From NCBI GenBank assembly GCA_016872055.1, contig VHBH01000001.1, positions 124,001 to 188,000 on the forward strand: 64,000 nucleotides of DNA, in the 5' to 3' direction. Position numbers and translations under genes: made by a program. The stretch comes from Nitrososphaerota archaeon. GTDB taxonomy: Archaea; Thermoproteota; Nitrososphaeria; Nitrososphaerales; Nitrosopumilaceae. The notes under the pieces are model-generated. The model saw nothing but the letters and a program-made list of their open reading frames with translations, did no database searches and had not been told where the DNA came from. Below are positions 1-64,000 of the stretch, in pieces. Position 1 is the first letter of the stretch; every line of letters starts with the position of its first letter.

Positions 1-942
1 ACTCGTTGTCTGGTTTTTGCCGATTTCTGCCGGGTCGACATCTAGGTGTATGATTTTGAGATTTTTCTCAAATTCATCAAATCTTCCTACTGATCTGTCA
101 GAGAATCTGGTTCCTATTGCCAGCACACAGTCGGCTTCAGACATTATCTTGTTTGCTTCTGCGTGTCCGTGCATGCCTATAGGACCTAGAGATAGGGTAT
201 GGTTTTCTGGAAATGCCCCCTTGCCCTTGAATGTAGACACCACTGGAATCATTAGCATTTCAGCCAATGACTGCAATTCCGCAAATGCGGATGATATTAT
301 GACACCACCGCCAGCTAGAATTACTGGCTTTGTAGATGATAGTAACAACTTGATTGCTTTTTCGATTGCGACAATGTCTGGGTCAGTCCACGGATGGTAT
401 CCGCGGATTTTGACTTCTTCTGGGAATGGAATCTCCGCTTCGTTTGTTTGAACGTCCTTAGGAATATCGATTAGTACTGCGCCTGGTCTTCCTGTCTCTG
501 CAATGTAGAATCCTTTTTTGACTACCTCTGGAACGTCGGTTGCCTTGGTTGGCTGGAATGAATATTTTACAACGGGGTTTGCTATTCCAATAATGTCGCT
601 TTCCTGGAAAGCATCGCGACCTATCATTGCAGTTGGCACCTGTCCGGTTATTGCCACCATTGGAGACGAGTCTGCGTTTGCAGTTGCAAGGCCTGTCACG
701 ATATTAGTAGCGCCAGGGCCTGATGTTGCAAAGCACACACCGGCTCGTCTTGAGACTCTTCCAAATCCGTCTGCCATGTGTGCGGCTGATTGCTCATGTC
801 TAACTAGAATATGCCGAATGTTGCTCTTGTAGAGCTCATCGTACATTGGAAGGTTTGCACCTCCCGGTAGCCCGAAGATTTCTTTTACTCCTTGTTTTTC
901 TAATGCTTTGATTAACGATCTTGCGCCTGAAATTTTTTCCAT
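1..942 (-). CDS. ilvB: Acetolactate synthase large subunit, 3' end outside window
   Basis: Thiamine-diphosphate enzyme condensing two pyruvates (or pyruvate and 2-oxobutyrate) in the first common step of valine, leucine and isoleucine synthesis. The first 314 codons are present. The PYR domain shows FGLPGGANLPMYDEL near residues 23-37, RHEQSAAHMADGFGR near 49-63 with the expected catalytic Glu, and GPGATN; QESDIIGIANPVVKYSF follows, then the middle domain with VILAGGGV. The ATG at 942 is the only sensible start. It is preceded by TATA-like and leader-peptide-like sequences described separately. The C-terminal ThDP-binding domain and any ilvN partner lie beyond position 1. Confidence 0.95.
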   Translation of the reverse strand, partial: MEKISGARSLIKALEKQGVKEIFGLPGGANLPMYDELYKSNIRHILVRHEQSAAHMADGFGRVSRRAGVCFATSGPGATNIVTGLATANADSSPMVAITGQVPTAMIGRDAFQESDIIGIANPVVKYSFQPTKATDVPEVVKKGFYIAETGRPGAVLIDIPKDVQTNEAEIPFPEEVKIRGYHPWTDPDIVAIEKAIKLLLSSTKPVILAGGGVIISSAFAELQSLAEMLMIPVVSTFKGKGAFPENHTLSLGPIGMHGHAEANKIMSEADCVLAIGTRFSDRSVGRFDEFEKNLKIIHLDVDPAEIGKNQTTS

Positions 943-960
943 GATTTATTCACCACAAAA

Positions 961-1020
961 GCGCGCTGTAGTATAAATTTACAGCACCAGCTCGACTAGC
1001 AGTCCTACAAATGGTGCTGT
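961..1020 (-). promoter_or_regulatory. Possible attenuator: two alternative hairpins before ilvB
   Basis: Read as ilvB-sense RNA, ACAGCACC (1020-1013) can pair with GGUGCUGU (988-981), an 8-bp stem enclosing the middle of the leader reading frame. The last part of the 3' arm, GCUGUA (985-980), can instead pair with UACAGC (970-965). The two hairpins share a strand, so they exclude each other, the geometry of classical amino-acid attenuators. A TATA-like element (TTTATACT, about 978-971) lies inside the second hairpin loop and could also serve a leaderless ilvB promoter, so a DNA operator reading of the same repeats is possible. Confidence 0.4.
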
Positions 1021-1035
1021 CAAGCTAAATGACAT
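979..1035 (-). CDS. Candidate Leu/Val-rich leader peptide upstream of ilvB
   Basis: An 18-codon ATG reading frame (MSFSLTAPFVGLLVELVL) ends 36 nt before the ilvB ATG. Seven of its last nine residues are Leu or Val, the end products of the pathway that ilvB opens. A TATA-like palindrome at 1058-1072 lies about 27-31 nt upstream of its ATG, so the transcript could begin almost at the start codon, as in leaderless archaeal mRNAs. It may instead be a chance frame or the tail of a decayed membrane-protein gene. It is too short for coding statistics; support comes from position, composition and the hairpins overlapping its end. Confidence 0.4.
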   Translation of the reverse strand: MSFSLTAPFVGLLVELVL

Positions 1036-1057
1036 ATTCAAGATTAACGAACAAAAT

Positions 1058-1072
1058 TAATCTTATAAAGAT
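1058..1072. promoter_or_regulatory. Palindromic TATA region shared by ilvB leader and the divergent gene
   Basis: AATCTTATAAAGATT is a 15-bp near-perfect palindrome with a TATA box readable on both strands. Leftward it lies about 27-31 nt before the ATG of the ilvB leader frame; rightward it would start a transcript about 40 nt before the TTG of the SnoaL-like gene. Bidirectional archaeal promoters of this kind are plausible, but no transcript data are available here. Confidence 0.45.
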
Positions 1073-1134
1073 TGCTTGGTAATGCACAGTCAAACCCCAA
1101 GGCTTAAACTCTGACTCAGGCTCAAAAAAATCAC

Positions 1135-1533
1135 TTGTCAGACAGAGAAGACATAATCAAAACTATAGAGACATTCTTTGAGGTAGGCAAGACCAAAGAC
1201 CTAACACCGTTGCAGGAAATACAGCTAAATGATCCGGCATTTTCATCATACTCAGATTTACCACCATATGACCTCAAAGACTACAAGACATCAGTTGAAT
1301 TACAAGAATTACGATTTGTCTCAATATCAGATTATGATTATTCCATTAGAAATCCAAAGATAAGTATCTTTGACTATGTTGCGGTGGTGGCATTTGAGCT
1401 GACACAAAAGGGAATGCTAGTTGACACAAAGGCATACACCGGCGAATTCATGGAAATACAGGGGCGAGCTACCTTTGTCCTAGTTAGAAAAGAGAATTGG
1501 AAGATAGTCCACATCCATCTGTCAAAGATCTAA
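1135..1533 (+). CDS. SnoaL/NTF2-like small protein
   Basis: A 132-residue protein whose pattern (helical N-terminus DREDIIKTIETFFEVGKTKD, then alternating beta strands ending in WKIVHIHLSKI) fits the SnoaL-like or ketosteroid isomerase-like fold of the NTF2 superfamily. These cone-shaped proteins bind small ligands or act as isomerases and cyclases; the substrate cannot be told from sequence. The start is TTG at 1135, with no better in-frame ATG. It is transcribed divergently from ilvB and stands alone. The fold assignment is pattern-based and not certain. Confidence 0.7.
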   Translation: MSDREDIIKTIETFFEVGKTKDLTPLQEIQLNDPAFSSYSDLPPYDLKDYKTSVELQELRFVSISDYDYSIRNPKISIFDYVAVVAFELTQKGMLVDTKAYTGEFMEIQGRATFVLVRKENWKIVHIHLSKI

Positions 1534-1617
1534 AACATAGTTAGTCACATAAACAAAGGAAAGTGTTCAAAAGAACATACTGAATTCATGGGATATCTCT
1601 GAAAATAAAATGCAGTT

Positions 1618-2847
1618 TTATTGTGATTTTGGAGCTGCTGGTGCCGGAGTCGCCGGTTGTGCATCTGGTTTTGGTTGTTGTGTTGGTTTTGGTTGGTTTG
1701 GTTTTTGTTGTGATTTACTTTGCTGCTTGTTTTGGTTTTGTGGTTTTCCTTGGTTTGGTTTGCTTTGTGGTTTTTGTTGTGGTTTTTGTCCTTGTTTTTG
1801 CTGAGGTTTGTTCTGCGGTTGGTTTTGGTTTTGTGGTTTTCCTTGGTTTGGTTTTTGATTTGGTTTAGTTTGATTTAGTTGTCCTAGTTTTTGATTTGGT
1901 CGATTTTGATTGTTTGGTCTGTTTTGTTGTGGATGTTTTTGTAGTTGGTTTCTGTTTTGGTTTTGCCTGTTTCCTTGTGGATTTGGTCTGTTTACTTGGG
2001 GGCGGTTTTGGTTTCTATTTTGGTTTGGATTAAAGTTTCCCCGGTTTTGTGGTATTGGTTGTCCTTTTGATAGTTGTTGGAACAGCTTGTACGCTTGGTC
2101 CAAGTTGTAATTAGAGTGAACGATAGCTCGAACTGCCCTAATCATTGCCACGGGGTATTGTGATTGCCAAATATTTCGTCCCATATCAACGCCTGCAGCA
2201 CCTGCCTTGATTGAATTGTATGTCAGGGCTAGTGCTTCGCGCTCTGGGATTTTTGGTCCACCAGCTACTATAATTGGAACTGGGCAAGAGTTGACTACTT
2301 TTTGAAAGTCATCGCAATAATATGTCTTAACCATATGTGCACCAAATTCTGCTGCAATTCTGCATGATAATGACAGGTATCTAGCGTCCCGCTTTGCCAG
2401 TTCTTTTCCAACTGCTGTAACAGCTAGTACCGGTAAGCCATATTCTTCTGCCTCGTTTACCAGATGCCCTAGACCGACTAGAGATTTGTGCTCATATTTT
2501 GCACCTACAAAAATAGACATTGTCACTGCGGTTGCGTTAATTCTAATTGCGTCTTTGATGCTTGTTGTGATTTCTTCATTGGACAAGTCTTCGCCAATGA
2601 TGCTTGCGCCACCTGAGACTCGAAGCACTATTGGTACCGGGAAATTTGGATCAACTGAGCTTCTAACGACGCCTCTTGTTACCATCAGAGAGTCACAGTA
2701 TCTCACAATTGGAGAAATTGTTCTTTTTGGTACTTCGAGTTTTTCTGTTGGTCCAAGAAAATAACCGTGATCTACTGCAAGCATTACTCCTCTACCGTTG
2801 TTTGGTTTCAGAATGCTTGCTATTCTGCTTTTTAATCCGTAATCCAT
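1618..2847 (-). CDS. LsrF/DhnA-type class I aldolase with Asn/Gln/Pro-rich tail
   Basis: Residues 1-262 form a TIM-barrel aldolase of the DeoC/FbaB/LsrF superfamily: LAVDHGYFLG near 23-32, the probable Schiff-base lysine in MVKTYYCDD (Lys174), and the phosphate-binding IIVAGGPK and GVDMGRNI stretches. Relatives act as fructose-bisphosphate aldolase, LsrF thiolase or the DhnA-like enzyme of archaeal aromatic synthesis; the substrate is not decidable. Residues 263-409 are low-complexity, almost only N, Q, P, K and R with a little G, ending in an Ala/Pro stretch. Such a tail is not part of the family and is probably disordered. The zinc dehydrogenase gene lies upstream on the same strand. Confidence 0.85.
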   Translation of the reverse strand: MDYGLKSRIASILKPNNGRGVMLAVDHGYFLGPTEKLEVPKRTISPIVRYCDSLMVTRGVVRSSVDPNFPVPIVLRVSGGASIIGEDLSNEEITTSIKDAIRINATAVTMSIFVGAKYEHKSLVGLGHLVNEAEEYGLPVLAVTAVGKELAKRDARYLSLSCRIAAEFGAHMVKTYYCDDFQKVVNSCPVPIIVAGGPKIPEREALALTYNSIKAGAAGVDMGRNIWQSQYPVAMIRAVRAIVHSNYNLDQAYKLFQQLSKGQPIPQNRGNFNPNQNRNQNRPQVNRPNPQGNRQNQNRNQLQKHPQQNRPNNQNRPNQKLGQLNQTKPNQKPNQGKPQNQNQPQNKPQQKQGQKPQQKPQSKPNQGKPQNQNKQQSKSQQKPNQPKPTQQPKPDAQPATPAPAAPKSQ

Positions 2848-2890
2848 ATCTGTAAAATCCGACCTACCCAGACCCTTCTTAATCTTTTCT

Positions 2891-3928
2891 TCAGCCGTTT
2901 ATTACTATCTTCATGGCATTGTGGCCAGTATGTGCATGCTCAAATGCTTTTTGTGATTCTGCCAGTGCATATCGATGTGTGATGAGCTTTTTTGCTGGAA
3001 CTTTGCCTGAGGAAATTAGATCGAGTGCCTGCTTTGTGTCCATGTCTGATGCCGCATAGCTGGTGACTATTGTCAGTTCCTTAGAGTAAACAACACTCAT
3101 GTCAATACTTAGTGTGGCGCCCTTTGATGGGACACCGAACATAACTACTGTGCCTCCCTTTCTTGTGAGCGCTATGGCATCAGTTACCGCAGACAATGCA
3201 CCTGTTGCCACAATCGATACGTCGACTCCTTGATTTGCTGTTTCCTCTAGGATTTTTTGAATCGATTGAGGTGTGCCTGACTTAAGAGGAATCGCACAAA
3301 TTGATTTTGCATAATCCAGCCTAAAGTCATTAATGTCGAGTGCAAATATTTTGGAGAATTCTTGCGCCTGTGCAAGCATCACATGCATCATGCCGGTCGG
3401 TCCTGCCCCAAAGATCGCCACAGTATCGCCTTTTTGGGACTTGAACTTGTTCCAGGACCTAATACAGCATGCAAGGGGCTCTATCAATGCCGCCTCGTCA
3501 AATGACATGGAATCGGGTATTTTCAGCACCCCGCCATGCGAGACATTCCATTCCGGCACGACGTATTCCTCTGATAATCCACATGGGGACAGATTAGTCT
3601 CAGAATATTTCTGGCACATGGTCTCATTTCCATGGTTACACAAATGACATGAATAACACGGTACATGATGATGTGTAAAGACTCGGTCTCCTTTTTTGAA
3701 ATCTGCGACATTGGCGCCGACTTCGACTATTACTCCTGCTGGCTCGTGTCCTAGCCGCATTGATGGTTGACCGTATTTACCAAATACCTTTTCCACGTCA
3801 GAGCCACAAATTCCGCAGGAATGCATTTTTACTAAAATTTCGCCAGCGCCCACAGGCGGCTTTGTTATTTCGGTAACATCAACAAGAGCGGGCCCTTTGA
3901 CTGATGCAGTCTTCATATTGTATGACAT
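2891..3928 (-). CDS. Zinc-dependent MDR alcohol/polyol dehydrogenase
   Basis: Medium-chain dehydrogenase/reductase. It has the catalytic zinc ligands in SCGICGSD and GHEPAG, the structural-zinc cysteines spaced C-x2-C-x2-C-x7-C in CYSCHLCNHGNETMC, and a Rossmann motif AIFGAGPTGMM. The closest group is the threonine/sorbitol dehydrogenase branch, oxidising a secondary alcohol with NAD(P). I place the start at the ATG of MSYNMKTAS because MDR enzymes normally begin just before this strand. An in-frame extension with a TTG at 4051 would add 41 residues and cannot be excluded. It probably forms an operon with the aldolase 43-44 nt downstream, suggesting a joint sugar or aromatic-precursor step. 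Confidence 0.88.
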   Translation of the reverse strand: MSYNMKTASVKGPALVDVTEITKPPVGAGEILVKMHSCGICGSDVEKVFGKYGQPSMRLGHEPAGVIVEVGANVADFKKGDRVFTHHHVPCYSCHLCNHGNETMCQKYSETNLSPCGLSEEYVVPEWNVSHGGVLKIPDSMSFDEAALIEPLACCIRSWNKFKSQKGDTVAIFGAGPTGMMHVMLAQAQEFSKIFALDINDFRLDYAKSICAIPLKSGTPQSIQKILEETANQGVDVSIVATGALSAVTDAIALTRKGGTVVMFGVPSKGATLSIDMSVVYSKELTIVTSYAASDMDTKQALDLISSGKVPAKKLITHRYALAESQKAFEHAHTGHNAMKIVING

Positions 3929-4108
3929 TCTTTTAGGGTATATGTAGTCTTTTAGATGATCAGACTTGCAGGTACAATTTTTCTGCATTAGGATTTTGTT
4001 TTGATCCTCATAAGAATCAACAAATATTTCAAGTAAATTCTCCTGTTCCAATCTAGAACTAAAAAACCCAATCTAGTTCCGCAAGAGATAGCCAGACCTA
4101 AAGAATGG

Positions 4109-4123
4109 ATGACGTAACGTCAT
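4109..4123. promoter_or_regulatory. 15-bp palindrome upstream of the dehydrogenase gene
   Basis: ATGACGTAACGTCAT has perfect 7-bp arms around one base. It lies between the SWIM gene and the dehydrogenase, and 9-bp direct copies of CCAATCTAG (4048-4056 and 4068-4076) sit closer to the dehydrogenase. Its length and symmetry fit a dimeric-regulator site, possibly for the dehydrogenase/aldolase pair. No regulator gene is adjacent. Confidence 0.35.
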
Positions 4124-4170
4124 TACGAATAAGTCTAGTGACACCTAAACGATGATGGAATGATTCAGAT

Positions 4171-4410
4171 CTAGTTTTTTTGCAAAAATATTCTCACGGC
4201 TTCTAGGTGTGAGCAGTTTGCTTTGATTCCTTTTCCGTGGTGAAACTTGTAAAAATTCTTAAAGCCAAGACAGTCGCACGAGTCAGGCGTCACCATATAG
4301 GACTTTTCGGGGTCAGACGATGATCTTACCTGAAAGATGTCATCTTCTACCTTGATTACATTTCCCTCATCGACAAGCTTTTTTGCCTTGCGTATTGTGC
4401 TTGCGCTCAT
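4171..4410 (-). CDS. Small SWIM-type zinc-finger protein
   Basis: A 79-residue protein whose second half has the SWIM pattern C-x-C-x(n)-C-x-H (Cys at about 45 and 47, then NCSH near 65-68), which binds one zinc. SWIM domains mediate DNA or protein contacts in SWI2/SNF2 ATPases, transposases and recombination factors. Stand-alone archaeal versions are common and mostly uncharacterised. The N-terminal half begins with a basic helix (SASTIRKAKKLVDEG). The start ATG at 4410 is unambiguous. Nothing nearby indicates a partner. Confidence 0.8.
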   Translation of the reverse strand: MSASTIRKAKKLVDEGNVIKVEDDIFQVRSSSDPEKSYMVTPDSCDCLGFKNFYKFHHGKGIKANCSHLEAVRIFLQKN

Positions 4411-4524
4411 GGGTATTTTAGAACGGCTGCGTTAGAATAGATTTCGATCATTGTAGGTTTTTTCTGCAAATAATTTACTCTGGGACACATAACAATAACA
4501 ATCTGATTTTGATTTGAGGGTAGA

Positions 4525-4741
4525 GTGAAAATTCAATCAACCATCAGGAAACGCCAACATGCCATACTTGAGTATCTATCAAAGGTTTGAACATAGATGA
4601 ATTTGAGGCAAATCACCACTGGAGCCACGAGCCCACCTAATCAGACAAAGACTTGGAGTCATTCTGGGGCTGTTAGCCATGGCGAACCTATTGGTCCAAC
4701 TAGACATCAACCGACATTGGGCAAATAAGATTTTAAGCTAA
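4525..4741 (+). pseudogene. Decayed small gene, N-terminal basic helix plus one membrane segment
   Basis: Starting at GTG 4525 the frame reads KIQSTIRKRQHAILEYLSK, then must shift to continue as GLNIDEFEANHHWSHE, and shift again to continue as HLIRQRLGVILGLLAMANL with a clear hydrophobic segment, ending at TAA 4739-4741. The 217-nt length is two short of 73 codons, so two single-base losses restore a 72-residue protein. Either this is a pseudogene or the assembly has two indels. It fills most of the 345-nt gap before the permease genes. I do not recognise the family. Confidence 0.45.
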
Positions 4742-4756
4742 ATTTGCTAGTTTGAT

Positions 4757-5812
4757 GTGATGGGCATCAAGCGGTATTTTGCCAAACGCGCGCTGGTTTT
4801 GTTTGGAGTCTTGATGGCAACCCTGTTTTTGACGGTTTTGCTTGTCGGCTCTAATATGGATTCCATACTAAAAAAGGGAATCGCAATACAGGTCCGAGCA
4901 GAAATAGTGGAAAATAAGGAGTTGATGTCTGGCTTTATTGGGACTGATGAGCTAAATCAGTACATTGAATCCCAGATAGAAAAGCGTACCAAGGCACTTG
5001 GTTTAGATGAGCCGTGGCATTCGCCAAACAGAATAGGCATTTCAATGTACAAGATTCTGATTTTGGATTTTGGGCATTCTGCGTTTCTGACTAGCGGCTC
5101 TGGCTCCACCAGTGTCGGGGACATAATTCTAGAAAAGATGCCAAGAACAATTCTTCTTTTTACAACTGCCACAATAATCATTTCAATAATTGGGATTTTG
5201 GTTGGTGCTGTAGCCGGAAGTAAGATAGGCTCTATGACAGACAAGATAACATCATCGTTTGCTATTATCAGTAGTAGTTTTCCCGTCTGGTGGATTGGAC
5301 TCCTCATGATCTTTACGTTTTCATTTTGGTATGCAATATTTCCAGCAAGGGCAACACCACTCATTCCGCCAACAGACCCAGACTATGTGGCATCGTTATT
5401 GTACCACATGACACTCCCAATAATCACAATTGTTCTAATCGGATTTGGGACATGGGCATATTTGGTTAGAAACTTTATGGCAGGAGTAATGCAGGAAGAT
5501 TTCATATTTGTAAAAAAGGCAATCGGTATCAAGCAACGCAAAATAATTTTTGGTAGCGCACTTAAGAACGCGGCGCCGCCAATTGTCACCATTCTCGCTC
5601 TAAGCCTATCCGGATCATTGGGTGGAGCAATAATCACAGAGGCAGTTTTTGATTGGCCTGGTATGGGTCGACTCTACTTTGAGGCAATCACGCTAATGGA
5701 CTTACCAGTGATAATTGGTGCCACATATGTTTTGACTGTGTTCTTTTTGGTGAGCATCTTTGTTTCTGACTTGTTGTACGGGTACTTGGACCCAAGAATC
5801 AGGACTGGTTAG
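4757..5812 (+). CDS. ABC transporter permease, DppB/OppB type
   Basis: A 351-residue inner-membrane permease of the peptide/nickel importer family. One N-terminal helix (about 11-29) is followed by an extracytoplasmic stretch to about 125, then the five-helix transport core. The core has the cytoplasmic EAA-type loop GIKQRKIIFGSALKNAAPP and the family-typical VFDWPGMGRLYFEAI near the C-terminus. It meets the next permease with no gap (TAG directly followed by ATG), so the two probably form a heterodimeric channel. No binding protein or ATPase gene adjoins; an OppF-type ATPase lies at 49.5 kb. Confidence 0.92.
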   Translation: MMGIKRYFAKRALVLFGVLMATLFLTVLLVGSNMDSILKKGIAIQVRAEIVENKELMSGFIGTDELNQYIESQIEKRTKALGLDEPWHSPNRIGISMYKILILDFGHSAFLTSGSGSTSVGDIILEKMPRTILLFTTATIIISIIGILVGAVAGSKIGSMTDKITSSFAIISSSFPVWWIGLLMIFTFSFWYAIFPARATPLIPPTDPDYVASLLYHMTLPIITIVLIGFGTWAYLVRNFMAGVMQEDFIFVKKAIGIKQRKIIFGSALKNAAPPIVTILALSLSGSLGGAIITEAVFDWPGMGRLYFEAITLMDLPVIIGATYVLTVFFLVSIFVSDLLYGYLDPRIRTG

Positions 5813-7159
5813 ATGGATTATTCCGAAATCAAGGGTAGTTTTACAAAAAGCAGGATAGGTCTGGTAGGCCTTGCCATGCTCTCATGCTTAGTAGTTGCAT
5901 CCACAGTTACTATATTTGCAATACCTGTTGATACCTACAAGCAATGGAATAATCCTGCAATGTGGACGGAGTTTCCCAAGTCTGCCCAGCCAGAATGGGT
6001 AAACTGGTTTTTGAGCAAAAAAATACCAGAGCACAAGATTCTTGATTCCCCAAACATAACGCTCAGGCAGGGACAAACAGAATCTACCATTATTCAAAAA
6101 TTTGACACCGACTATACATCGGATTATTTTCCAGGCGAGTTTTTGCTTAATTTTAAATCAGAATATTCCGGCTCACCGATTCTCCAAATCAGTGTGATAC
6201 GACCAGACGGAATAACTCTGAAGGTGTTATCATCATCGCTCCCATACTCTGAACACAAGGTAAATTATTTGGATAAGATATTTTCTACAAACGAGTCCAT
6301 CAAAAAAAACCTCAGGCTACAGTCGGACTATTTTGCATATCCAATCCAGGAACTTAGTGCGAAAGAGATAATCTTTGCAAAAACAGACAGATATGAGATA
6401 CTAAAAGGGAAATATGAATTTGTAATTACAGTATCCGATGTAGACAATTTTGACTCCAAGATTGTGCTTGGCGGCAAAGTATTTGGGCTTGCAGGAACAG
6501 ACGAGCTAAGGCGCGATTTGGCAATAGGACTGCTCTGGGGAACACCAGTTGCATTGTTCATTGGAATTGTGGTGGCATTCGGCTCCGTCATTTCAGGACT
6601 AGTTTTTGGGGTTTATGCAGGATACAAGGGAGGAAAGACTGACGAGTCCATGATGCGTTTCAATGATGTGATTTATGCGCTCCCCGCCTTGCCATTTTTG
6701 ATAATTCTTTCAGTAACGACATCAAACAGCATATTTTTGATGATCGGATTTTTGATGATTTTTGGATGGGTCGGAGTCGCCAAAGTCTCTCGCAGTATGG
6801 CACTGCAAATCAAGACGCGGCAATTTGTAGACGCTGCAAAGGCAATGGGGCAAAAGGATTCCAAGATTATTTTCAGGCACATTATTCCGCAGATAATGCC
6901 CTATGCGCTTGCGAGTATTGCAATTTCTGTTCCCGCAGCAATAACGACAGAGGCAGGCCTTAGCTTTTTGGGTCTAGGAGACCCAACATATCCAACGTGG
7001 GGCCAAATTCTGCATGATGCCAAATCCCACGGGGCAGCAGCTAGAGGATTGTGGTGGTGGATTGTGCCACCAGGAGTCATGGTTGCAATAACTGGCCTTG
7101 CCTTTGTATTTATTGGAAACTCGCTCGAGTCCACGGTAAACCCAAAACTTAGGCGTTAG
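5813..7159 (+). CDS. ABC transporter permease, DppC/OppC type, with large extracytoplasmic insert
   Basis: Partner permease of the preceding gene. Helix 1 (about 13-35) is separated from helix 2 (about 235-260) by roughly 200 residues predicted outside the membrane and rich in beta-strand pattern. In ordinary DppC proteins this loop is much shorter, and the total of 448 residues compares with about 300. The core keeps the EAA loop AAKAMGQKDSKIIFRHIIPQ and the family signature EAGLSFLGLGDP. The insert may dock a binding protein or replace one. The last 11 bases overlap the convergent gene at 7149-7478. Confidence 0.9.
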   Translation: MDYSEIKGSFTKSRIGLVGLAMLSCLVVASTVTIFAIPVDTYKQWNNPAMWTEFPKSAQPEWVNWFLSKKIPEHKILDSPNITLRQGQTESTIIQKFDTDYTSDYFPGEFLLNFKSEYSGSPILQISVIRPDGITLKVLSSSLPYSEHKVNYLDKIFSTNESIKKNLRLQSDYFAYPIQELSAKEIIFAKTDRYEILKGKYEFVITVSDVDNFDSKIVLGGKVFGLAGTDELRRDLAIGLLWGTPVALFIGIVVAFGSVISGLVFGVYAGYKGGKTDESMMRFNDVIYALPALPFLIILSVTTSNSIFLMIGFLMIFGWVGVAKVSRSMALQIKTRQFVDAAKAMGQKDSKIIFRHIIPQIMPYALASIAISVPAAITTEAGLSFLGLGDPTYPTWGQILHDAKSHGAAARGLWWWIVPPGVMVAITGLAFVFIGNSLESTVNPKLRR

Positions 7160-7478
7160 TTTGAGAAGTGAAGTCGCGGATGACTTTGAGTGCACTGTCG
7201 TTAAGTTTTATTGTGTAAGCTGCGGCATTAGGATCTGTCAGTTGTGCCAAGGATTCTGCAAATGTGGTCTTGTCTTTTCCACGCTCGTACATTCCTCCAG
7301 TTTCCTTTATACAGAGTGGGAATTTTTTGAGTGACAGTCCGTGTTGGAGTAGGTGGGCGATAAATTTTTTATAATTTTCCGGCTCGTACCAGTCTACATT
7401 TTTTTCCTCGCATGCTGCAATCCAAGTATCTATTGAATTCTGATAGATTGCCTTTGTCCTAAGAGCATCAAGAGTCAT
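7149..7478 (-). CDS. Conserved-looking protein of unknown function
   Basis: A 109-residue soluble, mostly helical protein (TLDALRTKAIYQNSIDTW... with KETGGMYERGKDKTTF in the middle). I do not recognise a family. It begins immediately after the stop of the zinc-ribbon membrane gene upstream (adjacent bases, same strand), so the two are probably translated from one message. Its 3' end overlaps the permease gene convergently by 11 nt. Confidence 0.7.
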   Translation of the reverse strand: MTLDALRTKAIYQNSIDTWIAACEEKNVDWYEPENYKKFIAHLLQHGLSLKKFPLCIKETGGMYERGKDKTTFAESLAQLTDPNAAAYTIKLNDSALKVIRDFTSQTNA

Positions 7479-7820
7479 TTAGAAATCTGCGCGCTTCATT
7501 TTGGAGCCGCATCTTGGACATGTGGCACCCTTGAATTTGTGGTTGCATGTAAGGCAGACATATTTTACTCCACCTCCACCCCCTTCAGAATTGAATCCAA
7601 AGAATCCTCCTCCTCCACCTGACGAGTCTCCTCCGTATCCGCGCATCTTGCTCATTTGGCTTCGTCTAATCCACAGTGGCAAGAGAATGAAAACTGCCAG
7701 CGCCACACCAAGACCCACATATGATGGAAGGCCCATGGCTGTGAACAATAATTGAATTCCTATGCTAAATCCAAGCGATGCAAGTAGGTAAATGAGGTAT
7801 CTCTTGTAAGTATACAACAC
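7479..7820 (-). CDS. Two-helix membrane protein with C-terminal zinc ribbon
   Basis: 113 residues. Two hydrophobic helices lie near 9-30 and 33-50, then a basic stretch, a Gly-rich linker (GGDSSGGGGGFFGF and EGGGGG), and a zinc ribbon with YVCLTCNHKF and CPRCGSK (two CxxC knuckles). The ribbon would be cytoplasmic if the positive residues after helix 2 stay inside. The function is unknown; such proteins are often small regulators or anchors. It is coupled to the 109-residue gene downstream. Confidence 0.8.
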   Translation of the reverse strand: MLYTYKRYLIYLLASLGFSIGIQLLFTAMGLPSYVGLGVALAVFILLPLWIRRSQMSKMRGYGGDSSGGGGGFFGFNSEGGGGGVKYVCLTCNHKFKGATCPRCGSKMKRADF

Positions 7821-7945
7821 GTTATTTACCTTTAAAAAGGATTTATAGTTTTGTCGTAAATCTAAGAAAACTTTAAGGCCTGATTATGAATCAAGGGTAT
7901 TTTGTTAATTCATCTTGAATCATAGTCATAATACGACGCTAAGAA

Positions 7946-8214
7946 TTAATGATATTTTGCTTTCTTGGAATTACGTTTCTTATTCCGTCTATGGATTAGC
8001 CGTATCGCCCTTTCTTGTTGGAATGATGTGGATGTAACAGAGAAAAATTGTCTGTCCTGCATACATTCGGTCATTGAATCCAACAGTTTATCCTGTGATA
8101 CCTTGTCTTTTTACGATAGTGTTTTTTTAGCCACCAGCTAGGTTTAGACATGGATTTACTTCTGCTGGAATAATCGCAAATTATGATTTGACATATTTCT
8201 GAATTGTGAGTCAT
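7946..8214 (-). pseudogene. Frameshifted small basic protein gene
   Basis: ATG 8214 opens a frame beginning MTHNSEICQIIICDYSS, running through SKPSWWLKKHYRK to a stop at 8071-8073. At the run of five A residues (about 8110) a one-base shift continues with KVSQDKLLDSMTECMQ and FQQERAIRLIHRRNKK, ending at TAA 7946-7948. The combined product would be about 89 residues, strongly basic at its C-terminus. The total of 269 nt is one base short of whole codons, consistent with one lost A. Both halves look coding. It may be a recent pseudogene or a sequencing error. It occupies most of the 450-nt gap here. Confidence 0.5.
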
Positions 8215-8242
8215 CTTACCACTAGCAACCAAACCTACTCTA

Positions 8243-8250
8243 TTTTATAT
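8243..8250 (+). promoter_or_regulatory. TATA box for the four-helix membrane protein gene
   Basis: TTTTATAT is centred about 26 nt before the GTG at 8273, the spacing at which archaeal TATA boxes place transcription at the start codon. This supports the GTG as the true start and a leaderless message. Confidence 0.55.
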
Positions 8251-8272
8251 CCAGGAATATATCAAAAAATTC

Positions 8273-8671
8273 GTGAATCTAGCACTTGTTTTGATCTTAA
8301 TATCGCTGGGATTTATCGCCCTGTATGCGATCGACTACGGTATATCGTGGGTTAATCCTGAAGGGCTAATTCCAATTGATCCATTTAGCAAGGGCGTTGT
8401 AATCGGTGTGCCATCACTGGTATTGCCACTGATTTCATTTGCCATGCAAAAAAATAACCCATCAGCAAAACTCTCGCAACTCTTACTCACAAATGGAGGA
8501 CTAGTGATTTTGGGAGGATTGGTAATGGCGGTAACTACAGCTGGAGAATCTTTTGATGCCATTAGATACCGTGTGATTTCAGAGCTTGTACTAATCTTAG
8601 CATTAGGAATAATTCAAATTATTTTGGGCTTTAAGAGTGGTAGAGCTTTGAAAGTAAAAGCGACGCGATAA
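8273..8671 (+). CDS. Small four-helix membrane protein
   Basis: 132 residues with four predicted membrane helices, at about 3-25, 41-58, 70-90 and 101-121, joined by short loops; the tail is basic (KSGRALKVKATR) and so probably cytoplasmic. I do not recognise a family. The GTG start is supported by a TATA box 26 nt upstream. It is convergent with the alkA gene, with two bases between the stops. Confidence 0.75.
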   Translation: MNLALVLILISLGFIALYAIDYGISWVNPEGLIPIDPFSKGVVIGVPSLVLPLISFAMQKNNPSAKLSQLLLTNGGLVILGGLVMAVTTAGESFDAIRYRVISELVLILALGIIQIILGFKSGRALKVKATR

Positions 8672-8673
8672 TT

Positions 8674-9306
8674 TCAAACATTTTTGAAATTTTTTACTCC
8701 CTTCCAGATATACCACGTGGCAATAGTTCTGTACGGACGCCAATTTGATGCAATCTTTGTAATCTGAACATCCGTGGGTTTTTCAATATCAAATAGTATG
8801 GCAATTCCATTTCTGAGCCCCAAATCACCTAGTGGAAGAATGTCTTGTCTTCCCATTCCAAAAATTAGAAACATTTCTGCAGTCCATCTTCCTATTCCGC
8901 GAATCTTTACCAGCTCGGAAATAATCTGCTCATCGTCTTGTTCATTTAGATATTCAAAATCTATTTTTTTTGAATCCACAATTTCGGCGATATTGTAAAT
9001 GTATTCTGCTTTCATCCTTGATAATCCGGCCTTTTTGATTTGATGTATTTTTTTCTCTAGTACTTGGTGAGGTCGTGGAAAATTCCCGCCAAACAAATCC
9101 CTGAATCTGGAAGCAATGGCCTTACCAGCTGCATCAGATACTTGCTGTGTTATGATTCCATCAACTAGTGCCTCAAATTTGTTCTCAATAACCCTAATCT
9201 GACAGTTTCCAACCTGTTTAATTATTCTCCCAAGTTTTTTGTCTTTTTGAAGGTGGGCAACTGCCTTTTCGTAGGGATTAACTTTCACAGGAGGATCTTT
9301 ATGCAT
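8674..9306 (-). CDS. alkA: DNA-3-methyladenine glycosylase II (AlkA-type HhH-GPD)
   Basis: A 210-residue base-excision glycosylase that removes alkylated purines. The helix-hairpin-helix is VKIRGIGRWTAEMFLIF (about 133-149), followed at the expected distance by the catalytic aspartate in LPLGDLGLRNG. An upstream ITQQVSDAAGKAIASRF matches the family's glycosylase helix. There is no 4Fe4S cysteine cluster, and the N-terminal AlkA domain is short, as in compact archaeal and MpgII-like forms. The PPOX flavoprotein lies 3 nt upstream on the same strand. Confidence 0.88.
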   Translation of the reverse strand: MHKDPPVKVNPYEKAVAHLQKDKKLGRIIKQVGNCQIRVIENKFEALVDGIITQQVSDAAGKAIASRFRDLFGGNFPRPHQVLEKKIHQIKKAGLSRMKAEYIYNIAEIVDSKKIDFEYLNEQDDEQIISELVKIRGIGRWTAEMFLIFGMGRQDILPLGDLGLRNGIAILFDIEKPTDVQITKIASNWRPYRTIATWYIWKGVKNFKNV

Positions 9307-9309
9307 TTT

Positions 9310-9678
9310 CTATTTTGAGTCATCCAGATCTATGGAAAATACTACATAACTTCCCTTTTTTGCAGAAAAAATTCCGACTAGTTTAGCCATGAATCCGTAT
9401 TTTTTGTTCCTTTTTTGAATTATCTTGTTCGCAATATCACCCTGAACAATTGCTGCTATTCCTGCAGTCCAGGCAGACTTTGGCTCACCGGAAAAATTGG
9501 AAACTGCAATATTGACTTTGGGATTGTTCTTTATGCGCTTTACTTTGCCGGTTTTTTCCCTAGTGACGACCCAGACTAGTCCATCTTCTTCAACAAACCA
9601 AACGGGTGTCTTTACTCCGATCCCGTTTTTTCTGAAAGTTTCAACTGCAATGTATTTCTGGTTGGGAAATCTATCCAT
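9310..9678 (-). CDS. PPOX-class (F420- or flavin-dependent) split-barrel protein
   Basis: A 122-residue split beta-barrel protein of the pyridoxamine-phosphate-oxidase-like superfamily. Motifs include KNGIGVKTPVWFVEEDG, the basic REKTGKVKRIKNNPKV typical of cofactor-phosphate binding, and AAIVQGDI. The small F420-dependent branch fits the length and the presence of cofE (44.8-45.6 kb), but FMN use cannot be excluded. It overlaps the upstream secreted-protein gene by 8 nt. Confidence 0.8.
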   Translation of the reverse strand: MDRFPNQKYIAVETFRKNGIGVKTPVWFVEEDGLVWVVTREKTGKVKRIKNNPKVNIAVSNFSGEPKSAWTAGIAAIVQGDIANKIIQKRNKKYGFMAKLVGIFSAKKGSYVVFSIDLDDSK

Positions 9679-10072
9679 ACCTTTTCAAAAAGGCAGATTC
9701 ATCTAAATCTTGTTGGTATTTTGCCTCTACGGGCATATTGTTTGAATTATACGAAGAGTCAATCTGGTTTCCCATGAGATAAATTTTTGGAGGTTGCAAA
9801 AAATTGTATGATATAATTTTGAAATTATCCGGGTTGTGGATTTTTGGAAATCCCGCGGTTACGGTTTTAATGATATCTACTGCACCTTGATTATCAGATA
9901 ATGGAGTTACCTGAAATGACAGTCCAAGTCTTTCCTGGTCTGACACTAAAACCTGTAGTATGGACTCGACAGTGCTAAGATCAACATTAGAATCGATTTG
10001 CGGAAAGACTAACACAGTAAATGCAATAAATGTCGGAAGTATTGTCGCGCAAAAAGGATAGACTTTTTTCAA
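9671..10072 (-). CDS. Small exported or anchored protein of unknown function
   Basis: 133 residues beginning MKKVYPFCATILPTFIAFTV, a basic start plus a hydrophobic segment without an obvious lipobox, so either a signal peptide or a membrane anchor. The remainder is polar with no motif I recognise. Its stop overlaps the start of the PPOX gene by 8 nt, suggesting translational coupling. Confidence 0.65.
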   Translation of the reverse strand: MKKVYPFCATILPTFIAFTVLVFPQIDSNVDLSTVESILQVLVSDQERLGLSFQVTPLSDNQGAVDIIKTVTAGFPKIHNPDNFKIISYNFLQPPKIYLMGNQIDSSYNSNNMPVEAKYQQDLDESAFLKRYG

Positions 10073-10100
10073 TGTTTACAATAGTATGGTGTCGGATTTA

Positions 10101-10424
10101 TTATGTAAGTCCAGTAACGATTTCCAGATTGTCAAATTCATCCTGGTTGTCTGCAATAAAGTTTGTAATTTCATTTGAATCAATTTCTATCCATTCTGAT
10201 TCTCCAGCAAAGGTCAAAAAATCCTCTACGTGCTTTTTAGAGCCAGTAAATGAAACTAGGATTTTCTCGCCAATTTTTTCCCTTGATGAAGGCAATAGTA
10301 TTGCCTTGCCATATCTCCCCTCGTGTTGAATGTTAATGGTGTATTCGTTTCCTAATAGTTCTGCCTTGCCGACAAAATAGCTCTCTTGAATGTCCAGTTT
10401 TTTAATTTTAAGAGAATATTTCAT
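10101..10424 (-). CDS. Protein of unknown function, beta-rich
   Basis: 107 residues. The first 60 alternate short strands (KYSLKIKKLDIQESYFVGKA, then YTINIQHEGRYGKAILLP) and the end is acidic (ESEWIEIDSNEITNFI). The pattern suggests a small beta-barrel, but I recognise no family. The ATG at 10424 has AT-rich sequence upstream. It precedes the exported-protein gene on the same strand by 28 nt and may share its message. Confidence 0.65.
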   Translation of the reverse strand: MKYSLKIKKLDIQESYFVGKAELLGNEYTINIQHEGRYGKAILLPSSREKIGEKILVSFTGSKKHVEDFLTFAGESEWIEIDSNEITNFIADNQDEFDNLEIVTGLT

Positions 10425-10528
10425 AGTACTATTGAATTTTTTGGGTTATAGGTTACAATTATACATATCCAATGTCAGAAACAGAGTCCCATTTTAAACC
10501 ACTTAAGTTCAAACTTTGTGTAGCGGAT

Positions 10529-10687
10529 TTATAGAAGGAGAGTCTGACTCAAAGTTTGCTTACGATGCAGACGATAGTATGGATTTGTAGTCAAGATAGC
10601 CAGAGTTCTATGCAGACAGTACATGTCATTATAATAATCAATTAGGTGCTCTATTTCAGAATCTGAATAGGGGGAGAATTTATCCAT
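10529..10687 (-). CDS. 52-residue small protein coupled to the CrtI-like oxidoreductase
   Basis: The ATG lies inside the end of the oxidoreductase gene (ATGGATAA, an 8-nt overlap with its stop), so translation is probably coupled. The protein has acidic-aromatic and then basic parts (DKFSPYSDSEIEHLIDYYND, MYCLHRTLAILTTNPYYRLH) and ends LSQTLLL before TAA at 10529-10531. No frameshift or internal stop is present. It resembles no family I know. It may be an accessory subunit of the oxidoreductase or an unrelated micro-protein. Confidence 0.55.
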   Translation of the reverse strand: MDKFSPYSDSEIEHLIDYYNDMYCLHRTLAILTTNPYYRLHRKQTLSQTLLL

Positions 10688-12011
10688 ATGTCAAATGTTC
10701 AATTATTTTTGGGTAGCAAAGAAAAGAGCTTTGTGCTGCAGAATCCGTACCAATACCATAGCTAATAGTTGAATCGCCAACAAAAAACAATCCGGTCACA
10801 TTTGTCTGGTGTGGGAATTTTTGCTTCCAGACAAGTCCAGGTTCTTTGACTACAGATTCTACTAGATTCCATGCCATAGAGCGCTCCCAGATTAGAGATT
10901 TTGTAAAATTTGGATATATTTGCGAGATTTCATCTTTCATTTTTTCTGTAAGTTGTTTGATTTTTTGTGGATTCTTAGTATCTTCAGATGGAACTGGCGC
11001 TCCTGCCATGATAAGATATTCTCCTTTGGGTGAGACAGCACTTGCGATATTTGTTACAAAAAATATTCCTTTTGTCATGTAATCACCAACGGGAAAGACT
11101 AGTTGTCGAGTATCAAGCCTATCAGAGCAACAAAAATGCGCTTCAATTACGGATGTTGTTTTTTCTAGTTTTTTTGCCATTGAATATAATGACTGGTCCA
11201 GTAAATTTGGCTCAAAGAGCTCCTTTATTGCCAGATAAGCAGGATTTGTAACTACAACACAGTCAGAGTTCACATTAGTTCCATCTTCTAGTATAATTCC
11301 TTCTACCTTAGTATTTTGGATTTTGACCTGCTTTACTGATTTGCCTAGAAAAATTTTCCCACCGTTGCTGGTGATATAATTAGAGACTAGCTTGCATATG
11401 GTATCGTATCCTCCTTGTGCAGGATATGCAAGCTCGCTAGTTCCTCCTTTGAACGGATTAGCCCTGATGATCATTCTCATAAATTCACCGAGTGCGACAT
11501 GCTCGGGGCTGTCTGCAAATGCAAGAATGCAGACCGCATCAAAAAATGCCCTAGTTTTTCTATCAAGCTTATCAATTATTTGCATCATTGATGTATTGTC
11601 AAATTTCTCCGATTTTTCTACAGATGTGAAGGCCATTGGTAGCATTACTTTCAATAAAGAAATTCTTCCAGATAATGGTAAAAGCGAGAATTTTAAAATG
11701 TCTGTAATTCCCTTCGGATATTTATGATATTTCTTGTTTTCATAAAACGCAATATCATTTACTTTGGCAAGCTTTAGATCATTTACAATCCCAATTTCTT
11801 CAAGCAGTTTGTATACAGCCGAAGTTTTGTAAAACGGCATTATGTGAAATCCATTATCTAGTATGTGGTTTTTGTATATTGAAGACTTAGTTCTACCTCC
11901 TACAAATCTGGATTTTTCATAAATAGAGATATCAAATCCTTTTTTAACTAAAAGAGCACCCATACAAAGACCTGATATTCCGCTGCCGATTATTGATACT
12001 GATTTATTCAT
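10680..12011 (-). CDS. FAD-dependent oxidoreductase, phytoene desaturase / amine oxidase-like
   Basis: 443 residues with the N-terminal FAD-binding Rossmann motif IIGSGISGLCMGALL, then YEKSRFVGGRTKSS, and the C-terminal FAD signature GLFFVGDSTISYGIGTDSA. This layout is that of CrtI/CrtN-like desaturases, retinol saturases and protoporphyrinogen oxidases. In an archaeon, isoprenoid or lipid saturation or desaturation is the likeliest chemistry; the substrate is unknown. A TATA-like TTATATAA stands about 20-25 nt before the ATG at 12011. A 52-residue gene overlaps its stop. Confidence 0.82.
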   Translation of the reverse strand: MNKSVSIIGSGISGLCMGALLVKKGFDISIYEKSRFVGGRTKSSIYKNHILDNGFHIMPFYKTSAVYKLLEEIGIVNDLKLAKVNDIAFYENKKYHKYPKGITDILKFSLLPLSGRISLLKVMLPMAFTSVEKSEKFDNTSMMQIIDKLDRKTRAFFDAVCILAFADSPEHVALGEFMRMIIRANPFKGGTSELAYPAQGGYDTICKLVSNYITSNGGKIFLGKSVKQVKIQNTKVEGIILEDGTNVNSDCVVVTNPAYLAIKELFEPNLLDQSLYSMAKKLEKTTSVIEAHFCCSDRLDTRQLVFPVGDYMTKGIFFVTNIASAVSPKGEYLIMAGAPVPSEDTKNPQKIKQLTEKMKDEISQIYPNFTKSLIWERSMAWNLVESVVKEPGLVWKQKFPHQTNVTGLFFVGDSTISYGIGTDSAAQSSFLCYPKIIEHLTYG

Positions 12012-12119
12012 ATCTGATTTTGCTGAAATTATATAATTAAAATGAGTTTGCTTTAGCTAATACTTTGAAATTAATTTTTGCAACTTTTATGGTTTTACAA
12101 TTGATTGACTGTTAATTAT

Positions 12120-12533
12120 CTAAAAATTTTGTTCATCAGATGACTCGAAAATTATCGGGATTTGGTTTCCTTGACTATCCCATGCAAAAATGTCAGTATC
12201 ATTCTCATATGGGGATTGCACAATTATTGACACTAACCCAAAAAAATTATGGAGATCCGTAATAGATGGCTCTGCTGAACCGCTTGGATGAGAGTGAGCG
12301 GTTCCCACATATGCCAAGTCTAATGGTAAGAACGACTGTGGAAAGCCAGCAAAGGTTTGGTCGCTGTAGGAAAACGGTGGAATTGAAAGTCCATCTATTG
12401 TGATCAGACCCTTTTTGGACTTGCCCTTGAGAATCAAAATTGCTTCGTATGGGTGCTTCATTTTACAATATGACAGAATACTGTCGTGTACTTCTTTTTT
12501 CAAAAATACCTTACGCTCTGGCTTTCCACCCAT
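12120..12533 (-). CDS. JAMM/MPN+ metalloprotease-like protein
   Basis: 137 residues with a complete JAMM motif: HSH-x7-S-x2-D in AHSHPSGSAEPSITDL (about 90-105), plus an upstream glutamate in the first strand region. This motif binds catalytic zinc in deubiquitinases (Rpn11, AMSH) and in archaeal HvJAMM1-type desampylases that cut ubiquitin-like SAMP conjugates. Stand-alone length and intact ligands suggest an active isopeptidase. Its start shares one base with the stop of the coiled-coil gene upstream, so the two are tightly coupled. Confidence 0.85.
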   Translation of the reverse strand: MGGKPERKVFLKKEVHDSILSYCKMKHPYEAILILKGKSKKGLITIDGLSIPPFSYSDQTFAGFPQSFLPLDLAYVGTAHSHPSGSAEPSITDLHNFFGLVSIIVQSPYENDTDIFAWDSQGNQIPIIFESSDEQNF

Positions 12534-13801
12534 TATTGCGTCAGCTCGCCTTTTATTCCAAGTCTTTCTAGTGAGGTGTTTAGGTCTTGGTATAGTTTTT
12601 CTCTTTGTAATGATTTTTCCTCCAGCTCGGATTGTAGATATTTTATTTTTGCCTGAGCATCATCTACATCGGATTTGGATTTTGATAATTGTTTTTCAAG
12701 TGATTCAAGTTTTTTGCGATCAAATCCCGATGCTTGTTTTTCGAGTTCTTGGAACTTGGGCTGGATACTCTTTTTTTGCTGTATTAGATTGTCAAGAATT
12801 GACATCAGGTGTTTGATATTATCTACGGATTTGTCAGTTTCCTTGACAGATACCGTCCCAGCAACAATTCCTTTCAAGCATGATTCCAAAATTATGATTA
12901 TAGACTCTTTGCTTTCTTTCGTAATTACTTGGGATGGTCGTTCCACTAATCTTTCAAGTATTGACTTGAGGTCCTTGTCCAGAGATGTTACATAGATGTA
13001 CTTTCCAAGCGGGCGCGAAACCCTGGAGAACTCATCGTCAATTTGCCTGTCTAATTTTTCTTCCTGGGATTTTATCTGTGCAATTTTGTTTTCTGTCTCC
13101 AAGAGTTCGGCATACTCTGAGGAGGTATGTGTGTCTATGATTTGTTTTTGTGTGGATTCACAGATATTTTGTGCCGATTCCTGAGATTTGTGCAGCAGTG
13201 AAATATGATTTTCAATTTCTAATAGCTCCTGTGCGGAATTTTGGATTTTCGACATGGTGTCTTTGATCACCCCAGATGAGGATTCAAGTGTTGAATAGTC
13301 GGTAAGCATTTTTGTTATCAAGGTGTTGTTTTCTCTCAGCAATGCGAGGTGGTTTTTGAGGTCTTGGGCATATTTTTTAGCAAAAACGTGAATGATGCGA
13401 CTGTGTTTGCCCAAAACATCTCCGATTTTTTTTAGGGTGTGTGATGATGCATCTGCGGTTTTTTCCACATCTTCAAATGTCGATATGGCAGGTAGTGACT
13501 TGATGGATTCTTTTGATATTATGTCGATTACTTCCGTTTTGGCCCTGACTACTACGACACGCAGAATCTTATCAATGTCATCTACTTTGAGATCGTCGTT
13601 TTTTAGATGATCAATTATCTTGTAGATGTGATTCAGCTCGCGCTCTATCTCAGAAAATAACGGCTTTGATTGTATTGTGATTTTTTTGCGCAATTCTTCC
13701 TTTCTCGAAGCCAGAATTGGCTCTAGATCGTCTATTCTTATAGTGTGAGATTGTGTAGGCGGTTGCTCTTCTTGCTTTTTTTTGCCCCAGCCAAAAACCA
13801 T
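12533..13801 (-). CDS. Long coiled-coil protein coupled to the JAMM protease
   Basis: 422 residues. A short tag (MVFGWGKKKQEEQ) precedes two long helical, heptad-rich regions, about 95-240 and 330-410, separated by SRPLGKYIYVTSLDKDLKS and ERLVERPSQVITKES. There is no Walker motif, so it is not an SMC or Rad50 ATPase despite the coiled coil. It overlaps the JAMM gene by one base, implying a stable stoichiometric relation, for example scaffold and protease. It is divergent from the SRPBCC gene. The function is unknown. Confidence 0.75.
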   Translation of the reverse strand: MVFGWGKKKQEEQPPTQSHTIRIDDLEPILASRKEELRKKITIQSKPLFSEIERELNHIYKIIDHLKNDDLKVDDIDKILRVVVVRAKTEVIDIISKESIKSLPAISTFEDVEKTADASSHTLKKIGDVLGKHSRIIHVFAKKYAQDLKNHLALLRENNTLITKMLTDYSTLESSSGVIKDTMSKIQNSAQELLEIENHISLLHKSQESAQNICESTQKQIIDTHTSSEYAELLETENKIAQIKSQEEKLDRQIDDEFSRVSRPLGKYIYVTSLDKDLKSILERLVERPSQVITKESKESIIIILESCLKGIVAGTVSVKETDKSVDNIKHLMSILDNLIQQKKSIQPKFQELEKQASGFDRKKLESLEKQLSKSKSDVDDAQAKIKYLQSELEEKSLQREKLYQDLNTSLERLGIKGELTQ

Positions 13802-13877
13802 GTTTTCTGTGAATCTAGTTACAATGTATATTTGTCGTATCTTAAATTTTAAAGCCAGTCAGATCTTGAGCAAAAGT

Positions 13878-14354
13878 ATGTCATCTGAGATTCTAAGCCA
13901 AAACAAAAACGGGAGTATTTGCGCAACGGTAAGCCAGAGCACCATAATCAACACGTCAATTTCAGCGTTGTGGAGGATTGTTGGGAACTATACTGGTCTG
14001 TCAGAATGGGTGCTCGATGTCAAAAAAACACAGTCTCTTTCTATGATCAAAAATGAGGTTGGTGCAGCACGAGACATAACCTTTGCAGACGGCAGCCATG
14101 TAATAGAATATGCTGTTGGTTGGAAGGACAAAGAATATCTATCATATGTTGCGACGAGTGGTCTACCACTGACTGGATATCACGCAACAATATCCATTTT
14201 AAAAAAAGGCAAGGCCTCCCAGATAACCTGGACTTCGTTTTTGATCAGTAATGACTCGGATAAAACACAGTTCCTAGAGTTTCTGGGCTTTATGGAATCG
14301 TTTTATGTCAAATCCCTAGAACGCCTCAAGGCAAAGATGGAAAAAACAACATAA
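13878..14354 (+). CDS. SRPBCC (START/polyketide-cyclase-like) ligand-binding protein
   Basis: About 158 residues from ATG 13878 (MSSEILSQ). A longer in-frame reading would start inside the opposite coiled-coil gene and is unlikely. The pattern TIINTSISALWRIVGNYTG, SEWVLDVKK, and a long C-terminal helix FLGFMESFYVKSLERLKAK is the helix-grip fold of polyketide cyclase/SRPBCC proteins, which hold a hydrophobic ligand in a central cavity. The ligand is unknown. The small membrane-protein gene follows 22 nt later. Confidence 0.8.
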   Translation: MSSEILSQNKNGSICATVSQSTIINTSISALWRIVGNYTGLSEWVLDVKKTQSLSMIKNEVGAARDITFADGSHVIEYAVGWKDKEYLSYVATSGLPLTGYHATISILKKGKASQITWTSFLISNDSDKTQFLEFLGFMESFYVKSLERLKAKMEKTT

Positions 14355-14376
14355 GCAGGGACAATCCAGGAGTATC

Positions 14377-14694
14377 ATGAGTGATATTCGTCTAACCTTG
14401 ATTGGTGTGGTACTTGTTTTTGCAGGATTCTTAGTTCTTGGGATATTTGGTCAGGATCATTACAATTTTGCAATCCAAGAAAAAGAATTTGGCGATTGTT
14501 TTACATATGAAGATGGAAAACAAATCGAAGTCAGTTGTGCGGATCATATGCAGAATCGGGTGTTGTTTTTTGGTCTAGTCATTTCTATAATTGGTGCGGG
14601 AATATTTTTCCTAATCAAAGGAATACGGGGAAAGTGGGACCAGGACGTAAAGCCGCAAGATAAGGTTGGTCCGGATTCTAGCTTCCCAGGCTAA
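14377..14694 (+). CDS. Two-helix membrane protein
   Basis: 105 residues. Helices at about 7-24 (LIGVVLVFAGFLVLGIFG) and 64-85 (VLFFGLVISIIGAGIFFLI) flank a polar loop with two cysteines (GDCFTYEDGK, VSCADH) that could form an external disulfide. The C-terminal tail is charged. The family is unknown. It follows the SRPBCC gene closely and probably shares its transcript. Confidence 0.72.
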   Translation: MSDIRLTLIGVVLVFAGFLVLGIFGQDHYNFAIQEKEFGDCFTYEDGKQIEVSCADHMQNRVLFFGLVISIIGAGIFFLIKGIRGKWDQDVKPQDKVGPDSSFPG

Positions 14695-14722
14695 TCCCAA
14701 TCATTCCGTTTTGTATTAAATA

Positions 14723-14791
14723 TTATTGTCCTTGAGCAAAGTTGCCGTTGTTTATTTTTCCTTCTGACCACCATTGCGTGTTGCTTTCCAT
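14723..14791 (-). pseudogene. Remnant of a WWxEGxI-type extracellular repeat domain
   Basis: A 22-codon frame (ATG 14791 to TAA 14723) reads QWWSEGKINNGNFAQG. This resembles the WIKNNAxWWSxGxIxDxDF repeat that is abundant in secreted thaumarchaeal proteins. The rest of the domain is absent, so this is a fragment, or a tiny frame that matches by chance. It lies in the roughly 500-nt gap between the two-helix membrane gene and the ParB-like gene. Confidence 0.35.
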
Positions 14792-14944
14792 GCAACCGGA
14801 AAACCAATTTAATCATCATATATCAATCTCGGAATTCGTTCTAGAAGTACTATTTTCATTCCACTTGAGCGAACAACTGAGCTTGGCAATCCGAACAGTT
14901 GGGTATTTTCTTGTTTTATTTAATTTTTGAATGTTTTATAGGCA

Positions 14945-15143
14945 CTACAAAGTCAGACGATTGTAAACAGATAACGACGAATCTTTATTTTCATCAGATG
15001 TTTTTTTAAAATTTTTGATTCGCTCCCGAACCAGTACATTGACAAATTTTTGATATTGGTTTTTATTGCTTAGATTATCCTTTGTTTCTTCTGATTTTTC
15101 TCGACTATTTCCTACTTTTCTTGTGTTTTGGGCTTGTTTGCAT
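14945..15143 (-). pseudogene. Frameshifted small charged-protein gene
   Basis: ATG 15143 opens MQTSPKHKKS and stops early. Dropping one A from the AAAA run near 15118 restores a frame continuing VGNSREKSEETKDNLSNKN and FVNVLVRERIKNFKKTSDE to TAG at 14945-14947, about 65 residues. The product would be hydrophilic and mostly helical. The length of 199 nt is one base over whole codons, matching one insertion. It is a pseudogene or an assembly indel; the family is not recognised. Confidence 0.35.
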
Positions 15144-15208
15144 AATTAATCTGTCAGTTACCGCATTGGCCAAATCAAACAGACAGTTTTTTGAAATTAT
15201 GATGTGAA

Positions 15209-16018
15209 CTATCGCTTTCTCTTTGCCAGCCAAGAAACCACGATTTGTTGGGCCAGCTTTTCTGGGTCTTCTTCCCTATACATTGAGATCCGCTCAAGTC
15301 TTTTTGCATAAGTCTTGGGTAGAGTGACAGGCACCGTCTGTCGGATAGCAAGTAATCGTGCCTGTCGTAGTAAAGTTGTATGGTTTGCTCTCGGGTGCCT
15401 GGATAAGGCCCTAAGGTAGGATCTCTGCATCCTAGCGTCAAGCCTGGATATTCTATGAGCTATTTTGACTGACTTTTTGACATTTGGGACTAACTGGTGT
15501 AATTGTATGGCAGTACCGCTAGTAATTGTTCCGGGAACTAGGCTCTTGAGCTGTCCTGGCAGGGCTGCAAAGCCGACATATTTTTTGAACGTTTTTCGTG
15601 AAATGCCTAGAGAGCTTGCGCCTTTGGATACGCCCATCTTTTCTGCCAAAAAGTTGCACGAGTGAGCCATGTCCTTAGGATTCATGCTTTTTCTGTGCAA
15701 ATTCTCAATGACTGATGCCGCCTTAGCATTTTCTAGATCATAACCTTTAGTTAAAACCAAGACTGGTATCTTTTTTGCTCGCAGTCGTTTGAGTGCTGCC
15801 AGTCGTCTTTGGCCAGACATTAGTAAGAATTGTCCACGTCCGTCCTTTTGAACCATAGGTGGATTTTGGAGTCCTTCATTTTTTATCGATTTTGCTAGCT
15901 CTGCAATTCCTTCCCGGTCAAGGGATCTTGCTTGTGCTTCGTCCCAAACGCGGATCCTTTTAATTGGAATGATTTTTACTCGGTAGTGGATTTTTTGTCG
16001 GTATCTTGCAGACATCAA
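15209..16018 (-). CDS. ParB/Spo0J-like nuclease-fold DNA-binding protein
   Basis: 269 residues. The N-terminal ParB domain (about 15-110) has IPIKRIRVWDEAQARSLD, SIKNEGLQNPPMVQ, LMSGQRRLAALKRL (the GxRR box) and AASVIENLHRKSMNP, which is the CTP-binding fold of ParB. An HTH follows at about 125-150 (LAEKMGVSKGASSLGISRKT). The C-terminus is basic. No parA gene adjoins, and the tRNA-Ser gene lies on the same strand about 100 nt upstream. A role in chromosome segregation is inferred from family only. Confidence 0.85.
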   Translation of the reverse strand: MMSARYRQKIHYRVKIIPIKRIRVWDEAQARSLDREGIAELAKSIKNEGLQNPPMVQKDGRGQFLLMSGQRRLAALKRLRAKKIPVLVLTKGYDLENAKAASVIENLHRKSMNPKDMAHSCNFLAEKMGVSKGASSLGISRKTFKKYVGFAALPGQLKSLVPGTITSGTAIQLHQLVPNVKKSVKIAHRISRLDARMQRSYLRALSRHPRANHTTLLRQARLLAIRQTVPVTLPKTYAKRLERISMYREEDPEKLAQQIVVSWLAKRKR

Positions 16019-16116
16019 CTGAGTTATGATGGAAACGGAGCTAGTAAATGGGTGGGTTAAATTGAATTTGCCTTTGTGTGTGAATTTTTCCTCTAGATTT
16101 TTGTGAAATTGAAAAG

Positions 16117-16214
16117 CGCCGGGTAAGGGATTCGAACCCCTGAGTGCAAATGCACAACCGCTATCCTGTGAGATTGATCTCGAGGCGGTCGCCTTACCGC
16201 TTGGCTAACCCGGC
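16117..16214 (-). tRNA. tRNA-Ser(CGA) with a 16-nt intron
   Basis: A 7-bp acceptor stem (GCCGGGU/ACCCGGC), a D-arm, an anticodon stem ACCGC/GCGGU, a long variable arm with stem GUGC/GCAC, and a T-arm with UUCGAAU are all present. The mature loop is CU-CGA-G-A if 16 nt (16178-16163) are removed after position 37, the usual archaeal intron site. The long variable arm with discriminator G73 indicates serine rather than leucine. CCA is not encoded. The intron end can form a weak 3-bp helix followed by a 3-nt bulge, as splicing endonuclease substrates need, but the bulge-helix-bulge is not textbook. Confidence 0.9.
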
Positions 16215-16291
16215 ACCTACCCAACAAACAAAATCGTCCCTAATATAGCAAATCACACAATACAAAAACAGGTAAAAATAATACCATACCA

Positions 16292-17317
16292 ATGGGCTTA
16301 GATCTAAAGGGACTGATCACCAAAGAAAAAACCACTCTAGATTCCTTTGCGTCCAAGGTAATCGCAGTTGATGCATACAATACCATCTACCAGTTTCTCT
16401 CAATTATTCGCGGACCCGATGGAATGTTGCTTTCCGATTCACAGGGGCGAGTGACAAGTCATCTAAGTGGACTGTTCTATAGGAGCATCAATTTTTTGTC
16501 ATTGGGCATAAAGCCTGTTTTTGTATTTGATGGTAAGTCTCCTTCCTTGAAGGCAGCAGAAATAGAGAGAAGAAAACAGATCAAAAAAGATGCCACAGTA
16601 AAATATGAAAAGGCACTCGCCGAAGGAAACATGGAAGATATTCGAAAATACGCCCAGCAGACAACATCCATGCAGGACGGCATGGTAGATGACGCAAAGC
16701 ACTTGCTGGAATTGTTTGGGATTCCATCGATTCAGGCGACAGCTGAAGGCGAGGCAACGGCAGCCCATCTGACCAAAACGGGTTTGGCTTATGCCTCTGC
16801 AAGCCAGGACTATGACTCCATACTGTTTGGGGCTAAAAAGCTGGTCCGCAATTTCACAAACTCTGGCAGGCGAAAGCTACCTAATAGGAACACCTACATC
16901 GAAATAGAACCTGAGATAATTGACACATCCAATGTCTTGTCTGATCTTGGGGTTACCGCAGAACAGCTAGTCGACATTGGGATTTTGATTGGTACAGACT
17001 TTAATCCTGACGGATTTGATAGGATTGGCCCAAAAACAGCACTGAAGATGATTAAAGAAAATGGCAGACTGGAAGAAATTGAACAAGTACAGGACAAGCT
17101 CCAAACAATTCCGTACCAGGAAATACGTAAGATCTTCTTAGACCCCAAAGTTGCCGACGTATCTGAGATAAAATTTGGCGAGCCAAACTATTCAGGTATT
17201 GTTAGTTATTTGTCTGGTGAGAGGAGTTTTTCTCGCGACAGGGTAGAGGCGTCTCTTAACCGACTCCAAAAAAGTACGATTAAGCGCAGTCACACCTTGG
17301 AACAGTGGTTTTCGTAA
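16292..17317 (+). CDS. fen: Flap endonuclease 1
   Basis: A 341-residue structure-specific nuclease that trims 5' flaps during Okazaki-fragment maturation and repair. The N-domain has [15 protein letters not shown] and [13 protein letters not shown]; the I-domain has [25 protein letters not shown] and [19 protein letters not shown] (metal aspartates and H2TH). The C-terminus ends SHTLEQWFS, a PCNA-interacting motif in which the usual Gln is Ser. Length and layout are standard for archaeal FEN-1. It stands alone, 77 nt after the tRNA and divergent from it. Confidence 0.96.
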
Positions 17318-17435
17318 ACAAACTCATTGTTATATTTCAAGTATGACTGTAATCATTGGTGAAACGATTCTATCTCGTACTAGAAGAATTTGATCCTAAG
17401 AGGGATTATACGCAATATTTTTTAATGATTGTAAA

Positions 17436-17792
17436 ATGCTCCAAATTATGAAGACGGTACCAATACTGGCAACAGTCGCGGTTTTGCTTGTTTCATTTAT
17501 GGTATTTGACAACGCCTTTGCCCAAAAATCCGGCAAAGAAGAGATCCAAAGCATAATGACGGCATACAAAAAGGCAATTGATTCGGCCCAAAAACAGTTC
17601 AAGGCAGCAGTGGATAAAGCCCAGGCAGATGCACGAAGCGCCGTAGCAAAAGGCTTACCAATTGATGAGATAAACGCACAATCCAAGGCAACAATCTCCA
17701 AGGCAAAGGCAGACCTCAATGCAGCAAAGGATGTAGCTAAAAAAGAGGCAAAAAGGAGCCTTGATCAGCTAAAGGTAACCAATAAGCCATAA
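17436..17792 (+). CDS. Exported Ala/Lys-rich helical protein
   Basis: 118 residues. A Sec signal peptide (MKTVPILATVAVLLVSFMVF then NAFAQ, cleavage likely after FAQ) is followed by an almost purely alpha-helical region of repeated Ala-Lys-Ala segments (KKAIDSAQKQFKAAVDKAQ). A TATA-like ATTATA at 17405-17410 sits 27 nt before the ATG at 17436, supporting that start over the ATG four codons later. The role is probably cell-envelope associated; the family is unknown. Confidence 0.75.
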   Translation: MLQIMKTVPILATVAVLLVSFMVFDNAFAQKSGKEEIQSIMTAYKKAIDSAQKQFKAAVDKAQADARSAVAKGLPIDEINAQSKATISKAKADLNAAKDVAKKEAKRSLDQLKVTNKP

Positions 17793-17803
17793 ACCCAATT
17801 TTT

Positions 17804-19696
17804 TTACTGGATTTGTTTTTTCAGTTCATCAAACGCAGTTTGTATTTCCGATACTGCAGCCCCATCTTCTAGTGTGCTGACATCTCCAATTTTTTCATTT
17901 GATGCAATTGATTTGAGTAGTCGTCTCATTATTTTACCACTTCTAGTCTTTGGTAGTTTTGATACAAAATAGATGGATTGTGGAGTAGCTATTGCACCAA
18001 TATCTTTTCGTACAGTATCTACTACCTCTTTTCTTAGAGAATCTGTAACTACCACGCCATCTTTTGGAACTAGAAAAGCAATAATTACTTCTCCCTTGAT
18101 ATCATCTGGAATTCCACACACGGCAGCTTCTGATATTGAGGGATTTGATACCAGACTTGATTCCAGCTCTGCAGTACCAATTCTGTGGCCTGCTATTTTT
18201 AGAACATCGTCAGCTCTTCCTAAAAGCCAGAAATACCCGTCCTTGTCTTGTATGGCATAGTCACCTGTATAGTAGGTGTCTTTGTATTTTGACCAGTAAA
18301 CAGTTTTGTATTTTTCATCATCACCCCATAGTGTAGTTAGCATTCCAGGCCAGGGTTTTTTGATAATCAGATACCCTTTGGTGTCTGACGGCAATACATT
18401 TCCTGATTCGTCAACTATTGCCAAATCAACTCCCGGAATTGCAAATGCCCCAGAGCCTGGCTTTAGCGGGATCGTTTCAATTCCTGGCAACGGCGAGATC
18501 ATCATTGCACCAGTTTCAGTCTGCCACCAGGTATCAATGATTGGGCATTTTGATTTTCCGATTATTGTATAATACCACTTCCAGACTTCTGGGTTGATTG
18601 GCTCACCAACCGTTCCCAGCAATCGAAGACTGGACAAATCAAACGAGTTTGGAATAGAGTCGCCAAACTTCATGAACATTCGTAATGCGGTCGGCGTGGT
18701 ATAGAATATGGTAATCTTGTATCTTTGAATCAGATCCCACATTCTTGCAGGGCTTGGATAGTCTGGTGCTCCCTCATACATTACCTGTGTTGCACCACAA
18801 ATCAGAGGCCCGTATACAACATAGCTGTGTCCTGTTACCCAACCAATATCGGCAGTGCAAAAGTACACATCTGAATCTTTGATATCAAATGCCCATCGAT
18901 ATGTAGCAGAGACGTGAGTAAGATAACCTCCAGTATCGTGTAAAACGCCTTTAGGTTTTCCAGTTGTACCAGAAGTATATAGAATGTAAAGTGGGTGAGT
19001 GCCTTCCAGCTTTTCTGGAGGACAGTCATGCGATGATTTGCCCAGTAAATCGTTCCAATAAATATCTCGTTTTGTCATTGTGACTTGGTTATTGGTTCTG
19101 GTCAGAACAATTACATTTTGAACAAAATCCACATCAGAAACTGCAACATCAATTACATCTTTTAGCTTGACTATGCCCCCTCGTCTGTATCCGCCATCTG
19201 CAGTTATGATTAATTTAGATTGAGAATCAACCACTCTGTCTTTAATCGACTGGGCTGAGAATCCGGAAAATATGATAGTGTGTATTGCGCCGATTCTTGA
19301 GCATGCCATTATTGATATGATTAGCTCAGGTACCATCGGAAGATAGATTGTGATTCGGTCGCCTTTTTGCACCCCTAGTGATTTTAGACCATTTGCAAGC
19401 CTTTGAACTGAATCTAGTAGTTCGCCATATGTTACCACTCTTCGTTCATCGTTTTCTCCCTCCCAGAATATGGCGACCTTGTCTTGTTTTTGTATGTCTA
19501 GTGCGTTGTAGGATGCATTGATTTTGCCGCCGACAAACCATTTTGCAAACGGAGAGTTCCACTCTAACGGTGTGTGCCATGGCTCAAACCAATGGAGTTT
19601 TTTTGCCTGAGATTCCCAGAACTTGACGTAATCTTGGGAGGCGTCCTGTCTTGTTTTAGTGTCGTTATTTCCAAGACCAATAAGATACGAGTCCAC
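17804..19696 (-). CDS. acsA: AMP-forming acetyl-CoA synthetase
   Basis: 630 residues that activate acetate (or another short acid) with ATP and CoA. The adenylation core shows YTSGTTGKPKGVLHDTGGYL, the acetyl-CoA-synthetase-typical WWQTETGAMMISPLPG, and GRADDVLKIAGHRIGTAELE. The acetylatable lysine is in PKTRSGKIMRRLL. Start is GTG 19696 with AT-rich sequence upstream. In a carbon-fixing archaeon it would recycle acetate or propionate. It is convergent with the exported protein gene and unlinked to other carbon genes here. Confidence 0.95.
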   Translation of the reverse strand: MDSYLIGLGNNDTKTRQDASQDYVKFWESQAKKLHWFEPWHTPLEWNSPFAKWFVGGKINASYNALDIQKQDKVAIFWEGENDERRVVTYGELLDSVQRLANGLKSLGVQKGDRITIYLPMVPELIISIMACSRIGAIHTIIFSGFSAQSIKDRVVDSQSKLIITADGGYRRGGIVKLKDVIDVAVSDVDFVQNVIVLTRTNNQVTMTKRDIYWNDLLGKSSHDCPPEKLEGTHPLYILYTSGTTGKPKGVLHDTGGYLTHVSATYRWAFDIKDSDVYFCTADIGWVTGHSYVVYGPLICGATQVMYEGAPDYPSPARMWDLIQRYKITIFYTTPTALRMFMKFGDSIPNSFDLSSLRLLGTVGEPINPEVWKWYYTIIGKSKCPIIDTWWQTETGAMMISPLPGIETIPLKPGSGAFAIPGVDLAIVDESGNVLPSDTKGYLIIKKPWPGMLTTLWGDDEKYKTVYWSKYKDTYYTGDYAIQDKDGYFWLLGRADDVLKIAGHRIGTAELESSLVSNPSISEAAVCGIPDDIKGEVIIAFLVPKDGVVVTDSLRKEVVDTVRKDIGAIATPQSIYFVSKLPKTRSGKIMRRLLKSIASNEKIGDVSTLEDGAAVSEIQTAFDELKKQIQ

Positions 19697-19889
19697 AAAT
19701 TAATACCATTCAAGTACTTTCTAAATTTTAGCGCCATGCCAATCTGTGAAGAACTAGGCAGTTTTGTGCCTAAAATCATACATCATATGCTAAACAACCA
19801 GAAAAACTAGGATGGTTTTGAAAGTGGTTCATTTTATAGTATGAATTAAACCACGAACTAAGATTAGAAAAAAGGGATGTTAGTGCCCC

Positions 19890-20768
19890 TTACTGTGCTT
19901 CCATGCCTGCAAACCAATCTGATCTCTCAGTTTGTTTAACAGTATTCGTCGGTGGCTGAGGCAGATTTGCGCTCACTACCTCTTCTCTATTTTCGGCCGG
20001 AGGAGGTGTAGTGTTTGCAAATATTGGCTGAGCCGAATTTGCGTGTTCTGAAGGTTTTTCAGGTGAATAGGAAGGTGCACTTGGAGTCTGCTCGACTGTC
20101 TGTCCGTTGTTTGTCACAAGATATGATACTGCAGATGTCTGGATTTGCGCTTGCTGGTTCACGTCGCTGCGAACACCATCCAAGGATAGATCCGACATTC
20201 TTCTCTGAATGTTTAGGATTTCTGCCTTTTCATGGTCGATGTGTTCCATTATTTCGCCGGTGTGCGTCTTGATGAGATCATATTTTGCTTCAGAGATTTC
20301 GTTGCTCTTGAATTGGACTTTGGCATCAAACAACAATGTCTTTACAGTCTTTAGCTGTGCACCTAGCTCTTCGAGACGTGAGCCTAGCGCTGATGAAATC
20401 TGCTTTTCAGCTTCTTCCAGCGATATCAGTTTGGACTTGTACTTTTCGTGTATGATTTCTGCGTCTTCCTTCATTTCATCGTTTTCAGAGACAATGTCAA
20501 TTAGCGCCTTTAGACGTCTGATTGTCAGTCCCTTTTCTCTGAGGAATCGTTGTGCGTCGAGTCTCCATTTCGGTATATAGATTACGACATCGCCCTGAAC
20601 TACTAGTTGTTCAAATGGGACCTGTGTTAGTCCTTGTAGACCACAGTCAACTCCCACAGTCTGTATGGAGCCATCAATATCGGTTAGAGTACCGATGACT
20701 TTACCCATCTGGGTGCCATACATGTCTTTGACTTGCTTGCCGATAATCTCTACTTCGTCCTTGTTCAT
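19890..20768 (-). CDS. cdvA: Cell division protein CdvA
   Basis: 292 residues. An N-terminal PRC-barrel-like beta domain (about 5-65, QVKDMYGTQMGKVIGTLTDI) is followed by a long coiled coil (about 75-190), then a Pro/Ser-rich linker, and a C-terminal segment RSDWFAGMEAQ that matches the ESCRT-III (CdvB)-recruiting position. CdvA assembles at mid-cell and recruits CdvB in archaea that divide with ESCRT-like machinery. cdvB and cdvC are not in this window. It is divergent from the 92-residue gene across a promoter with inverted repeats. Confidence 0.9.
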   Translation of the reverse strand: MNKDEVEIIGKQVKDMYGTQMGKVIGTLTDIDGSIQTVGVDCGLQGLTQVPFEQLVVQGDVVIYIPKWRLDAQRFLREKGLTIRRLKALIDIVSENDEMKEDAEIIHEKYKSKLISLEEAEKQISSALGSRLEELGAQLKTVKTLLFDAKVQFKSNEISEAKYDLIKTHTGEIMEHIDHEKAEILNIQRRMSDLSLDGVRSDVNQQAQIQTSAVSYLVTNNGQTVEQTPSAPSYSPEKPSEHANSAQPIFANTTPPPAENREEVVSANLPQPPTNTVKQTERSDWFAGMEAQ

Positions 20769-20811
20769 TGGCTAAAACTTGAGCGTTGCGTATAACCGAT
20801 AAAATGTGAAT

Positions 20812-20882
20812 AAGTGTTCAATTTTTGGTAAGAAGAAATTAACCAAGGTAGTTCTGGTCGCAATTTTAAAATTTGAACACTT
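20812..20882. promoter_or_regulatory. Inverted repeat in the cdvA divergent promoter
   Basis: AAGTGTTCAA (20812-20821) and its exact reverse complement TTGAACACTT (20873-20882) stand 51 nt apart between the divergent cdvA and 92-residue genes. A second pair, TATAACC (20791-20797) and GGTTATA (20885-20891), lies outside or next to them. The symmetry fits a regulator acting on both promoters. The same 10-mer also occurs at 1561-1570 between convergent genes, so chance cannot be ruled out. Confidence 0.35.
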
Positions 20883-20894
20883 TTGGTTATACTC

Positions 20895-21173
20895 ATGATA
20901 GAAAAGGATGGCTTGGATCAAATACTGAACTTTGTGGCAAAGCGCTGGATTGAGATTTCCAGGGATCCGGGAAACAAGGCACTGCAAAATCTGCCCTCTG
21001 AATTTTGGATGAATTCTGTCGGGGGCAAAGCAGGTGAAAAAGGACACTGGATGACGATGCTTTTGTATACAGAAAACGAGGCAGATGCGGCTGCACTAAA
21101 GGAAGTGTTGCTTAGATGGCAGTCAAAGGGATCGAGTCCCAAAGTAGATCTCATACAAATCAAGCGAAAATAG
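20895..21173 (+). CDS. Protein of unknown function divergent from cdvA
   Basis: About 92 residues from ATG 20895 (MIEKDGLDQ); an in-frame TTG four codons upstream is less likely. It begins LDQILNFVAKRWIEISRDP and contains FWMNSVGGKAGEKGHWMTML followed by an alternating helix-strand end (DAAALKEVLLRWQSKG). I do not recognise it. It precedes the ThyX gene by 27 nt on the same strand and may share its promoter. Confidence 0.7.
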   Translation: MIEKDGLDQILNFVAKRWIEISRDPGNKALQNLPSEFWMNSVGGKAGEKGHWMTMLLYTENEADAAALKEVLLRWQSKGSSPKVDLIQIKRK

Positions 21174-21200
21174 TTTAATTAGATTTGACCAGTCTGGAGT

Positions 21201-22817
21201 TTGTTGAACGAGTTTACCGAAAAGGAAAAAGAAAAACTAAAAAATCATTTCTCAAATTCTGACGATTCCGTGTTTGCCATTATAACGCCGCGACAGGTTG
21301 ACCGAGGTGCATTGATGTCTCGATATTCGAGGACTGACAAAAGTATGAGAAGAATTTTTCTGGACGAGTTTTTGGCAAACGAAAATAGAGGCGAGGATTT
21401 TTACAACAAGGTACTATTGGAATATGGTGATGATTCTGTTGCGGAACTTGGAATTGCACAAATTGCAATAGAGGGAATTTCCAACATAGCCGTCAAAAAA
21501 ATCGAGGACCGGAGAATTGGCTTGTCGTATTTGGAAAAATCGTCTCGCTATGTTTCTTGGGACAAAAAAGTAAACGGGCAGTTCAAATTTTTACGGGAAA
21601 AGAAAATTATGGGATCAAAATTTGCTGATTCGTACATTCAAGCGTGTGATTTGGATTTTGAAGTTTATTCCAAGAATATTGAACCGATGTTGAAATTTGT
21701 GCGAGAAAAGGAGCCAATTGAGAAGCTGAAATTCAAGGATTCTTCATCTGGAAACCAAACAGAATTCTCCAAGCTAAAATCAGAGTCCGATATCAAATCA
21801 GCTACATTCATCTATAATGCCAGTACAAAGGCAAAGGCGCTTGATATTTTGCGTGGCTTGCTTCCAGCCTCGACACTGACCAATGTGGGCGTCTCTGGGA
21901 ATGGTCGCGCCTTTGAGTATCTATTGACCATATTGTACAGCTCTGACCTTGCAGAAGAGCAAGAGATTTCTGGTAAAATCAAGCATGAATTAGACACTAC
22001 CATCAAGTCCTTTGTAAGGCGCGCTACCGACAAGTATGGTATTGAAATGCAGAACTATCTCAGGTCGCTGCAAAAAATTTCCCAGGAATTATCAAAAAAG
22101 CAGAAGATAGAGTCAAGACATCGAGGGGCGCTAGTCAAGCTAATCGATAATGAATCAGAAGAAATAGCTCAGGACAAGATAATTTCCGCAATTATTTATG
22201 AATCACAGACAAGACCATATGGTGAGATTTTAGGTATAGTTAAAAAAATGACCAAGTCTGCCAAGGCAAAAATAATTTTGGATTTTGCAAAGTTGCGCAC
22301 AAACAGAAGACAGCGACCACCGCGTGCATTTGAGATGACAAACTATACCTTTGATGTGATTGGTAATTTTGGAATGTTTCGTGATCTGCACAGACATCGA
22401 GTTCTAACACTGGAGCGACAATTACTTACAACAGATCACGGATACAGTACCCCAAAGGAAATAGTTGAGCTTGGAATAAATTCAGAATACGATTCCTGCA
22501 TGAAGAATACAAAGCAAGTGTTTGATTCGATACGCAATAAAATGCCGCAAGAATCCCAGTATGTAGTCAATTTTGCATACAATTATCCGTTCTTTATGAA
22601 CTTAAATCTGCGAGAGGTAGTACACCTGATTGAGCTCAGAACTATTCCTCAAGGTCATATTGACTATCGACAGGTAGCACAGAAAATGTTCTTAGAAATT
22701 CAGAAAAAACACCCAAACCTATCTAAGATAATCAAGTTTGTCGATCTAAAATCGTACGAGCTTGAGCGATTCGAGTCTGAAAAAAGAATAGAGGAAAAGC
22801 GAAAATCTTCCAAATAG
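21201..22817 (+). CDS. thyX: Double-length flavin-dependent thymidylate synthase
   Basis: 538 residues, about twice ordinary ThyX, which makes dTMP with FAD and methylene-tetrahydrofolate. Two ThyX-like halves are visible. The first has [19 protein letters not shown] and a half-motif [10 protein letters not shown] preceded by DRRIG instead of RHR. The second has [20 protein letters not shown], with the His-Arg part but not the serine part. ThyX active sites form between subunits, so the fused halves may complement each other. Two tandem TTG codons start the gene. It may be catalytic or an inactive homologue. Confidence 0.88.
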
Positions 22818-22854
22818 GAACAATCCTATAATATTACAATCATTATTTTCATCC

Positions 22855-23247
22855 ATGGAAAAAATAGAAAAATCTGATTCTCAGTGGAAAAGCGAGCTAT
22901 CCAAAGACGAGTTTAATGTCTGCAGAATGAAGGCGACCGAGCCACCATTTACTGGAAAATACACATACTGTAAAGATGATGGAATCTATCGCTGCACCTG
23001 TTGTGGAAATGAGTTGTTCAGTTCAAAGACAAAATATGATTCCGGCTCTGGCTGGCCAAGCTTTTGGGAGCCAATACATGAGAATAGTGTCAAGTACGAG
23101 CGTGATTCCAGCTATGGGATGACTAGAGTAGAGGTAATGTGCGCAAAATGCGGTGCCCACTTAGGCCATGTCTTTGAAGACGGTCCAAACCCGACAGGGA
23201 ATAGATTTTGTATCAATTCTGTATCGCTTAAGCTGGAAAAGTCCTAG
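22855..23247 (+). CDS. msrB: Peptide-methionine (R)-S-oxide reductase
   Basis: 130 residues that repair methionine-R-sulfoxide in proteins. Two CxxC zinc sites (RCTCCGNELF and VMCAKCGAHLGHVF) and the catalytic cysteine in GNRFCINSVSL are present, with the substrate-pocket GSGWPSFWEP. Length is typical for a single-domain MsrB. Its reductant is thioredoxin; a thioredoxin reductase gene lies at 41.3 kb. It is 37 nt downstream of thyX. Confidence 0.95.
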   Translation: MEKIEKSDSQWKSELSKDEFNVCRMKATEPPFTGKYTYCKDDGIYRCTCCGNELFSSKTKYDSGSGWPSFWEPIHENSVKYERDSSYGMTRVEVMCAKCGAHLGHVFEDGPNPTGNRFCINSVSLKLEKS

Positions 23248-23291
23248 TCTAACCATTATAAATCAGGGCCGAGCCAAGTTTGAAGTAGAAA

Positions 23292-24302
23292 ATGAGAATC
23301 ATAGTTTGTGGATTTGGGACGGTTGCTCAGAGCCTGGCAAAGTTATTGGTCTCACGCTCTGATGACCTTTACGCAAAATATGGAATAATGCCTAGAATCG
23401 TCGGCGCATTTGACACCCATGGCGGAGCAGTGGAACAATCCGGCCTTGATCTAAACAGACTAGTCGAGGTGAAAAAGAAATATGGCTCTATCAAAAATTA
23501 CGATAAATCAAAGAAAAAGTGGACTGGTCTGGATATAATAAAAAACATTGACGCAGATGTACTCATAGAGACCACTGCAAGTAACTATCGCGACGCAGAG
23601 CCCGGCATGTCGCACATCATAAGTGCTATGAAGCTTGGAATGCACGTAATATCTGTAAACAAGGGACCTCTTGCAATTGCGTTTCCTTCACTGATGGAGC
23701 TTGCCCTGTATAACCAGGTCCAGTTTAGGTTTTCAGGAACTGTTGGTGGTGGAACTCCCATTCTTAACTATGCCAAGAACAGTCTGCAAGGCGAACAAAT
23801 TACATCGTTTGCAGGCATACTAAACGGAACTACAAATTACATTCTGACCAACATGGCTCATGGGATGAGCTTTACTAAGGCACTAAAAGATGCCAAGTCT
23901 CGTGGATATGTAGAAGCAGACGAATCATTAGATCTGGATGGATTTGATGCAGCTGCAAAACTAGTCATTTTGGCAAACTGGATTATGGGAATGAAGGTAA
24001 CAATGCCAGACATTAAACGAATTGGAATACGTAAGGTAACACTAGATGACGTCAAAAAGGCAGCCAAAAAGAAAATGGCAATCAAGTTGATAGCATCATG
24101 CAACAAAGACTTGGAAGTGTCACCAAAAGAGATTCCAATTGAAGATCCTCTTTGTGTCAATGGCACCCTGAACGCAATATCATTTACATCAGAGCATTCC
24201 GGCACTCAGACCATTATAGGAAAGGGTGCGGGTGGAACGGAGACCGCCAGTGCAATTTTGCGCGACTTGTTAGATATTAGAAGGGAAATTTTGCGGGCTT
24301 GA
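23292..24302 (+). CDS. hom: Homoserine dehydrogenase
   Basis: A 336-residue NAD(P)H enzyme reducing aspartate semialdehyde to homoserine for threonine and methionine synthesis. It has a Rossmann start IVCGFGTVAQSLAKLL, the family motif SVNKGPLA, GTVGGGTPILNYAKN and GILNGTTNYILTNMAHG, and the catalytic lysine region ADESLDLDGFDAAAKLVIL. No C-terminal ACT domain is present, so feedback regulation may be weak. Its stop overlaps the next start (TTGA), coupling it to the PUA gene. Confidence 0.95.
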   Translation: MRIIVCGFGTVAQSLAKLLVSRSDDLYAKYGIMPRIVGAFDTHGGAVEQSGLDLNRLVEVKKKYGSIKNYDKSKKKWTGLDIIKNIDADVLIETTASNYRDAEPGMSHIISAMKLGMHVISVNKGPLAIAFPSLMELALYNQVQFRFSGTVGGGTPILNYAKNSLQGEQITSFAGILNGTTNYILTNMAHGMSFTKALKDAKSRGYVEADESLDLDGFDAAAKLVILANWIMGMKVTMPDIKRIGIRKVTLDDVKKAAKKKMAIKLIASCNKDLEVSPKEIPIEDPLCVNGTLNAISFTSEHSGTQTIIGKGAGGTETASAILRDLLDIRREILRA

Positions 24303-24772
24303 AGTCAAATCTAATATCAAAGACGGAAACTGCTGAAGTGTTATCACAAATATCCAGTCAATGGAAAGTGGAATTGCCAAAAATAAAAAATCTCAAAATT
24401 TACGAATTTGAGGAAGGGCAAATAATAATGGGCGAAGGCCTGACTGCAATCAAAATAGGCGATAACTACCTACCATTTTTATCAGACAGTGTGACTCTTG
24501 CTAAGTTTCCAAGTGTAATGGTCGACATGGGCGCTGTGAAATTCATGTGTAATGGTGCAAATGTCATGCGACCTGGAATTCGCAGTTTTGGGGAATTTGA
24601 GAAAGGGCAGATTGTGTGCATTATTGAAGAGTCGCAGAAAAAATCTCTGGCTGTTGGTCGTGCGTTGGTCTCAAGCAAGGAAATGGCAGAGATGAGTAAG
24701 GGAATTGTTGTGGAGAATCTGCATTATATTTCTGATAAATATTGGGAAGCGAAGAAATTAATTAAAGATTAA
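24299..24772 (+). CDS. PUA-domain RNA-binding protein
   Basis: 157 residues. The C-terminal half (about 80-150) is a PUA domain, with VDMGAVKFMCNGANVMRPGI, then KGQIVCIIEESQKKSLAVG and SSKEMAEMSKGIVVENLHY. PUA folds bind structured RNA in tRNA/rRNA modification enzymes and MCT-1-like translation factors; the N-terminal domain here resembles the archaeal MCT-1/Tma20 type. TTG start overlaps the homoserine dehydrogenase stop by 4 nt. A translation-linked role is inferred. Confidence 0.85.
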   Translation: MKSNLISKTETAEVLSQISSQWKVELPKIKNLKIYEFEEGQIIMGEGLTAIKIGDNYLPFLSDSVTLAKFPSVMVDMGAVKFMCNGANVMRPGIRSFGEFEKGQIVCIIEESQKKSLAVGRALVSSKEMAEMSKGIVVENLHYISDKYWEAKKLIKD

Positions 24773-24879
24773 GTTTTTTTATTATTTTGTTTAAGAGAGA
24801 AACATCATCTTTTGGAATGTTGTTTAATTATTGTTGAATATCTTTTCATTATTTTTTCTTTTATTTTTCTTACATGTTC
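24773..24879. other. T-rich intergenic stretch
   Basis: No gene is visible. Runs of T after the PUA-gene stop (for example GTTTTTTTATTATTTTG just after 24772) are typical archaeal termination sequence. The remainder of the 387-nt gap up to the proteasome gene holds the small reading frame at 24880-25056. Confidence 0.4.
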
Positions 24880-25056
24880 TTATGTTATCATCTGTTGAAT
24901 TATATCAAAAACGATGAGTTGATTTGTTTGGAAATGTGAATCTATCTGACAAACTATAGAAAATTCTTTATGGTTTTGCCAATAATGATCTCCGTTACGA
25001 TTAGTTTCCCTACCTACGATTTTTCGCCAGTCGTATCTTCCATGAAATTTCATCAT
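24880..25056 (-). CDS. 58-residue small protein of unknown function
   Basis: Tandem ATGs (25056, 25053) open an uninterrupted 58-codon frame with natural-looking composition (MKFHGRYDWRKIVGRETNRN, then HYWQNHKEFSIVCQIDSHF) ending in TAA. It has a basic first half and a hydrophobic end. No family is recognised. A gene fragment is possible because the neighbouring gaps hold decayed genes. Confidence 0.4.
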   Translation of the reverse strand: MMKFHGRYDWRKIVGRETNRNGDHYWQNHKEFSIVCQIDSHFQTNQLIVFDIIQQMIT

Positions 25057-25159
25057 AGAAAAAAGTTGACGGGCCTATAAACAGACATCATAACATAGTC
25101 ATTGATCAAATCATTCGTAATTGTTACATTATCGCAACAGAAAGGGTAGTTTTTTCTTT

Positions 25160-25753
25160 TTACAGTTTTTCAGTAAACTCTTTTGTGCCCTGCTTTGTCA
25201 ATACCAAGACATCAATTCCGTCACCAGAAAACGAATCCCTCATTGTTGCTGCTTTTACAGACTTTATTGCAAGCTCTGTTGCATCTTTTTCTGACATGTT
25301 TGGTTTGAATTGATGATCCAAAACACCCAATGCCATTTCTGCACCTGTTCCAACTGCCGCATAATCATCTGGAAGAACAGAGCCTAATGGATCCAGTGTG
25401 AATATGGATGGCTTTCCAACCACTCCGCCAACAATAACCTGAGTCAGTAATGGAAAGAATCGTCTCTCATACATCATGTTTGACATCATTTTTGCTATAG
25501 AGTTCTGCGGAACGTCCCGCTTTAGCTCCATTTTGCGTATCTTGGCGAGTGCCTTTATCTGCAAGACCAAGATTTGCATGTCTGCAACTAGTCCTGCAAC
25601 GCTTGTACCTACTTTATCGGTCAGTGTGTATGTCTTTTTGGTGTTCTTGGATACCAAGAAATTGCCATATGCTATTCTTTTTTCGCTTGCAAAAACTACA
25701 CCGCCATCAAAAGTGATTCCCACTGCGGTCGCACCTGGCATGTACATTGACAT
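25160..25753 (-). CDS. psmB: Proteasome beta subunit lacking the catalytic Thr1
   Basis: 197 residues of the 20S core beta fold: VVFASEKRIAYGNFLVSKN, AGLVADMQILVLQIKALA, YAAVGTGAEMALGVLD and RDSFSGDGIDVLVLT. Active beta subunits are cleaved before a threonine (G|TTTVGI). Here the sequence is MSMYMPGATAVGI, so position 1 is Ala, while Glu17 and Lys33 remain. This subunit is predicted unprocessed and inactive, to be paired with a catalytic beta elsewhere, as reported for Sulfolobus-type archaea with two beta subunits. TATA at 25776-25783 fits a leaderless message. Confidence 0.92.
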   Translation of the reverse strand: MSMYMPGATAVGITFDGGVVFASEKRIAYGNFLVSKNTKKTYTLTDKVGTSVAGLVADMQILVLQIKALAKIRKMELKRDVPQNSIAKMMSNMMYERRFFPLLTQVIVGGVVGKPSIFTLDPLGSVLPDDYAAVGTGAEMALGVLDHQFKPNMSEKDATELAIKSVKAATMRDSFSGDGIDVLVLTKQGTKEFTEKL

Positions 25754-25775
25754 GTTTTTGTTTGATTCGGATGCA

Positions 25776-25783
25776 CTTTAAAG
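25776..25783 (-). promoter_or_regulatory. TATA box for psmB
   Basis: CTTTAAAG, centred about 27 nt upstream of the psmB ATG at 25753, would start transcription at or next to the start codon. Confidence 0.5.
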
Positions 25784-25804
25784 TCTTTTCTGGGTAATAT
25801 AGGC

Positions 25805-27148
25805 TCAGAACCTATCTATAATATGGCACATGCATTTTGTTGTCTTTTTGAGTAGATCTATCCTTGCAAATTCGTTTGGTGAATGAATCCTTGCAAACAT
25901 GTATGTCGATCCAATGGAAATACATGGGGCCTTCAAAACATTGGCAAAGGAGTGCATTGGGCCAGTTCCCGCATTGGAGACATTGACGATGTAGCTGCCA
26001 AAGGATTCCTTTGCCGCCTGCTTTACTATCCCTACAAACGGACTGGACGGGTCCGTCCTTGACGCTGCCTCACCATGAAATATCTTGACCGATATATCAG
26101 AAAATCCGTGTTTTTTGAGATGTGCCTTTAGGCGTGCGATTTGTTTTTTGGGATCCATCTTTGGTACCAACCTGAAATCAATTTTCACAGTTGCAGAAGA
26201 CGGAAGTACCGTTTTTGCTCCTGGTAATGTATAGCCCGAAATCATGCCGGCAATGTTACATGTTGGGTTCCCTGCCAATGCCTTTTTGACATTAATGCCT
26301 TTCATGTTATTTACAAATTGTACAATTCCATATTCTGACTTGAATCCAGATTCGTCAAACGGCTCGCGCGATAACAGTTTCAAGTCTTCTTTGTTAAACG
26401 ATGTTACTTCACGGTACCAGTCTTTGATGAGAATTTTTCCAGAAGAGTCTCGCAATGTCTTGAGTGCATCAATTAATCGCCATGCGGGATTTTTAATTAT
26501 TACAGCAAGACTAGAGTGAGCATCTCGAATGGATTCTTTGGCGGTAAGCTCCACATATAGAAGTCCTTTCATGCCAAGTCCGATTATTGGTCTGGATTTT
26601 GCGTCAACATAACCAAATTCCCAGATTACACCATCACATGCAAATTTTTTGCGGTATTTTTGGAGATATTGCTCCATGTGCGTACTGCCAATTTCCTCTT
26701 CTCCCTCAATTACAAATTTTACCGTACATGGTACATCACCAGTTTCTTGCAAGAATGCCTCCACTGCCTTGATTCTGGTGATCAGCTCGCCCTTGTCATC
26801 CGCAGAACCACGGCCGAAAATCTTGTTACCTTTTACTATACCACTAAACGGCGGATCATCCCAGAGCTCAAATGGTTCTGCAGGCTGGACGTCATAATGG
26901 TTGTAGAATAGAATGATCTTGTTTGGGTTTTTCTTTGATTTTATCTCACCATAGACTAGAGGCGCTACTCCCTTTAGCCTGAGAATTTCAGAGTGTATTC
27001 CGGATTTTTTGAGTATTTTTGCGACTAGTCTTGCAGATTGTTCAATTCCCTGGTTTTTTGCAGAAACACTTGGCTGCCGTATCAAGGTCTGCAAATCAGA
27101 TACCAAGTTTGGCATGTTCCTATCTACATGTGCAAGAATTTTTTTCAT
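25805..27148 (-). CDS. M20-family metallopeptidase (dipeptidase-like)
   Basis: 447 residues. The zinc-binding motifs of clan MH are present: ILFYNHYDVQPAEPFELWDD (His and Asp ligand), GRGSADDKGELIT (bridging Asp), EGEEEIGSTH (catalytic Glu pair) and a C-terminal SIGSTYMFARIHSPNE (His ligand). The family includes carnosinase-like dipeptidases and succinyl-diaminopimelate desuccinylase. No signal peptide is present, so it is cytosolic peptide turnover. Its start overlaps the nnrD stop by 4 nt. Confidence 0.9.
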   Translation of the reverse strand: MKKILAHVDRNMPNLVSDLQTLIRQPSVSAKNQGIEQSARLVAKILKKSGIHSEILRLKGVAPLVYGEIKSKKNPNKIILFYNHYDVQPAEPFELWDDPPFSGIVKGNKIFGRGSADDKGELITRIKAVEAFLQETGDVPCTVKFVIEGEEEIGSTHMEQYLQKYRKKFACDGVIWEFGYVDAKSRPIIGLGMKGLLYVELTAKESIRDAHSSLAVIIKNPAWRLIDALKTLRDSSGKILIKDWYREVTSFNKEDLKLLSREPFDESGFKSEYGIVQFVNNMKGINVKKALAGNPTCNIAGMISGYTLPGAKTVLPSSATVKIDFRLVPKMDPKKQIARLKAHLKKHGFSDISVKIFHGEAASRTDPSSPFVGIVKQAAKESFGSYIVNVSNAGTGPMHSFANVLKAPCISIGSTYMFARIHSPNEFARIDLLKKTTKCMCHIIDRF

Positions 27149-28005
27149 CGGATCACTTTGTCAAATGGCTTCATTGCACTTGAGATATTGTCAATCAGAT
27201 CAGTTGCGACGATGTGGAATCCATGTTTTTTCTGTGTCAGCTTGCCAGCAGTACCGTTAACAAATGAAGCTGCGGCTGCCGATTCCAAAGAATTTCGATT
27301 CTTTGTTAGCATTGCAACAACTAAACCAGACAAGACATCTCCCGTCCCACCTACAGTCATTGACGGAAGATTCTTTGGGTTAAGATATGTCTGCTTGCCA
27401 TCAGATATGACATCAATTGGCCCTTTGAGAAGTATTGTAACAGAATGCTCTCTGGCATGTTTTTCAACGAGTGTTACCCTTTCTTTGATTTTATTTGGAG
27501 GTAAAACCCCAAACATTCTTTGAAATTCACCTGCATGTGGAGTCAATACTATATTTTGCGGCAAAACTGGTAAGATGGAGTTAACCAATGCGCTTGCATC
27601 AAGTGACAATCTTACATCTTGGGCAGATAATTCCCTGACCAGTGTTTTGAGTCCTTCTTCGTCTGCTACTGCAAGGCCCATGCCGATTGTTGCAGAGTCC
27701 AATCCAGACTGGACTTGGCCTAACAGCTTGTTTGCAGAGCCGCGCGTAAGCTTGGCGTCAACCATCGGAATTACTATCAGGTTTGGAGAAATCGCCCTGG
27801 TTGCAGAGGCATTAATCTTTGGAACTGCAGTGTAAACAAGGTCGGTTCCCGCTCGAAGTGCTGCAAGTGATGCCAGAATTGGCGCTCCGTGGTATTTGTA
27901 GCTACCACCAACCACTAGGACCTTGCCGTTTTGCCCCTTGCGAGAGTCAATCTTTCGTCCTGGGATGAATTTCTTTACTAGGAGTGGTGTGAGTTTTTGG
28001 GCCAC
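27145..28005 (-). CDS. nnrD: ADP-dependent (S)-NAD(P)H-hydrate dehydratase
   Basis: 286 residues of the ribokinase-like YjeF C-terminal family, repairing hydrated NAD(P)H. Visible: GRKIDSRKGQNGKVLVVGG, the family KYHGAPILASLAALRAGTDL, IVLTPHAGEFQRMFG, and the anion hole/catalytic PSMTVGGTGDVLSGLVVAML. The epimerase (YjeF N) domain is absent, so it must be encoded elsewhere. It overlaps the M20 peptidase by 4 nt on the same strand. Confidence 0.92.
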   Translation of the reverse strand: MAQKLTPLLVKKFIPGRKIDSRKGQNGKVLVVGGSYKYHGAPILASLAALRAGTDLVYTAVPKINASATRAISPNLIVIPMVDAKLTRGSANKLLGQVQSGLDSATIGMGLAVADEEGLKTLVRELSAQDVRLSLDASALVNSILPVLPQNIVLTPHAGEFQRMFGVLPPNKIKERVTLVEKHAREHSVTILLKGPIDVISDGKQTYLNPKNLPSMTVGGTGDVLSGLVVAMLTKNRNSLESAAAASFVNGTAGKLTQKKHGFHIVATDLIDNISSAMKPFDKVIR

Positions 28006-28015
28006 CAGTCTTCTA

Positions 28016-28500
28016 GATATGGTTTGGATAAATTTTCTTCGATTATTGCAGCTTTTCGTTTTTTATCAATTAGATGGTGGTGTCTTGTGCTTCCTTTGAC
28101 TTTTGCTCTATTTGTTATACAAACCAATCATGTTCTAGCCTTAGCTACTCTTCTGAGATTTGCAGTTTTGGTAGAGTTTCATGGAGTTTTTTAATTAGCT
28201 CGTCCGATCTTTCTTTTTCTTCGTGATTATTCTGTTTGCTTTTTCAAGTTAAATTACTTTGGTTTTAAGCTTCGCGATTAGTCTTTGTAAAATGGATTCC
28301 TTCCAATTGTCTTCCTCCTCGATTTTCTCAAATTCTCGGATTTTGTCTTGAGTATACATGTCAGTTCCTCGAGCATTCGTTCTCGTTGGATTGATTTTAG
28401 CATACACATTCAACTGCAAAGCAAGTTTTGCAATGTCTTGCTTTGTCAAGTGGTTTTCTGATTAAATTAGGCCAAAATTATCCATACTCTTTTCGGTCTC
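28016..28500 (-). pseudogene. Decayed gene with several stops and a frameshift
   Basis: One strand reads as continuous protein-like sequence interrupted by stops: KFGETEKSMDNFGLI, stop, then a 66-codon open piece (28449-28249) with DIAKLALQLNVYAKINPTRT and REFEKIEEEDNWKESILQRL, stop, then EKANRIITKK. A shift leads to HEEKERSDELIKKLHETLPK and further stop-broken pieces. Charged, helical composition suggests a coiled-coil or regulator. The family is not recognised. It fills most of the 600-nt gap between nnrD and trmI. Confidence 0.45.
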
Positions 28501-28613
28501 ACCAAACTTATTTTTTTCCGGATTTTTTTATGTGCATATAGTAATCGGAATTGTTTGTCTGAACATAAAAAAGAGTATTAGATAGTGTGTATGTCATACA
28601 AACAATCAGCACA

Positions 28614-29444
28614 CTAGGCTGGTTCTGGGGCTTCTTCTGATTGTTCTTTAGATTGCTTTTTGGACTTTCTATCATAGAACGCCTTTCTTGCAAAGGCAAT
28701 GTACGTGGTGTGTCCAATCCCATAAAACGAATGTCGTGTTTTTCCTTCCCTTGCCTCTATTGTTCGCAAGATATGTTCAGAGCACTCTATATCGGTAAAC
28801 TCGTTTTCAATTAGGGACGCTGTGAGCTTTTCCAGCTGATTCATCGTAGGACAAATAGCAATAAATGCTCCAGAGCCCTTGAGCATCTTTCGCACCTGCG
28901 GGACTACAATCCACGGATCCCCCAAATCTACTACTGCCATGTCCATATCAGACAGTGGCATTTTCTTGGCAATCTTGAGGTCTTGCTCGTGCATTGTTAC
29001 ATATTTTATCATACCAGCTCTGGTGATGTTCTTTTTTGCAATCTCCATAAAGTCAGGTGCCACATCAAATGTGTAGACATGCCCCCTGGGCTTAACAATA
29101 CTTGCCAAAAATGTAGTTAGTGCACCGCTTCCGGTGCCAATCTCTAGTATTTTCTGCCCCGATTGCACCCCTGAGCGGGCTGCAATATACCCTAGATCCT
29201 TTGGATATACAATTTGCGTACCGTGTTGGCTCCTCATTACAAAGTCGTGAACTGTCGGCTCTATCAGATACACGTACTTGTCCTTGTTTGTTCTCAGTCT
29301 GCTGCCAAACTCTTTTCCTATTGCATCCTTGTGTTTAATTACACCGACATGAGTATGCAATGACTGTTTTCTGTCTATTTTTTGGAGCCATTTCTTAGAA
29401 TCATTATAGAAAAACAAAACATATGCGTTGTTTTTTATCTTCAT
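28614..29444 (-). CDS. trmI: tRNA (adenine-N1)-methyltransferase, TrmI type
   Basis: 276 residues using S-adenosylmethionine to methylate A57/A58 in the tRNA T-loop. The N-terminal beta domain is followed by VYPKDLGYIAARSGVQSGQK, the SAM site ILEIGTGSGALTTFLASIV, acidic VYTFDVAPDFMEIAKKN, and the family MAVVDLGDPWIVVPQVRKM. The C-terminal 20 residues are a charged tail (KSKKQSKEQSEEAPEPA). A TATA-like TTATTATT stands upstream. The 46-residue gene and argS lie upstream on the same strand. Confidence 0.93.
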   Translation of the reverse strand: MKIKNNAYVLFFYNDSKKWLQKIDRKQSLHTHVGVIKHKDAIGKEFGSRLRTNKDKYVYLIEPTVHDFVMRSQHGTQIVYPKDLGYIAARSGVQSGQKILEIGTGSGALTTFLASIVKPRGHVYTFDVAPDFMEIAKKNITRAGMIKYVTMHEQDLKIAKKMPLSDMDMAVVDLGDPWIVVPQVRKMLKGSGAFIAICPTMNQLEKLTASLIENEFTDIECSEHILRTIEAREGKTRHSFYGIGHTTYIAFARKAFYDRKSKKQSKEQSEEAPEPA

Positions 29445-29478
29445 AATTTGGCACTTTGCGGTTCGAATAATAAGCTAT

Positions 29479-29619
29479 CTAGAACGTATTGGTCTTTTGG
29501 ATCATACTTAACGCTTCCAAATAGTCATGAATTTGTGCATGTGTCTGATTCAGATCCATTAATTTATTCACATTTACGTACAGTTTGGAAGATACTCTTA
29601 GTTTGTTCAAAACAAACAT
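29479..29619 (-). CDS. 46-residue small protein between argS and trmI
   Basis: ATG 29619 lies 5 nt after the argS stop and the frame is open to TAG 29479-29481. The product (FVLNKLRVSSKLYVNVNKLM, then DLNQTHAQIHDYLEALSMIQ) is amphipathic and looks coding. Position and strand suggest expression with argS. No family is recognised; it could also be untranslated leader for trmI. Confidence 0.35.
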   Translation of the reverse strand: MFVLNKLRVSSKLYVNVNKLMDLNQTHAQIHDYLEALSMIQKTNTF

Positions 29620-29624
29620 CGCTA

Positions 29625-31502
29625 TTACATTCTTTCAGGTGTATCTATTCCAATTAAATTCAGGGCTTTTTGTAGGCATCTCTGAAATGCAGACACGATG
29701 CATATTCTTGCATTGAGTAGGTAAGGCTCTGCGTCCAATACCCTTACATGCTCATAAAATCCATTAAACGACACCGCAAGCAAATAGCAATATTTTGCAA
29801 TCACCTTAGGTGACAGGTTATTTGCAGCATCCTCCACTACCAAGTCAAACTTGCCAATTACCTTTACAAGTGCTGACTCGTATTGGTCTTGGAGCAACTC
29901 AAATTTTGCATCAAAGTTTGGCTTTGAATTTGATTTTTCTAAGATTCGACTAGCCCTTGCATACGCATACTGGATGTACGGCGCAGTGTCTCCTTCTAGG
30001 CTTAATGATTTTGTAGCGTCAAAGGTTATGATCTTGTCTAGATCCTGCTTTAACATTTCGTATCGGAGTGTGGCGACTGCTACATTTTTTGCAATTTTGT
30101 GCAGAATATCATTAGACAGTTCAGGGTTACGCTTTTTGGTCTCTTCTAGTGTTTTTTGCTCCAACGTATCCAAAATCTTGTCTGCATTGACATAGAGTCC
30201 TTTTCTGCCAGACATTTGCGCACTTTTTCCCCCAGTATCTAATCCTAGTGAATTTGCAGTATCTGACGATAACGTTACCGATTCGTATGACAAATGCACA
30301 TATTCCTTTTTGTTTTGCCCAAACTTTGCCATCAATTTAGTGATTATATTTTGAAGTCTGGCTTGCCTGGAATCAATTACTGTGATAACTTTGTCTGAGG
30401 AATAGTTTTGTTTTGGGATATCATTTGGAATTAATGTGGTTTGGTATAGTGGTTTACCGTTTGGCTGATCACAATACTTTGTATAGTAGAATGGGTCTTC
30501 GACTAGTCCTAGCTTCCATGCCGCATAGGGAATATCTTTTGCAATGTATGTGGCAGTACCGTTGCTTCTAACCAAAATCTTGTCTTCTTCACCATCTACA
30601 AGTATTACCCAGCAGTCCTTGTTTTTTCCTTCGGACTCGAATTTTATTAGGTTCATCTGTTTTAGTTTTTCAAATATTTGTGGCCAAAGATGAGAGCGAA
30701 TTATTTCAGACTCGAAATTCAGACAGTCATATGACACGCCAAACCTCCAGCAAGTCTTAAGCTGTTCAGAGAGAACCTGGCGGGTAATATTCGATGCAAA
30801 ATTCGCAGTCTCGGAATTGCCGTCCTCGATTTCTTTAAGGATTTGGTTTCTTTTTTCTTGTAATTCCGGGTTTACCTGATAATTTTCTGTGGTCTTTACA
30901 TAGACTTCATCTCCGCAGTAATGATCAAATTTCTGCCCTGCTGGAGGCTCCTTCGAAAACCCAAGGTGCCTAAAGCCAAGCAAAATGTCTGCTACCTGCA
31001 ACCCAGAATCATCCACATAGTTTAGCGTGTTGATTCTGTATCCTGCCTTTTGCAATATTCTGATTATCGAATCGCCAACTACAACATTTCTTACATGTCC
31101 AATGTGTAGCGCCTTGTTTGGGTTGACACTTGTGTGTTCTACAGTAATTGTTGCACCAGACCCAACATTTACAGAGCCATAATCATCCTTTTGGGATTGT
31201 ACAATGATGATTTTACCTAGCTTACCAGTATCTGCAAAAAAATTTACATAACCAGACGGGTGCGCCTCTACTTTCGAGACCAGTCCTCCTAGGAATAGTT
31301 GATATTCGGTTGCTATTTCTTGCGCTATCTCATTTGGCCTCTTCTTTAGAGCCTTTGCAGCCAAAAATGCAACATTGCAGCTTACATCCCCAAACCCTTC
31401 CTTTGCAGGTTCTAGTGAAAACGCAATGTCGGAAATCTTTTGCTGCTCCAGTATTATCAGGAGGTTTTTTCTAATTTCATCTAATAAAACTCGAAAGCTC
31501 AA
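29625..31502 (-). CDS. argS: Arginyl-tRNA synthetase
   Basis: A 625-residue class I synthetase charging tRNA-Arg. The N-terminal additional domain is followed by the HIGH box in NPNKALHIGHVRNVVVGD, the KMSK-equivalent loop in SAQMSGRKGLYVNA, and the anticodon-binding C-domain with APYIQYAYARASRIL. Length is normal for archaeal ArgRS. The start ATG at 31502 lies 3 nt after the stop of the phosphatase gene upstream, so the two are cotranscribed. Confidence 0.96.
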   Translation of the reverse strand: MSFRVLLDEIRKNLLIILEQQKISDIAFSLEPAKEGFGDVSCNVAFLAAKALKKRPNEIAQEIATEYQLFLGGLVSKVEAHPSGYVNFFADTGKLGKIIIVQSQKDDYGSVNVGSGATITVEHTSVNPNKALHIGHVRNVVVGDSIIRILQKAGYRINTLNYVDDSGLQVADILLGFRHLGFSKEPPAGQKFDHYCGDEVYVKTTENYQVNPELQEKRNQILKEIEDGNSETANFASNITRQVLSEQLKTCWRFGVSYDCLNFESEIIRSHLWPQIFEKLKQMNLIKFESEGKNKDCWVILVDGEEDKILVRSNGTATYIAKDIPYAAWKLGLVEDPFYYTKYCDQPNGKPLYQTTLIPNDIPKQNYSSDKVITVIDSRQARLQNIITKLMAKFGQNKKEYVHLSYESVTLSSDTANSLGLDTGGKSAQMSGRKGLYVNADKILDTLEQKTLEETKKRNPELSNDILHKIAKNVAVATLRYEMLKQDLDKIITFDATKSLSLEGDTAPYIQYAYARASRILEKSNSKPNFDAKFELLQDQYESALVKVIGKFDLVVEDAANNLSPKVIAKYCYLLAVSFNGFYEHVRVLDAEPYLLNARICIVSAFQRCLQKALNLIGIDTPERM

Positions 31503-31505
31503 TGA

Positions 31506-32240
31506 CTACAACTCCGAAAGGCTTGGCGCAAGCTTGTCTAATGCCTCAATTACTCCATCTCCAGCATGAGAAGACACAACCATCTTTGCCCAAGATTTTA
31601 CATCGTCAAACGCATTACCCACTGCAATGCTGTATCCTGCCATCATAAACAATGGAACGTCTGTCTCGCTGTCGCCAATTGCGATTACGTCCTCTGAACG
31701 AATGTCCAGCTTTTTCATAACCTCTTTGAATCCCACAGTCTTGTCTATACCTGCTGAGTTTATGTGGATTGCATATTGGCTGTCTGCAATTACCACGTCC
31801 ATTGATGCGTCTTGTGTTATTTTTTGCGCATCTGCAATGTCAAATGTTCTCTCTAGTACGACTTCGGTCATTCTAGGAAAAACTGGCTTTTCTTGCACAT
31901 TGTTAATTTTTGTACGAATTAGTGACAGTGCCTGAAGGCATTTTTCCTTATTCCCAATCAGATGGTGTTGGTTTGTCCCATAAGTGATACATCCACCGTT
32001 TTCCCCAACGCCTACTGTGTCTAGTCCACCAAAGACCCCAAGTAAATATGCCTCAACTGATGATCTGCCAGAAACCAAAATTACATTGTGACCCATTTTC
32101 TTCATGTGGCGCAAAGAATTTAGTGCACCCAAATGAATTCTTCCTCCACCGTTTTCTGTTATTGTACCATCAATATCCACTGCGAATGTTCTGCGCCTCA
32201 TGTGGGATTTTGTGCTAGGACCCAGATAATAATCAATCAA
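31506..32240 (-). CDS. pgp: Phosphoglycolate phosphatase, archaeal HAD type
   Basis: 244 residues of the HAD superfamily, Cof/TA0175 branch. Motif I is FAVDIDGTITENGGG, motif II LVSGRSS, and motif III/IV is VIAIGDSETDVPLFMMAGYSIAVGNA (two short pieces, IAIGDSETDVPLF and VGNAFDDVK). The family dephosphorylates phosphoglycolate or related small sugars. The ATG at 32240 is used, though an ATG nine codons in is equally close to the fold. It precedes argS by 3 nt and is divergent from the DRG gene. Confidence 0.88.
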   Translation of the reverse strand: MIDYYLGPSTKSHMRRRTFAVDIDGTITENGGGRIHLGALNSLRHMKKMGHNVILVSGRSSVEAYLLGVFGGLDTVGVGENGGCITYGTNQHHLIGNKEKCLQALSLIRTKINNVQEKPVFPRMTEVVLERTFDIADAQKITQDASMDVVIADSQYAIHINSAGIDKTVGFKEVMKKLDIRSEDVIAIGDSETDVPLFMMAGYSIAVGNAFDDVKSWAKMVVSSHAGDGVIEALDKLAPSLSEL

Positions 32241-32280
32241 AAGATTTTATTGACAAACCAAGACGTCTTAATTGAAATCA

Positions 32281-33384
32281 ATGGGAATTCCAGAAAAAAT
32301 AAAGGCAATCCAAGATCAGATACACCAAACTCAGCTAAACAAGGCAACAGAGCACCACATTGGTTTGCTAAAAGCAAAGATTGCCAAGCTGAAACGAGAG
32401 CAAGAAACAGTTCAAACAAAAAAGACCGGAATCAGCTCGGACGGATTTGATGTAAAGCGCACGGGTGATGCAACGGTTGTGTTTATCGGATTGCCGAGCG
32501 TTGGAAAATCCACCTTACTTAACAAATTAACCGGCTCGCGTTCTGCAGTAGGCGCTTACCAATTCACTACGCTAACCGTAGTGCCTGGCATGATGGAATA
32601 CAGGGGTGCTAGGATCCAAGTGTTGGACTTGCCTGGAATCATCGAGGGGGCATCGAGAGGAAAGGGACTTGGAAAAAGAATTCTTGCTGTTGCACGCAGT
32701 GCAGACTTGGTCATTTTGATACTGGATGTTTTTCAGCCATATCACGAAGATGTTTTACGAACCGAGCTTGGTAACATCGGCATACGACTTGACCAAAAGC
32801 CACCGAACATAGTAATAGAAAAGGCATCTACTGGAGGCATAGCAGTTGCACAGCAGGTAAAGCTGGAATCCATGTCCGAAAAACTCGCGCGTGAAATACT
32901 AAATGTGTATGGATATACCAGTGCCAGAGTAGTAATACGCGAAGATATTACTTCTGAGCAATTAGTTGACTATTTAACAGGTGACAAAAGTTACGCAGAA
33001 TCTGTCACAGTACTAAACAAGGTGGACCTAGTAGACCCCAAGTTCGTCAAAGAGGTCACGGCCAAGGTAAAATCCAAGGTAATTCCAATTTCCGCAGACT
33101 CTGGCCTAAACATTGAATTTCTCAAAGAAAAAATCTACGAAAAACTTGATTTTATCCGATTATACATGAGACCAAAGGGTGGGGAAACGGATTTCAAAGA
33201 ACCGCTAATCATTAGAAGAAACTCCACAGTAGAAGATGTCTGTAACAAATTACATCGTAGCATGAAAAAAGAATTTCGTTATGGACTGGTTTGGGGTAAA
33301 AGTGTCAAGTTTGGAGGACAGCGAGTGGGCCTGCAACATGTTCTGCAAGACGAAGATGTTTTGACAATAATTAAGATACGTTGA
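32281..33384 (+). CDS. DRG-family GTP-binding protein
   Basis: About 367 residues from ATG 32281; a TTG three codons upstream is possible. It has a helix-turn-helix-like start, then the G domain with GLPSVGKSTLLNKLTG (G1), the DLPGIIEGASRGKGLGKR switch II (G3) and a NKVD (G4) in VTVLNKVDLVD. A C-terminal TGS domain ends VLQDEDVLTIIKIR. DRG proteins act with ribosomes in translation. Its stop overlaps a potential TTG start of the zinc-ribbon gene. Confidence 0.94.
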   Translation: MGIPEKIKAIQDQIHQTQLNKATEHHIGLLKAKIAKLKREQETVQTKKTGISSDGFDVKRTGDATVVFIGLPSVGKSTLLNKLTGSRSAVGAYQFTTLTVVPGMMEYRGARIQVLDLPGIIEGASRGKGLGKRILAVARSADLVILILDVFQPYHEDVLRTELGNIGIRLDQKPPNIVIEKASTGGIAVAQQVKLESMSEKLAREILNVYGYTSARVVIREDITSEQLVDYLTGDKSYAESVTVLNKVDLVDPKFVKEVTAKVKSKVIPISADSGLNIEFLKEKIYEKLDFIRLYMRPKGGETDFKEPLIIRRNSTVEDVCNKLHRSMKKEFRYGLVWGKSVKFGGQRVGLQHVLQDEDVLTIIKIR

Positions 33385-33392
33385 GTGTAAAA

Positions 33393-33569
33393 ATGGATCA
33401 AGAATCAGAGAATCGCTGGTGCAATTACTGCATGATCAAGACAAAACAACAAATCATTTTCATTGCAAAGAACGCAACATACAAGCGTAGAAGACAATAC
33501 AAATGCACAATTTGTAACCATACGAGTTGGTTGCAAGGAAAAAGGCCATCAGCTGAAAGTGTTTACTGA
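33393..33569 (+). CDS. Small zinc-ribbon-like protein following DRG
   Basis: 58 residues from ATG 33393 (a TTG at 33381 overlaps the DRG stop). Two CxxC knuckles (RWCNYCMIKT and YKCTICNHTSW) separated by a basic stretch KNATYKRRRQ make a single zinc ribbon. The linkage to DRG recalls eukaryotic DRG partners (DFRP zinc proteins), but homology is not evident from this length. It may bind RNA through its basic loop. Confidence 0.7.
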   Translation: MDQESENRWCNYCMIKTKQQIIFIAKNATYKRRRQYKCTICNHTSWLQGKRPSAESVY

Positions 33570-33684
33570 GATTTTTGCGATCAGAAATTTTTTGTAATAA
33601 AAAAAATCGTGTACATTATGTAATCAGTTGGTGTAATTTTGTTTAGTATTACTATAGAAAAACCAGCGAACATCACTTTTTGTA

Positions 33685-33804
33685 ATGGCTACTAAACGTA
33701 AAGCAGCTAAGCGAAAGGCAGCTCCAAAGAAGAAGGCAGCTCCAAAACGTAAAGCAGCAAAGCGAAAAGCTCCAAAGAAGAAGGCAGCAAAGAAACGACG
33801 ATAA
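33685..33804 (+). CDS. 39-residue Lys/Ala-rich basic protein (histone H1 tail-like)
   Basis: The frame MATKRKAAKRKAAPKKKAAP continues with the same KRKAA/PKKKAA repeat to KKRR and TAA. About half of the residues are Lys or Arg, and apart from Ala and Pro there is only the Met and Thr at the start. This composition matches eukaryotic H1 C-tails and bacterial Hc1/AlgP-like proteins, so DNA or RNA compaction is likely. A strong hairpin terminator follows 9 nt after the stop, indicating a discrete transcript. It is too short for ordinary gene finders. Confidence 0.8.
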   Translation: MATKRKAAKRKAAPKKKAAPKRKAAKRKAPKKKAAKKRR

Positions 33805-33812
33805 GTCGTAAA

Positions 33813-33834
33813 GCGTCAATCAATAGATTGACGC
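33813..33834 (+). terminator. Hairpin terminator after the basic protein gene
   Basis: GCGTCAATC-AATA-GATTGACGC is a perfect 9-bp stem with a 4-nt loop, followed by an A/T-rich stretch containing TTCTTTTTCT. It lies between the basic-protein stop and the convergent gene ending at 33852, so it could serve both directions. Confidence 0.7.
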
Positions 33835-33851
33835 AAAATATTCTTTTTCTA

Positions 33852-34136
33852 TCAACTAAACATTTGACTCGGCGGTGGCGGCGCTTGTTTGTCTTTTAGA
33901 TTTTTTTCTACAGAAAACTTCCTCTCATTTGGAATGATTGAAATTTTGACAGATGTATTGATTGCATAGTGAGGAGTTCCGTCTGGATTTTTGTGATTCA
34001 GTGCAATTCCGACTCGATCAAGATCGACTTTGACCTTTACTAGGGCGCCGTCTTCTAGCTTGAATGCAACAAAATCTCCACCGACTCGCTCATAGTCAAG
34101 CATTTTAAAATCAATTTTGTTTTTTGACTCGCTCAT
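33852..34136 (-). CDS. Small beta-rich protein cotranscribed with the collagen-like gene
   Basis: 94 residues (DFKMLDYERVGGDFVAFKLE, then VKVKVDLDRVGIALNHKN, ending KQAPPPPSQMFS). The strand-rich pattern suggests a compact beta domain with a Pro-rich tail. Its ATG at 34136 is one base after the collagen-like gene's stop, so the two are almost certainly translated together. The family is unknown; it may bind or cap the collagen-like partner. Confidence 0.7.
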   Translation of the reverse strand: MSESKNKIDFKMLDYERVGGDFVAFKLEDGALVKVKVDLDRVGIALNHKNPDGTPHYAINTSVKISIIPNERKFSVEKNLKDKQAPPPPSQMFS

Positions 34137-34137
34137 G

Positions 34138-35718
34138 CTAGTAAAGATAGCTCATCAGTTTTATCTGCTCTTCAGTAGAAATGATATTTTTGGTGGTAAG
34201 AACCTCGAGTAACTCCTTGAATAAAGCTTTTTGCTCATCCGACATCCCGGTTGCTCCTAGTGGGCCTGGTGGTCCGGGTGGTCCTCTTGGACCCTTGTCA
34301 CCGGGCTGTCCCTGTGGACCCGTAGGTCCCTTGTCGCCTGAAGGTCCTTTTTGTCCTGCTTGACCTCGCTCGCCTTGAGGACCCTGAATTCCTTGTGGAC
34401 CTTGTGGACCTCGCTCACCTGCCAATCCCTGTGGGCCTGGCTCACCTTGCGGGCCTTGCGGACCAGTCTGACCTTTGTCTCCTGGCGGACCTGTTGGCCC
34501 TGTAAGTCCTTTTTCACCTGCTGGACCTTGTGGTCCTCGTGGGCCTCGCTCGCCTTGGGGTCCTGGAACTCCAGTTAATCCTTTTTCGCCCGAAGGGCCT
34601 TGTGGGCCTTGTGGGCCTTTATCGCCAACATCACCCTGAATGCCTTTTGGACCCTTGTCTCCCGGTGTACCTGGTGGTCCCAGTGGTCCCTTATCACCCG
34701 CAGGGCCTTGCGTTCCTCGTGGGCCTCGCTCACCAATTGGGCCTTGAATTCCCTTGTCTCCCGGTGTACCTGCAGGACCTGTCGGGCCTTTTTCTCCCGG
34801 TGGACCTGGTGGACCCATTACACCCTTGTCACCTGGCGGTCCCTGAATTCCCGTTGGTCCTTTTTCGCCTTGCGGACCTATTGGGCCTGTTACTCCTTTA
34901 TCACCAGACGGACCAAGTGGTCCTTTTTCTCCCTTGTCTCCAGGTGGACCTGGTGGGCCTTTGTCGCCCTTGTCTCCTTTATCGCCAGTTAATCCCTTGT
35001 CTCCTTTGTCTCCTTTGTCTCCCGGTGGGCCTTTGTCGCCCTTGTCTCCTTTATCGCCAGTTAATCCCTTGTCTCCTTTTTCACCTTTGTCGCCGGATGG
35101 ACCAGTCGGACCTCTATCGCCTTTGTCTCCCTGTGGGCCTATTGGTCCTTTTTCGCCTTGTAGTCCTGCAGTGCCCATTGGTCCCATCGGACCTTTATCG
35201 CCTTGAACTCCGATTGGACCAGGTGAACCTATCGGTCCGCGCTCGCCTTGTGGTCCCATCGGACCTGTTGGGCCTTTGTCACCTTGCAAACCAGGAGCGC
35301 CACGCAGTCCGCGCTCACCCCTAGGTACTCGCTCCTCTGCAGTTTCTACTTCGCGTTTGCGTCTTGAAGTAGGCGGTACTTCTGACTTTTCCATCGGTGC
35401 AAAACTTGCCGGTGCTGAAACTCTAACTTCAAAGATAGAATGTAGTGATGAGAATTGATCGCTTACAATAATCCAAATTGTGGATAATCCAAAAACAGAG
35501 TCCGGGATGGGGTTTGTGTCAGAGCCCAGTGTTTGTGCAAATTTTGCCTCCTTGACATGTAGGTGGTAATGATCTTGCCATAATGGTGCAAACTGCTTTG
35601 AGACGATCTCATCCGTGGACGGCGCTGAATCGCAGATAGAAATTTGAACCTCGTAGACGCCAGACTGCTTAAATGGTGCTGTGCCAGAAACCTCGAGCCT
35701 CTTAGCCTCAGTAGACAT
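34138..35718 (-). CDS. Collagen-like Gly-X-Y repeat protein
   Basis: 526 residues from ATG 35718 ([10 protein letters not shown]); longer in-frame readings run into the divergent TPR gene. An N-terminal globular domain of about 135 residues is followed by a basic linker ([17 protein letters not shown]), then about 119 uninterrupted Gly-X-Y triplets dominated by GPx, GDK and GEK, and a C-terminal helical tail ([20 protein letters not shown]). Lys-Gly-Asp/Glu pairs replace hydroxyproline as triple-helix stabilisers in bacterial collagens. No signal peptide or anchor is seen, so the location is unclear. Confidence 0.88.
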
Positions 35719-35828
35719 CAAACAGGTTGTAATCTGCAAGTATATTTGGATTTTCCATATATGAGTTGATTTCCTTGCTTGTAAATGATCAGCTTGGTAT
35801 TTATTCGAATTAACTCCAAAAATGACAA

Positions 35829-36935
35829 ATGAAAAAGAGTTTGGAGGAAAAAGAAGACAAAAACCTTCCAAAGCCAGTAGATGAAACTAAGACAAGCCTA
35901 GTCAAGGCGGACTATCAGCAGACAAAGCTTCTCAAAAAAGGCATCCATCTAATGGCAGATGAGCGGCTTGAAGACGCAGTGAAGGTCTTTGATCAGATTA
36001 TTCGAATTGACCCCAATAACATAGAGGCACTGCTCAAGATGGGCTATTCCAAATTCCACCTAGACGATTATGTAGGTGCCCTCCAAGCTTACGACAAAGT
36101 TTTGGATATCGATGTTGCAAATTCAGAGGGTTGGAACCTCAAGTCACTTGTTCACTATCAACAAAAACAGTACCCAAAGGCACTGGACTGTGTAGAAAAA
36201 TCAATCGAGTCAGACCCGACATTTGGAATGGCTTGGTACAACAAGGCATGTTATTTGTCATTACTAAACGAGGTTCCTGATTCTATCGAGTCATTGAAAA
36301 GATCAATTGAAATTGACGTCAAAAACGCCAAGCGCGCAGTTCGAGATAAGGACTTTGCAAATATCAAAATCGAGGAAAGTTTCAGAAGAATCATAGAGCT
36401 TGTCGTCTTTGAATCATTGCGACAAGGATATCACACAATTGGAGCAATAGTGTGGACCACGTTTATCAGCAAGGCCGAAGTCGAAGACTCGCTCAGAAAA
36501 CTAATGGAGAAGGGACTAGTCGTCAAAAACGAAAAGAGACAAGGCCTAAACAAGATTGACACTTATGATATAGAACCAGAGATGGCAACAAAAATTGGCG
36601 TAGAAAAGAAAAGTCTCATCGGCACAACAAAGAAACTTCCCGGAACAATCAAGTCACTCAAAGATGTCAGCGAGGCAATCCAATCAACCAAGCTTGCAAT
36701 CGGGGAAGAAAATATTGAAGAGATTATCAAAAATTTAAGCTCGTTCATTGATGCAGAAAAACTTGGCGCTACGATGATTGAGCAATTCCTAGAAGAACAT
36801 CGAGAAATCAGACTCTACAAGGTGAGACTAGAAGACAAAGGTCTAGACTATCTTAAAGAAAATAAGGAAAGGATTCTGGGACTATTTGATAGTGTAGAGG
36901 CAATAATTACAAAAAAACTACGCGGTCAAGTATAA
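35829..36935 (+). CDS. TPR protein with winged-helix-like domain
   Basis: 368 residues. Four to five tetratricopeptide repeats span about 30-170 (for example [39 protein letters not shown]). Residues about 195-250 ([20 protein letters not shown], then [17 protein letters not shown]) look like a winged helix. A long helical tail follows. TPRs scaffold protein contacts and the winged helix could bind nucleic acid. It is divergent from the collagen-like gene across about 110 nt and convergent with the rhodanese gene (adjacent stops). Confidence 0.8.
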
Positions 36936-37733
36936 CTATTCTGCAGATAGGTCCCAATAGTTTGCATTTTCCTGTTTTAGTATTGGTTTATTGAGTCCCT
37001 TCCATTCTTTGAAAGAGCGCACATACAATTTTACATTTGGATAGTCAGCTGACTTAAGCGCATAGTACGCAAGGCCAGACAGTGTCCCAACGCTTCCACA
37101 ATATGTGATGATTTCTGCGTTTTCTGGAATGTTTCTGTTTTTGAGCAGTCTCTTTAGGTCATCTTTTGGTTTTAAGATTTTTTCTTCAGACGCCAGAGTC
37201 CGATAAGGAATGTTGACTGCGCCTGGTATGTGTTGCTCCAGATAGTTGAGTCTCTCGCGATTATCAATCACTATGACATTTTTGCTCTCTTTTGCTTTTT
37301 CCAAATAGTCAGCGGTTGCCATGATTTCCGGCTGAAGTTTTACAGAGTGAGTCTTGGGTGATGGTGTGGCCTCTGCAGTGTCGGTTTCAAGGCCCAATCC
37401 CTTCCATTGTGAATATGTCATTTCCAATAGCGACACATCAGAATGACCCAAATATTGCAGAGTCCATGCTACACGTGATGCTAATGCGCCAAATGTGTCA
37501 TCATACACCACAACAGGGGTTTGATCGTCTATGCCCAGTCGCTGTGCTATTGCGAGTACCTTTTCTGGTGAGTCGTCTGCCAACAGTTCTGCCAATGGTA
37601 AATTGACTGATTTTGGAATGTGATCTTTTTTGTATTCTTCTGCGCGTCTCACATCAATTACTCGGACGCTGTTATCGCGAAGATTTCCACGCAAGTGATC
37701 GGCATCAATTGTAGGCCTGCTCAAGCTGCGCAT
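36936..37733 (-). CDS. Two-domain rhodanese (thiosulfate sulfurtransferase)
   Basis: 265 residues. Domain 1 (about 1-125) has RVIDVRRAEEYKKDHIPKSV, but its active loop position is Asp (VVYDDTFGALAS), so it is structural. Domain 2 has IVIDNRERLNYLEQHIPGAV and the catalytic cysteine in ITYCGSVGTLSGLAYYAL. The enzyme transfers sulfane sulfur from thiosulfate or mercaptopyruvate. It overlaps the sirohaem reductase gene by 13 nt on the same strand, coupling sulfur transfer to sulfite reduction. Confidence 0.9.
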   Translation of the reverse strand: MRSLSRPTIDADHLRGNLRDNSVRVIDVRRAEEYKKDHIPKSVNLPLAELLADDSPEKVLAIAQRLGIDDQTPVVVYDDTFGALASRVAWTLQYLGHSDVSLLEMTYSQWKGLGLETDTAEATPSPKTHSVKLQPEIMATADYLEKAKESKNVIVIDNRERLNYLEQHIPGAVNIPYRTLASEEKILKPKDDLKRLLKNRNIPENAEIITYCGSVGTLSGLAYYALKSADYPNVKLYVRSFKEWKGLNKPILKQENANYWDLSAE

Positions 37734-39523
37734 TCTCCCTTGCCGGTTCGTGCGTGGTAGCCAGATTCGCTTCCATAGTCGGCATAGAAGTCCTTGTCTT
37801 GTTCAATCGACGGCGCCTGTGTGAACGGCAAGAGAATTTTTTTAATATCATCTATTGTTTTGACCTGCGAGTCCGCATGTCCTGTTACAACTTTGTGGAT
37901 CCAAGACTTGAAGTCATCTCCTTGCTTTTTGTTTGCTTTGAATGTCTCGACTAGCTTTAGTATGGATGGGATGACTCGCTTTGCTGGAATTCGCAGTATG
38001 TTTGCACCAAGCATTGTCTCGCCGTCGGATCTTCCGCCAAGCGACATTTGGTACACCGGATACATATCTTTGCCCGCTCTGCCCCCGCCCCCATAGAACC
38101 CAATTGTTGCTATTTCGTGCTGGCCACAGGAGTTTGGGCATCCGCTTATTTTGATAGAGGCCTCGCGCAGATCATCATCTTCGTCCAGCTTTAGCTCGAT
38201 GAACTTTCTTTGGATTTCTTTTGCCATCCTATGCGAGTTTGTCAATGCCAAATTACACGATGTCGTACCAGAGCACCCAATTGGATGTACCATCGTAAGC
38301 GAGCCAGGGTTTGCAAGTCCTACTTCCAATAATTTTGCATACATCCTTGGCAAGTCAGATTCTGCTACATATCGCAGGTAAATGTCCTGTACAAAGCCTG
38401 TCCGCGCATATCCTTCTGCCGAGAATTCTTTGGATATTTCCGCTATAGCACGAAGCTGGCTTGCGGTGATATCTCCTGCCTCCAGTGTTATAGAGACTGA
38501 ATAGTATCCAGGCTGTTTTTGTGCAAACGTGTTGCCCTTGCGCCACCTAGAAAACCCATCAGGAATTGATTTTCCATCAAATCCGGAAATTCTCACGTGT
38601 GATTCCAATTTTTGCGGAGTCTGATCAACTGATAACTTTACAATTACAGACTGTGTCATTCTTACTAGGGCACGCTCTTTGAGTACTAGGTTTTGGAATT
38701 GCTCCCATCCCATCGAGTCAACCAAATATCGCATTCTGTTTCGCTCCATGTGTTTTCTGTCTCCAAGTCTGTCAAAAATTCTAATTGTTGCAATCGAAGT
38801 GTAAAGTAGGTCTTCCTCTGGAGTCCAGTCCTCTAACTGGTGTCCAACAAATGACTTGTTTCCCAGGCCTCCTCCCAAGAACACCTTGAATCCACGACGC
38901 TGCTGTCCATTTATGGTTTTGATCTGCGGGATCAGGCCAACGTCAACCATTCTTGCCATTCCGTGTTTTTCACAGCAAGTGAAATTGAATTTGAATTTTC
39001 TTGGTAGCGACTGGTTTAACGGATTTCGAAGGAAAAACTTAGCAGTAGCCACTGCGTATGGTGTCACATCAAATTCCTCCTCTGCACAAACACCCGCAAG
39101 AGGACTACACATAACGTTTCGTACTGCGTTGCCACATGCTTCCCTTGATGTTAGTCCCACTTCGGAAAGACTGTGGATAATTTCAGAAACGTCTTCCAGT
39201 ATTACCCAGTGTAATTGTACATTTTGTCTTGTAGATACATGTGCAGAACCAATCGAATATTGTTCAGACAATGTTGCTAATTTTTCTAGTTGGTGCGGAT
39301 AGACTTCGCCTGCTGGAAGCTTTACTCGTACCATTGCATAATCATCAGTCATTCTAGTACCATATGCGCCGTTTTGAAGTCTGAATCTTCTGAAGAGGTC
39401 AGGCTCGATTTTACCCTGTCGGAATTGCTTTACCATGTTTGCAAAATGGTCTGCTTCCTCTACTCGCGCCCAGTTTACCCTAGCCTTTCTGCCTTCTTTG
39501 GACTGTTTTGTGACGGTACTCAA
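37721..39523 (-). CDS. Ferredoxin-dependent sirohaem sulfite/nitrite reductase
   Basis: 600 residues with the two-fold repeated ferrite/nitrite-reductase-like domains. The 4Fe4S-sirohaem site is CSGTTSCNLA (C-x5-C) with CPNSCGQH (C-x3-C). The sirohaem arginine region SAHVSTRQNVQLHW is present. The family makes six-electron reductions of sulfite to sulfide or nitrite to ammonia; neighbours (rhodanese, cysteine synthase, TusA) favour sulfite. The C-terminal 30 residues are extra. Start is TTG 39523 with TATA about 29 nt upstream. Confidence 0.9.
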   Translation of the reverse strand: MSTVTKQSKEGRKARVNWARVEEADHFANMVKQFRQGKIEPDLFRRFRLQNGAYGTRMTDDYAMVRVKLPAGEVYPHQLEKLATLSEQYSIGSAHVSTRQNVQLHWVILEDVSEIIHSLSEVGLTSREACGNAVRNVMCSPLAGVCAEEEFDVTPYAVATAKFFLRNPLNQSLPRKFKFNFTCCEKHGMARMVDVGLIPQIKTINGQQRRGFKVFLGGGLGNKSFVGHQLEDWTPEEDLLYTSIATIRIFDRLGDRKHMERNRMRYLVDSMGWEQFQNLVLKERALVRMTQSVIVKLSVDQTPQKLESHVRISGFDGKSIPDGFSRWRKGNTFAQKQPGYYSVSITLEAGDITASQLRAIAEISKEFSAEGYARTGFVQDIYLRYVAESDLPRMYAKLLEVGLANPGSLTMVHPIGCSGTTSCNLALTNSHRMAKEIQRKFIELKLDEDDDLREASIKISGCPNSCGQHEIATIGFYGGGGRAGKDMYPVYQMSLGGRSDGETMLGANILRIPAKRVIPSILKLVETFKANKKQGDDFKSWIHKVVTGHADSQVKTIDDIKKILLPFTQAPSIEQDKDFYADYGSESGYHARTGKGECAA

Positions 39524-39548
39524 TTCAACTAACTTCCCTTAAATTTGG

Positions 39549-39555
39549 ATATAAA
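39549..39555 (-). promoter_or_regulatory. TATA box for the sulfite/nitrite reductase gene
   Basis: Read leftward it is TTTATAT, centred 29 nt before the TTG at 39523; it supports this start codon and a nearly leaderless message. Confidence 0.5.
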
Positions 39556-39623
39556 TTTTTGATAAAAATTGGAATTTGCCGACATAGCAAATTTGCAGAC
39601 AAATTTTTCCTATTTGCATTAGT

Positions 39624-39637
39624 GTCGCCTAAGTGAC
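39624..39637. promoter_or_regulatory. Imperfect palindrome between the sulfite reductase and thi4
   Basis: GTCGCCTAAGTGAC has matching outer bases and three inner mismatches. It lies between the divergent promoters of the sirohaem reductase and thi4 genes, 52 nt before the thi4 GTG, where a regulator of thiamine or sulfur genes could act. A perfect GCAAATTTGC palindrome sits about 35 nt to the left. Confidence 0.25.
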
Positions 39638-39689
39638 TTGTGCGTAAACGACAATAAACTATTAATGTCATTTAATTTGGGCTAATTTC

Positions 39690-40502
39690 GTGCAAAGCGT
39701 TCAGACTAAGACAAAAATTTTTGCAGACGTAAACGAGGCAAAAATCACTGCGGCGATTGCGGATGAATTCTTTGCAGTCTTCAAGGAGCGGATCACATCT
39801 GATGTCATCATTATTGGTGCAGGTCCAGCAGGACTAACAGCTGGACGAGAGCTATCGTTAATGGGTTACAAGGTTTTGATTATAGAGCAGAACAACTATC
39901 TTGGAGGGGGCTACTGGCTTGGTGGCTATATGATGAACCCAGTCACAGTCAGAGCACCGGCACAGAAAATCTGGGACGAGCTTGGAATTCCATACAAGCA
40001 AGCAACAGACGGACTATACATCACTGCAGGGCCCCACGCGGTATCAAAACTAATTGCGGCTACCTGCGATGCAGGTGTAAAATTTTTGAATCTAACTAAA
40101 TTCGACGATCTTATTTTGAAATACGGGCGAGTGTCAGGCCTCGTGGTAAACTGGATGCCAGTGTCAGCACTACCAAGAAACATCACGTGCGTAGACCCAG
40201 TTGCCCTAGAGTCAAAAATGGTAATTGACGCATCAGGTCACGATTCCGTTGCAGTAAAACGACTAGTGGACAGAAAGCTAGTAGACTGGAAGGGAATGAA
40301 TCCAATGTGGGTAGAAGACGGCGAGGACAAGGTTGTAGAATCCACCGGCGAAGTTTATCCAGGGCTGGTAATCGCAGGTATGTCAGTCACAGAGACTCAT
40401 GGCTTGCCAAGAATGGGTCCGACCTTTGGTTCCATGTTATTTTCAGGCAAGCGCGCAGCAGAGATCACTGATCAAAAGTTAAAAGAACTAAACCGAACCT
40501 AA
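39690..40502 (+). CDS. thi4: Thiamine thiazole synthase Thi4, probable sulfur-donating type
   Basis: 270 residues making the thiazole precursor of thiamine from NAD and glycine. It has the FAD/NAD-binding IIGAGPAGLTAGRELSLMG, the glycine-rich YLGGGYWLGGYMMNP, and a C-terminal GLPRMGPTFGSMLFSGKRAA. At the key position the sequence is LPRNITCVDPVALES, so a Cys lies where methanogen Thi4 has His. Cys there is the suicidal sulfur donor in yeast and Haloferax Thi4, so this protein is predicted single-turnover. GTG start; the following gene is 3 nt away. Confidence 0.94.
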   Translation: MQSVQTKTKIFADVNEAKITAAIADEFFAVFKERITSDVIIIGAGPAGLTAGRELSLMGYKVLIIEQNNYLGGGYWLGGYMMNPVTVRAPAQKIWDELGIPYKQATDGLYITAGPHAVSKLIAATCDAGVKFLNLTKFDDLILKYGRVSGLVVNWMPVSALPRNITCVDPVALESKMVIDASGHDSVAVKRLVDRKLVDWKGMNPMWVEDGEDKVVESTGEVYPGLVIAGMSVTETHGLPRMGPTFGSMLFSGKRAAEITDQKLKELNRT

Positions 40503-40505
40503 ATC

Positions 40506-41285
40506 GTGCAGTTCTCTAAAATTTTCATCTACGACGAGCCATCCATACCGGAATTAAAGCTAGACTCACTAGCAGAATTTTTACAAAAAATATTCCACAT
40601 ACCAGTAGAAAAAAGAAAGAACATCTTTGCCAGTTTTGGACATAATACAGCACGTGACATAGCTGCTACCAGAATCTTCAACTATAGGCAGAAATTTCAG
40701 AGGTATGAACCAACACCAGAAGAAATACAATTTGAGATAGAGTCATTTGCAGACTCGGCCAAAACAGAAAATATTATTCTCTATGACGGATTTGAGTTTC
40801 ACAAAATTGTATCAGGATTAATTCCAGACAAGGAAGCGACTTTGGATAACTTTCATTTGATATTTACAAATAAGCTTACCTGCACGTTTGATGATTCTGA
40901 TTTTAGATACCACGGTAGAGCGCTGATTGGAGCAAATCCCGCAATCATATCCACCGCTGGAATAATCGAGGCACCGGCAAAGCCGCGCGAATACTACATG
41001 GATATGATGGCAAACTATGGGATGGGTCTAAACATTGATTCCATCAAGGAAAAGTACAGGGGCCAGTACCTAGAGTACCACGACCCAAGGCTGGATAAAA
41101 TAATCCAAGGCTATGCACTGCAGGCAATATTCTATTATATCACAGGAGATCCGTTTTGCGAATTTATGGACTGCAGGTTAAACAATGCACACTGGCAGCG
41201 CGATCTTTTGTATTCACAGCTAGAGTTTGGCAAGCTTTGCCCAAAACATCAAAAAGTAGTCGACGATTGGTTGACTTTAAATTAA
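40506..41285 (+). CDS. Conserved archaeal protein cotranscribed with thi4
   Basis: 259 residues, function unknown. Beyond an alpha/beta N-terminus there is a conserved-looking segment with FRYHGRALIGANPAIISTAG, and a C-terminal region rich in possible ligands: PFCEFMDCRLNNAHWQRDLL and LCPKHQKVVDDW. It resembles an archaeal family annotated as putative metallopeptidase (DUF6775-like), which I recall but cannot confirm. It starts GTG 3 nt after thi4 and trxB follows, so a link to thiazole or sulfur handling is likely. Confidence 0.7.
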   Translation: MQFSKIFIYDEPSIPELKLDSLAEFLQKIFHIPVEKRKNIFASFGHNTARDIAATRIFNYRQKFQRYEPTPEEIQFEIESFADSAKTENIILYDGFEFHKIVSGLIPDKEATLDNFHLIFTNKLTCTFDDSDFRYHGRALIGANPAIISTAGIIEAPAKPREYYMDMMANYGMGLNIDSIKEKYRGQYLEYHDPRLDKIIQGYALQAIFYYITGDPFCEFMDCRLNNAHWQRDLLYSQLEFGKLCPKHQKVVDDWLTLN

Positions 41286-41305
41286 TCAAATAATTAGGCA
41301 CAATC

Positions 41306-42292
41306 ATGATGGCTGCAGACGGTGGCTCCACCGTGATGATGGAAAAAGAGTTTCCCAAGACAGAAAAAAAGAAAACAAAATACGATGTCATCATCATAGG
41401 TGCAGGTCCGGCAGGATATACCGCAGGAATTTACTGCTCCCGCGCAAGACATGATACTTTGATATTATCTGGAGTGTTGCCTGGAGGACAGCTGGTCAAC
41501 ACTACAGAAGTCGAGAATTACCCTGGATTTGAAAATGGGATAATGGGTCCAGAATTGATGATTAGCATGAGAAAGCAGACAGAGCGAATGGGGACTACAA
41601 TAATAGATGACGAGGTAATCGATGTTGATTTCAGACACAAACCATTCAAGATTCTTACAGCGTCCGAAGAATACGAATGTAGATCAGTAATCATTGCGAC
41701 TGGCGCATCCCCTAGAAAGCTCGGCCTTGCAGGAGAGCAGACATTTGGAGGGCGCGGAGTATCATATTGCGCAACATGTGATGGGCCGTTCTTTAGGAAT
41801 CAGGAGATAATTGTAGTGGGCGGTGGAGACTCTGCAATAGAGGAGGCTACGTTTTTGACAAAGTTCGCAAGCAGGGTCCACATCATCCACAGAAAGGACA
41901 CATTGCGAGCAAGCAAGGTAATGCAAGAGCGCGCATTTTCCAATCCAAAAATCCAGATCCGCTGGAATAGTGTAGTCTCTGAGATTCAGGGCGACCAAAA
42001 GGTCCAAAGTGTTGTTTTGTCCGATACAAATTCCGGTCAAAAGACGACCGTTCAGGCAGGCGCAGTCTTTGTGGCAATAGGCCATGAACCAAACACAAAG
42101 ATCTTTACGAACAGCTTAGAGCTGGACAAGCAAGGATACATCAAGCTCACAGATAACACAAAAACAAATGTTCCAGGTGTTTTTGCTGCAGGAGATGTCC
42201 ACGATCACAGATACAGGCAAGCAATCACGGCAGCCGGCTTTGGTTGCATGGCAGCAATTGATGTGGATAAGTATCTAGCAGAGAATAGATAA
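41306..42292 (+). CDS. trxB: Thioredoxin reductase
   Basis: A 328-residue flavoenzyme. The N-terminal FAD site is VIIIGAGPAGYTAGIYCSRA, the redox disulfide VSYCATCDGPFFRNQ (CxxC), the NAD(P)H site IIVVGGGDSAIEEATFLTK, and the FAD end GVFAAGDVHDHRYRQAITAA. Length exceeds the core by about 20 N-terminal residues (MMAADGGSTVMMEKEFPKT), some of which may be untranslated if the second ATG cluster is used. Its reductant could serve MsrB and Thi4-linked steps. Convergent with cysteine synthase. Confidence 0.94.
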   Translation: MMAADGGSTVMMEKEFPKTEKKKTKYDVIIIGAGPAGYTAGIYCSRARHDTLILSGVLPGGQLVNTTEVENYPGFENGIMGPELMISMRKQTERMGTTIIDDEVIDVDFRHKPFKILTASEEYECRSVIIATGASPRKLGLAGEQTFGGRGVSYCATCDGPFFRNQEIIVVGGGDSAIEEATFLTKFASRVHIIHRKDTLRASKVMQERAFSNPKIQIRWNSVVSEIQGDQKVQSVVLSDTNSGQKTTVQAGAVFVAIGHEPNTKIFTNSLELDKQGYIKLTDNTKTNVPGVFAAGDVHDHRYRQAITAAGFGCMAAIDVDKYLAENR

Positions 42293-42298
42293 TTCAGA

Positions 42299-43294
42299 CT
42301 ACAAATAAGCAATATCGGATAAATGTTTTGCATTTTTTAATGCAGCATCAAATTCTTCTTCAGATATCACATGTTGCTTTGCATAAACACTTTTGAACTT
42401 TCTACCATCATCAGCAAATATCCCTACAACGCATGCATGTGAATCGATTTTGTATTTTTTCATACAGGCATAAACTGCAGCAGAAGATGGGCTGATCAAC
42501 ATTCCATCTTGTTCAAAAACCTCTTTGACTACAGAAAACGCTTCTTGGTTAGATACATGTTCCCAGTCATCAACTATTTTTTCTCTTCTCAAATACAAAT
42601 CAGGCTTGGCGGATTCTTCGAAGTTTCTCCATCCTTGAATGAGATGATCTTTTTGAGGCTGACAACCTATGATCTTAATGTCGGGATTTTTTTCTTTAAG
42701 ATATGTGCCGATTCCAGTAATAGTCCCACCAGTACCCACACCCGTGAAGAAATGCGTAATTTTTCCTTCTGTTTGTTTCCAGATTTCAGGCCCTGTTCCA
42801 CGATAATGTCCTAGAAAATTCGCCTCGTTAGAATATTGGTTAGGTGAATAGTACTTGTCAGGACGTGAAGATGCAATTGACGTTGCTAATGCAATGCTCT
42901 GATCAGTTCCTGAGCCAACTTTGGGGCAGAGATCATCACTAGTTTCATAGATTTTGGCGCCTAGTTTTGCAATGATTTTTTTTGTTTCCTCAGAAGCTTT
43001 TTCAGGAATTACTATTTCTACTTCATATCCTAAAAGACTTGCAATTCCCGCCAGAGCAATTCCTGTGTTTCCAGATGTCGGCTCAATTATTATTGTGTGA
43101 TTTTTTTTGAGTCTGCCCTTTTCTTCAGCATCTTTGATCATCCAATATGCCGCTCTATCTTTTACGGAACCAAACGGATTATGACTTTCTAATTTTGCAA
43201 AGTATTGTACGACATTATTTGATAAGCTTAGTTTTACAAGAGGGGTATTTCCAACTCTGTTTAAAATTTCTACATCAAGTGCAACTATGTCCAA
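42299..43294 (-). CDS. Cysteine synthase family PLP enzyme
   Basis: 331 residues of fold-type II PLP enzymes. The Schiff-base lysine is in KLESHNPFGSVKDRAAYW, the phosphate cup in EPTSGNTGIALAGIAS, and HFFTGVGTGGTITGIGTYLK binds the cofactor. It makes cysteine from O-acetylserine or O-phosphoserine and sulfide, which the reductase upstream would supply; O-phosphoserine use is attractive because a SerB-like gene is near, but unproven. The tusA gene is 3 nt upstream. Confidence 0.92.
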   Translation of the reverse strand: MDIVALDVEILNRVGNTPLVKLSLSNNVVQYFAKLESHNPFGSVKDRAAYWMIKDAEEKGRLKKNHTIIIEPTSGNTGIALAGIASLLGYEVEIVIPEKASEETKKIIAKLGAKIYETSDDLCPKVGSGTDQSIALATSIASSRPDKYYSPNQYSNEANFLGHYRGTGPEIWKQTEGKITHFFTGVGTGGTITGIGTYLKEKNPDIKIIGCQPQKDHLIQGWRNFEESAKPDLYLRREKIVDDWEHVSNQEAFSVVKEVFEQDGMLISPSSAAVYACMKKYKIDSHACVVGIFADDGRKFKSVYAKQHVISEEEFDAALKNAKHLSDIAYL

Positions 43295-43297
43295 AAA

Positions 43298-43531
43298 TTA
43301 TTTCACCTTTTTAATTTGAAATTCTAGTGCGTCGTCTTTTTTCTGCAAAGACAAAAGCTCGTGTCCGTTTCGCTTGACCCATCTTGAGACGTCTTCTTCA
43401 GCGTTTGGGTCGTCAGCTAGAACCGTCAGCGTTTCCCCCACTTGCATTCGCTCTACTTCGATTTTTGTTCTAAACACAGGTTCTGGGCAGAACAGTCCTC
43501 TAGCATCTAGCATTTTGGTCGTAGTACTCAA
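43298..43531 (-). CDS. tusA: TusA/SirA-type sulfurtransferase
   Basis: 77 residues from TTG 43531 (reading MSTTTKMLDARG); an upstream in-frame start would add eight. The TusA motif LDARGLFCPEPVFRTKIEVE carries the catalytic Cys in CPxP. TusA takes persulfide from a cysteine desulfurase or rhodanese and hands it to tRNA thiolation or cofactor synthesis. It starts the operon continued by cysteine synthase, 3 nt apart. Confidence 0.9.
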   Translation of the reverse strand: MSTTTKMLDARGLFCPEPVFRTKIEVERMQVGETLTVLADDPNAEEDVSRWVKRNGHELLSLQKKDDALEFQIKKVK

Positions 43532-43555
43532 TATTGTAAAAAGAGAAATTTGCAT

Positions 43556-43883
43556 ATTAAAATCTATTTAGAATTTTCCGTGTGTTTAGTGCTAGCTAAT
43601 CGCATTGTACAAAATAATTGTGGGTAATTTTCCTGTGATATTATTACCTAGAATGCCTTAATTTACTGAGTAAGTGAATCTGCGAATAGAAAACGGTGGA
43701 AGATAAAGAAGCGTAGAAGATAAAAAAGAAGAAGATGACTCGTAGGTCCTGCGTTTAAGCGATTAAACAACCGTAAAAAGGAAGCCAAATACCAAAACAT
43801 CTCTATGGGCACATGCACTGCAAAAATAAAGTTCGGCGATTTTACAAGTTCTCAACTGCATAATCTGACGGATAAAGATTTAG
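43556..43883. other. Gap with a coding-like but unassigned + strand frame
   Basis: No certain gene. On the + strand a frame without a convincing start reads LVGPAFKRLNNRKKEAKYQN, then TAKIKFGDFTSSQLHNLTDK and ends up antisense to the PHP gene. Upstream the same frame has purine-rich KRRR stretches with two stops. This may be a decayed gene, or chance. Tail TTATTACC and T-rich pieces near 43570-43660 fit termination and promoter sequence. Confidence 0.25.
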
Positions 43884-44801
43884 TCAGATTGCCATTTTCA
43901 GCATTGTTGAAAGATTTCGATTATACAGTTTTGATGCATCATAGCCTTGGATGTTTATTTTATTTGATACTCGCTTCATCAGATACACTGCCAGCTTGTA
44001 CACAAGCGACCACATGTAGCTGTTTTGGTTTAGGTCATACATTTTCAGCAACAGCGACAGCATCCATTGCGAGTTTGGATAATGCTCGTGGATGTATTCT
44101 GCCAGATAGTCCTTAGAATTGTTGATTTTGTACTTGATGTGCTCTAAAGTCTCTTGCTCTGTCGCATATCCAGTCTGGTGAATTACAATCTTTTTGTGCC
44201 GCATTGAATATAGCACATCATCTAGCGTGTTTTCCGATTCTATTACATTGACACATCTACCAAGCGTGGATAAAACATGTGAGTCGCTCCCCACAACGCC
44301 GATTTTGTTGTGTTCTAGTGAGAATTGTGCGGCCCTTGCGTTTGATATTATGTCCACATTATTGCTGTTAAAGACCTCAATCATGTCGCATTTTGCGGCA
44401 TCATCACGCAATGCGTCGAGCAGGCTAAACGGGTGGGGAGCGCACGAAATCCCATCCTGTTTTCTTATTTCGTCTATAATTTCTTCCAGTGGCAACCCTG
44501 CCTTGATTTCCTTGTGAATCCCGTATGCAATTACGTGTGCTCCTGTGTTTGTAGTGATTTCTTCTGCCTGAAAAATCCGAATGTGCTTATATTTTGAATG
44601 GTCATTTTTGTACTGGAGTAATTGTGAGTAGCCATCAAGTGTGTTGTGGTTTGTCACAAACAGTGCATCAAGGCCCAGTGAATGAGAGCGCTCTAGCTGT
44701 TGCGGTATTGTTATATTGCAATCAAACGGTGCATCATCTTCACCCACATGAAAGTTTGAAAATGAATTGTGACAGTGTAGTTCTGCCTTGATGTACCCCA
44801 A
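43884..44801 (-). CDS. PHP-domain phosphoesterase
   Basis: 305 residues. PHP metal ligands appear in order: AELHCHNSFSN (HxH), LFVTNHNTLDGY, IFQAEEITTNTGAHVIAYG, CAPHPF, and GVVGSDSHVLSTLGRCV. The fold binds three metals; members hydrolyse histidinol phosphate, oligonucleotides or 3'-5' phosphoadenosine (RNase AM-like). A C-terminal helical part of about 90 residues is additional. The exact substrate is unknown. Transcribed alone, downstream of cofE on the same strand. Confidence 0.88.
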   Translation of the reverse strand: MGYIKAELHCHNSFSNFHVGEDDAPFDCNITIPQQLERSHSLGLDALFVTNHNTLDGYSQLLQYKNDHSKYKHIRIFQAEEITTNTGAHVIAYGIHKEIKAGLPLEEIIDEIRKQDGISCAPHPFSLLDALRDDAAKCDMIEVFNSNNVDIISNARAAQFSLEHNKIGVVGSDSHVLSTLGRCVNVIESENTLDDVLYSMRHKKIVIHQTGYATEQETLEHIKYKINNSKDYLAEYIHEHYPNSQWMLSLLLKMYDLNQNSYMWSLVYKLAVYLMKRVSNKINIQGYDASKLYNRNLSTMLKMAI

Positions 44802-44844
44802 ACCAACTAAATTTTTAGTGCAATGATTATAATCTTTTGTAGAA

Positions 44845-45576
44845 TTATCGGAACAAGTCCGTATTTTTTGATCGTATCAGTGTTTGGATCGGTTCATCCG
44901 ATGATTCGTACTCTAAATTCCTGATTATGGCGAACGGACAGTTTTTTGTCTTTTTCATTACAAGTTCAGCTGCACTACATAGCTCATCGATTTGTGCTAT
45001 CTTGGTTACGCGCATGGTTTTGCCGTATGTATCTACCTTACCCTCATAATCATCAAGTGGTTTTATTCCCGCCACACCGATTGCTACATTTGTCTGGCCT
45101 TCCCGAAACGGCCTGCCAAAGGTATCAGAGATTATTACTGCTATTTTTTTGCCAGATTTTGTGAATATTTTTTGTGCAAATTCTGATGCTGACCCATCCG
45201 GGTTTTCTGGAAGCATTGAAGCAAATCCCATAGGCAGATTGCTCTCATCGACTCCTGAATTTGCGCAGACAAATCCGTGCCTTGTTTCAGTTATTATTAT
45301 TCCAGATTCCAGGCGCACTATTCTTTTTGCCTCAGATAATATCACTTCGACTAGTTTTGGGTCCTTGTTATATTCAGCACCTAGGCCCACAGATAAAATG
45401 GATGGAATTACCTGCGCAAGCTCAATTACCCTGCCTTCCTGCTTTGATATTATTTTTTGCGCCACTACTATAATGTCACCATCCTCCAAGTCCTTGAAAT
45501 TGGATGAAAAAATCTTTGCTAAGTCGTCTCCTTTTTTGATATCAGATTTGAATGGTATTGGGATTATTTGAAGCAC
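44845..45576 (-). CDS. cofE: F420-0:gamma-glutamyl ligase
   Basis: 243 residues that add glutamates to coenzyme F420-0 using GTP. Typical stretches are VAQKIISKQEGRVIEL, RHGFVCANSGVDESNL, IISDTFGRPFREGQTNVAIG and GIKPLDDYEGKVDTYGKTM. Length is normal for the stand-alone archaeal enzyme. F420-dependent oxidoreductases such as the PPOX-like protein at 9.3 kb would use the product. Other cof genes are not in the window. Confidence 0.93.
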   Translation of the reverse strand: MLQIIPIPFKSDIKKGDDLAKIFSSNFKDLEDGDIIVVAQKIISKQEGRVIELAQVIPSILSVGLGAEYNKDPKLVEVILSEAKRIVRLESGIIITETRHGFVCANSGVDESNLPMGFASMLPENPDGSASEFAQKIFTKSGKKIAVIISDTFGRPFREGQTNVAIGVAGIKPLDDYEGKVDTYGKTMRVTKIAQIDELCSAAELVMKKTKNCPFAIIRNLEYESSDEPIQTLIRSKNTDLFR

Positions 45577-45703
45577 AGAATCCGGTACTGTATTTGTAAT
45601 TTAACTTGATTTGTTTGCGTGAATCCCCAGAAAAGATAGTAGGTACCATCTGACCGCATTAGATTTAAGCCAAACGTAGTTGACTATGCATAGTTCTAAG
45701 AAT

Positions 45704-46351
45704 TTATGCTATTTGTAGTTCCAAGTCCAAGTTATACTTAGCATTGATAATTGGAATTAGATTTGTAAGATTTTTCTCTTCTATAATTTTGTCTGCCTTG
45801 TCCTTGACTATATCCTGTGCGCGAAATGCTACGCCAAGGCCGCATATGTCAAACAGTGTCAGATCATTTGCACCATCAACGGTTACAACGATGTTTTCCT
45901 TATTTTCCCTCCATTCGGCGATTTTATTTTTGGCTGACTTTGCCTTGTCTGATGTGACGTTGATTTTGACTCCATCCAGTTTTCCATCCTTGAATATCAG
46001 CTCATTAGAATAAACAAAGTCGAGACCCAGATGCTCCTTTAGTCTATCCGTCATAATTGTAAATCCGCCTGAAACTGCCATTATTTTCCAGCCTGCCTCC
46101 TTGAGTGCCCTGCATGTCTCTACTGCTCCAGTCATTATTGGTAATTCGTCTGCTACTTCCTTGCATGTATCATAGCTGAGTCCCTTTAGTGCCTCTACTC
46201 GGGTTCTCAGGCCTTCCTCCCAGTTTATGAGTCCCTGGATTCCTTTTCTGGTGATTGCCCAGATTTCGTCCTGCTTGTTTATTTTTTCTGCTAGAATCGG
46301 CAGGTATTCTGCGTCAAAGAGAACTCCCTCAACATCAAAAATGGCAAGCAA
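45704..46351 (-). CDS. HAD-family phosphatase, SerB/ThrH-like
   Basis: 215 residues. Motif I is AIFDVEGVLFDAEYLP, where the second Asp is Glu, as in ThrH-type enzymes. Motif II is MAVSGGFTI, motif III includes the lysine in SDKAKSAKNK, and motif IV is VVTVDGANDLTLFDICG. SerB-like members make serine from phosphoserine; ThrH also handles homoserine phosphate, so the substrate is open. It lies between cofE and a Cys-containing small gene. Confidence 0.85.
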   Translation of the reverse strand: MLAIFDVEGVLFDAEYLPILAEKINKQDEIWAITRKGIQGLINWEEGLRTRVEALKGLSYDTCKEVADELPIMTGAVETCRALKEAGWKIMAVSGGFTIMTDRLKEHLGLDFVYSNELIFKDGKLDGVKINVTSDKAKSAKNKIAEWRENKENIVVTVDGANDLTLFDICGLGVAFRAQDIVKDKADKIIEEKNLTNLIPIINAKYNLDLELQIA

Positions 46352-46405
46352 TTTTTTCTAATTTTTTGGCTCAAACCTATCAATATAAAAGTTGAAGTCT
46401 ATTTC

Positions 46406-46744
46406 ATGATCGCAATCGTTAGTGTTAAATCATGGTACTCAAAATTTGACTCCATGGACGAGCTTGAACACAAGTTTGAAGTCGAAGTAAAAGAAGCAGA
46501 AAAATCTCAAAAGCTAGGCGATGAAATCAAGTCAGAGCTCAAGGCATCCGGAATGATGGATGATAAGGGCAAACTCAAGCTAAAGGGTGTATCCCCAAAG
46601 ATGCTCAAGCGAATGAAGCAGGAATACGTTAGCTGTCCAGTTTTGAAATCAGACGTTGGATTTATCCAATGCTTTGTGTGCCCCAATTTCCAGTCAAGAG
46701 TAATGGGCAAAGTTTTGTGCAAAGGCGCACCTCTTAAAAAGTAA
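46406..46744 (+). CDS. Small cysteine-containing protein of unknown function
   Basis: 112 residues, or 96 if the ATG of MDELEHKFEVEV (46454) is used; a TATA-like ATATAAAA at 46383-46390 is only about 20 nt from the first ATG, which favours the shorter form. A charged helical first half (KEAEKSQKLGDEIKSELKAS) is followed by four cysteines, SCPVLKSD and QCFVCPNFQSRVMGKVLCKG. These could bind zinc or an iron-sulfur cluster. The family is unknown. Confidence 0.65.
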   Translation: MIAIVSVKSWYSKFDSMDELEHKFEVEVKEAEKSQKLGDEIKSELKASGMMDDKGKLKLKGVSPKMLKRMKQEYVSCPVLKSDVGFIQCFVCPNFQSRVMGKVLCKGAPLKK

Positions 46745-46753
46745 AAAAGAGTA

Positions 46754-47959
46754 TTATTGTCTGGTTCCCCAGCCAAGTTGTACTAGTCTTTCTGCAGTTT
46801 CTGATTTAACACAAGCAGGAGAACCTGTGGATTTTTTGAAGATTAACTCCATGTATTCACCACACTCAACATCTTCTGGCGCTACACCAGATTCGATTTG
46901 TTTGAGTGGCGCCATTATACCATCATGTTCTTCTTCATGTTCCTCATGTTCTTCCATCGGGAGTAGGGCTTCGGCCTCTTCTAGCTTGACTAGAATTGCA
47001 TCAACTTGTGAGTTTATCTCATCAGTAGATGCGCCTGCCTTTATCATGTCACGGAGTTCCTCGCGCATCATGATATCGATTTCTTCCATGAGTTCTTTGT
47101 CATGTTGTGCAATTGGTGCTTCAAGGAATTCGTAATTGTCCAAGTATGCTTTGGTTGCATGTGCAAGAGCTGCATCTGAATCACCATCTGCAAAAGTCTC
47201 TTTGACTTCTGCTAGGTGGTGCTCGATTCCCTCAAAATATGCATGCAGTCCACCTTCCTCGGATTCTTCCCCTAGGATTTCGGCTGCCTCGTGCTCGATT
47301 CCCTCAACATAGATTTGCACATTTTTTTCTGGTGCAATGTCTTTGATTGCGGAATCCAAGTCTGCAAAGAATTCCTCGATTTCCTCTGCCTCGTGTTCTG
47401 GCAGATCACCTTTGATTTCATCAAAGATTTGCTGTGCTCGCCAGACAAATGCCGAGCCATCTTGGTATTCGACCATCTCGGTTATGGTACCATCCTCTAC
47501 TGCCTCTGCATATTCTGCTCCGGCAGTCTCTACTAGAGTACTGACTAGTGCCAGCCTAAAGTGAGGATCTGAGCTCAGATCTTCGCCGACTACGAGCATT
47601 CTTGCCTCATCAACTAGAGACTTCATCTCATCAATTGCTGCTTGTGCTTCCTCTCTTGGAGCACCCACTGTCTTGCCTGCAAGATTTGTCAATGCGGATT
47701 TGAATTTAGCATCAAAGTCTGCATCATGTTCCTGTAGTTCTGGCTTCATGGATTCATACAATTCCGCAATTGGGTGTGTTGCATGAGTCCTTGCCAGCTC
47801 TGAATTGGAATCATCCAGATTCAGCTCAAGTGCATGTAGGTGTCCAAGTGTTTCTTCCAGTGCAGATGCAAACGATTCCTTTTCAGATTCTTCTGCATGT
47901 GCATAGGAGAAGCCTACTGCAAAAAGTATTGCCGCTAGTGCTGCAATAGTTTTATTCAT
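46754..47959 (-). CDS. Exported acidic helical protein with C-terminal thaumarchaeal motif
   Basis: 401 residues. A signal peptide (NKTIAALAAILFAVGFSYAH, cleavage after AHA) is followed by about 320 residues of acidic helices rich in Glu, Asp and His (for example EHEEHEEEHDG), like the periplasmic helices of FTR1/EfeO-type iron proteins. The end, LKQIESGVAPEDVECGEYME and SPACVKSETAERLVQLGWG, with two cysteines, is a motif I recall in many exported thaumarchaeal proteins. Metal binding outside the cell is a fair guess. Confidence 0.8.
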   Translation of the reverse strand: MNKTIAALAAILFAVGFSYAHAEESEKESFASALEETLGHLHALELNLDDSNSELARTHATHPIAELYESMKPELQEHDADFDAKFKSALTNLAGKTVGAPREEAQAAIDEMKSLVDEARMLVVGEDLSSDPHFRLALVSTLVETAGAEYAEAVEDGTITEMVEYQDGSAFVWRAQQIFDEIKGDLPEHEAEEIEEFFADLDSAIKDIAPEKNVQIYVEGIEHEAAEILGEESEEGGLHAYFEGIEHHLAEVKETFADGDSDAALAHATKAYLDNYEFLEAPIAQHDKELMEEIDIMMREELRDMIKAGASTDEINSQVDAILVKLEEAEALLPMEEHEEHEEEHDGIMAPLKQIESGVAPEDVECGEYMELIFKKSTGSPACVKSETAERLVQLGWGTRQ

Positions 47960-48023
47960 GTAAGGGCAAGCTAAGCATTTCGATTTAAACGGATTAACCG
48001 TTCTAAATTCTTGGAATTGGTCT

Positions 48024-49517
48024 TTGGAACAACTAGGAAACGCTCATTTACCAAGAATCATTCACAGAAACAAGTTGAGCAAAGAAAGTCCCGGGATTAC
48101 AGTATCAAAGAGCCAAGACTTTTCTGAATGGTACACCCAAGTGGTACTCAAGGCAGAACTTGCAGACTATGCGCCAGTCAAGGGACTAATCGTACTGCGA
48201 CCAGACGGATATGCTATTTGGGAATCTATTCGAGAAACACTGGACAAAAAATTCAAGGCAACTGGACACAAAAATGGCTTCTTGCCAGTATTGATTCCAG
48301 AGTCATTACTTGCAAAAGAGTCTGATCATTTTGCAGGATTTAATCCTGAGGTATTTTGGGTTACTCATTCTGGTGAAAACGAAATCGGTGATAGATTAGC
48401 ACTGCGGCCAACTTCTGAAACACTGGCATATTCAATGTATTCAAAGTGGATCCAGTCCTGGCGTGATTTGCCGCTGAAAATCAATTTCTGGAACACTGCA
48501 CTTCGGGCAGAAATAAAAGCAACAAAGCCATTTTTGAGAACATCGGAATTTCTCTGGCAGGAAGGCCACACAGTACACGCAACGCGGGAAGAGGCGGAAA
48601 AAGAAGTGCTGGACATTTTGGATATTTACAAAAAGACGGTTGAAGAAGAACTCGCAATTCCAGTAATTACTGGCAAAAAAAGTGACAAGGAAAAGTTTGT
48701 AGGAGCTGTATACACTACCACCATGGAGTCGATTATGCCTGATGGAAAGGCACTACAAATGGGTACATCGCATTTTCTAGGACAAAATTTCTCAAAGCCG
48801 TTTGAGGTAAAGTATCTGGACAAAAACAATTCCGAGACATTTGCATGGCAAACATCATGGGGCGTGTCATGGAGATTAATTGGTGCAATGATAATGATAC
48901 ACGGTGATGATAAGGGTCTAGTGTTGCCACCAAGAGTAGCGCCAATCCAAGTGGTCATAGTACCAATATACTATAATGACAAAGATTCAGACAGGGTCAA
49001 CGTAGAGGCAGACAAGGTAGAGAAGATTCTCAAGGAAAAGGGCTTGCGAGTCCATGTCGATAGACGCGACCAACTAACACCTGGCTTCAAGTACAACGAA
49101 TGGGAGATGCGTGGAGTGCCACTACGAATAGAAATTGGTCCCAAAGACATTGACAAAAACAAAGTCATGTATGCAACACGCCACATCAAGCAAAAGGTGG
49201 ACTTACCAATGGAGAAAATATCATCAGAAATTGACGGAATTTTGCAGAAAATCCAGGATGAAATGTTTGAAGCATCCAAGAGACTACTAACTCAGAAAAC
49301 CATCCAGACATCAGAATATTCCGAATTCAGAGCTGCTATCGAGTCCGGTAACTTTGTTGATGCTGGTTGGTGTGGAAGGCGCGAATGCGAGGAAAAGATC
49401 AAAGAAGACACCATGGCGGACATTAGAGTGATTCCGTTTAATGCGCAAAATTCTGGAAAATGCGCATACTGTAAAGGCGCAAGCGTTACAAATGCAGTCT
49501 TTGGCCGGGCATATTGA
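48024..49517 (+). CDS. proS: Prolyl-tRNA synthetase, archaeal/eukaryotic type
   Basis: A 497-residue class II synthetase of the short, insertion-free archaeal/eukaryotic branch. Motif 2 is LRPTSETLAYSMYSKWIQSW with FLRTSEFLWQEGHTVHAT, motif 3 SWGVSWRLIGAMIMIHGDD (GDDKGLVLPP), and the HGTP anticodon domain has VDRRDQLTPGFKYNEWEMRG. A C-terminal zinc-type tail CGRRECEEKIKEDT and KCAYCKGAS is present. TTG start at 48024. The OppF-type gene follows 28 nt later. Confidence 0.95.
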   Translation: MEQLGNAHLPRIIHRNKLSKESPGITVSKSQDFSEWYTQVVLKAELADYAPVKGLIVLRPDGYAIWESIRETLDKKFKATGHKNGFLPVLIPESLLAKESDHFAGFNPEVFWVTHSGENEIGDRLALRPTSETLAYSMYSKWIQSWRDLPLKINFWNTALRAEIKATKPFLRTSEFLWQEGHTVHATREEAEKEVLDILDIYKKTVEEELAIPVITGKKSDKEKFVGAVYTTTMESIMPDGKALQMGTSHFLGQNFSKPFEVKYLDKNNSETFAWQTSWGVSWRLIGAMIMIHGDDKGLVLPPRVAPIQVVIVPIYYNDKDSDRVNVEADKVEKILKEKGLRVHVDRRDQLTPGFKYNEWEMRGVPLRIEIGPKDIDKNKVMYATRHIKQKVDLPMEKISSEIDGILQKIQDEMFEASKRLLTQKTIQTSEYSEFRAAIESGNFVDAGWCGRRECEEKIKEDTMADIRVIPFNAQNSGKCAYCKGASVTNAVFGRAY

Positions 49518-49545
49518 TATACTGATTTTCTGTATTGTATAATAC

Positions 49546-50376
49546 GTGAGCGAAATACTGCAGGTTGAGAATCTAGTAAAACATTATTCGAAAAAAAATT
49601 TCTTTGGAAAAGAGATCTCATTAGTAAAAGCAGTGGACGATGTTTCTTTTTCCATACGAGAGGGAGAAACTTTGGTCTTGGCAGGTGAGTCAGGCTCAGG
49701 CAAGTCCACAATTGCTAAACTTATCTTGCACGTAATACCTTCTGATTCTGGAAAAATAGTCTTTGATGGTATGGATATTTCTAATGATTCCCAGTCGCTG
49801 AAAAAGATCCGAACCGGAATTCAGATGGTCTACCAGGACCCGTATGATTCTATAAATCCACAAATGAAGGTGAAGGACATAATTTCAGAGCCGCTTGAAA
49901 TCCACAAAATTGGAAATTCTAAAGAAAGGCAGGAAATGGTTGGCCAAGTTTTGCACGAAGTAAAGCTAGAGCCGGCTGAAGAGATAATGGAAAAATATCC
50001 ACACATGCTATCAGGTGGCCAGCGACAAAGAATTGTTCTTGCAAGAGCATTAGTCCTAAAGCCAAAAATGATCATAGCGGATGAGCCTGTGTCAATGCTT
50101 GATGTTTCAATTAGGGCCGAGGTGTTGGAATTGATGAACGAGCTCCGGCAAAAACACTACATCTCGTTTTTGTATATTACTCATGATCTAGCAACTGCCA
50201 AGTACTTTGGGCAAAAAATCGCCATTTTACACGAGGGCAAGATAGTAGAGAGTGGGCCGATTGATGAGGTCTTGTTTTCTCCAAAGCATCCCTACACACA
50301 GGCGCTAATTGATGCAATTTCAGAGCCTGATCCAAATAATCTGAATAGAGAAAAGAAGATTCGGGCTTTTTCATAA
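49546..50376 (+). CDS. ABC transporter ATPase, OppF/DppF type
   Basis: 276 residues. Walker A VLAGESGSGKSTIAKLIL, signature LSGGQRQRIVLARALVLKP, Walker B MIIADEPVSMLDVSIRAEV and the oligopeptide-family C-terminal part (KHPYTQALIDAISEPDPNN). The start is GTG 49546. Permease genes are not adjacent; the DppBC pair at 4.8-7.2 kb could be served by this ATPase, but that is a guess. A DppD-type partner is not in the window. Confidence 0.9.
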   Translation: MSEILQVENLVKHYSKKNFFGKEISLVKAVDDVSFSIREGETLVLAGESGSGKSTIAKLILHVIPSDSGKIVFDGMDISNDSQSLKKIRTGIQMVYQDPYDSINPQMKVKDIISEPLEIHKIGNSKERQEMVGQVLHEVKLEPAEEIMEKYPHMLSGGQRQRIVLARALVLKPKMIIADEPVSMLDVSIRAEVLELMNELRQKHYISFLYITHDLATAKYFGQKIAILHEGKIVESGPIDEVLFSPKHPYTQALIDAISEPDPNNLNREKKIRAFS

Positions 50377-50483
50377 CTAGACTGAACTAGATAGTTTTTT
50401 GGCATGGTAAACTATGCAGAGTTGGGAAGTTTTGTGGTTAATTTGGCCGCATCATAATTAACACTGGTATTATCAGGGTTAAA

Positions 50484-53400
50484 CTAGCTCGTAATGGACG
50501 GCATACGCTTGTCCTTGTATGTCACCACATGCGAGACACCGTTCTTTGGAAAGACGCCGTAAATCAGCTTGGCCTTTTGCACTACTGAATCCTTCAAAGA
50601 TACCATGATGAACTGGCTTCCAGCAGAGCGCTGCTCTATTATTTTAGCGAGTTTTTCAGAGTTCGGAGCATCCAAGTGCGCATCCACTTCATCAAACAGG
50701 TAAAACACAGACGGCTTTAGTTTTTGGAGTGCCAGGACAAATACAATTGCCGCAAGAGTTTTTTCTCCACCAGAAATTGACGTTGATTCTCTTTTTGGCT
50801 TGTTCGGGAACTGTATCAGATATGATATGCCGGAATTGAAAATATCGTCTTCGTTTTGCAGCTCCAGCCAGGCCTCACCACCAGTCATAGTATGGAATGC
50901 ATCCCGGATTTCCTTGTCTACCCTGTCAAATGCCTCTAGGAATGTCTGGCGCTTATCCTTGTCAATTTCTTCTATAAATCTCACAATGGCATTTCGCTCC
51001 TCTTCTAACTCGTTCTTTCTGTCCGACATGGAACGATAACCTGTTGATATCTCTACGAATGTCTGGGGCGCAGTTGCGTTCAGCTTTGATGTCAGCGAAT
51101 TCATTTCGGATTCCAGTGCAGATAACATTGAATCCACCTCAAATGTCTCAGTTATTTCCTGATATCCATATTTTTCTAGAACCTTCTGTACTTTTGCCTC
51201 ATTCTCTATTATATCCCGAATATCGCGTGAAAGTGAATCAGACTGGCGCTCTAGTGCGTTAATCTCTCGTGTTACCAGTCTCTCTTTTTCGTTGAGTAGT
51301 GATAATCTGTCGTCAAACTCCTGTAGTTTTGATATTGATGTCCCAGAGGTGGCAATGAGATTTTGCTCTTTTTCACGCAGTTTGATTAGGTTTTCGCTTG
51401 CCAATTCCTTGTCTTTGGCGATTTGGTTTAGTCGAGTTTCTATTTCGTACTTTTCATGATTCAGTGAGGATTGCTCTTCTCGTAGGTTTTGCATTTTTGT
51501 CTTTTCTCCCAGTTCTTGTGCAGATAGTGTCCCTATCTGGGATTCTTTTTCTCGCATCTCATTTACAATACTAGACTGGCGTGCCATGAGCTCAGAACGT
51601 TTCTCATTTACCCTGTTAAGTTCTGATGCAATCCTATGGTTTTCCCCGTCTGCATAGTTTTCATGCATCAATGTTATTCTCTCTTCTAGGGATGCAATGA
51701 GTGACTCCTCCTTGGAGTGATCTAGTGTTATTTTTTCAATTTGTTTTGTCAGATGACTGATTCTGGATTCTAGTTGTGATTTTGTCTTTTCTATTGTTGA
51801 TACCTTTAGCTTCAGATCAGAATAGCTGATGTCTGCATTTGCAAGGCCTGTCTCGGATATTGAGAGTCGCTCCCTGTAGTTTTGGATTATTCCGTCCACT
51901 TTTTTGATTGACAGCCGCTTTTTGAGAATGTATTTTTTGAGTAGTGATATTGACTGGTGCAGTCCTTCAACGGAGGTACTCATTGAGATTATTTTTGTGA
52001 CCTTTGATATCTTTGAGTTAATGTCAATTACCGCTGCAGATGTCTTTGCCTCAAAGAACTCTCCATCAATAGTTACTGTTTTGTAACCAGACTTTGATAG
52101 TCGTAATGCGGAATCCTGGTTTTTTACTAGTAACACGTTGCCAAACAAAAATGTCAGTAGTGGTGCGTATTTTGCATCGCATTTTACGTAATCAGACAAT
52201 ATCCCAAGTACGTTTGGGTCTTTGGGTACAGTCAGAGAAAACTTGGGGATTGCCTCCAGTGGGATGATTTTGAGTTTGGGAAGTTTTTTTGCTCTTGCCA
52301 CTTCTGCAAGGCTAATCAGTGTTCCAAAGTCCTGGACTACAAAGGACTTAATCCAGTCCGATGCCGCAGCCAAAATTGCACGCTCGTATTCCTTGTCCCA
52401 AGATATCATCTCATATACTAGGCCCTCTATTCCAAGCTCCTCGCGGTGTTCCTTGAGGTGCGCTATCGTGTAATCTTCGTGCATTATGCTTTTGACTACT
52501 CTGATTTTTGCATCATATTGAGCAGCTGCCTTTGTTGCTTTTTCCAAAATGAAATTTAGCTCGTCGATGTCGTGCTCTATTTTGTCATGTTTTCCTGTAT
52601 GCTCTGAGATTCTTCCACGCAGTTCTGAAACTGTTGCCTTGTGGTTTTCTATTATAGTCTCAAGTCTTGACTTTAGTGTTGCAAGCTTGGCTGACTCTGC
52701 AGCGATTTCTGTCAGTCTATTTTTGTTTGACTCTATTTTGGATTTGGAATCGTTGATTTCAGATTCTAGTTTTGCAAATTCCACCTTGGCGTGATTTAGC
52801 TTTTGTGTCAACCCTTGGATTTTGTTGTCAATTTCCTTTCTTTGCGAAATTACATGTGCTTGTTGCTTGTATACCGTCGATAATTCTGATTCAACTGATT
52901 TTATTTGTTCATAGATAAGGTTTTTGTCTTCTCTGATTTTTGATAATATTATTTTTTGTTCTGTACTCTGAACCTCAATGCTCAATCTGGCTTGGTGTAA
53001 CGAGTCCAGGTCTGATGCTATAGTAGGTAATCTTGCATTGATCTGCTCTATTCTTCGGGATTTGGTGATAGCTTCAGTATTGGCTGACTCGTAGATCTGC
53101 ATTGCCTGTGATAATTCCAAGTCAATTGAGGCCTTTGCCTGGTTGTAGGTGTTAACCTCGCTCATGAAAGTAAATTTTTGTGATTCAAGCTCAGAGATCT
53201 CCTTTTTGACCAGTATACGCTCTTCGTCGAGCTTTTTGGATTCAGATACCAACGAATGCATGGAGCGTTCCTTGGATACTTTTTCCACTTGGATTACCTT
53301 CATCTTGTTTGAAGCCGAGATTGCGTGCAACCTTCCAAGCTCAAAGTTGATGAATTCGTGCCTGAGTTTTTGGTTTCTCTCTGCTTCCAGCTCGTCAATT

Positions 53401-54008
53401 CTCTTTTTGATTTCATCCATTCTTGCCAATGCCACTTCGAGTCTTCTGTCGGCGTCCTCTAGTTGTCTGATGGACTCAGACTTTTTCTCATCAAAGTATG
53501 CTAGTCCGATTAAATCCTCAATTACTGTTCGCTTTTCTTCTGCAGTGAACTCTGAAATCCTAGTTACTGTTCCCTGCTGGACTGCGTTTAGTTGGTTCAG
53601 ACTAGCATTTGCTACTTCGAGCAAATCCAGAATCTGGTTGCGGTTTGTCTGCTTTTGATTTAGATAATACACATTTTCGCCGTCCTCGCCCATTTCTCTT
53701 GTGATTACAACTGCATTAGAATCAACTGGGATCTTTCTATCCGAATTATCAAAGTGTAGTGATACACGAGCCATCTTGGTTCCACGCTTGTTTCCCTCTA
53801 TGTCGTGAATTAGTGAACGAAGCTTGTCCACTCTCATGATTTTTGGCTTGTTCTCGCCGAGCGCAAAGATGATCGCATCCAGAATGTTGCTCTTGCCGGA
53901 TCCGTTTGGCCCAGATATTGATACTAATCCAGGCTCAAAGCCGACCGTGGTGTTTGTAAATCCAAATGACTTGAAGCCATAGATCTCTACTTTTTTGATA
54001 TGAACCAA
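50484..54008 (-). CDS. smc: Chromosome segregation protein SMC
   Basis: 1174 residues from TTG 54008 (MVHIKKVEIYGFKSFG); a TTG 11 codons upstream is possible. Walker A ISGPNGSGKSNILDAII lies near the start, coiled coil 1 follows to about 500, the hinge at about 500-660 has DLEVARAKKLPKLK-like and GDIP-free sequence with VKCDAKYAPLLTFLFGNVLL, then coiled coil 2, and finally signature SISGGEKTLAAIVFVLALQK and Walker B FYLFDEVDAHLDAPN. It condenses chromosomes. ScpA/ScpB partners are not adjacent. The nitrilase gene diverges. Confidence 0.96.
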   Translation of the reverse strand: MVHIKKVEIYGFKSFGFTNTTVGFEPGLVSISGPNGSGKSNILDAIIFALGENKPKIMRVDKLRSLIHDIEGNKRGTKMARVSLHFDNSDRKIPVDSNAVVITREMGEDGENVYYLNQKQTNRNQILDLLEVANASLNQLNAVQQGTVTRISEFTAEEKRTVIEDLIGLAYFDEKKSESIRQLEDADRRLEVALARMDEIKKRIDELEAERNQKLRHEFINFELGRLHAISASNKMKVIQVEKVSKERSMHSLVSESKKLDEERILVKKEISELESQKFTFMSEVNTYNQAKASIDLELSQAMQIYESANTEAITKSRRIEQINARLPTIASDLDSLHQARLSIEVQSTEQKIILSKIREDKNLIYEQIKSVESELSTVYKQQAHVISQRKEIDNKIQGLTQKLNHAKVEFAKLESEINDSKSKIESNKNRLTEIAAESAKLATLKSRLETIIENHKATVSELRGRISEHTGKHDKIEHDIDELNFILEKATKAAAQYDAKIRVVKSIMHEDYTIAHLKEHREELGIEGLVYEMISWDKEYERAILAAASDWIKSFVVQDFGTLISLAEVARAKKLPKLKIIPLEAIPKFSLTVPKDPNVLGILSDYVKCDAKYAPLLTFLFGNVLLVKNQDSALRLSKSGYKTVTIDGEFFEAKTSAAVIDINSKISKVTKIISMSTSVEGLHQSISLLKKYILKKRLSIKKVDGIIQNYRERLSISETGLANADISYSDLKLKVSTIEKTKSQLESRISHLTKQIEKITLDHSKEESLIASLEERITLMHENYADGENHRIASELNRVNEKRSELMARQSSIVNEMREKESQIGTLSAQELGEKTKMQNLREEQSSLNHEKYEIETRLNQIAKDKELASENLIKLREKEQNLIATSGTSISKLQEFDDRLSLLNEKERLVTREINALERQSDSLSRDIRDIIENEAKVQKVLEKYGYQEITETFEVDSMLSALESEMNSLTSKLNATAPQTFVEISTGYRSMSDRKNELEEERNAIVRFIEEIDKDKRQTFLEAFDRVDKEIRDAFHTMTGGEAWLELQNEDDIFNSGISYLIQFPNKPKRESTSISGGEKTLAAIVFVLALQKLKPSVFYLFDEVDAHLDAPNSEKLAKIIEQRSAGSQFIMVSLKDSVVQKAKLIYGVFPKNGVSHVVTYKDKRMPSITS

Positions 54009-54147
54009 TAGAGTTTGTTGCCGTACAGGTTTGTTAATCAAATATAGACAAGTTTAGTTGACTGGCTTAACAAAATTCTTGTAATGCTATGAAAAATCTT
54101 GTCGCATTCATGTGGGCTTAAATTTGGTCATTATTGTGCAATGACAA

Positions 54148-54885
54148 ATGATAAAGCTGGGCATAGCGCAAACCGTCGCAACACGCACCAACGAAGAGGG
54201 GATCAAGCAGGCATCGTACCTCCTAGAACGTCTAGGCAAAAACGAGGCAGATATTGTGTGTCTGCCTGAGCAATACCTGACAGACAACAAAATAGATGAC
54301 TTTGAGGCTACGCTTTCACCCTTCGCCAAAATAGCAAAACAATATTCCATGAGTGTTATTGCAGGTGCATTTTACACAAAATCAGGCACAAGGCAGACCA
54401 TTTCCGCACCGGTAATTGACGGTACTGGGCAGTTTATTGGAGTCCAGGACAAGATTCACCCGTTTGATTATGAAAAAGATGATGTAAAGCCGGGAGTTGA
54501 GGCCAAGGTATTTTCAACAAAATGCAAATTCGGCGTAATAATTTGCTACGACATGGTGTTTTCCGATGTTGCAGAGACTATGGTCAAAAAGGGAGTAGAG
54601 GTGTTGTTCTCGCCAGCCAGAATCGTTCGGCGTGGAATACACCCATGGCATCTGTACTGTCAAACACGCTCACTGGAAAACAGAATACCAATACTTGCTG
54701 CAAACACGCAGACGCCTAAGTTTGGCGGAAAAAGCATCATTGTAGACTTAGAGGAAAGTGATGGAGTCATGATACCAAAAACAAAGGTAACGGTAGGGCA
54801 AGGAATCAGGCTGGAATCATTTGACCTTGGGAAATACGAAAAATCCCGTAAAATCAGATATTCAGATCACAAAAAATTTTCCTAG
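54148..54885 (+). CDS. Carbon-nitrogen hydrolase (nitrilase family)
   Basis: 245 residues with the Glu-Lys-Cys triad: Glu in IVCLPEQYLT, Lys in VQDKIHPFDYE, Cys in GVIICYDMVFSDVAE, and the family NRIPILAANTQTPKFGGKS. Members hydrolyse amides (omega-amidase, N-carbamoyl compounds), but the substrate is not evident. No NAD synthetase fusion is present. Start ATG 54148, divergent from smc across about 140 nt. Confidence 0.9.
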   Translation: MIKLGIAQTVATRTNEEGIKQASYLLERLGKNEADIVCLPEQYLTDNKIDDFEATLSPFAKIAKQYSMSVIAGAFYTKSGTRQTISAPVIDGTGQFIGVQDKIHPFDYEKDDVKPGVEAKVFSTKCKFGVIICYDMVFSDVAETMVKKGVEVLFSPARIVRRGIHPWHLYCQTRSLENRIPILAANTQTPKFGGKSIIVDLEESDGVMIPKTKVTVGQGIRLESFDLGKYEKSRKIRYSDHKKFS

Positions 54886-54916
54886 CATTCTCGAGAGTGA
54901 AACCCATGATATACAC

Positions 54917-55157
54917 CTAAATGCTTCTAATTGCGATAAGCCTGGAGTAAAAACCATACTCTACCTCAAATCGCTCTGCCTGCTCTGGTGGATATACTGA
55001 GAGCCATTATTGTGATTTTTTCTTCACTAGTATCATTTCCTTGCAAGTTTTCAAACTATCCTACCCGAAAAACATGCCAGGTTCAGAAGATTGCCATACC
55101 TTTTACACTTCGTTTTCGGTCAAAATATGGACAAAGTATATCAATGATTTTTCGCAA
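54917..55157 (-). pseudogene. Decayed small gene, zinc-finger-like N-terminus
   Basis: From a TTG at 55157 the frame reads RKIIDILCPYFDRKRSVKGM, stop, TWHVFRVG, stop, FENLQGNDTSEEKITIMALS, then needs a one-base shift to continue YPPEQAERFEVEYGFYSRLI to TAG 54917-54919. All pieces are on one strand, in order, and natural in composition; the 241-nt length is one base over whole codons. It fills the 280-nt gap between the nitrilase and PAC2 genes. The family is unknown. Confidence 0.4.
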
Positions 55158-55165
55158 AAAACATC

Positions 55166-55882
55166 ATGGCCCCAAAGTTATTGGTCAAGGAGACCAAGCC
55201 AATTAGCATAGAGGGAGGATATCTCATCGATGGATTTCCATCAGTAGGATTTACCAGCGCAATTGCAAGCGAGTCACTGATGCACGGAAATGATTATGAG
55301 TTGGTCGGATTTGTCGACTCTTACGATTTTCCAACTGTATCAATACTAAAGGACGGAGTTCCTAGCTATGCAACCAGAATCTACGTCAGCCCGTCACTAA
55401 AGGTTGGAGTGTTTTCATCATATCTGACAGTTAGCGAGCCGTATCACAGAACAATTGCAAAAATGATGCTGCTTTGGGCAAAAAAGCACAAGTGTTCTTT
55501 AGTGGTCAGCTCATCGCCTATGAACCTAGCAGATAATGACAAAAAACAGACAATTGCGGCCGGAAGCACCCAAGAGGCGCGAGAGAAAATAAAGCAGGCC
55601 GGAATGATGGTACTGCAAAATGGCACGATTCCCGGAATTCCAGGGGAGCTGCTAAACCAGGGAATGCTGTACGGCCAAAACGTCATTGTTGTTTTGGTGA
55701 ACGTGGATGAGGCAGGTCCAGACTTTGGATCTAGTGCTGACTTGTGCATAGCAATGTCCAAGATTCTGCCTGGAGTGTCATGTGATCTATCCATGATGAG
55801 AAAGCAGGCCGAAGTAGCAGAAAAACAGATCAAGGAAACAGAGAAGGAAACGAGGGCGCTGCGCGGCTCTATGTACGGCTAG
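55166..55882 (+). CDS. PAC2-family proteasome-assembly-chaperone-like protein
   Basis: 238 residues of the PAC2 fold: YLIDGFPSVGFTSAIASESL, HGNDYELVGFVDSYDFPTVS, GTIPGIPGELLNQGMLYGQN and VLVNVDEAGPDFGSSADLC. Eukaryotic PAC2 helps assemble the proteasome alpha ring and archaeal PbaA/PbaB are related. The C-terminus is a charged coiled coil. The stop is adjacent to the LysE start. A functional link with psmB at 25 kb is inferred from family only. Confidence 0.88.
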   Translation: MAPKLLVKETKPISIEGGYLIDGFPSVGFTSAIASESLMHGNDYELVGFVDSYDFPTVSILKDGVPSYATRIYVSPSLKVGVFSSYLTVSEPYHRTIAKMMLLWAKKHKCSLVVSSSPMNLADNDKKQTIAAGSTQEAREKIKQAGMMVLQNGTIPGIPGELLNQGMLYGQNVIVVLVNVDEAGPDFGSSADLCIAMSKILPGVSCDLSMMRKQAEVAEKQIKETEKETRALRGSMYG

Positions 55883-56491
55883 ATGCAAGAATTTTTTGCG
55901 TTTGTTGCTACAGTCATTGTGGTTTCTGCCTCTGGTGTGATGGCGCCAGGACCGCTTTTTGCCTCTACAATCTCAAGCGGCCTGAGACAGAGGGTTGCAG
56001 GATTTAAGATTGCTATAGGTCATACCATAATAGAGCTGCCACTCGTGTTGCTAATTGGCCTTGGGGTCTTGACGGTTGAGAGTTTTCCGCAATTTCGAAT
56101 CATAATAACAATACTTGGCGCGGCAAGCATCTTTGGGTTTGCCGGATTGCAGATAAGATCAGTACTCAGGGGAACAGTCACAAGAGACTCCAAGTATGGG
56201 CCGTTGCTTACCGGGGTTTTGCTTACGGGTCTCAACCCTTTCTTTTTGGTTTGGTGGTTTACTATTGGAGTCAAGCTGATTTTGGATGCCATGGTGATAT
56301 GGTCGTTTTGGGGAATCCTGATGATGTTTGCACTGCACGTCTGGATGGACTATGCATGGTTGACGTTTGTCTCGGCATCATCAGCAAAGAGTGCAAAATT
56401 CCTTTCTGGAAAATCTTACAAAATATTCATACTTGGGATCAATGCTTTTCTGGTTTACTTTGGAGTAACTTTTCTACTGGATGTTCTCTAG
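55883..56491 (+). CDS. LysE-family amino-acid/metabolite exporter
   Basis: 202 residues with six predicted membrane helices. The N-terminal helix has SGVMAPGPLFASTISSGLRQ, a LysE/RhtB-type reading, and TGVLLTGLNPFFLVWWFTIG in helix 4. The family exports amino acids or related solutes. ATG directly follows the PAC2 stop, so both are in one transcript. The last 4 bases overlap the convergent membrane gene. Confidence 0.85.
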   Translation: MQEFFAFVATVIVVSASGVMAPGPLFASTISSGLRQRVAGFKIAIGHTIIELPLVLLIGLGVLTVESFPQFRIIITILGAASIFGFAGLQIRSVLRGTVTRDSKYGPLLTGVLLTGLNPFFLVWWFTIGVKLILDAMVIWSFWGILMMFALHVWMDYAWLTFVSASSAKSAKFLSGKSYKIFILGINAFLVYFGVTFLLDVL

Positions 56492-56727
56492 CCACACTGT
56501 AAGGTTTCTAGGTTGGATGGGCATTCTGCGTTTAGGGTCTGGATTTTTTCTGCCAAAGACACGCACATGGAATAATCCATGGTGGATTCGTACTGGATTG
56601 TCTCATCAATTATTGCGAATTGTCTTGCTTGGCACGAGTTGAAATTCTGAAACATGATAAGTGATGCAATAATTATGATTCCACCGACTATGGATAATTT
56701 GTAATAATTACTCTTTTGAAACATCAA
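56488..56727 (-). CDS. Small membrane-anchored protein with conserved-looking cysteines
   Basis: 79 residues. One hydrophobic segment (LSIVGGIIIIASLIMF) is followed by a short outside domain with four cysteines (NSCQARQ, DYSMCVSL, NAECPSN, TLQCG), suited to two disulfide bonds. The start ATG lies within the last 20 nt of the alba gene, so translation is coupled. The function is unknown. Confidence 0.65.
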   Translation of the reverse strand: MMFQKSNYYKLSIVGGIIIIASLIMFQNFNSCQARQFAIIDETIQYESTMDYSMCVSLAEKIQTLNAECPSNLETLQCG

Positions 56728-57067
56728 TTTCTATTGTGGATACGTTACGAGTCTTGCCATCTTGGGATTGTAGTGAATCAGAAGAAATCCTGACGTCTTT
56801 GATGTAATATCCCACAGTGTTCATGCGCTTTACTATCATCTGGGACACATCCACTGCCTGCGTAATTCGCTGCCCGCGAGCTTTGATTGTTACCACTGGT
56901 TGAGTGGAAAGCTGAGTGAGCGTCGCTGTAACATATGTCATGATAGGCTTTAGGCCGACAAAAATCACGTCACGTGTCTTTTTTGCATTTTCATCCGCTT
57001 CTGTTCGCATCTTTTGTGAATCTTCCAAAATTTCTTGTGCTTCGGTTGGCTTGTCAGACTCGCTCAT
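56708..57067 (-). CDS. albA: Alba-family chromatin protein
   Basis: 119 residues. The Alba core begins after a 28-residue acidic-charged tail, with RDVIFVGLKPIMTYVTATLT, then VTIKARGQRITQAVDVSQMI and VGYYIKDVRISSDSL. Alba dimers coat DNA and RNA and compact archaeal chromosomes. The lysine at LKP is the position that is acetylated in Sulfolobus Alba. The N-terminal extension is longer than in classical Alba. The membrane gene follows with an overlap. Confidence 0.9.
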   Translation of the reverse strand: MSESDKPTEAQEILEDSQKMRTEADENAKKTRDVIFVGLKPIMTYVTATLTQLSTQPVVTIKARGQRITQAVDVSQMIVKRMNTVGYYIKDVRISSDSLQSQDGKTRNVSTIEIDVSKE

Positions 57068-57092
57068 GATTTGCTATGTTGCCCTTTTGCTT

Positions 57093-57344
57093 TTATTTAA
57101 TGCTTAAGTTATTTTTGGCCAAATAATCATTGATTATTTTTTCTATTTCTTCTGGGTTTTTGCACTGTTTTACTATTGAGACGATGTCTTCTTCCTCTAT
57201 TTCGTAACAGTTGAGAAATTCTTGCTCGTCTTTGTATACCAGCATGACTTTGTTGTTGTGATAGCAATAATACATTTTCTCTGGTTCCATTTCTTGGGCG
57301 ATGATTTTGATTCCTTTTTCGTCAGGAACCAGTGGATATCCCAT
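57093..57344 (-). CDS. Small protein of unknown function
   Basis: 83 residues (GYPLVPDEKGIKIIAQEMEP, YYCYHNNKVMLVYKDEQEFL, ending NDYLAKNNLSIK). It is mixed alpha/beta and acidic with two cysteines. It precedes alba by 25 nt on the same strand. It is not recognised; I use ATG 57344, and dinB starts divergently at 57420. Confidence 0.65.
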   Translation of the reverse strand: MGYPLVPDEKGIKIIAQEMEPEKMYYCYHNNKVMLVYKDEQEFLNCYEIEEEDIVSIVKQCKNPEEIEKIINDYLAKNNLSIK

Positions 57345-57419
57345 AAGAATATCCGTAAAATCTGTTATTTAGACTCAGCTTGGCGATATTGTAATAAGGA
57401 TTTTTTACGTAATGGTATC

Positions 57420-58508
57420 ATGCGTGTGATATTTCACATTGACTTTGATTATTTTTTTGCCCAGTGTGAAGAGATTAGAAACCAGACACTCAAGACCAAG
57501 CCGGTCTGTGTTTGTATTTTCTCAGACAGGGGTGGGGATAGCGGTGCAATTGCCACTGCCAACTATATTGCAAGAAAATATGGTGTAAAGTCCGGTATTC
57601 CAATCAAGTTTGCAAAGGCAAGGCTAAGGGAGATTCCAGAATCTGTATTTTTGCCAGCGGACTTTCCGTATTATTCCGATATTTCGCAGAAGGCAATGGA
57701 GATAATGAAGTCATATGCTGATGTATTCGAGTATGTCGGGCGCGACGAGGCATACTTGGATGTCACAAAAAAATCAGAGGGCAGCTTTACCATTGCCACG
57801 CACTTAGCCCAACAGTTAAAAAACCAAATCCGTGCCGAACTAAAAATGACTTGCACTGTTGGGATTTCTGCTAACAAGCTAGTATCAAAGATTGCATCGG
57901 GTTTTAGAAAGCCTGACGGACTTACAGTTGTCGAGCCGGAAAAGACAGGATCGTTTTTGGCACATCTGAATGTAGGTGATATCCCTGGAATAGGCAAGGT
58001 TACTGGAGAAAAATTCGCAGAATTAGACATCAAGACAATATCGGATCTGGTAAGGCTTGATGTGTTTACCCTAAACAATATGTTTGGCAAAAAAATTGCT
58101 TCATACATCTACAATGCCGCCCGCGGAATTGATGATGATATCGTGTCAGAGCGGGCGCCAGCAGTCCAATATTCCAGAATCATAACGCTAAAGCAGGATT
58201 CAAAGGACTTATCCTTTCTTTTAGGTGCACTGGATGAGATTTGCGCAGATCTGCACGAAACAATACTAAAACACAAAAAAACATTCAAGTCCGTTGGAAT
58301 CCAGTTTGTCCAGTCTGATTTATCCAATAAGACAAAATCAAAAATGCTCAAAAACCCAACATCAAGTCTGGATGAGCTCAAAAAGACTGCTGTTATTTTA
58401 CTCCAAGAAGCCCTAGCTGATCAGGACCAAAGTGTGCGAAGGCTCGGAATTAGAATATCGGAATTGTCCGATGTTACTGGTCAAAGATCGATTGAGAATT
58501 TCTTCTAA
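57420..58508 (+). CDS. dinB: DNA polymerase IV (Y-family, DinB)
   Basis: 362 residues from ATG 57420 (MRVIFHIDFDYFFAQ); longer in-frame readings run over the opposite 83-residue gene and are not used. Palm motifs VIFHIDFDYFFAQCEE and EYVGRDEAYLDVT carry the metal ligands, TVGISANKLVSKIASGFRKP the finger/palm region, and IPGIGKVTGEKFAEL the HhH. It bypasses damaged bases. The last residues GQRSIENFF match a PCNA-interacting peptide. Convergent overlap of 4 nt with the next gene. Confidence 0.95.
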   Translation: MRVIFHIDFDYFFAQCEEIRNQTLKTKPVCVCIFSDRGGDSGAIATANYIARKYGVKSGIPIKFAKARLREIPESVFLPADFPYYSDISQKAMEIMKSYADVFEYVGRDEAYLDVTKKSEGSFTIATHLAQQLKNQIRAELKMTCTVGISANKLVSKIASGFRKPDGLTVVEPEKTGSFLAHLNVGDIPGIGKVTGEKFAELDIKTISDLVRLDVFTLNNMFGKKIASYIYNAARGIDDDIVSERAPAVQYSRIITLKQDSKDLSFLLGALDEICADLHETILKHKKTFKSVGIQFVQSDLSNKTKSKMLKNPTSSLDELKKTAVILLQEALADQDQSVRRLGIRISELSDVTGQRSIENFF

Positions 58509-59422
58509 GCTGCCATTTTTTTGATGCGCTTGGTCTCTATTGCAGTTACTGCAAACAAATACGCAAAGAGCCATGGGAGAAACATAATCTCTCCTGCGAT
58601 TCCGTGAAATTCCTCAAATTCGACTGGGTTTGTAGAAACCTTGAGGGCAAATAGTGATAACGAAAATATTCTAATCATGTTGACAAAGATTGTTCCTGCA
58701 ATTCCTATTGCAAAGTACATCGCCTTTCGCTTTGGTGCAATATTCATCTTTAGTAAAAATGCCATCATAACCAAGGAAAAGATAATAACCGAATGTACAC
58801 CCGCAGACGGCCAAAATACCTGCAGTGCCATGGAGCCATGCTCGCCTTTGAGAAACATCAGATTGTTACGCGCAATTGCAGTTCCTAGATCAAAGAACTT
58901 GATTATCTCCACGTTTGCCTTGACCAAATATGGCACGATGTATTGTAACGGTCCGAGTGTATCGTACGGGAAAAACGCATCCAGTGAAAGAATAATTGCG
59001 CTACCACATAGAAAAATCGGGCCTGCCGGCGCAATTCTAATCCATCTTTTTCCAAACAATATGGTCACAGCGGCAATTACAAACGCTGCCATTATCACAA
59101 AGTCCCAAAGCCATGTCCAGGAATGAATCAGACTTACGTTATAGTATTGGGCACTATCCTGTACATATTGCCTGAGGCCATGATCAAGGGCTATCAAATA
59201 CGCAAAGACTGCAGCTGCAAATGGAATTGTTGCTATGACTCGTTTTTGGGAAACTATGGTCTTGATTCCGAGTAGCTCTGCCACAATGAATGCCATTGCA
59301 AAGAGCCAGCCACCCCTACCTTGGTTCCAGCTTAGTGAAAACGAGTCAGGTTGGTAAGCCAGAGCAAAGAGAACTGGGCTGATTATGATAATAATAGCAA
59401 ATGTCAGAGATTTGTTTTGCAA
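58505..59422 (-). CDS. Archaeosortase/exosortase-family membrane protein (Ser in place of Cys)
   Basis: 305 residues, about eight membrane helices. Exosortase-type active-site stretches appear in order: FWPSAGVHSVIIFSLV, NMIRIFSLSLFAL (Arg) and FHGIAGEIMFLP (His). The usual active Cys is Ser here. In Thaumarchaeota these proteins are thought to process PEFG-CTERM exported proteins, and I recall Ser variants being noted, though I cannot verify. No PEFG substrate gene is in this window. It follows dinB convergently. Confidence 0.82.
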   Translation of the reverse strand: MQNKSLTFAIIIIISPVLFALAYQPDSFSLSWNQGRGGWLFAMAFIVAELLGIKTIVSQKRVIATIPFAAAVFAYLIALDHGLRQYVQDSAQYYNVSLIHSWTWLWDFVIMAAFVIAAVTILFGKRWIRIAPAGPIFLCGSAIILSLDAFFPYDTLGPLQYIVPYLVKANVEIIKFFDLGTAIARNNLMFLKGEHGSMALQVFWPSAGVHSVIIFSLVMMAFLLKMNIAPKRKAMYFAIGIAGTIFVNMIRIFSLSLFALKVSTNPVEFEEFHGIAGEIMFLPWLFAYLFAVTAIETKRIKKMAA

Positions 59423-59456
59423 TGATTAGAGGAATCTTGATTTGAATAAAAACCAA

Positions 59457-60002
59457 TTATTTCTTCTTTATAGTAAGTGTCTTTTGGATCTCGCTCATCG
59501 AGCTGATGAATTTCTGCTTTGCCTCGTATTCGTTTGAGACCTTGACTATGACCTCAGTTGATGACAACAATACATCCTTGATAACTAATGGTGCAGACAA
59601 TCCAAGTAATTCCGATAGAAAATCGAATAGATTATGGAATTTGGTTTGGTTCTTGTACTGATACATGACTCGCCCGTCCTTGAACATGGGTTTTGGATCA
59701 AGTGGAATTACCAGCTCTGGGGACGTCATGTCGTTGATAAATTTTGCAGTGTCGGTTTTGATGGATGTAGATAGTTCTTCTTTTTTTGTCTCCAAGTTTG
59801 ATTTGGTCTTTTCTAGATTTGCCTGCTGGTCGTCATATTCTGTTCCAATCATTTTTGCAAACGCAGATTCTGTTGGCTTCTTGAGTGGGATTTCATGGAG
59901 ATTCATGTTTATTATTTTGAGTTCGTCTTCTATTTGCACAAGGTATTTCCTATTTGCTTTGATCTGACCGGCAAGTTCCTCAAGATAGATAAAATCAGAC
60001 AT
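59457..60002 (-). CDS. Coiled-coil protein paired with the tubulin-like GTPase
   Basis: 181 residues. A long charged coiled coil runs from about 5 to 95 (YLEELAGQIKANRKYLVQIE, then QQANLEKTKSNLETKKEELS), followed by a small globular end (VMYQYKNQTKFHNLFDFLSE, PLVIKDVLLSSTEVIVKVSN). The ATG at 60002 lies 7 nt after the GTPase stop on the same strand, so it is cotranscribed and probably a partner such as a filament adaptor or nucleator. I recognise no family. Confidence 0.72.
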   Translation of the reverse strand: MSDFIYLEELAGQIKANRKYLVQIEDELKIINMNLHEIPLKKPTESAFAKMIGTEYDDQQANLEKTKSNLETKKEELSTSIKTDTAKFINDMTSPELVIPLDPKPMFKDGRVMYQYKNQTKFHNLFDFLSELLGLSAPLVIKDVLLSSTEVIVKVSNEYEAKQKFISSMSEIQKTLTIKKK

Positions 60003-60009
60003 TATACCC

Positions 60010-61404
60010 TCACTGGCTAAACTGGTGAACTACGTCCATCAGAGATTGTTTGAAATCTTCAGTGGTCAGGCCCCATCTTCCGTATTCATCCTTGTATGCA
60101 TCCCAGGCTTCTTCTGCCTCGCGGGCAATCTCTAGCACCTTTGGCCCTATTGCCTTTGTATTGACAAGAATTGTGATGTTTGCCTGTTCTTTATCCATGA
60201 TTGGAATTTTGATAAATATCATTCTGGAATCCTCAATGTTGAATCTCTCCTTGATGAGTCTCTTGAGCAATTCGCGCTCTTTGATGTCAAATTCGCCTTT
60301 TACTTTAACTAGTGCACAGCAAGAGTCCTTTGCTCCGCCATAATTGCGAATGTCAGTCTCATCAATATCGAATAGAATCGCATCCTGCTTTTTGTTTAGA
60401 TTCTCAATGATACTATCCATTGTGTTGTGCTTGTTACCAGTAATGGTGTTGAGGTTCCACTGGTCTTCATCAGGCAATACAGGTATGACCCATGGAATTG
60501 CAAATTTGGGTCTCTTTGTTGCAAGCCAGGTTCTATAATTTGACATGTCCCATTCTGTTTCTCTGGCAAATGAAGAAATGAACATGGAGATTGCGTTTGC
60601 AGCAATCAGATTCATACCCTTGTAGTCTTTCCATCCTACTTCGTGTTCCTTCGGCAGATCATCTATTATAGATGGAATCTTGTCCACTCGTTTTTCATAC
60701 TTATGGGCAACTTCGCGCAGTCGTTTGTTTGAAAATAGTATTGAACAGTCAGAATACTTGATTTGGTATTCCAGATTCATTACTATATTGATTGCAGCTG
60801 CTTCCAATATGACTGGGTCCCAGCCAAATTCTGGCAACAGCCCTAGTGTTGCAATTGTTGCGTGTTCCTTGGTGTTGCTTCTAATAAATTCGATAAACGA
60901 GCAAGCAAAAGAGCTTCCAGTACCGCCACCCATTGCAAACGGAACAGTATAGCCTCGGACTTGTTCTGGCGATAATGCTGATAATTGTTTTCCAAAGTCC
61001 CATTTTTGGGTGACTTCGTTTTTGAATCTAGAGCGTCCTTCTGCCCAGTTTCTTGCGGCACCTCCAGCACCATGTATCACATGCTTGTCACGCAACGCAA
61101 AAAGGTCAGGATATGACTGTAAAATGAGATTTGCAGCCCTTGGGTCCAAGTCTACTAGTAATGCTCTTGGAATTAGCGGTGTTTCTCCACCAGTATATGC
61201 GCCTGGGAATCGAAGGATTGTGCTTCCATATCTTTTTAGGATTCTGGACTCGTCCTTTGTGTCCTTGAGAACAGGCTTTAGTGGATCGGCGCCAACATCA
61301 AGCAGTAATCTACGGTAGGATTCTGCTCCAAGACCAATTCCACAGTGACCAAAGCAGGTCATCAGAACTGGCGCTGGTGGTAGTGGGGCGCTTGCTTGTA
61401 CCAT
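60010..61404 (-). CDS. Tubulin-like GTPase (tubulin/FtsZ superfamily)
   Basis: 464 residues. The four nucleotide loops follow the tubulin rather than the FtsZ pattern: T1 MTCFGHCGIGLGAESYRRLL, T2 LLVDLDPRAANLIL, T3 HGAGGAARNWAEGRSRF, and T4 FAMGGGTGSSFACSFIEF. The sixth-helix equivalent NLEYQIKYSDCSILFSNKRL follows. The T7 synergy loop region ETEWDMSNYRTWLA keeps one Asp and has Asn where FtsZ has the second. It could polymerise. Divergent thaumarchaeal FtsZ-like and artubulin proteins are known. It heads a pair with a coiled-coil gene. Confidence 0.85.
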   Translation of the reverse strand: MVQASAPLPPAPVLMTCFGHCGIGLGAESYRRLLLDVGADPLKPVLKDTKDESRILKRYGSTILRFPGAYTGGETPLIPRALLVDLDPRAANLILQSYPDLFALRDKHVIHGAGGAARNWAEGRSRFKNEVTQKWDFGKQLSALSPEQVRGYTVPFAMGGGTGSSFACSFIEFIRSNTKEHATIATLGLLPEFGWDPVILEAAAINIVMNLEYQIKYSDCSILFSNKRLREVAHKYEKRVDKIPSIIDDLPKEHEVGWKDYKGMNLIAANAISMFISSFARETEWDMSNYRTWLATKRPKFAIPWVIPVLPDEDQWNLNTITGNKHNTMDSIIENLNKKQDAILFDIDETDIRNYGGAKDSCCALVKVKGEFDIKERELLKRLIKERFNIEDSRMIFIKIPIMDKEQANITILVNTKAIGPKVLEIAREAEEAWDAYKDEYGRWGLTTEDFKQSLMDVVHQFSQ

Positions 61405-61405
61405 G

Positions 61406-61501
61406 TTATTTGTTTGCCCCTTGGAGTTTAACTTGGTGTACTAAACAAAATGAAGTGATTGCTTGATCGTTGTAGACATGTTTCATGAATGGAATTACCA
61501 T
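61406..61501 (-). CDS. Possible 31-codon leader frame before the tubulin-like gene
   Basis: An open frame from ATG 61501 (MVIPFMKHVYNDQAITSFCL, VHQVKLQGANK) ends in TAA one base before the tubulin-like ATG. Composition looks natural, but at this length chance is likely. It could couple translation of the GTPase to its own. Confidence 0.25.
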   Translation of the reverse strand: MVIPFMKHVYNDQAITSFCLVHQVKLQGANK

Positions 61502-61551
61502 AAATGAATTTAATCATTAAGTATGAATTATCCGTAGTTATAATAGTAAAA

Positions 61552-62712
61552 TCAGAAAAAATCCGTAATTGTTTTTTGTTTTAGCATCTTTAGTATAGTT
61601 CCCTTGGCAAGCCATTCATTTTTGCTTATGCTCATATTTTTGCATGCAAGATCAATCCCCTGATCCAGGGTATCCACCAAAGTCGGTATTTTGTTCATTG
61701 CAGTTCGGATTGCCTCTCTGACCTGCCACACCCCAACCGGAACTGCATATTCCGGTTGTATTTCTCGCAAAACCAAGACACCGGCTTGTATTTTTTTCTT
61801 TGAGAGGTATTCCGCTATTCCAAGCTTTGCAGCAAAATATGCACCTGCAATACTAGGATAATGATCCAGCCCGTTTGCGTCTTCTGCGTCTGAACCGAAT
61901 CCAATTTCTCCCTTGTCGGTATGCCAAGCTTCTTGCATTTCGTAAATCCATCTATGCGGAAACAACAATACAGAAAACAGATTTCCCAAGTGTTCGTGCG
62001 TAAATACAAGATACGAATCAATCTCGGAATAATCTAAAATTTCATCGACTAGATTTTTTGATATCATGTCATCGGTTGCAGTAATGCTCCAACGTGTTGG
62101 TACTAGCTTGCGGTATTTGCCAAACATTCCAATGGAGAAGCATTTTTGGATCTTTGAAACCTCTATTCCGGAATTATACAAGACTAAAACTGCATCTTGG
62201 GCCTTTAGGTCTCTGTCATAGTAGGCTTTTTCAACTGGCTTGGATGTTGACATACCTGAAAATTTTGCCGATTTTATCTCACCTATTGGGCCAAATGGTG
62301 CAGACTCGCCGTCAATAAATGTAGTAGGTGTAGTATTTTTGTAAAATGTGATTTCAGAGTCCGGTGTGTTTGACGACATTGCAAGCTCTTGTAGATTCTC
62401 AATGTAGCGACCTTGAGGATTACTCACAGAAACATTTTGAGTTCCACGAACCAGATTTAGTCTAAAGTTCACAATTTCCTCCAAGGTTTTTCCAAGCCAT
62501 CGCTCTGGCGAATCAAGCAGGCTTGTGTCTCCATGAATTGGAGGAACCATCGGGCCTACACCCACTTTTGGATAGTCAAAAGACCCTACAAAGACAGAGG
62601 GTGGACTGGAACCAGAAACTGAACTGGATGAAAACAGATTCCCATATTTAGAGAGATATTCATTCCAGTTTTTTTCTATTGACTTGCGAATGTTTGCTGC
62701 GGTTGGCTCCAC
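61552..62712 (-). CDS. nreA: DNA repair protein NreA
   Basis: 386 residues of the archaeal Nre family, DNA-repair factors that interact with PCNA (shown in Haloferax). Visible pieces: VFVGSFDYPKVGVGPMVPP, LDSPERWLGKTLEEIVNFR, WSITATDDMISKNLVDEILD, GVWQVREAIRTAMNKIP. The C-terminus LKQKTITDFF is a complete PCNA-interacting motif (Q-x2-I-x2-FF). The tubulin-like gene lies downstream on the same strand, about 150 nt away. Divergent from the BtuF-like gene. Confidence 0.93.
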   Translation of the reverse strand: MEPTAANIRKSIEKNWNEYLSKYGNLFSSSSVSGSSPPSVFVGSFDYPKVGVGPMVPPIHGDTSLLDSPERWLGKTLEEIVNFRLNLVRGTQNVSVSNPQGRYIENLQELAMSSNTPDSEITFYKNTTPTTFIDGESAPFGPIGEIKSAKFSGMSTSKPVEKAYYDRDLKAQDAVLVLYNSGIEVSKIQKCFSIGMFGKYRKLVPTRWSITATDDMISKNLVDEILDYSEIDSYLVFTHEHLGNLFSVLLFPHRWIYEMQEAWHTDKGEIGFGSDAEDANGLDHYPSIAGAYFAAKLGIAEYLSKKKIQAGVLVLREIQPEYAVPVGVWQVREAIRTAMNKIPTLVDTLDQGIDLACKNMSISKNEWLAKGTILKMLKQKTITDFF

Positions 62713-62803
62713 GAGGCGTTTTAGGATGCGTATTATTTAGCATGATTCGTTGATGTAGTGCTACCCAAAAACGACATATTGTAGATTTGATTCAATCATA
62801 TCA

Positions 62804-63727
62804 ATGAGGATTGTCTCTTTTCTTCCAAGCGCAACTGAGCTTGTCTTTGAGCTTGGAGCTGGAGATGAACTGGTCGGGGTCACACACGAGTGTAATTATC
62901 CAGAGGAGGCAAGACAAAAGCCTCGCGTTATCAGATCCGTCTTTGATCCAGAGATAATGACTAGTCGCCAAATCGACGCAAAGGTAACCGAGCTTGCAAA
63001 GACGGACGCGCCAATTTTTCTAGTGCATGAAGACAATATCAAAAATGCCAAACCCGACCTCATAATAGGTCAGGGAACATGTGCCGTGTGTTCTGCATAC
63101 ACAAAAGAGGTGAATCGAGCGCTAGAGATTTTAGAAAAAAGGCCAGAGGTAGAAGTAATTGATCCACACAGTATTGATGATATCCTATCCAGTGTGGATA
63201 CAATTGCAAAAAAGATTGGCCGGGAAAGTCATGGAAAGGCACTAATCGAGTCACTCCAAAAAAGAATCAATCGAATCAAAGATCAAAGCTATACCACAAG
63301 GCCCAAGGTGTTATGCATAGAGTGGGTAGAGCCGTTTTTCACGTCAGGTCATTGGGTCCCGCAAATGGTGCAAATTGCAGGCGGCACAAATCTGATAAGC
63401 AGTGCTGGCGAGCACTCTAGAAAAATGACATTAGATGAAGTAATATCAGCAGACCCAGACATCATAATCATGATGCCCTGCGGATTCGACACAAAAAGGA
63501 CCATATCGGAATGCACTACAAGTCTGCAAAAAAACCCAGGATGGCGAAATCTCAGGGCGGTAAAGTCAGGCAAGATCTATGCAGTTGACGCAAACTCGTA
63601 TTTTTCCAAGCCAAGCATCAGAACCATAACAGGAATAGAAATACTCTCAAAGATAATCCACATGGAGAAGTTTGCAGGGCTAGTTACGCCAGACGGTGCA
63701 TTTGCTAGGATCAAGTCATGGGAATAA
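62804..63727 (+). CDS. BtuF-like cobalamin-binding protein without signal peptide
   Basis: 307 residues of the class III substrate-binding fold, as in BtuF. Motifs: RIVSFLPSATELVFELGAGD, VGVTHECNYPEEARQKP, IIGQGTCAVCSAYTKEVNRA and VLCIEWVEPFFTSGHWVPQM. The protein starts directly in the fold with no signal peptide or lipobox, so it is cytosolic as read. Cytosolic homologues of BtuF are known beside corrinoid genes. No permease adjoins. The ATG at 62804 is supported by the divergent spacing to nreA. Confidence 0.85.
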   Translation: MRIVSFLPSATELVFELGAGDELVGVTHECNYPEEARQKPRVIRSVFDPEIMTSRQIDAKVTELAKTDAPIFLVHEDNIKNAKPDLIIGQGTCAVCSAYTKEVNRALEILEKRPEVEVIDPHSIDDILSSVDTIAKKIGRESHGKALIESLQKRINRIKDQSYTTRPKVLCIEWVEPFFTSGHWVPQMVQIAGGTNLISSAGEHSRKMTLDEVISADPDIIIMMPCGFDTKRTISECTTSLQKNPGWRNLRAVKSGKIYAVDANSYFSKPSIRTITGIEILSKIIHMEKFAGLVTPDGAFARIKSWE

Positions 63728-63814
63728 TCATCATCAGAGTCTAGGATGTTCTTTGAGGGCTACCTCCTTTGTGCATATCTCGTGTCTTTCCCTTCATGTA
63801 TGATTCACACGATT

Positions 63815-64000
63815 CTAATTTTTAATACTACAATTGTTTCGTAAAGACTTCGTTGTTTGATAGTAGGCAAGACCCAATATTCCAAGCGAAAGAATCCTCA
63901 GAGGTACCTCATAGGTGGTCAGAAATGCAGTTGCAGTCCCACCAATTGTGCCAAATGTCGATATTATTGAAACCCCCACAGGACCACAACTACATGCTCC
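63815..64000 (-). CDS. C-terminal end of a small membrane protein (truncated by window)
   Basis: The window's last 186 nt read leftward as an open frame ending in TAG at 63815-63817. It has GACSCGPVGVSIISTFGTIG, then AFLTTYEVPLRILSLGILGL and a basic tail TTKSLRNN. Two hydrophobic stretches and a cysteine pair (CSC) suggest a membrane protein with a metal- or redox-active site near a helix. The start is outside the window. Confidence 0.7.
   Translation of the reverse strand, partial: GACSCGPVGVSIISTFGTIGGTATAFLTTYEVPLRILSLGILGLAYYQTTKSLRNNCSIKN

Follow-up and report, generated by a model that had tools for sequence, protein, structure and literature searches.

Gene content of the locus

The window, by which we mean the whole stretch of 64,000 nucleotides that was analysed, comes from a genome of 1.24 Mb; named Nitrosotenuis loci are among its close relatives. 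It holds a gene for a GTPase of the tubulin superfamily (artubulin) and, directly behind it, a smaller gene that we call the partner. The following features are used throughout:

61405..61551, minus strand: upstream region of artubulin, 147 nt, with the conserved block TGTCTACAACGATCAAG found in 8 Nitrosotenuis-type loci
60010..61404, minus strand: artubulin gene (464 aa), PF00091 at 54.7 bits, tubulin-type T1-T4 loops
60523..60564, minus strand: T7-loop segment RETEWDMSNYRTWL, artubulin residues 281-294, invariant in 18/18 aligned relatives
60003..60009, no strand given: 7-nt gap between artubulin and partner, read from the sequence
59457..60002, minus strand: partner gene (181 aa), modelled by AlphaFold2 as a hairpin, an alpha/beta domain and a C-terminal helix
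59727..59993, minus strand: predicted helical hairpin of the partner, residues 4-92, with a conserved tip at about residues 39-59
19893-20768, minus strand: CdvA, PF18822 at 88.6 bits

The positions of both open reading frames and their 7-nt spacing are as given in the original prediction, and the CdvA gene that it placed in the same window is indeed there. Elsewhere in the genome we found a weak ESCRT-III match. The proteins encoded by both frames of the pair are conserved in many species, which excludes chance ORFs. The stop region of the artubulin gene reads GTGAGGG and stands before the ATG of the partner, where it is a possible weak ribosome-binding site.

Upstream the pair is bordered by an NreA-type gene, and no Snf7 gene was seen beside it in the window. 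Downstream, 34 nt after the partner and on the same strand, follows a thaumarchaeosortase gene (58505-59422); each of the six Nitrosotenuis-type loci compared has a 305-aa gene here. The block TGTCTACAACGATCAAG is nearly identical in the window and in loci L063-L066 and L069-L071, the remainder of the upstream region having diverged, and it is possibly a promoter or a regulator site. PAC2 and LysE-like genes are found close to the pair in the window (55166-56488) and again in the distant locus L116 (9954-11427). The PAC2 gene was confirmed with Pfam and the LysE-like gene was assigned by eye.

Identity of the GTPase

The GTPase matched PF00091 with 54.7 bits against a cut-off of 33. Its loops read GHCGIGLGAE (T1), PRALLVDLDP (T3 region), GGGTGSS (T4) and EWDMSN (T7 region), and NWAEG corresponds to the NNxA[RK]G region of tubulins. 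In an alignment of 18 relatives most of these motifs are invariant, and all of the tubulin-type T1-T4 motifs named in the original prediction are present. The FtsZ motifs GGGTGTG and NxDxxD are absent, their places being taken by GGGTGSS and EWDMSN.

We then compared a profile of the 18 relatives with the PDB and obtained 170 matches. Asgard, gamma- and alpha-tubulins are among the best 60 of these, with the Asgard protein AtubB at the top (74.7 bits), and none of these 60 entries is named FtsZ or CetZ. At E ≤ 0.001 the profile matched nothing in 16 related genomes although most of them hold FtsZ-type proteins, and when 13 FtsZ-type proteins were searched directly none was found. An NCBIfam search of the GTPase gave no FtsZ match either. 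The profile comparison, which had been proposed as a check, thus does not favour FtsZ and bears out the preference for tubulin.

The GTPase shares 76-80% identity with relatives in Nitrosarchaeum and Nitrosotalea (76-79% with the Nitrosarchaeum-type loci). In three of the latter (L109, L203 and L204) the neighbours are a Snf7-like gene, a dCMP deaminase, DNA polymerase B and triosephosphate isomerase, which is the Snf7/deaminase/polymerase/TIM neighbourhood published for the Nitrosarchaeum artubulin (Yutin and Koonin 2012, PMC3349469). Published artubulins of Nitrosotenuis uzonensis and Nitrosarchaeum are about 79% identical (PMC3835317), so that in the level of identity between genera, as well as in the structure of the Nitrosarchaeum locus with its upstream Snf7, the present family is the published one.

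It is very improbable that the GTPase is instead a divergent FtsZ or CetZ and no tubulin. The GTPase domain is common to the whole superfamily and D286 of the T7 loop is retained, as such a reading would have it; however, the PDB matches, the failure of the profile to find FtsZ-type proteins, the NCBIfam result and the synteny with published artubulin loci all contradict it, and we rejected an FtsZ identity. By sequence comparison the GTPase is an artubulin, closer to eukaryotic-type tubulins than to FtsZ. The tubulin half of the pair is therefore already known: the original reading of the GTPase as tubulin rather than FtsZ was right, but the protein is not new. Published trees have left the placement of artubulins relative to tubulins, CetZ and FtsZ unsettled (PMC13394414).

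Active site and the FtsZ-like protein of the genome

The G-box of artubulin (GGGTGSS) is intact. The catalytic acid of the T7 loop is D212 in FtsZ and E254 in alpha-tubulin. We aligned artubulin manually with tubulin and FtsZ and found that its T7 loop keeps the Asp, while Asn replaces the catalytic acid. Because of this Asn, GTP hydrolysis may be slow or may need something else, and the dynamics of an artubulin polymer may be weak or absent.

The genome also encodes an FtsZ-like protein, whose gene lies outside the window. Its G-box reads AGKSGCA instead of GGGTGxG, and NxDxxD is lacking. The same has been published for the FtsZ of N. maritimus, a protein that failed to polymerise in yeast (PMC3684127). 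As the FtsZ of this genome is without the GTP-binding and T7 motifs, no tubulin-superfamily protein here other than artubulin has an intact G-box.

Constancy of the pair

Across 400 genomes of the class we found 89 artubulin genes in 86 genomes, belonging to families f1, f4, f5 and f9. Four of the 89 were left out of the count, namely one locus at the end of a contig and three incomplete genes from fragmented assemblies. In all 85 testable loci, spread over the four families, the partner lies directly downstream on the same strand, with a gap of 5-24 nt including the stop codon. The constant pairing that the neighbourhood comparison was meant to check is therefore found throughout. Named loci are paired as well, including L116, where identity has fallen to 53% for artubulin and 31% for the partner. 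The genes flanking the pair vary between genera, so that the pair alone is constant.

The two genes are also duplicated and lost together. In a family-level sample of 151 genomes, 55 carry artubulin, and the same 55 carry the partner. Two further genomes hold only a short, partial or decayed partner fragment and no artubulin (L172 in G067 and L173 in G081); these fragments are possibly a trace of joint loss. Within at least five genera (g1, g4, g9, g12 and g15) presence and absence of the two genes switch jointly, for which shared ancestry alone is an insufficient explanation. Two genomes carry two artubulins and two partners each, namely G206 (L209, L210) and G125 (L105, L106), the duplication in G125 being unsure because the assembly is 5% contaminated.

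Most genomes of genus g12, several members of which are titled Nitrosopumilus, lack both genes, and the pair is frequent in genera titled Nitrosotenuis, Nitrosotalea and Nitrosarchaeum. This uneven distribution is possibly a habitat pattern. We also considered an in-frame fusion of the two genes, suggested by open frames of about 650 aa, and rejected it since a stop codon stands between them in the in-frame loci checked.

The partner protein

The AlphaFold2 model of the partner, built with 24 relatives, reached a pLDDT of 92. It consists of a hairpin of two helices (residues 4-51 and 60-92), a small alpha/beta domain and a C-terminal helix (residues 158-180). The residues of the hairpin tip rank among the most conserved of the protein. 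Heptad periodicity was compared with shuffled sequences (p = 0.06 for helix 1 and 0.29 for helix 2) and taken alone is only suggestive. The partner had been described as a coiled-coil protein; a helical hairpin is predicted, but about half of the protein is globular and it is not a plain coiled coil.

A Foldseek search of the PDB with this model gave nothing below E 0.001. For the partner in the window no Pfam family, SepF, ZapA and ZapB included, scored over its cut-off and no NCBIfam entry matched. Profile searches of the PDB and Pfam returned only scattered coiled-coil noise for the partner, and the weak Pfam hits differed inconsistently among 24 members. In the open literature we found no description of the partner, in line with the view that a dedicated coiled-coil partner had not been known; a 'conserved hypothetical protein' in a figure legend of 2012 may be an earlier, unnamed mention. 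The GTPase is known and the partner is the new part of the locus.

Homologues of the partner also exist without artubulin. Among 300 genomes sampled from the phylum, all partner matches fell into families of the same order. Family f2, which we take to be probably Nitrosocaldaceae, has full-length homologues that adjoin radical SAM and archaellin genes and no artubulin. Family f3, probably Nitrososphaeraceae, has shorter homologues (about 130 residues) that retain the N-terminal motif and the globular domain but lack the hairpin, about residues 12-64; they often stand beside EMG1/UbiA/S19e. We looked for a tubulin gene beside the f2 and f3 homologues and found none. Residues P39, P138 and G134, conserved in artubulin-linked forms, are absent or variable in f2. 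In the partner tree f2 groups with the linked f4 and f9 forms (support 96/93, to be read with a warning of long branches). A loss of artubulin in f2 followed by drift of the partner fits these observations and is not proven by them. The word 'dedicated' in the original prediction thus holds in one direction: in every testable locus the partner stands behind artubulin, but it persists without artubulin in f2 and f3, and part of its function may be independent.

Proposed function

What the data show is the identity of both genes, their linkage, their joint loss and duplication, and the fold predicted for the partner. An association of the two proteins is strongly inferred, and physical binding, polymerisation and a cellular role are putative. 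We consider it likely that the genes form a two-gene cytoskeletal module of the Nitrososphaeria in which the partner is an accessory protein that binds artubulin. Both proteins would probably be made together from one short operon. Artubulin most likely binds GTP and assembles into polymers of the protofilament type, to which the partner would bind as an adaptor or cross-linker, by analogy with SepF, ZapA/ZapB and MAPs in the case of FtsZ and tubulin. The hairpin could be a spacer or arm, with the alpha/beta domain and the basic C-terminal helix as a putative second binding surface. As division in this group is Cdv-driven, a role in shape, envelope or DNA positioning is more likely than one in constriction.

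Tentatively, the module may be a two-component polymer, in which a GTP-binding tubulin whose T7 loop is altered needs a hairpin protein of new fold for its assembly or turnover; it would then be a MAP-like module ancestral to the Nitrososphaerales and repeatedly lost. We also modelled the two proteins as one chain, using an in-frame read-through locus. This model was poor (pLDDT 63, pTM 0.33) and gave no usable interface. In Foldseek its top 50 matches were all alpha/beta tubulins, over the whole chain and with a TM of about 0.3.

A two-gene operon may also mean no more than shared regulation. The partner might have an ancestral job independent of artubulin, perhaps together with ESCRT-III/Cdv, membrane or ribosome-biogenesis factors, and be co-transcribed with it only in some lineages. 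The full-length f2 homologues next to radical SAM and archaellin genes and the short f3 homologues, often next to EMG1/UbiA/S19e, speak for such a history. We nevertheless regard it as unlikely, since wherever artubulin is present the partner follows directly (85/85) and since both genes vanish together inside the Nitrosopumilaceae. The changes at P39, P138 and G134 in f2 are those expected once a binding partner is lost, and the tree, long branches permitting, places f2 with the linked forms. About equally doubtful is the proposal of Yutin and Koonin that artubulin and ESCRT-III cooperate in division, in which case the partner would form a bridge to Cdv proteins. The Snf7-like gene directly upstream of artubulin in Nitrosarchaeum, seen here and in PMC3349469, speaks for it. 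Against it, Snf7 adjoins the pair only in the listed Nitrosarchaeum loci, and no Snf7 gene was seen beside the pair in the window or in the other listed neighbourhoods. An adjacent Snf7 is not a defining feature of artubulins and is likewise missing in Nitrosotenuis uzonensis (PMC3835317). Moreover, many Nitrosopumilaceae have no artubulin and must divide without it. The artubulin-binding accessory protein remains the reading that we prefer.

The idea that artubulins may be related to the ancestor of eukaryotic tubulin has been under discussion since 2012. The literature searched gave no function for them, and the PDB search gave no solved artubulin structure. The gene occurs in several families of the Nitrososphaeria, and in this Cdv-type genome its product alone among tubulin-superfamily proteins has an intact G-box. 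A constant partner gene offers a direct experimental entry to its function, and co-expression with the partner may be what is needed for a polymer to become visible.

Comparison with related systems

The reports on artubulin (PMC3349469, PMC3835317) do not describe a conserved downstream partner, and the distribution found here (f1, f4, f5 and f9) is wider. Among solved structures the best matches of the artubulin profile are Asgard tubulins of the AtubA/AtubB kind, at 74.7 (AtubB) and 67.1 bits (PMC13394414). These proteins are distant, and they form a tandem of two tubulins, whereas artubulin stands in tandem with a non-tubulin. The FtsZ-SepF and ZapA-ZapB pairs are similar in concept: a small helical or adaptor protein accompanies a GTPase of the tubulin superfamily. 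However, the partner has no sequence similarity to SepF, ZapA or ZapB (no Pfam match), and the SepF gene of this genome is located elsewhere, away from the pair. Coiled-coil neighbours of Halo.Tub and Asg.Tub genes have been mentioned in general terms and described as unrelated (PMC9871819). These are likewise unnamed coiled-coil genes near archaeal tubulin-like genes, but for artubulin that paper names Snf7 alone, and the partner described here is one orthologous family at a fixed position. Just upstream of artubulin, Nitrosotalea-type genomes encode a TPR protein and a protein of 99 aa (L087, 6731-7838, and relatives); the tubulins of Prosthecobacter, too, adjoin a TPR (kinesin-light-chain-like) neighbour (PMC3349469).
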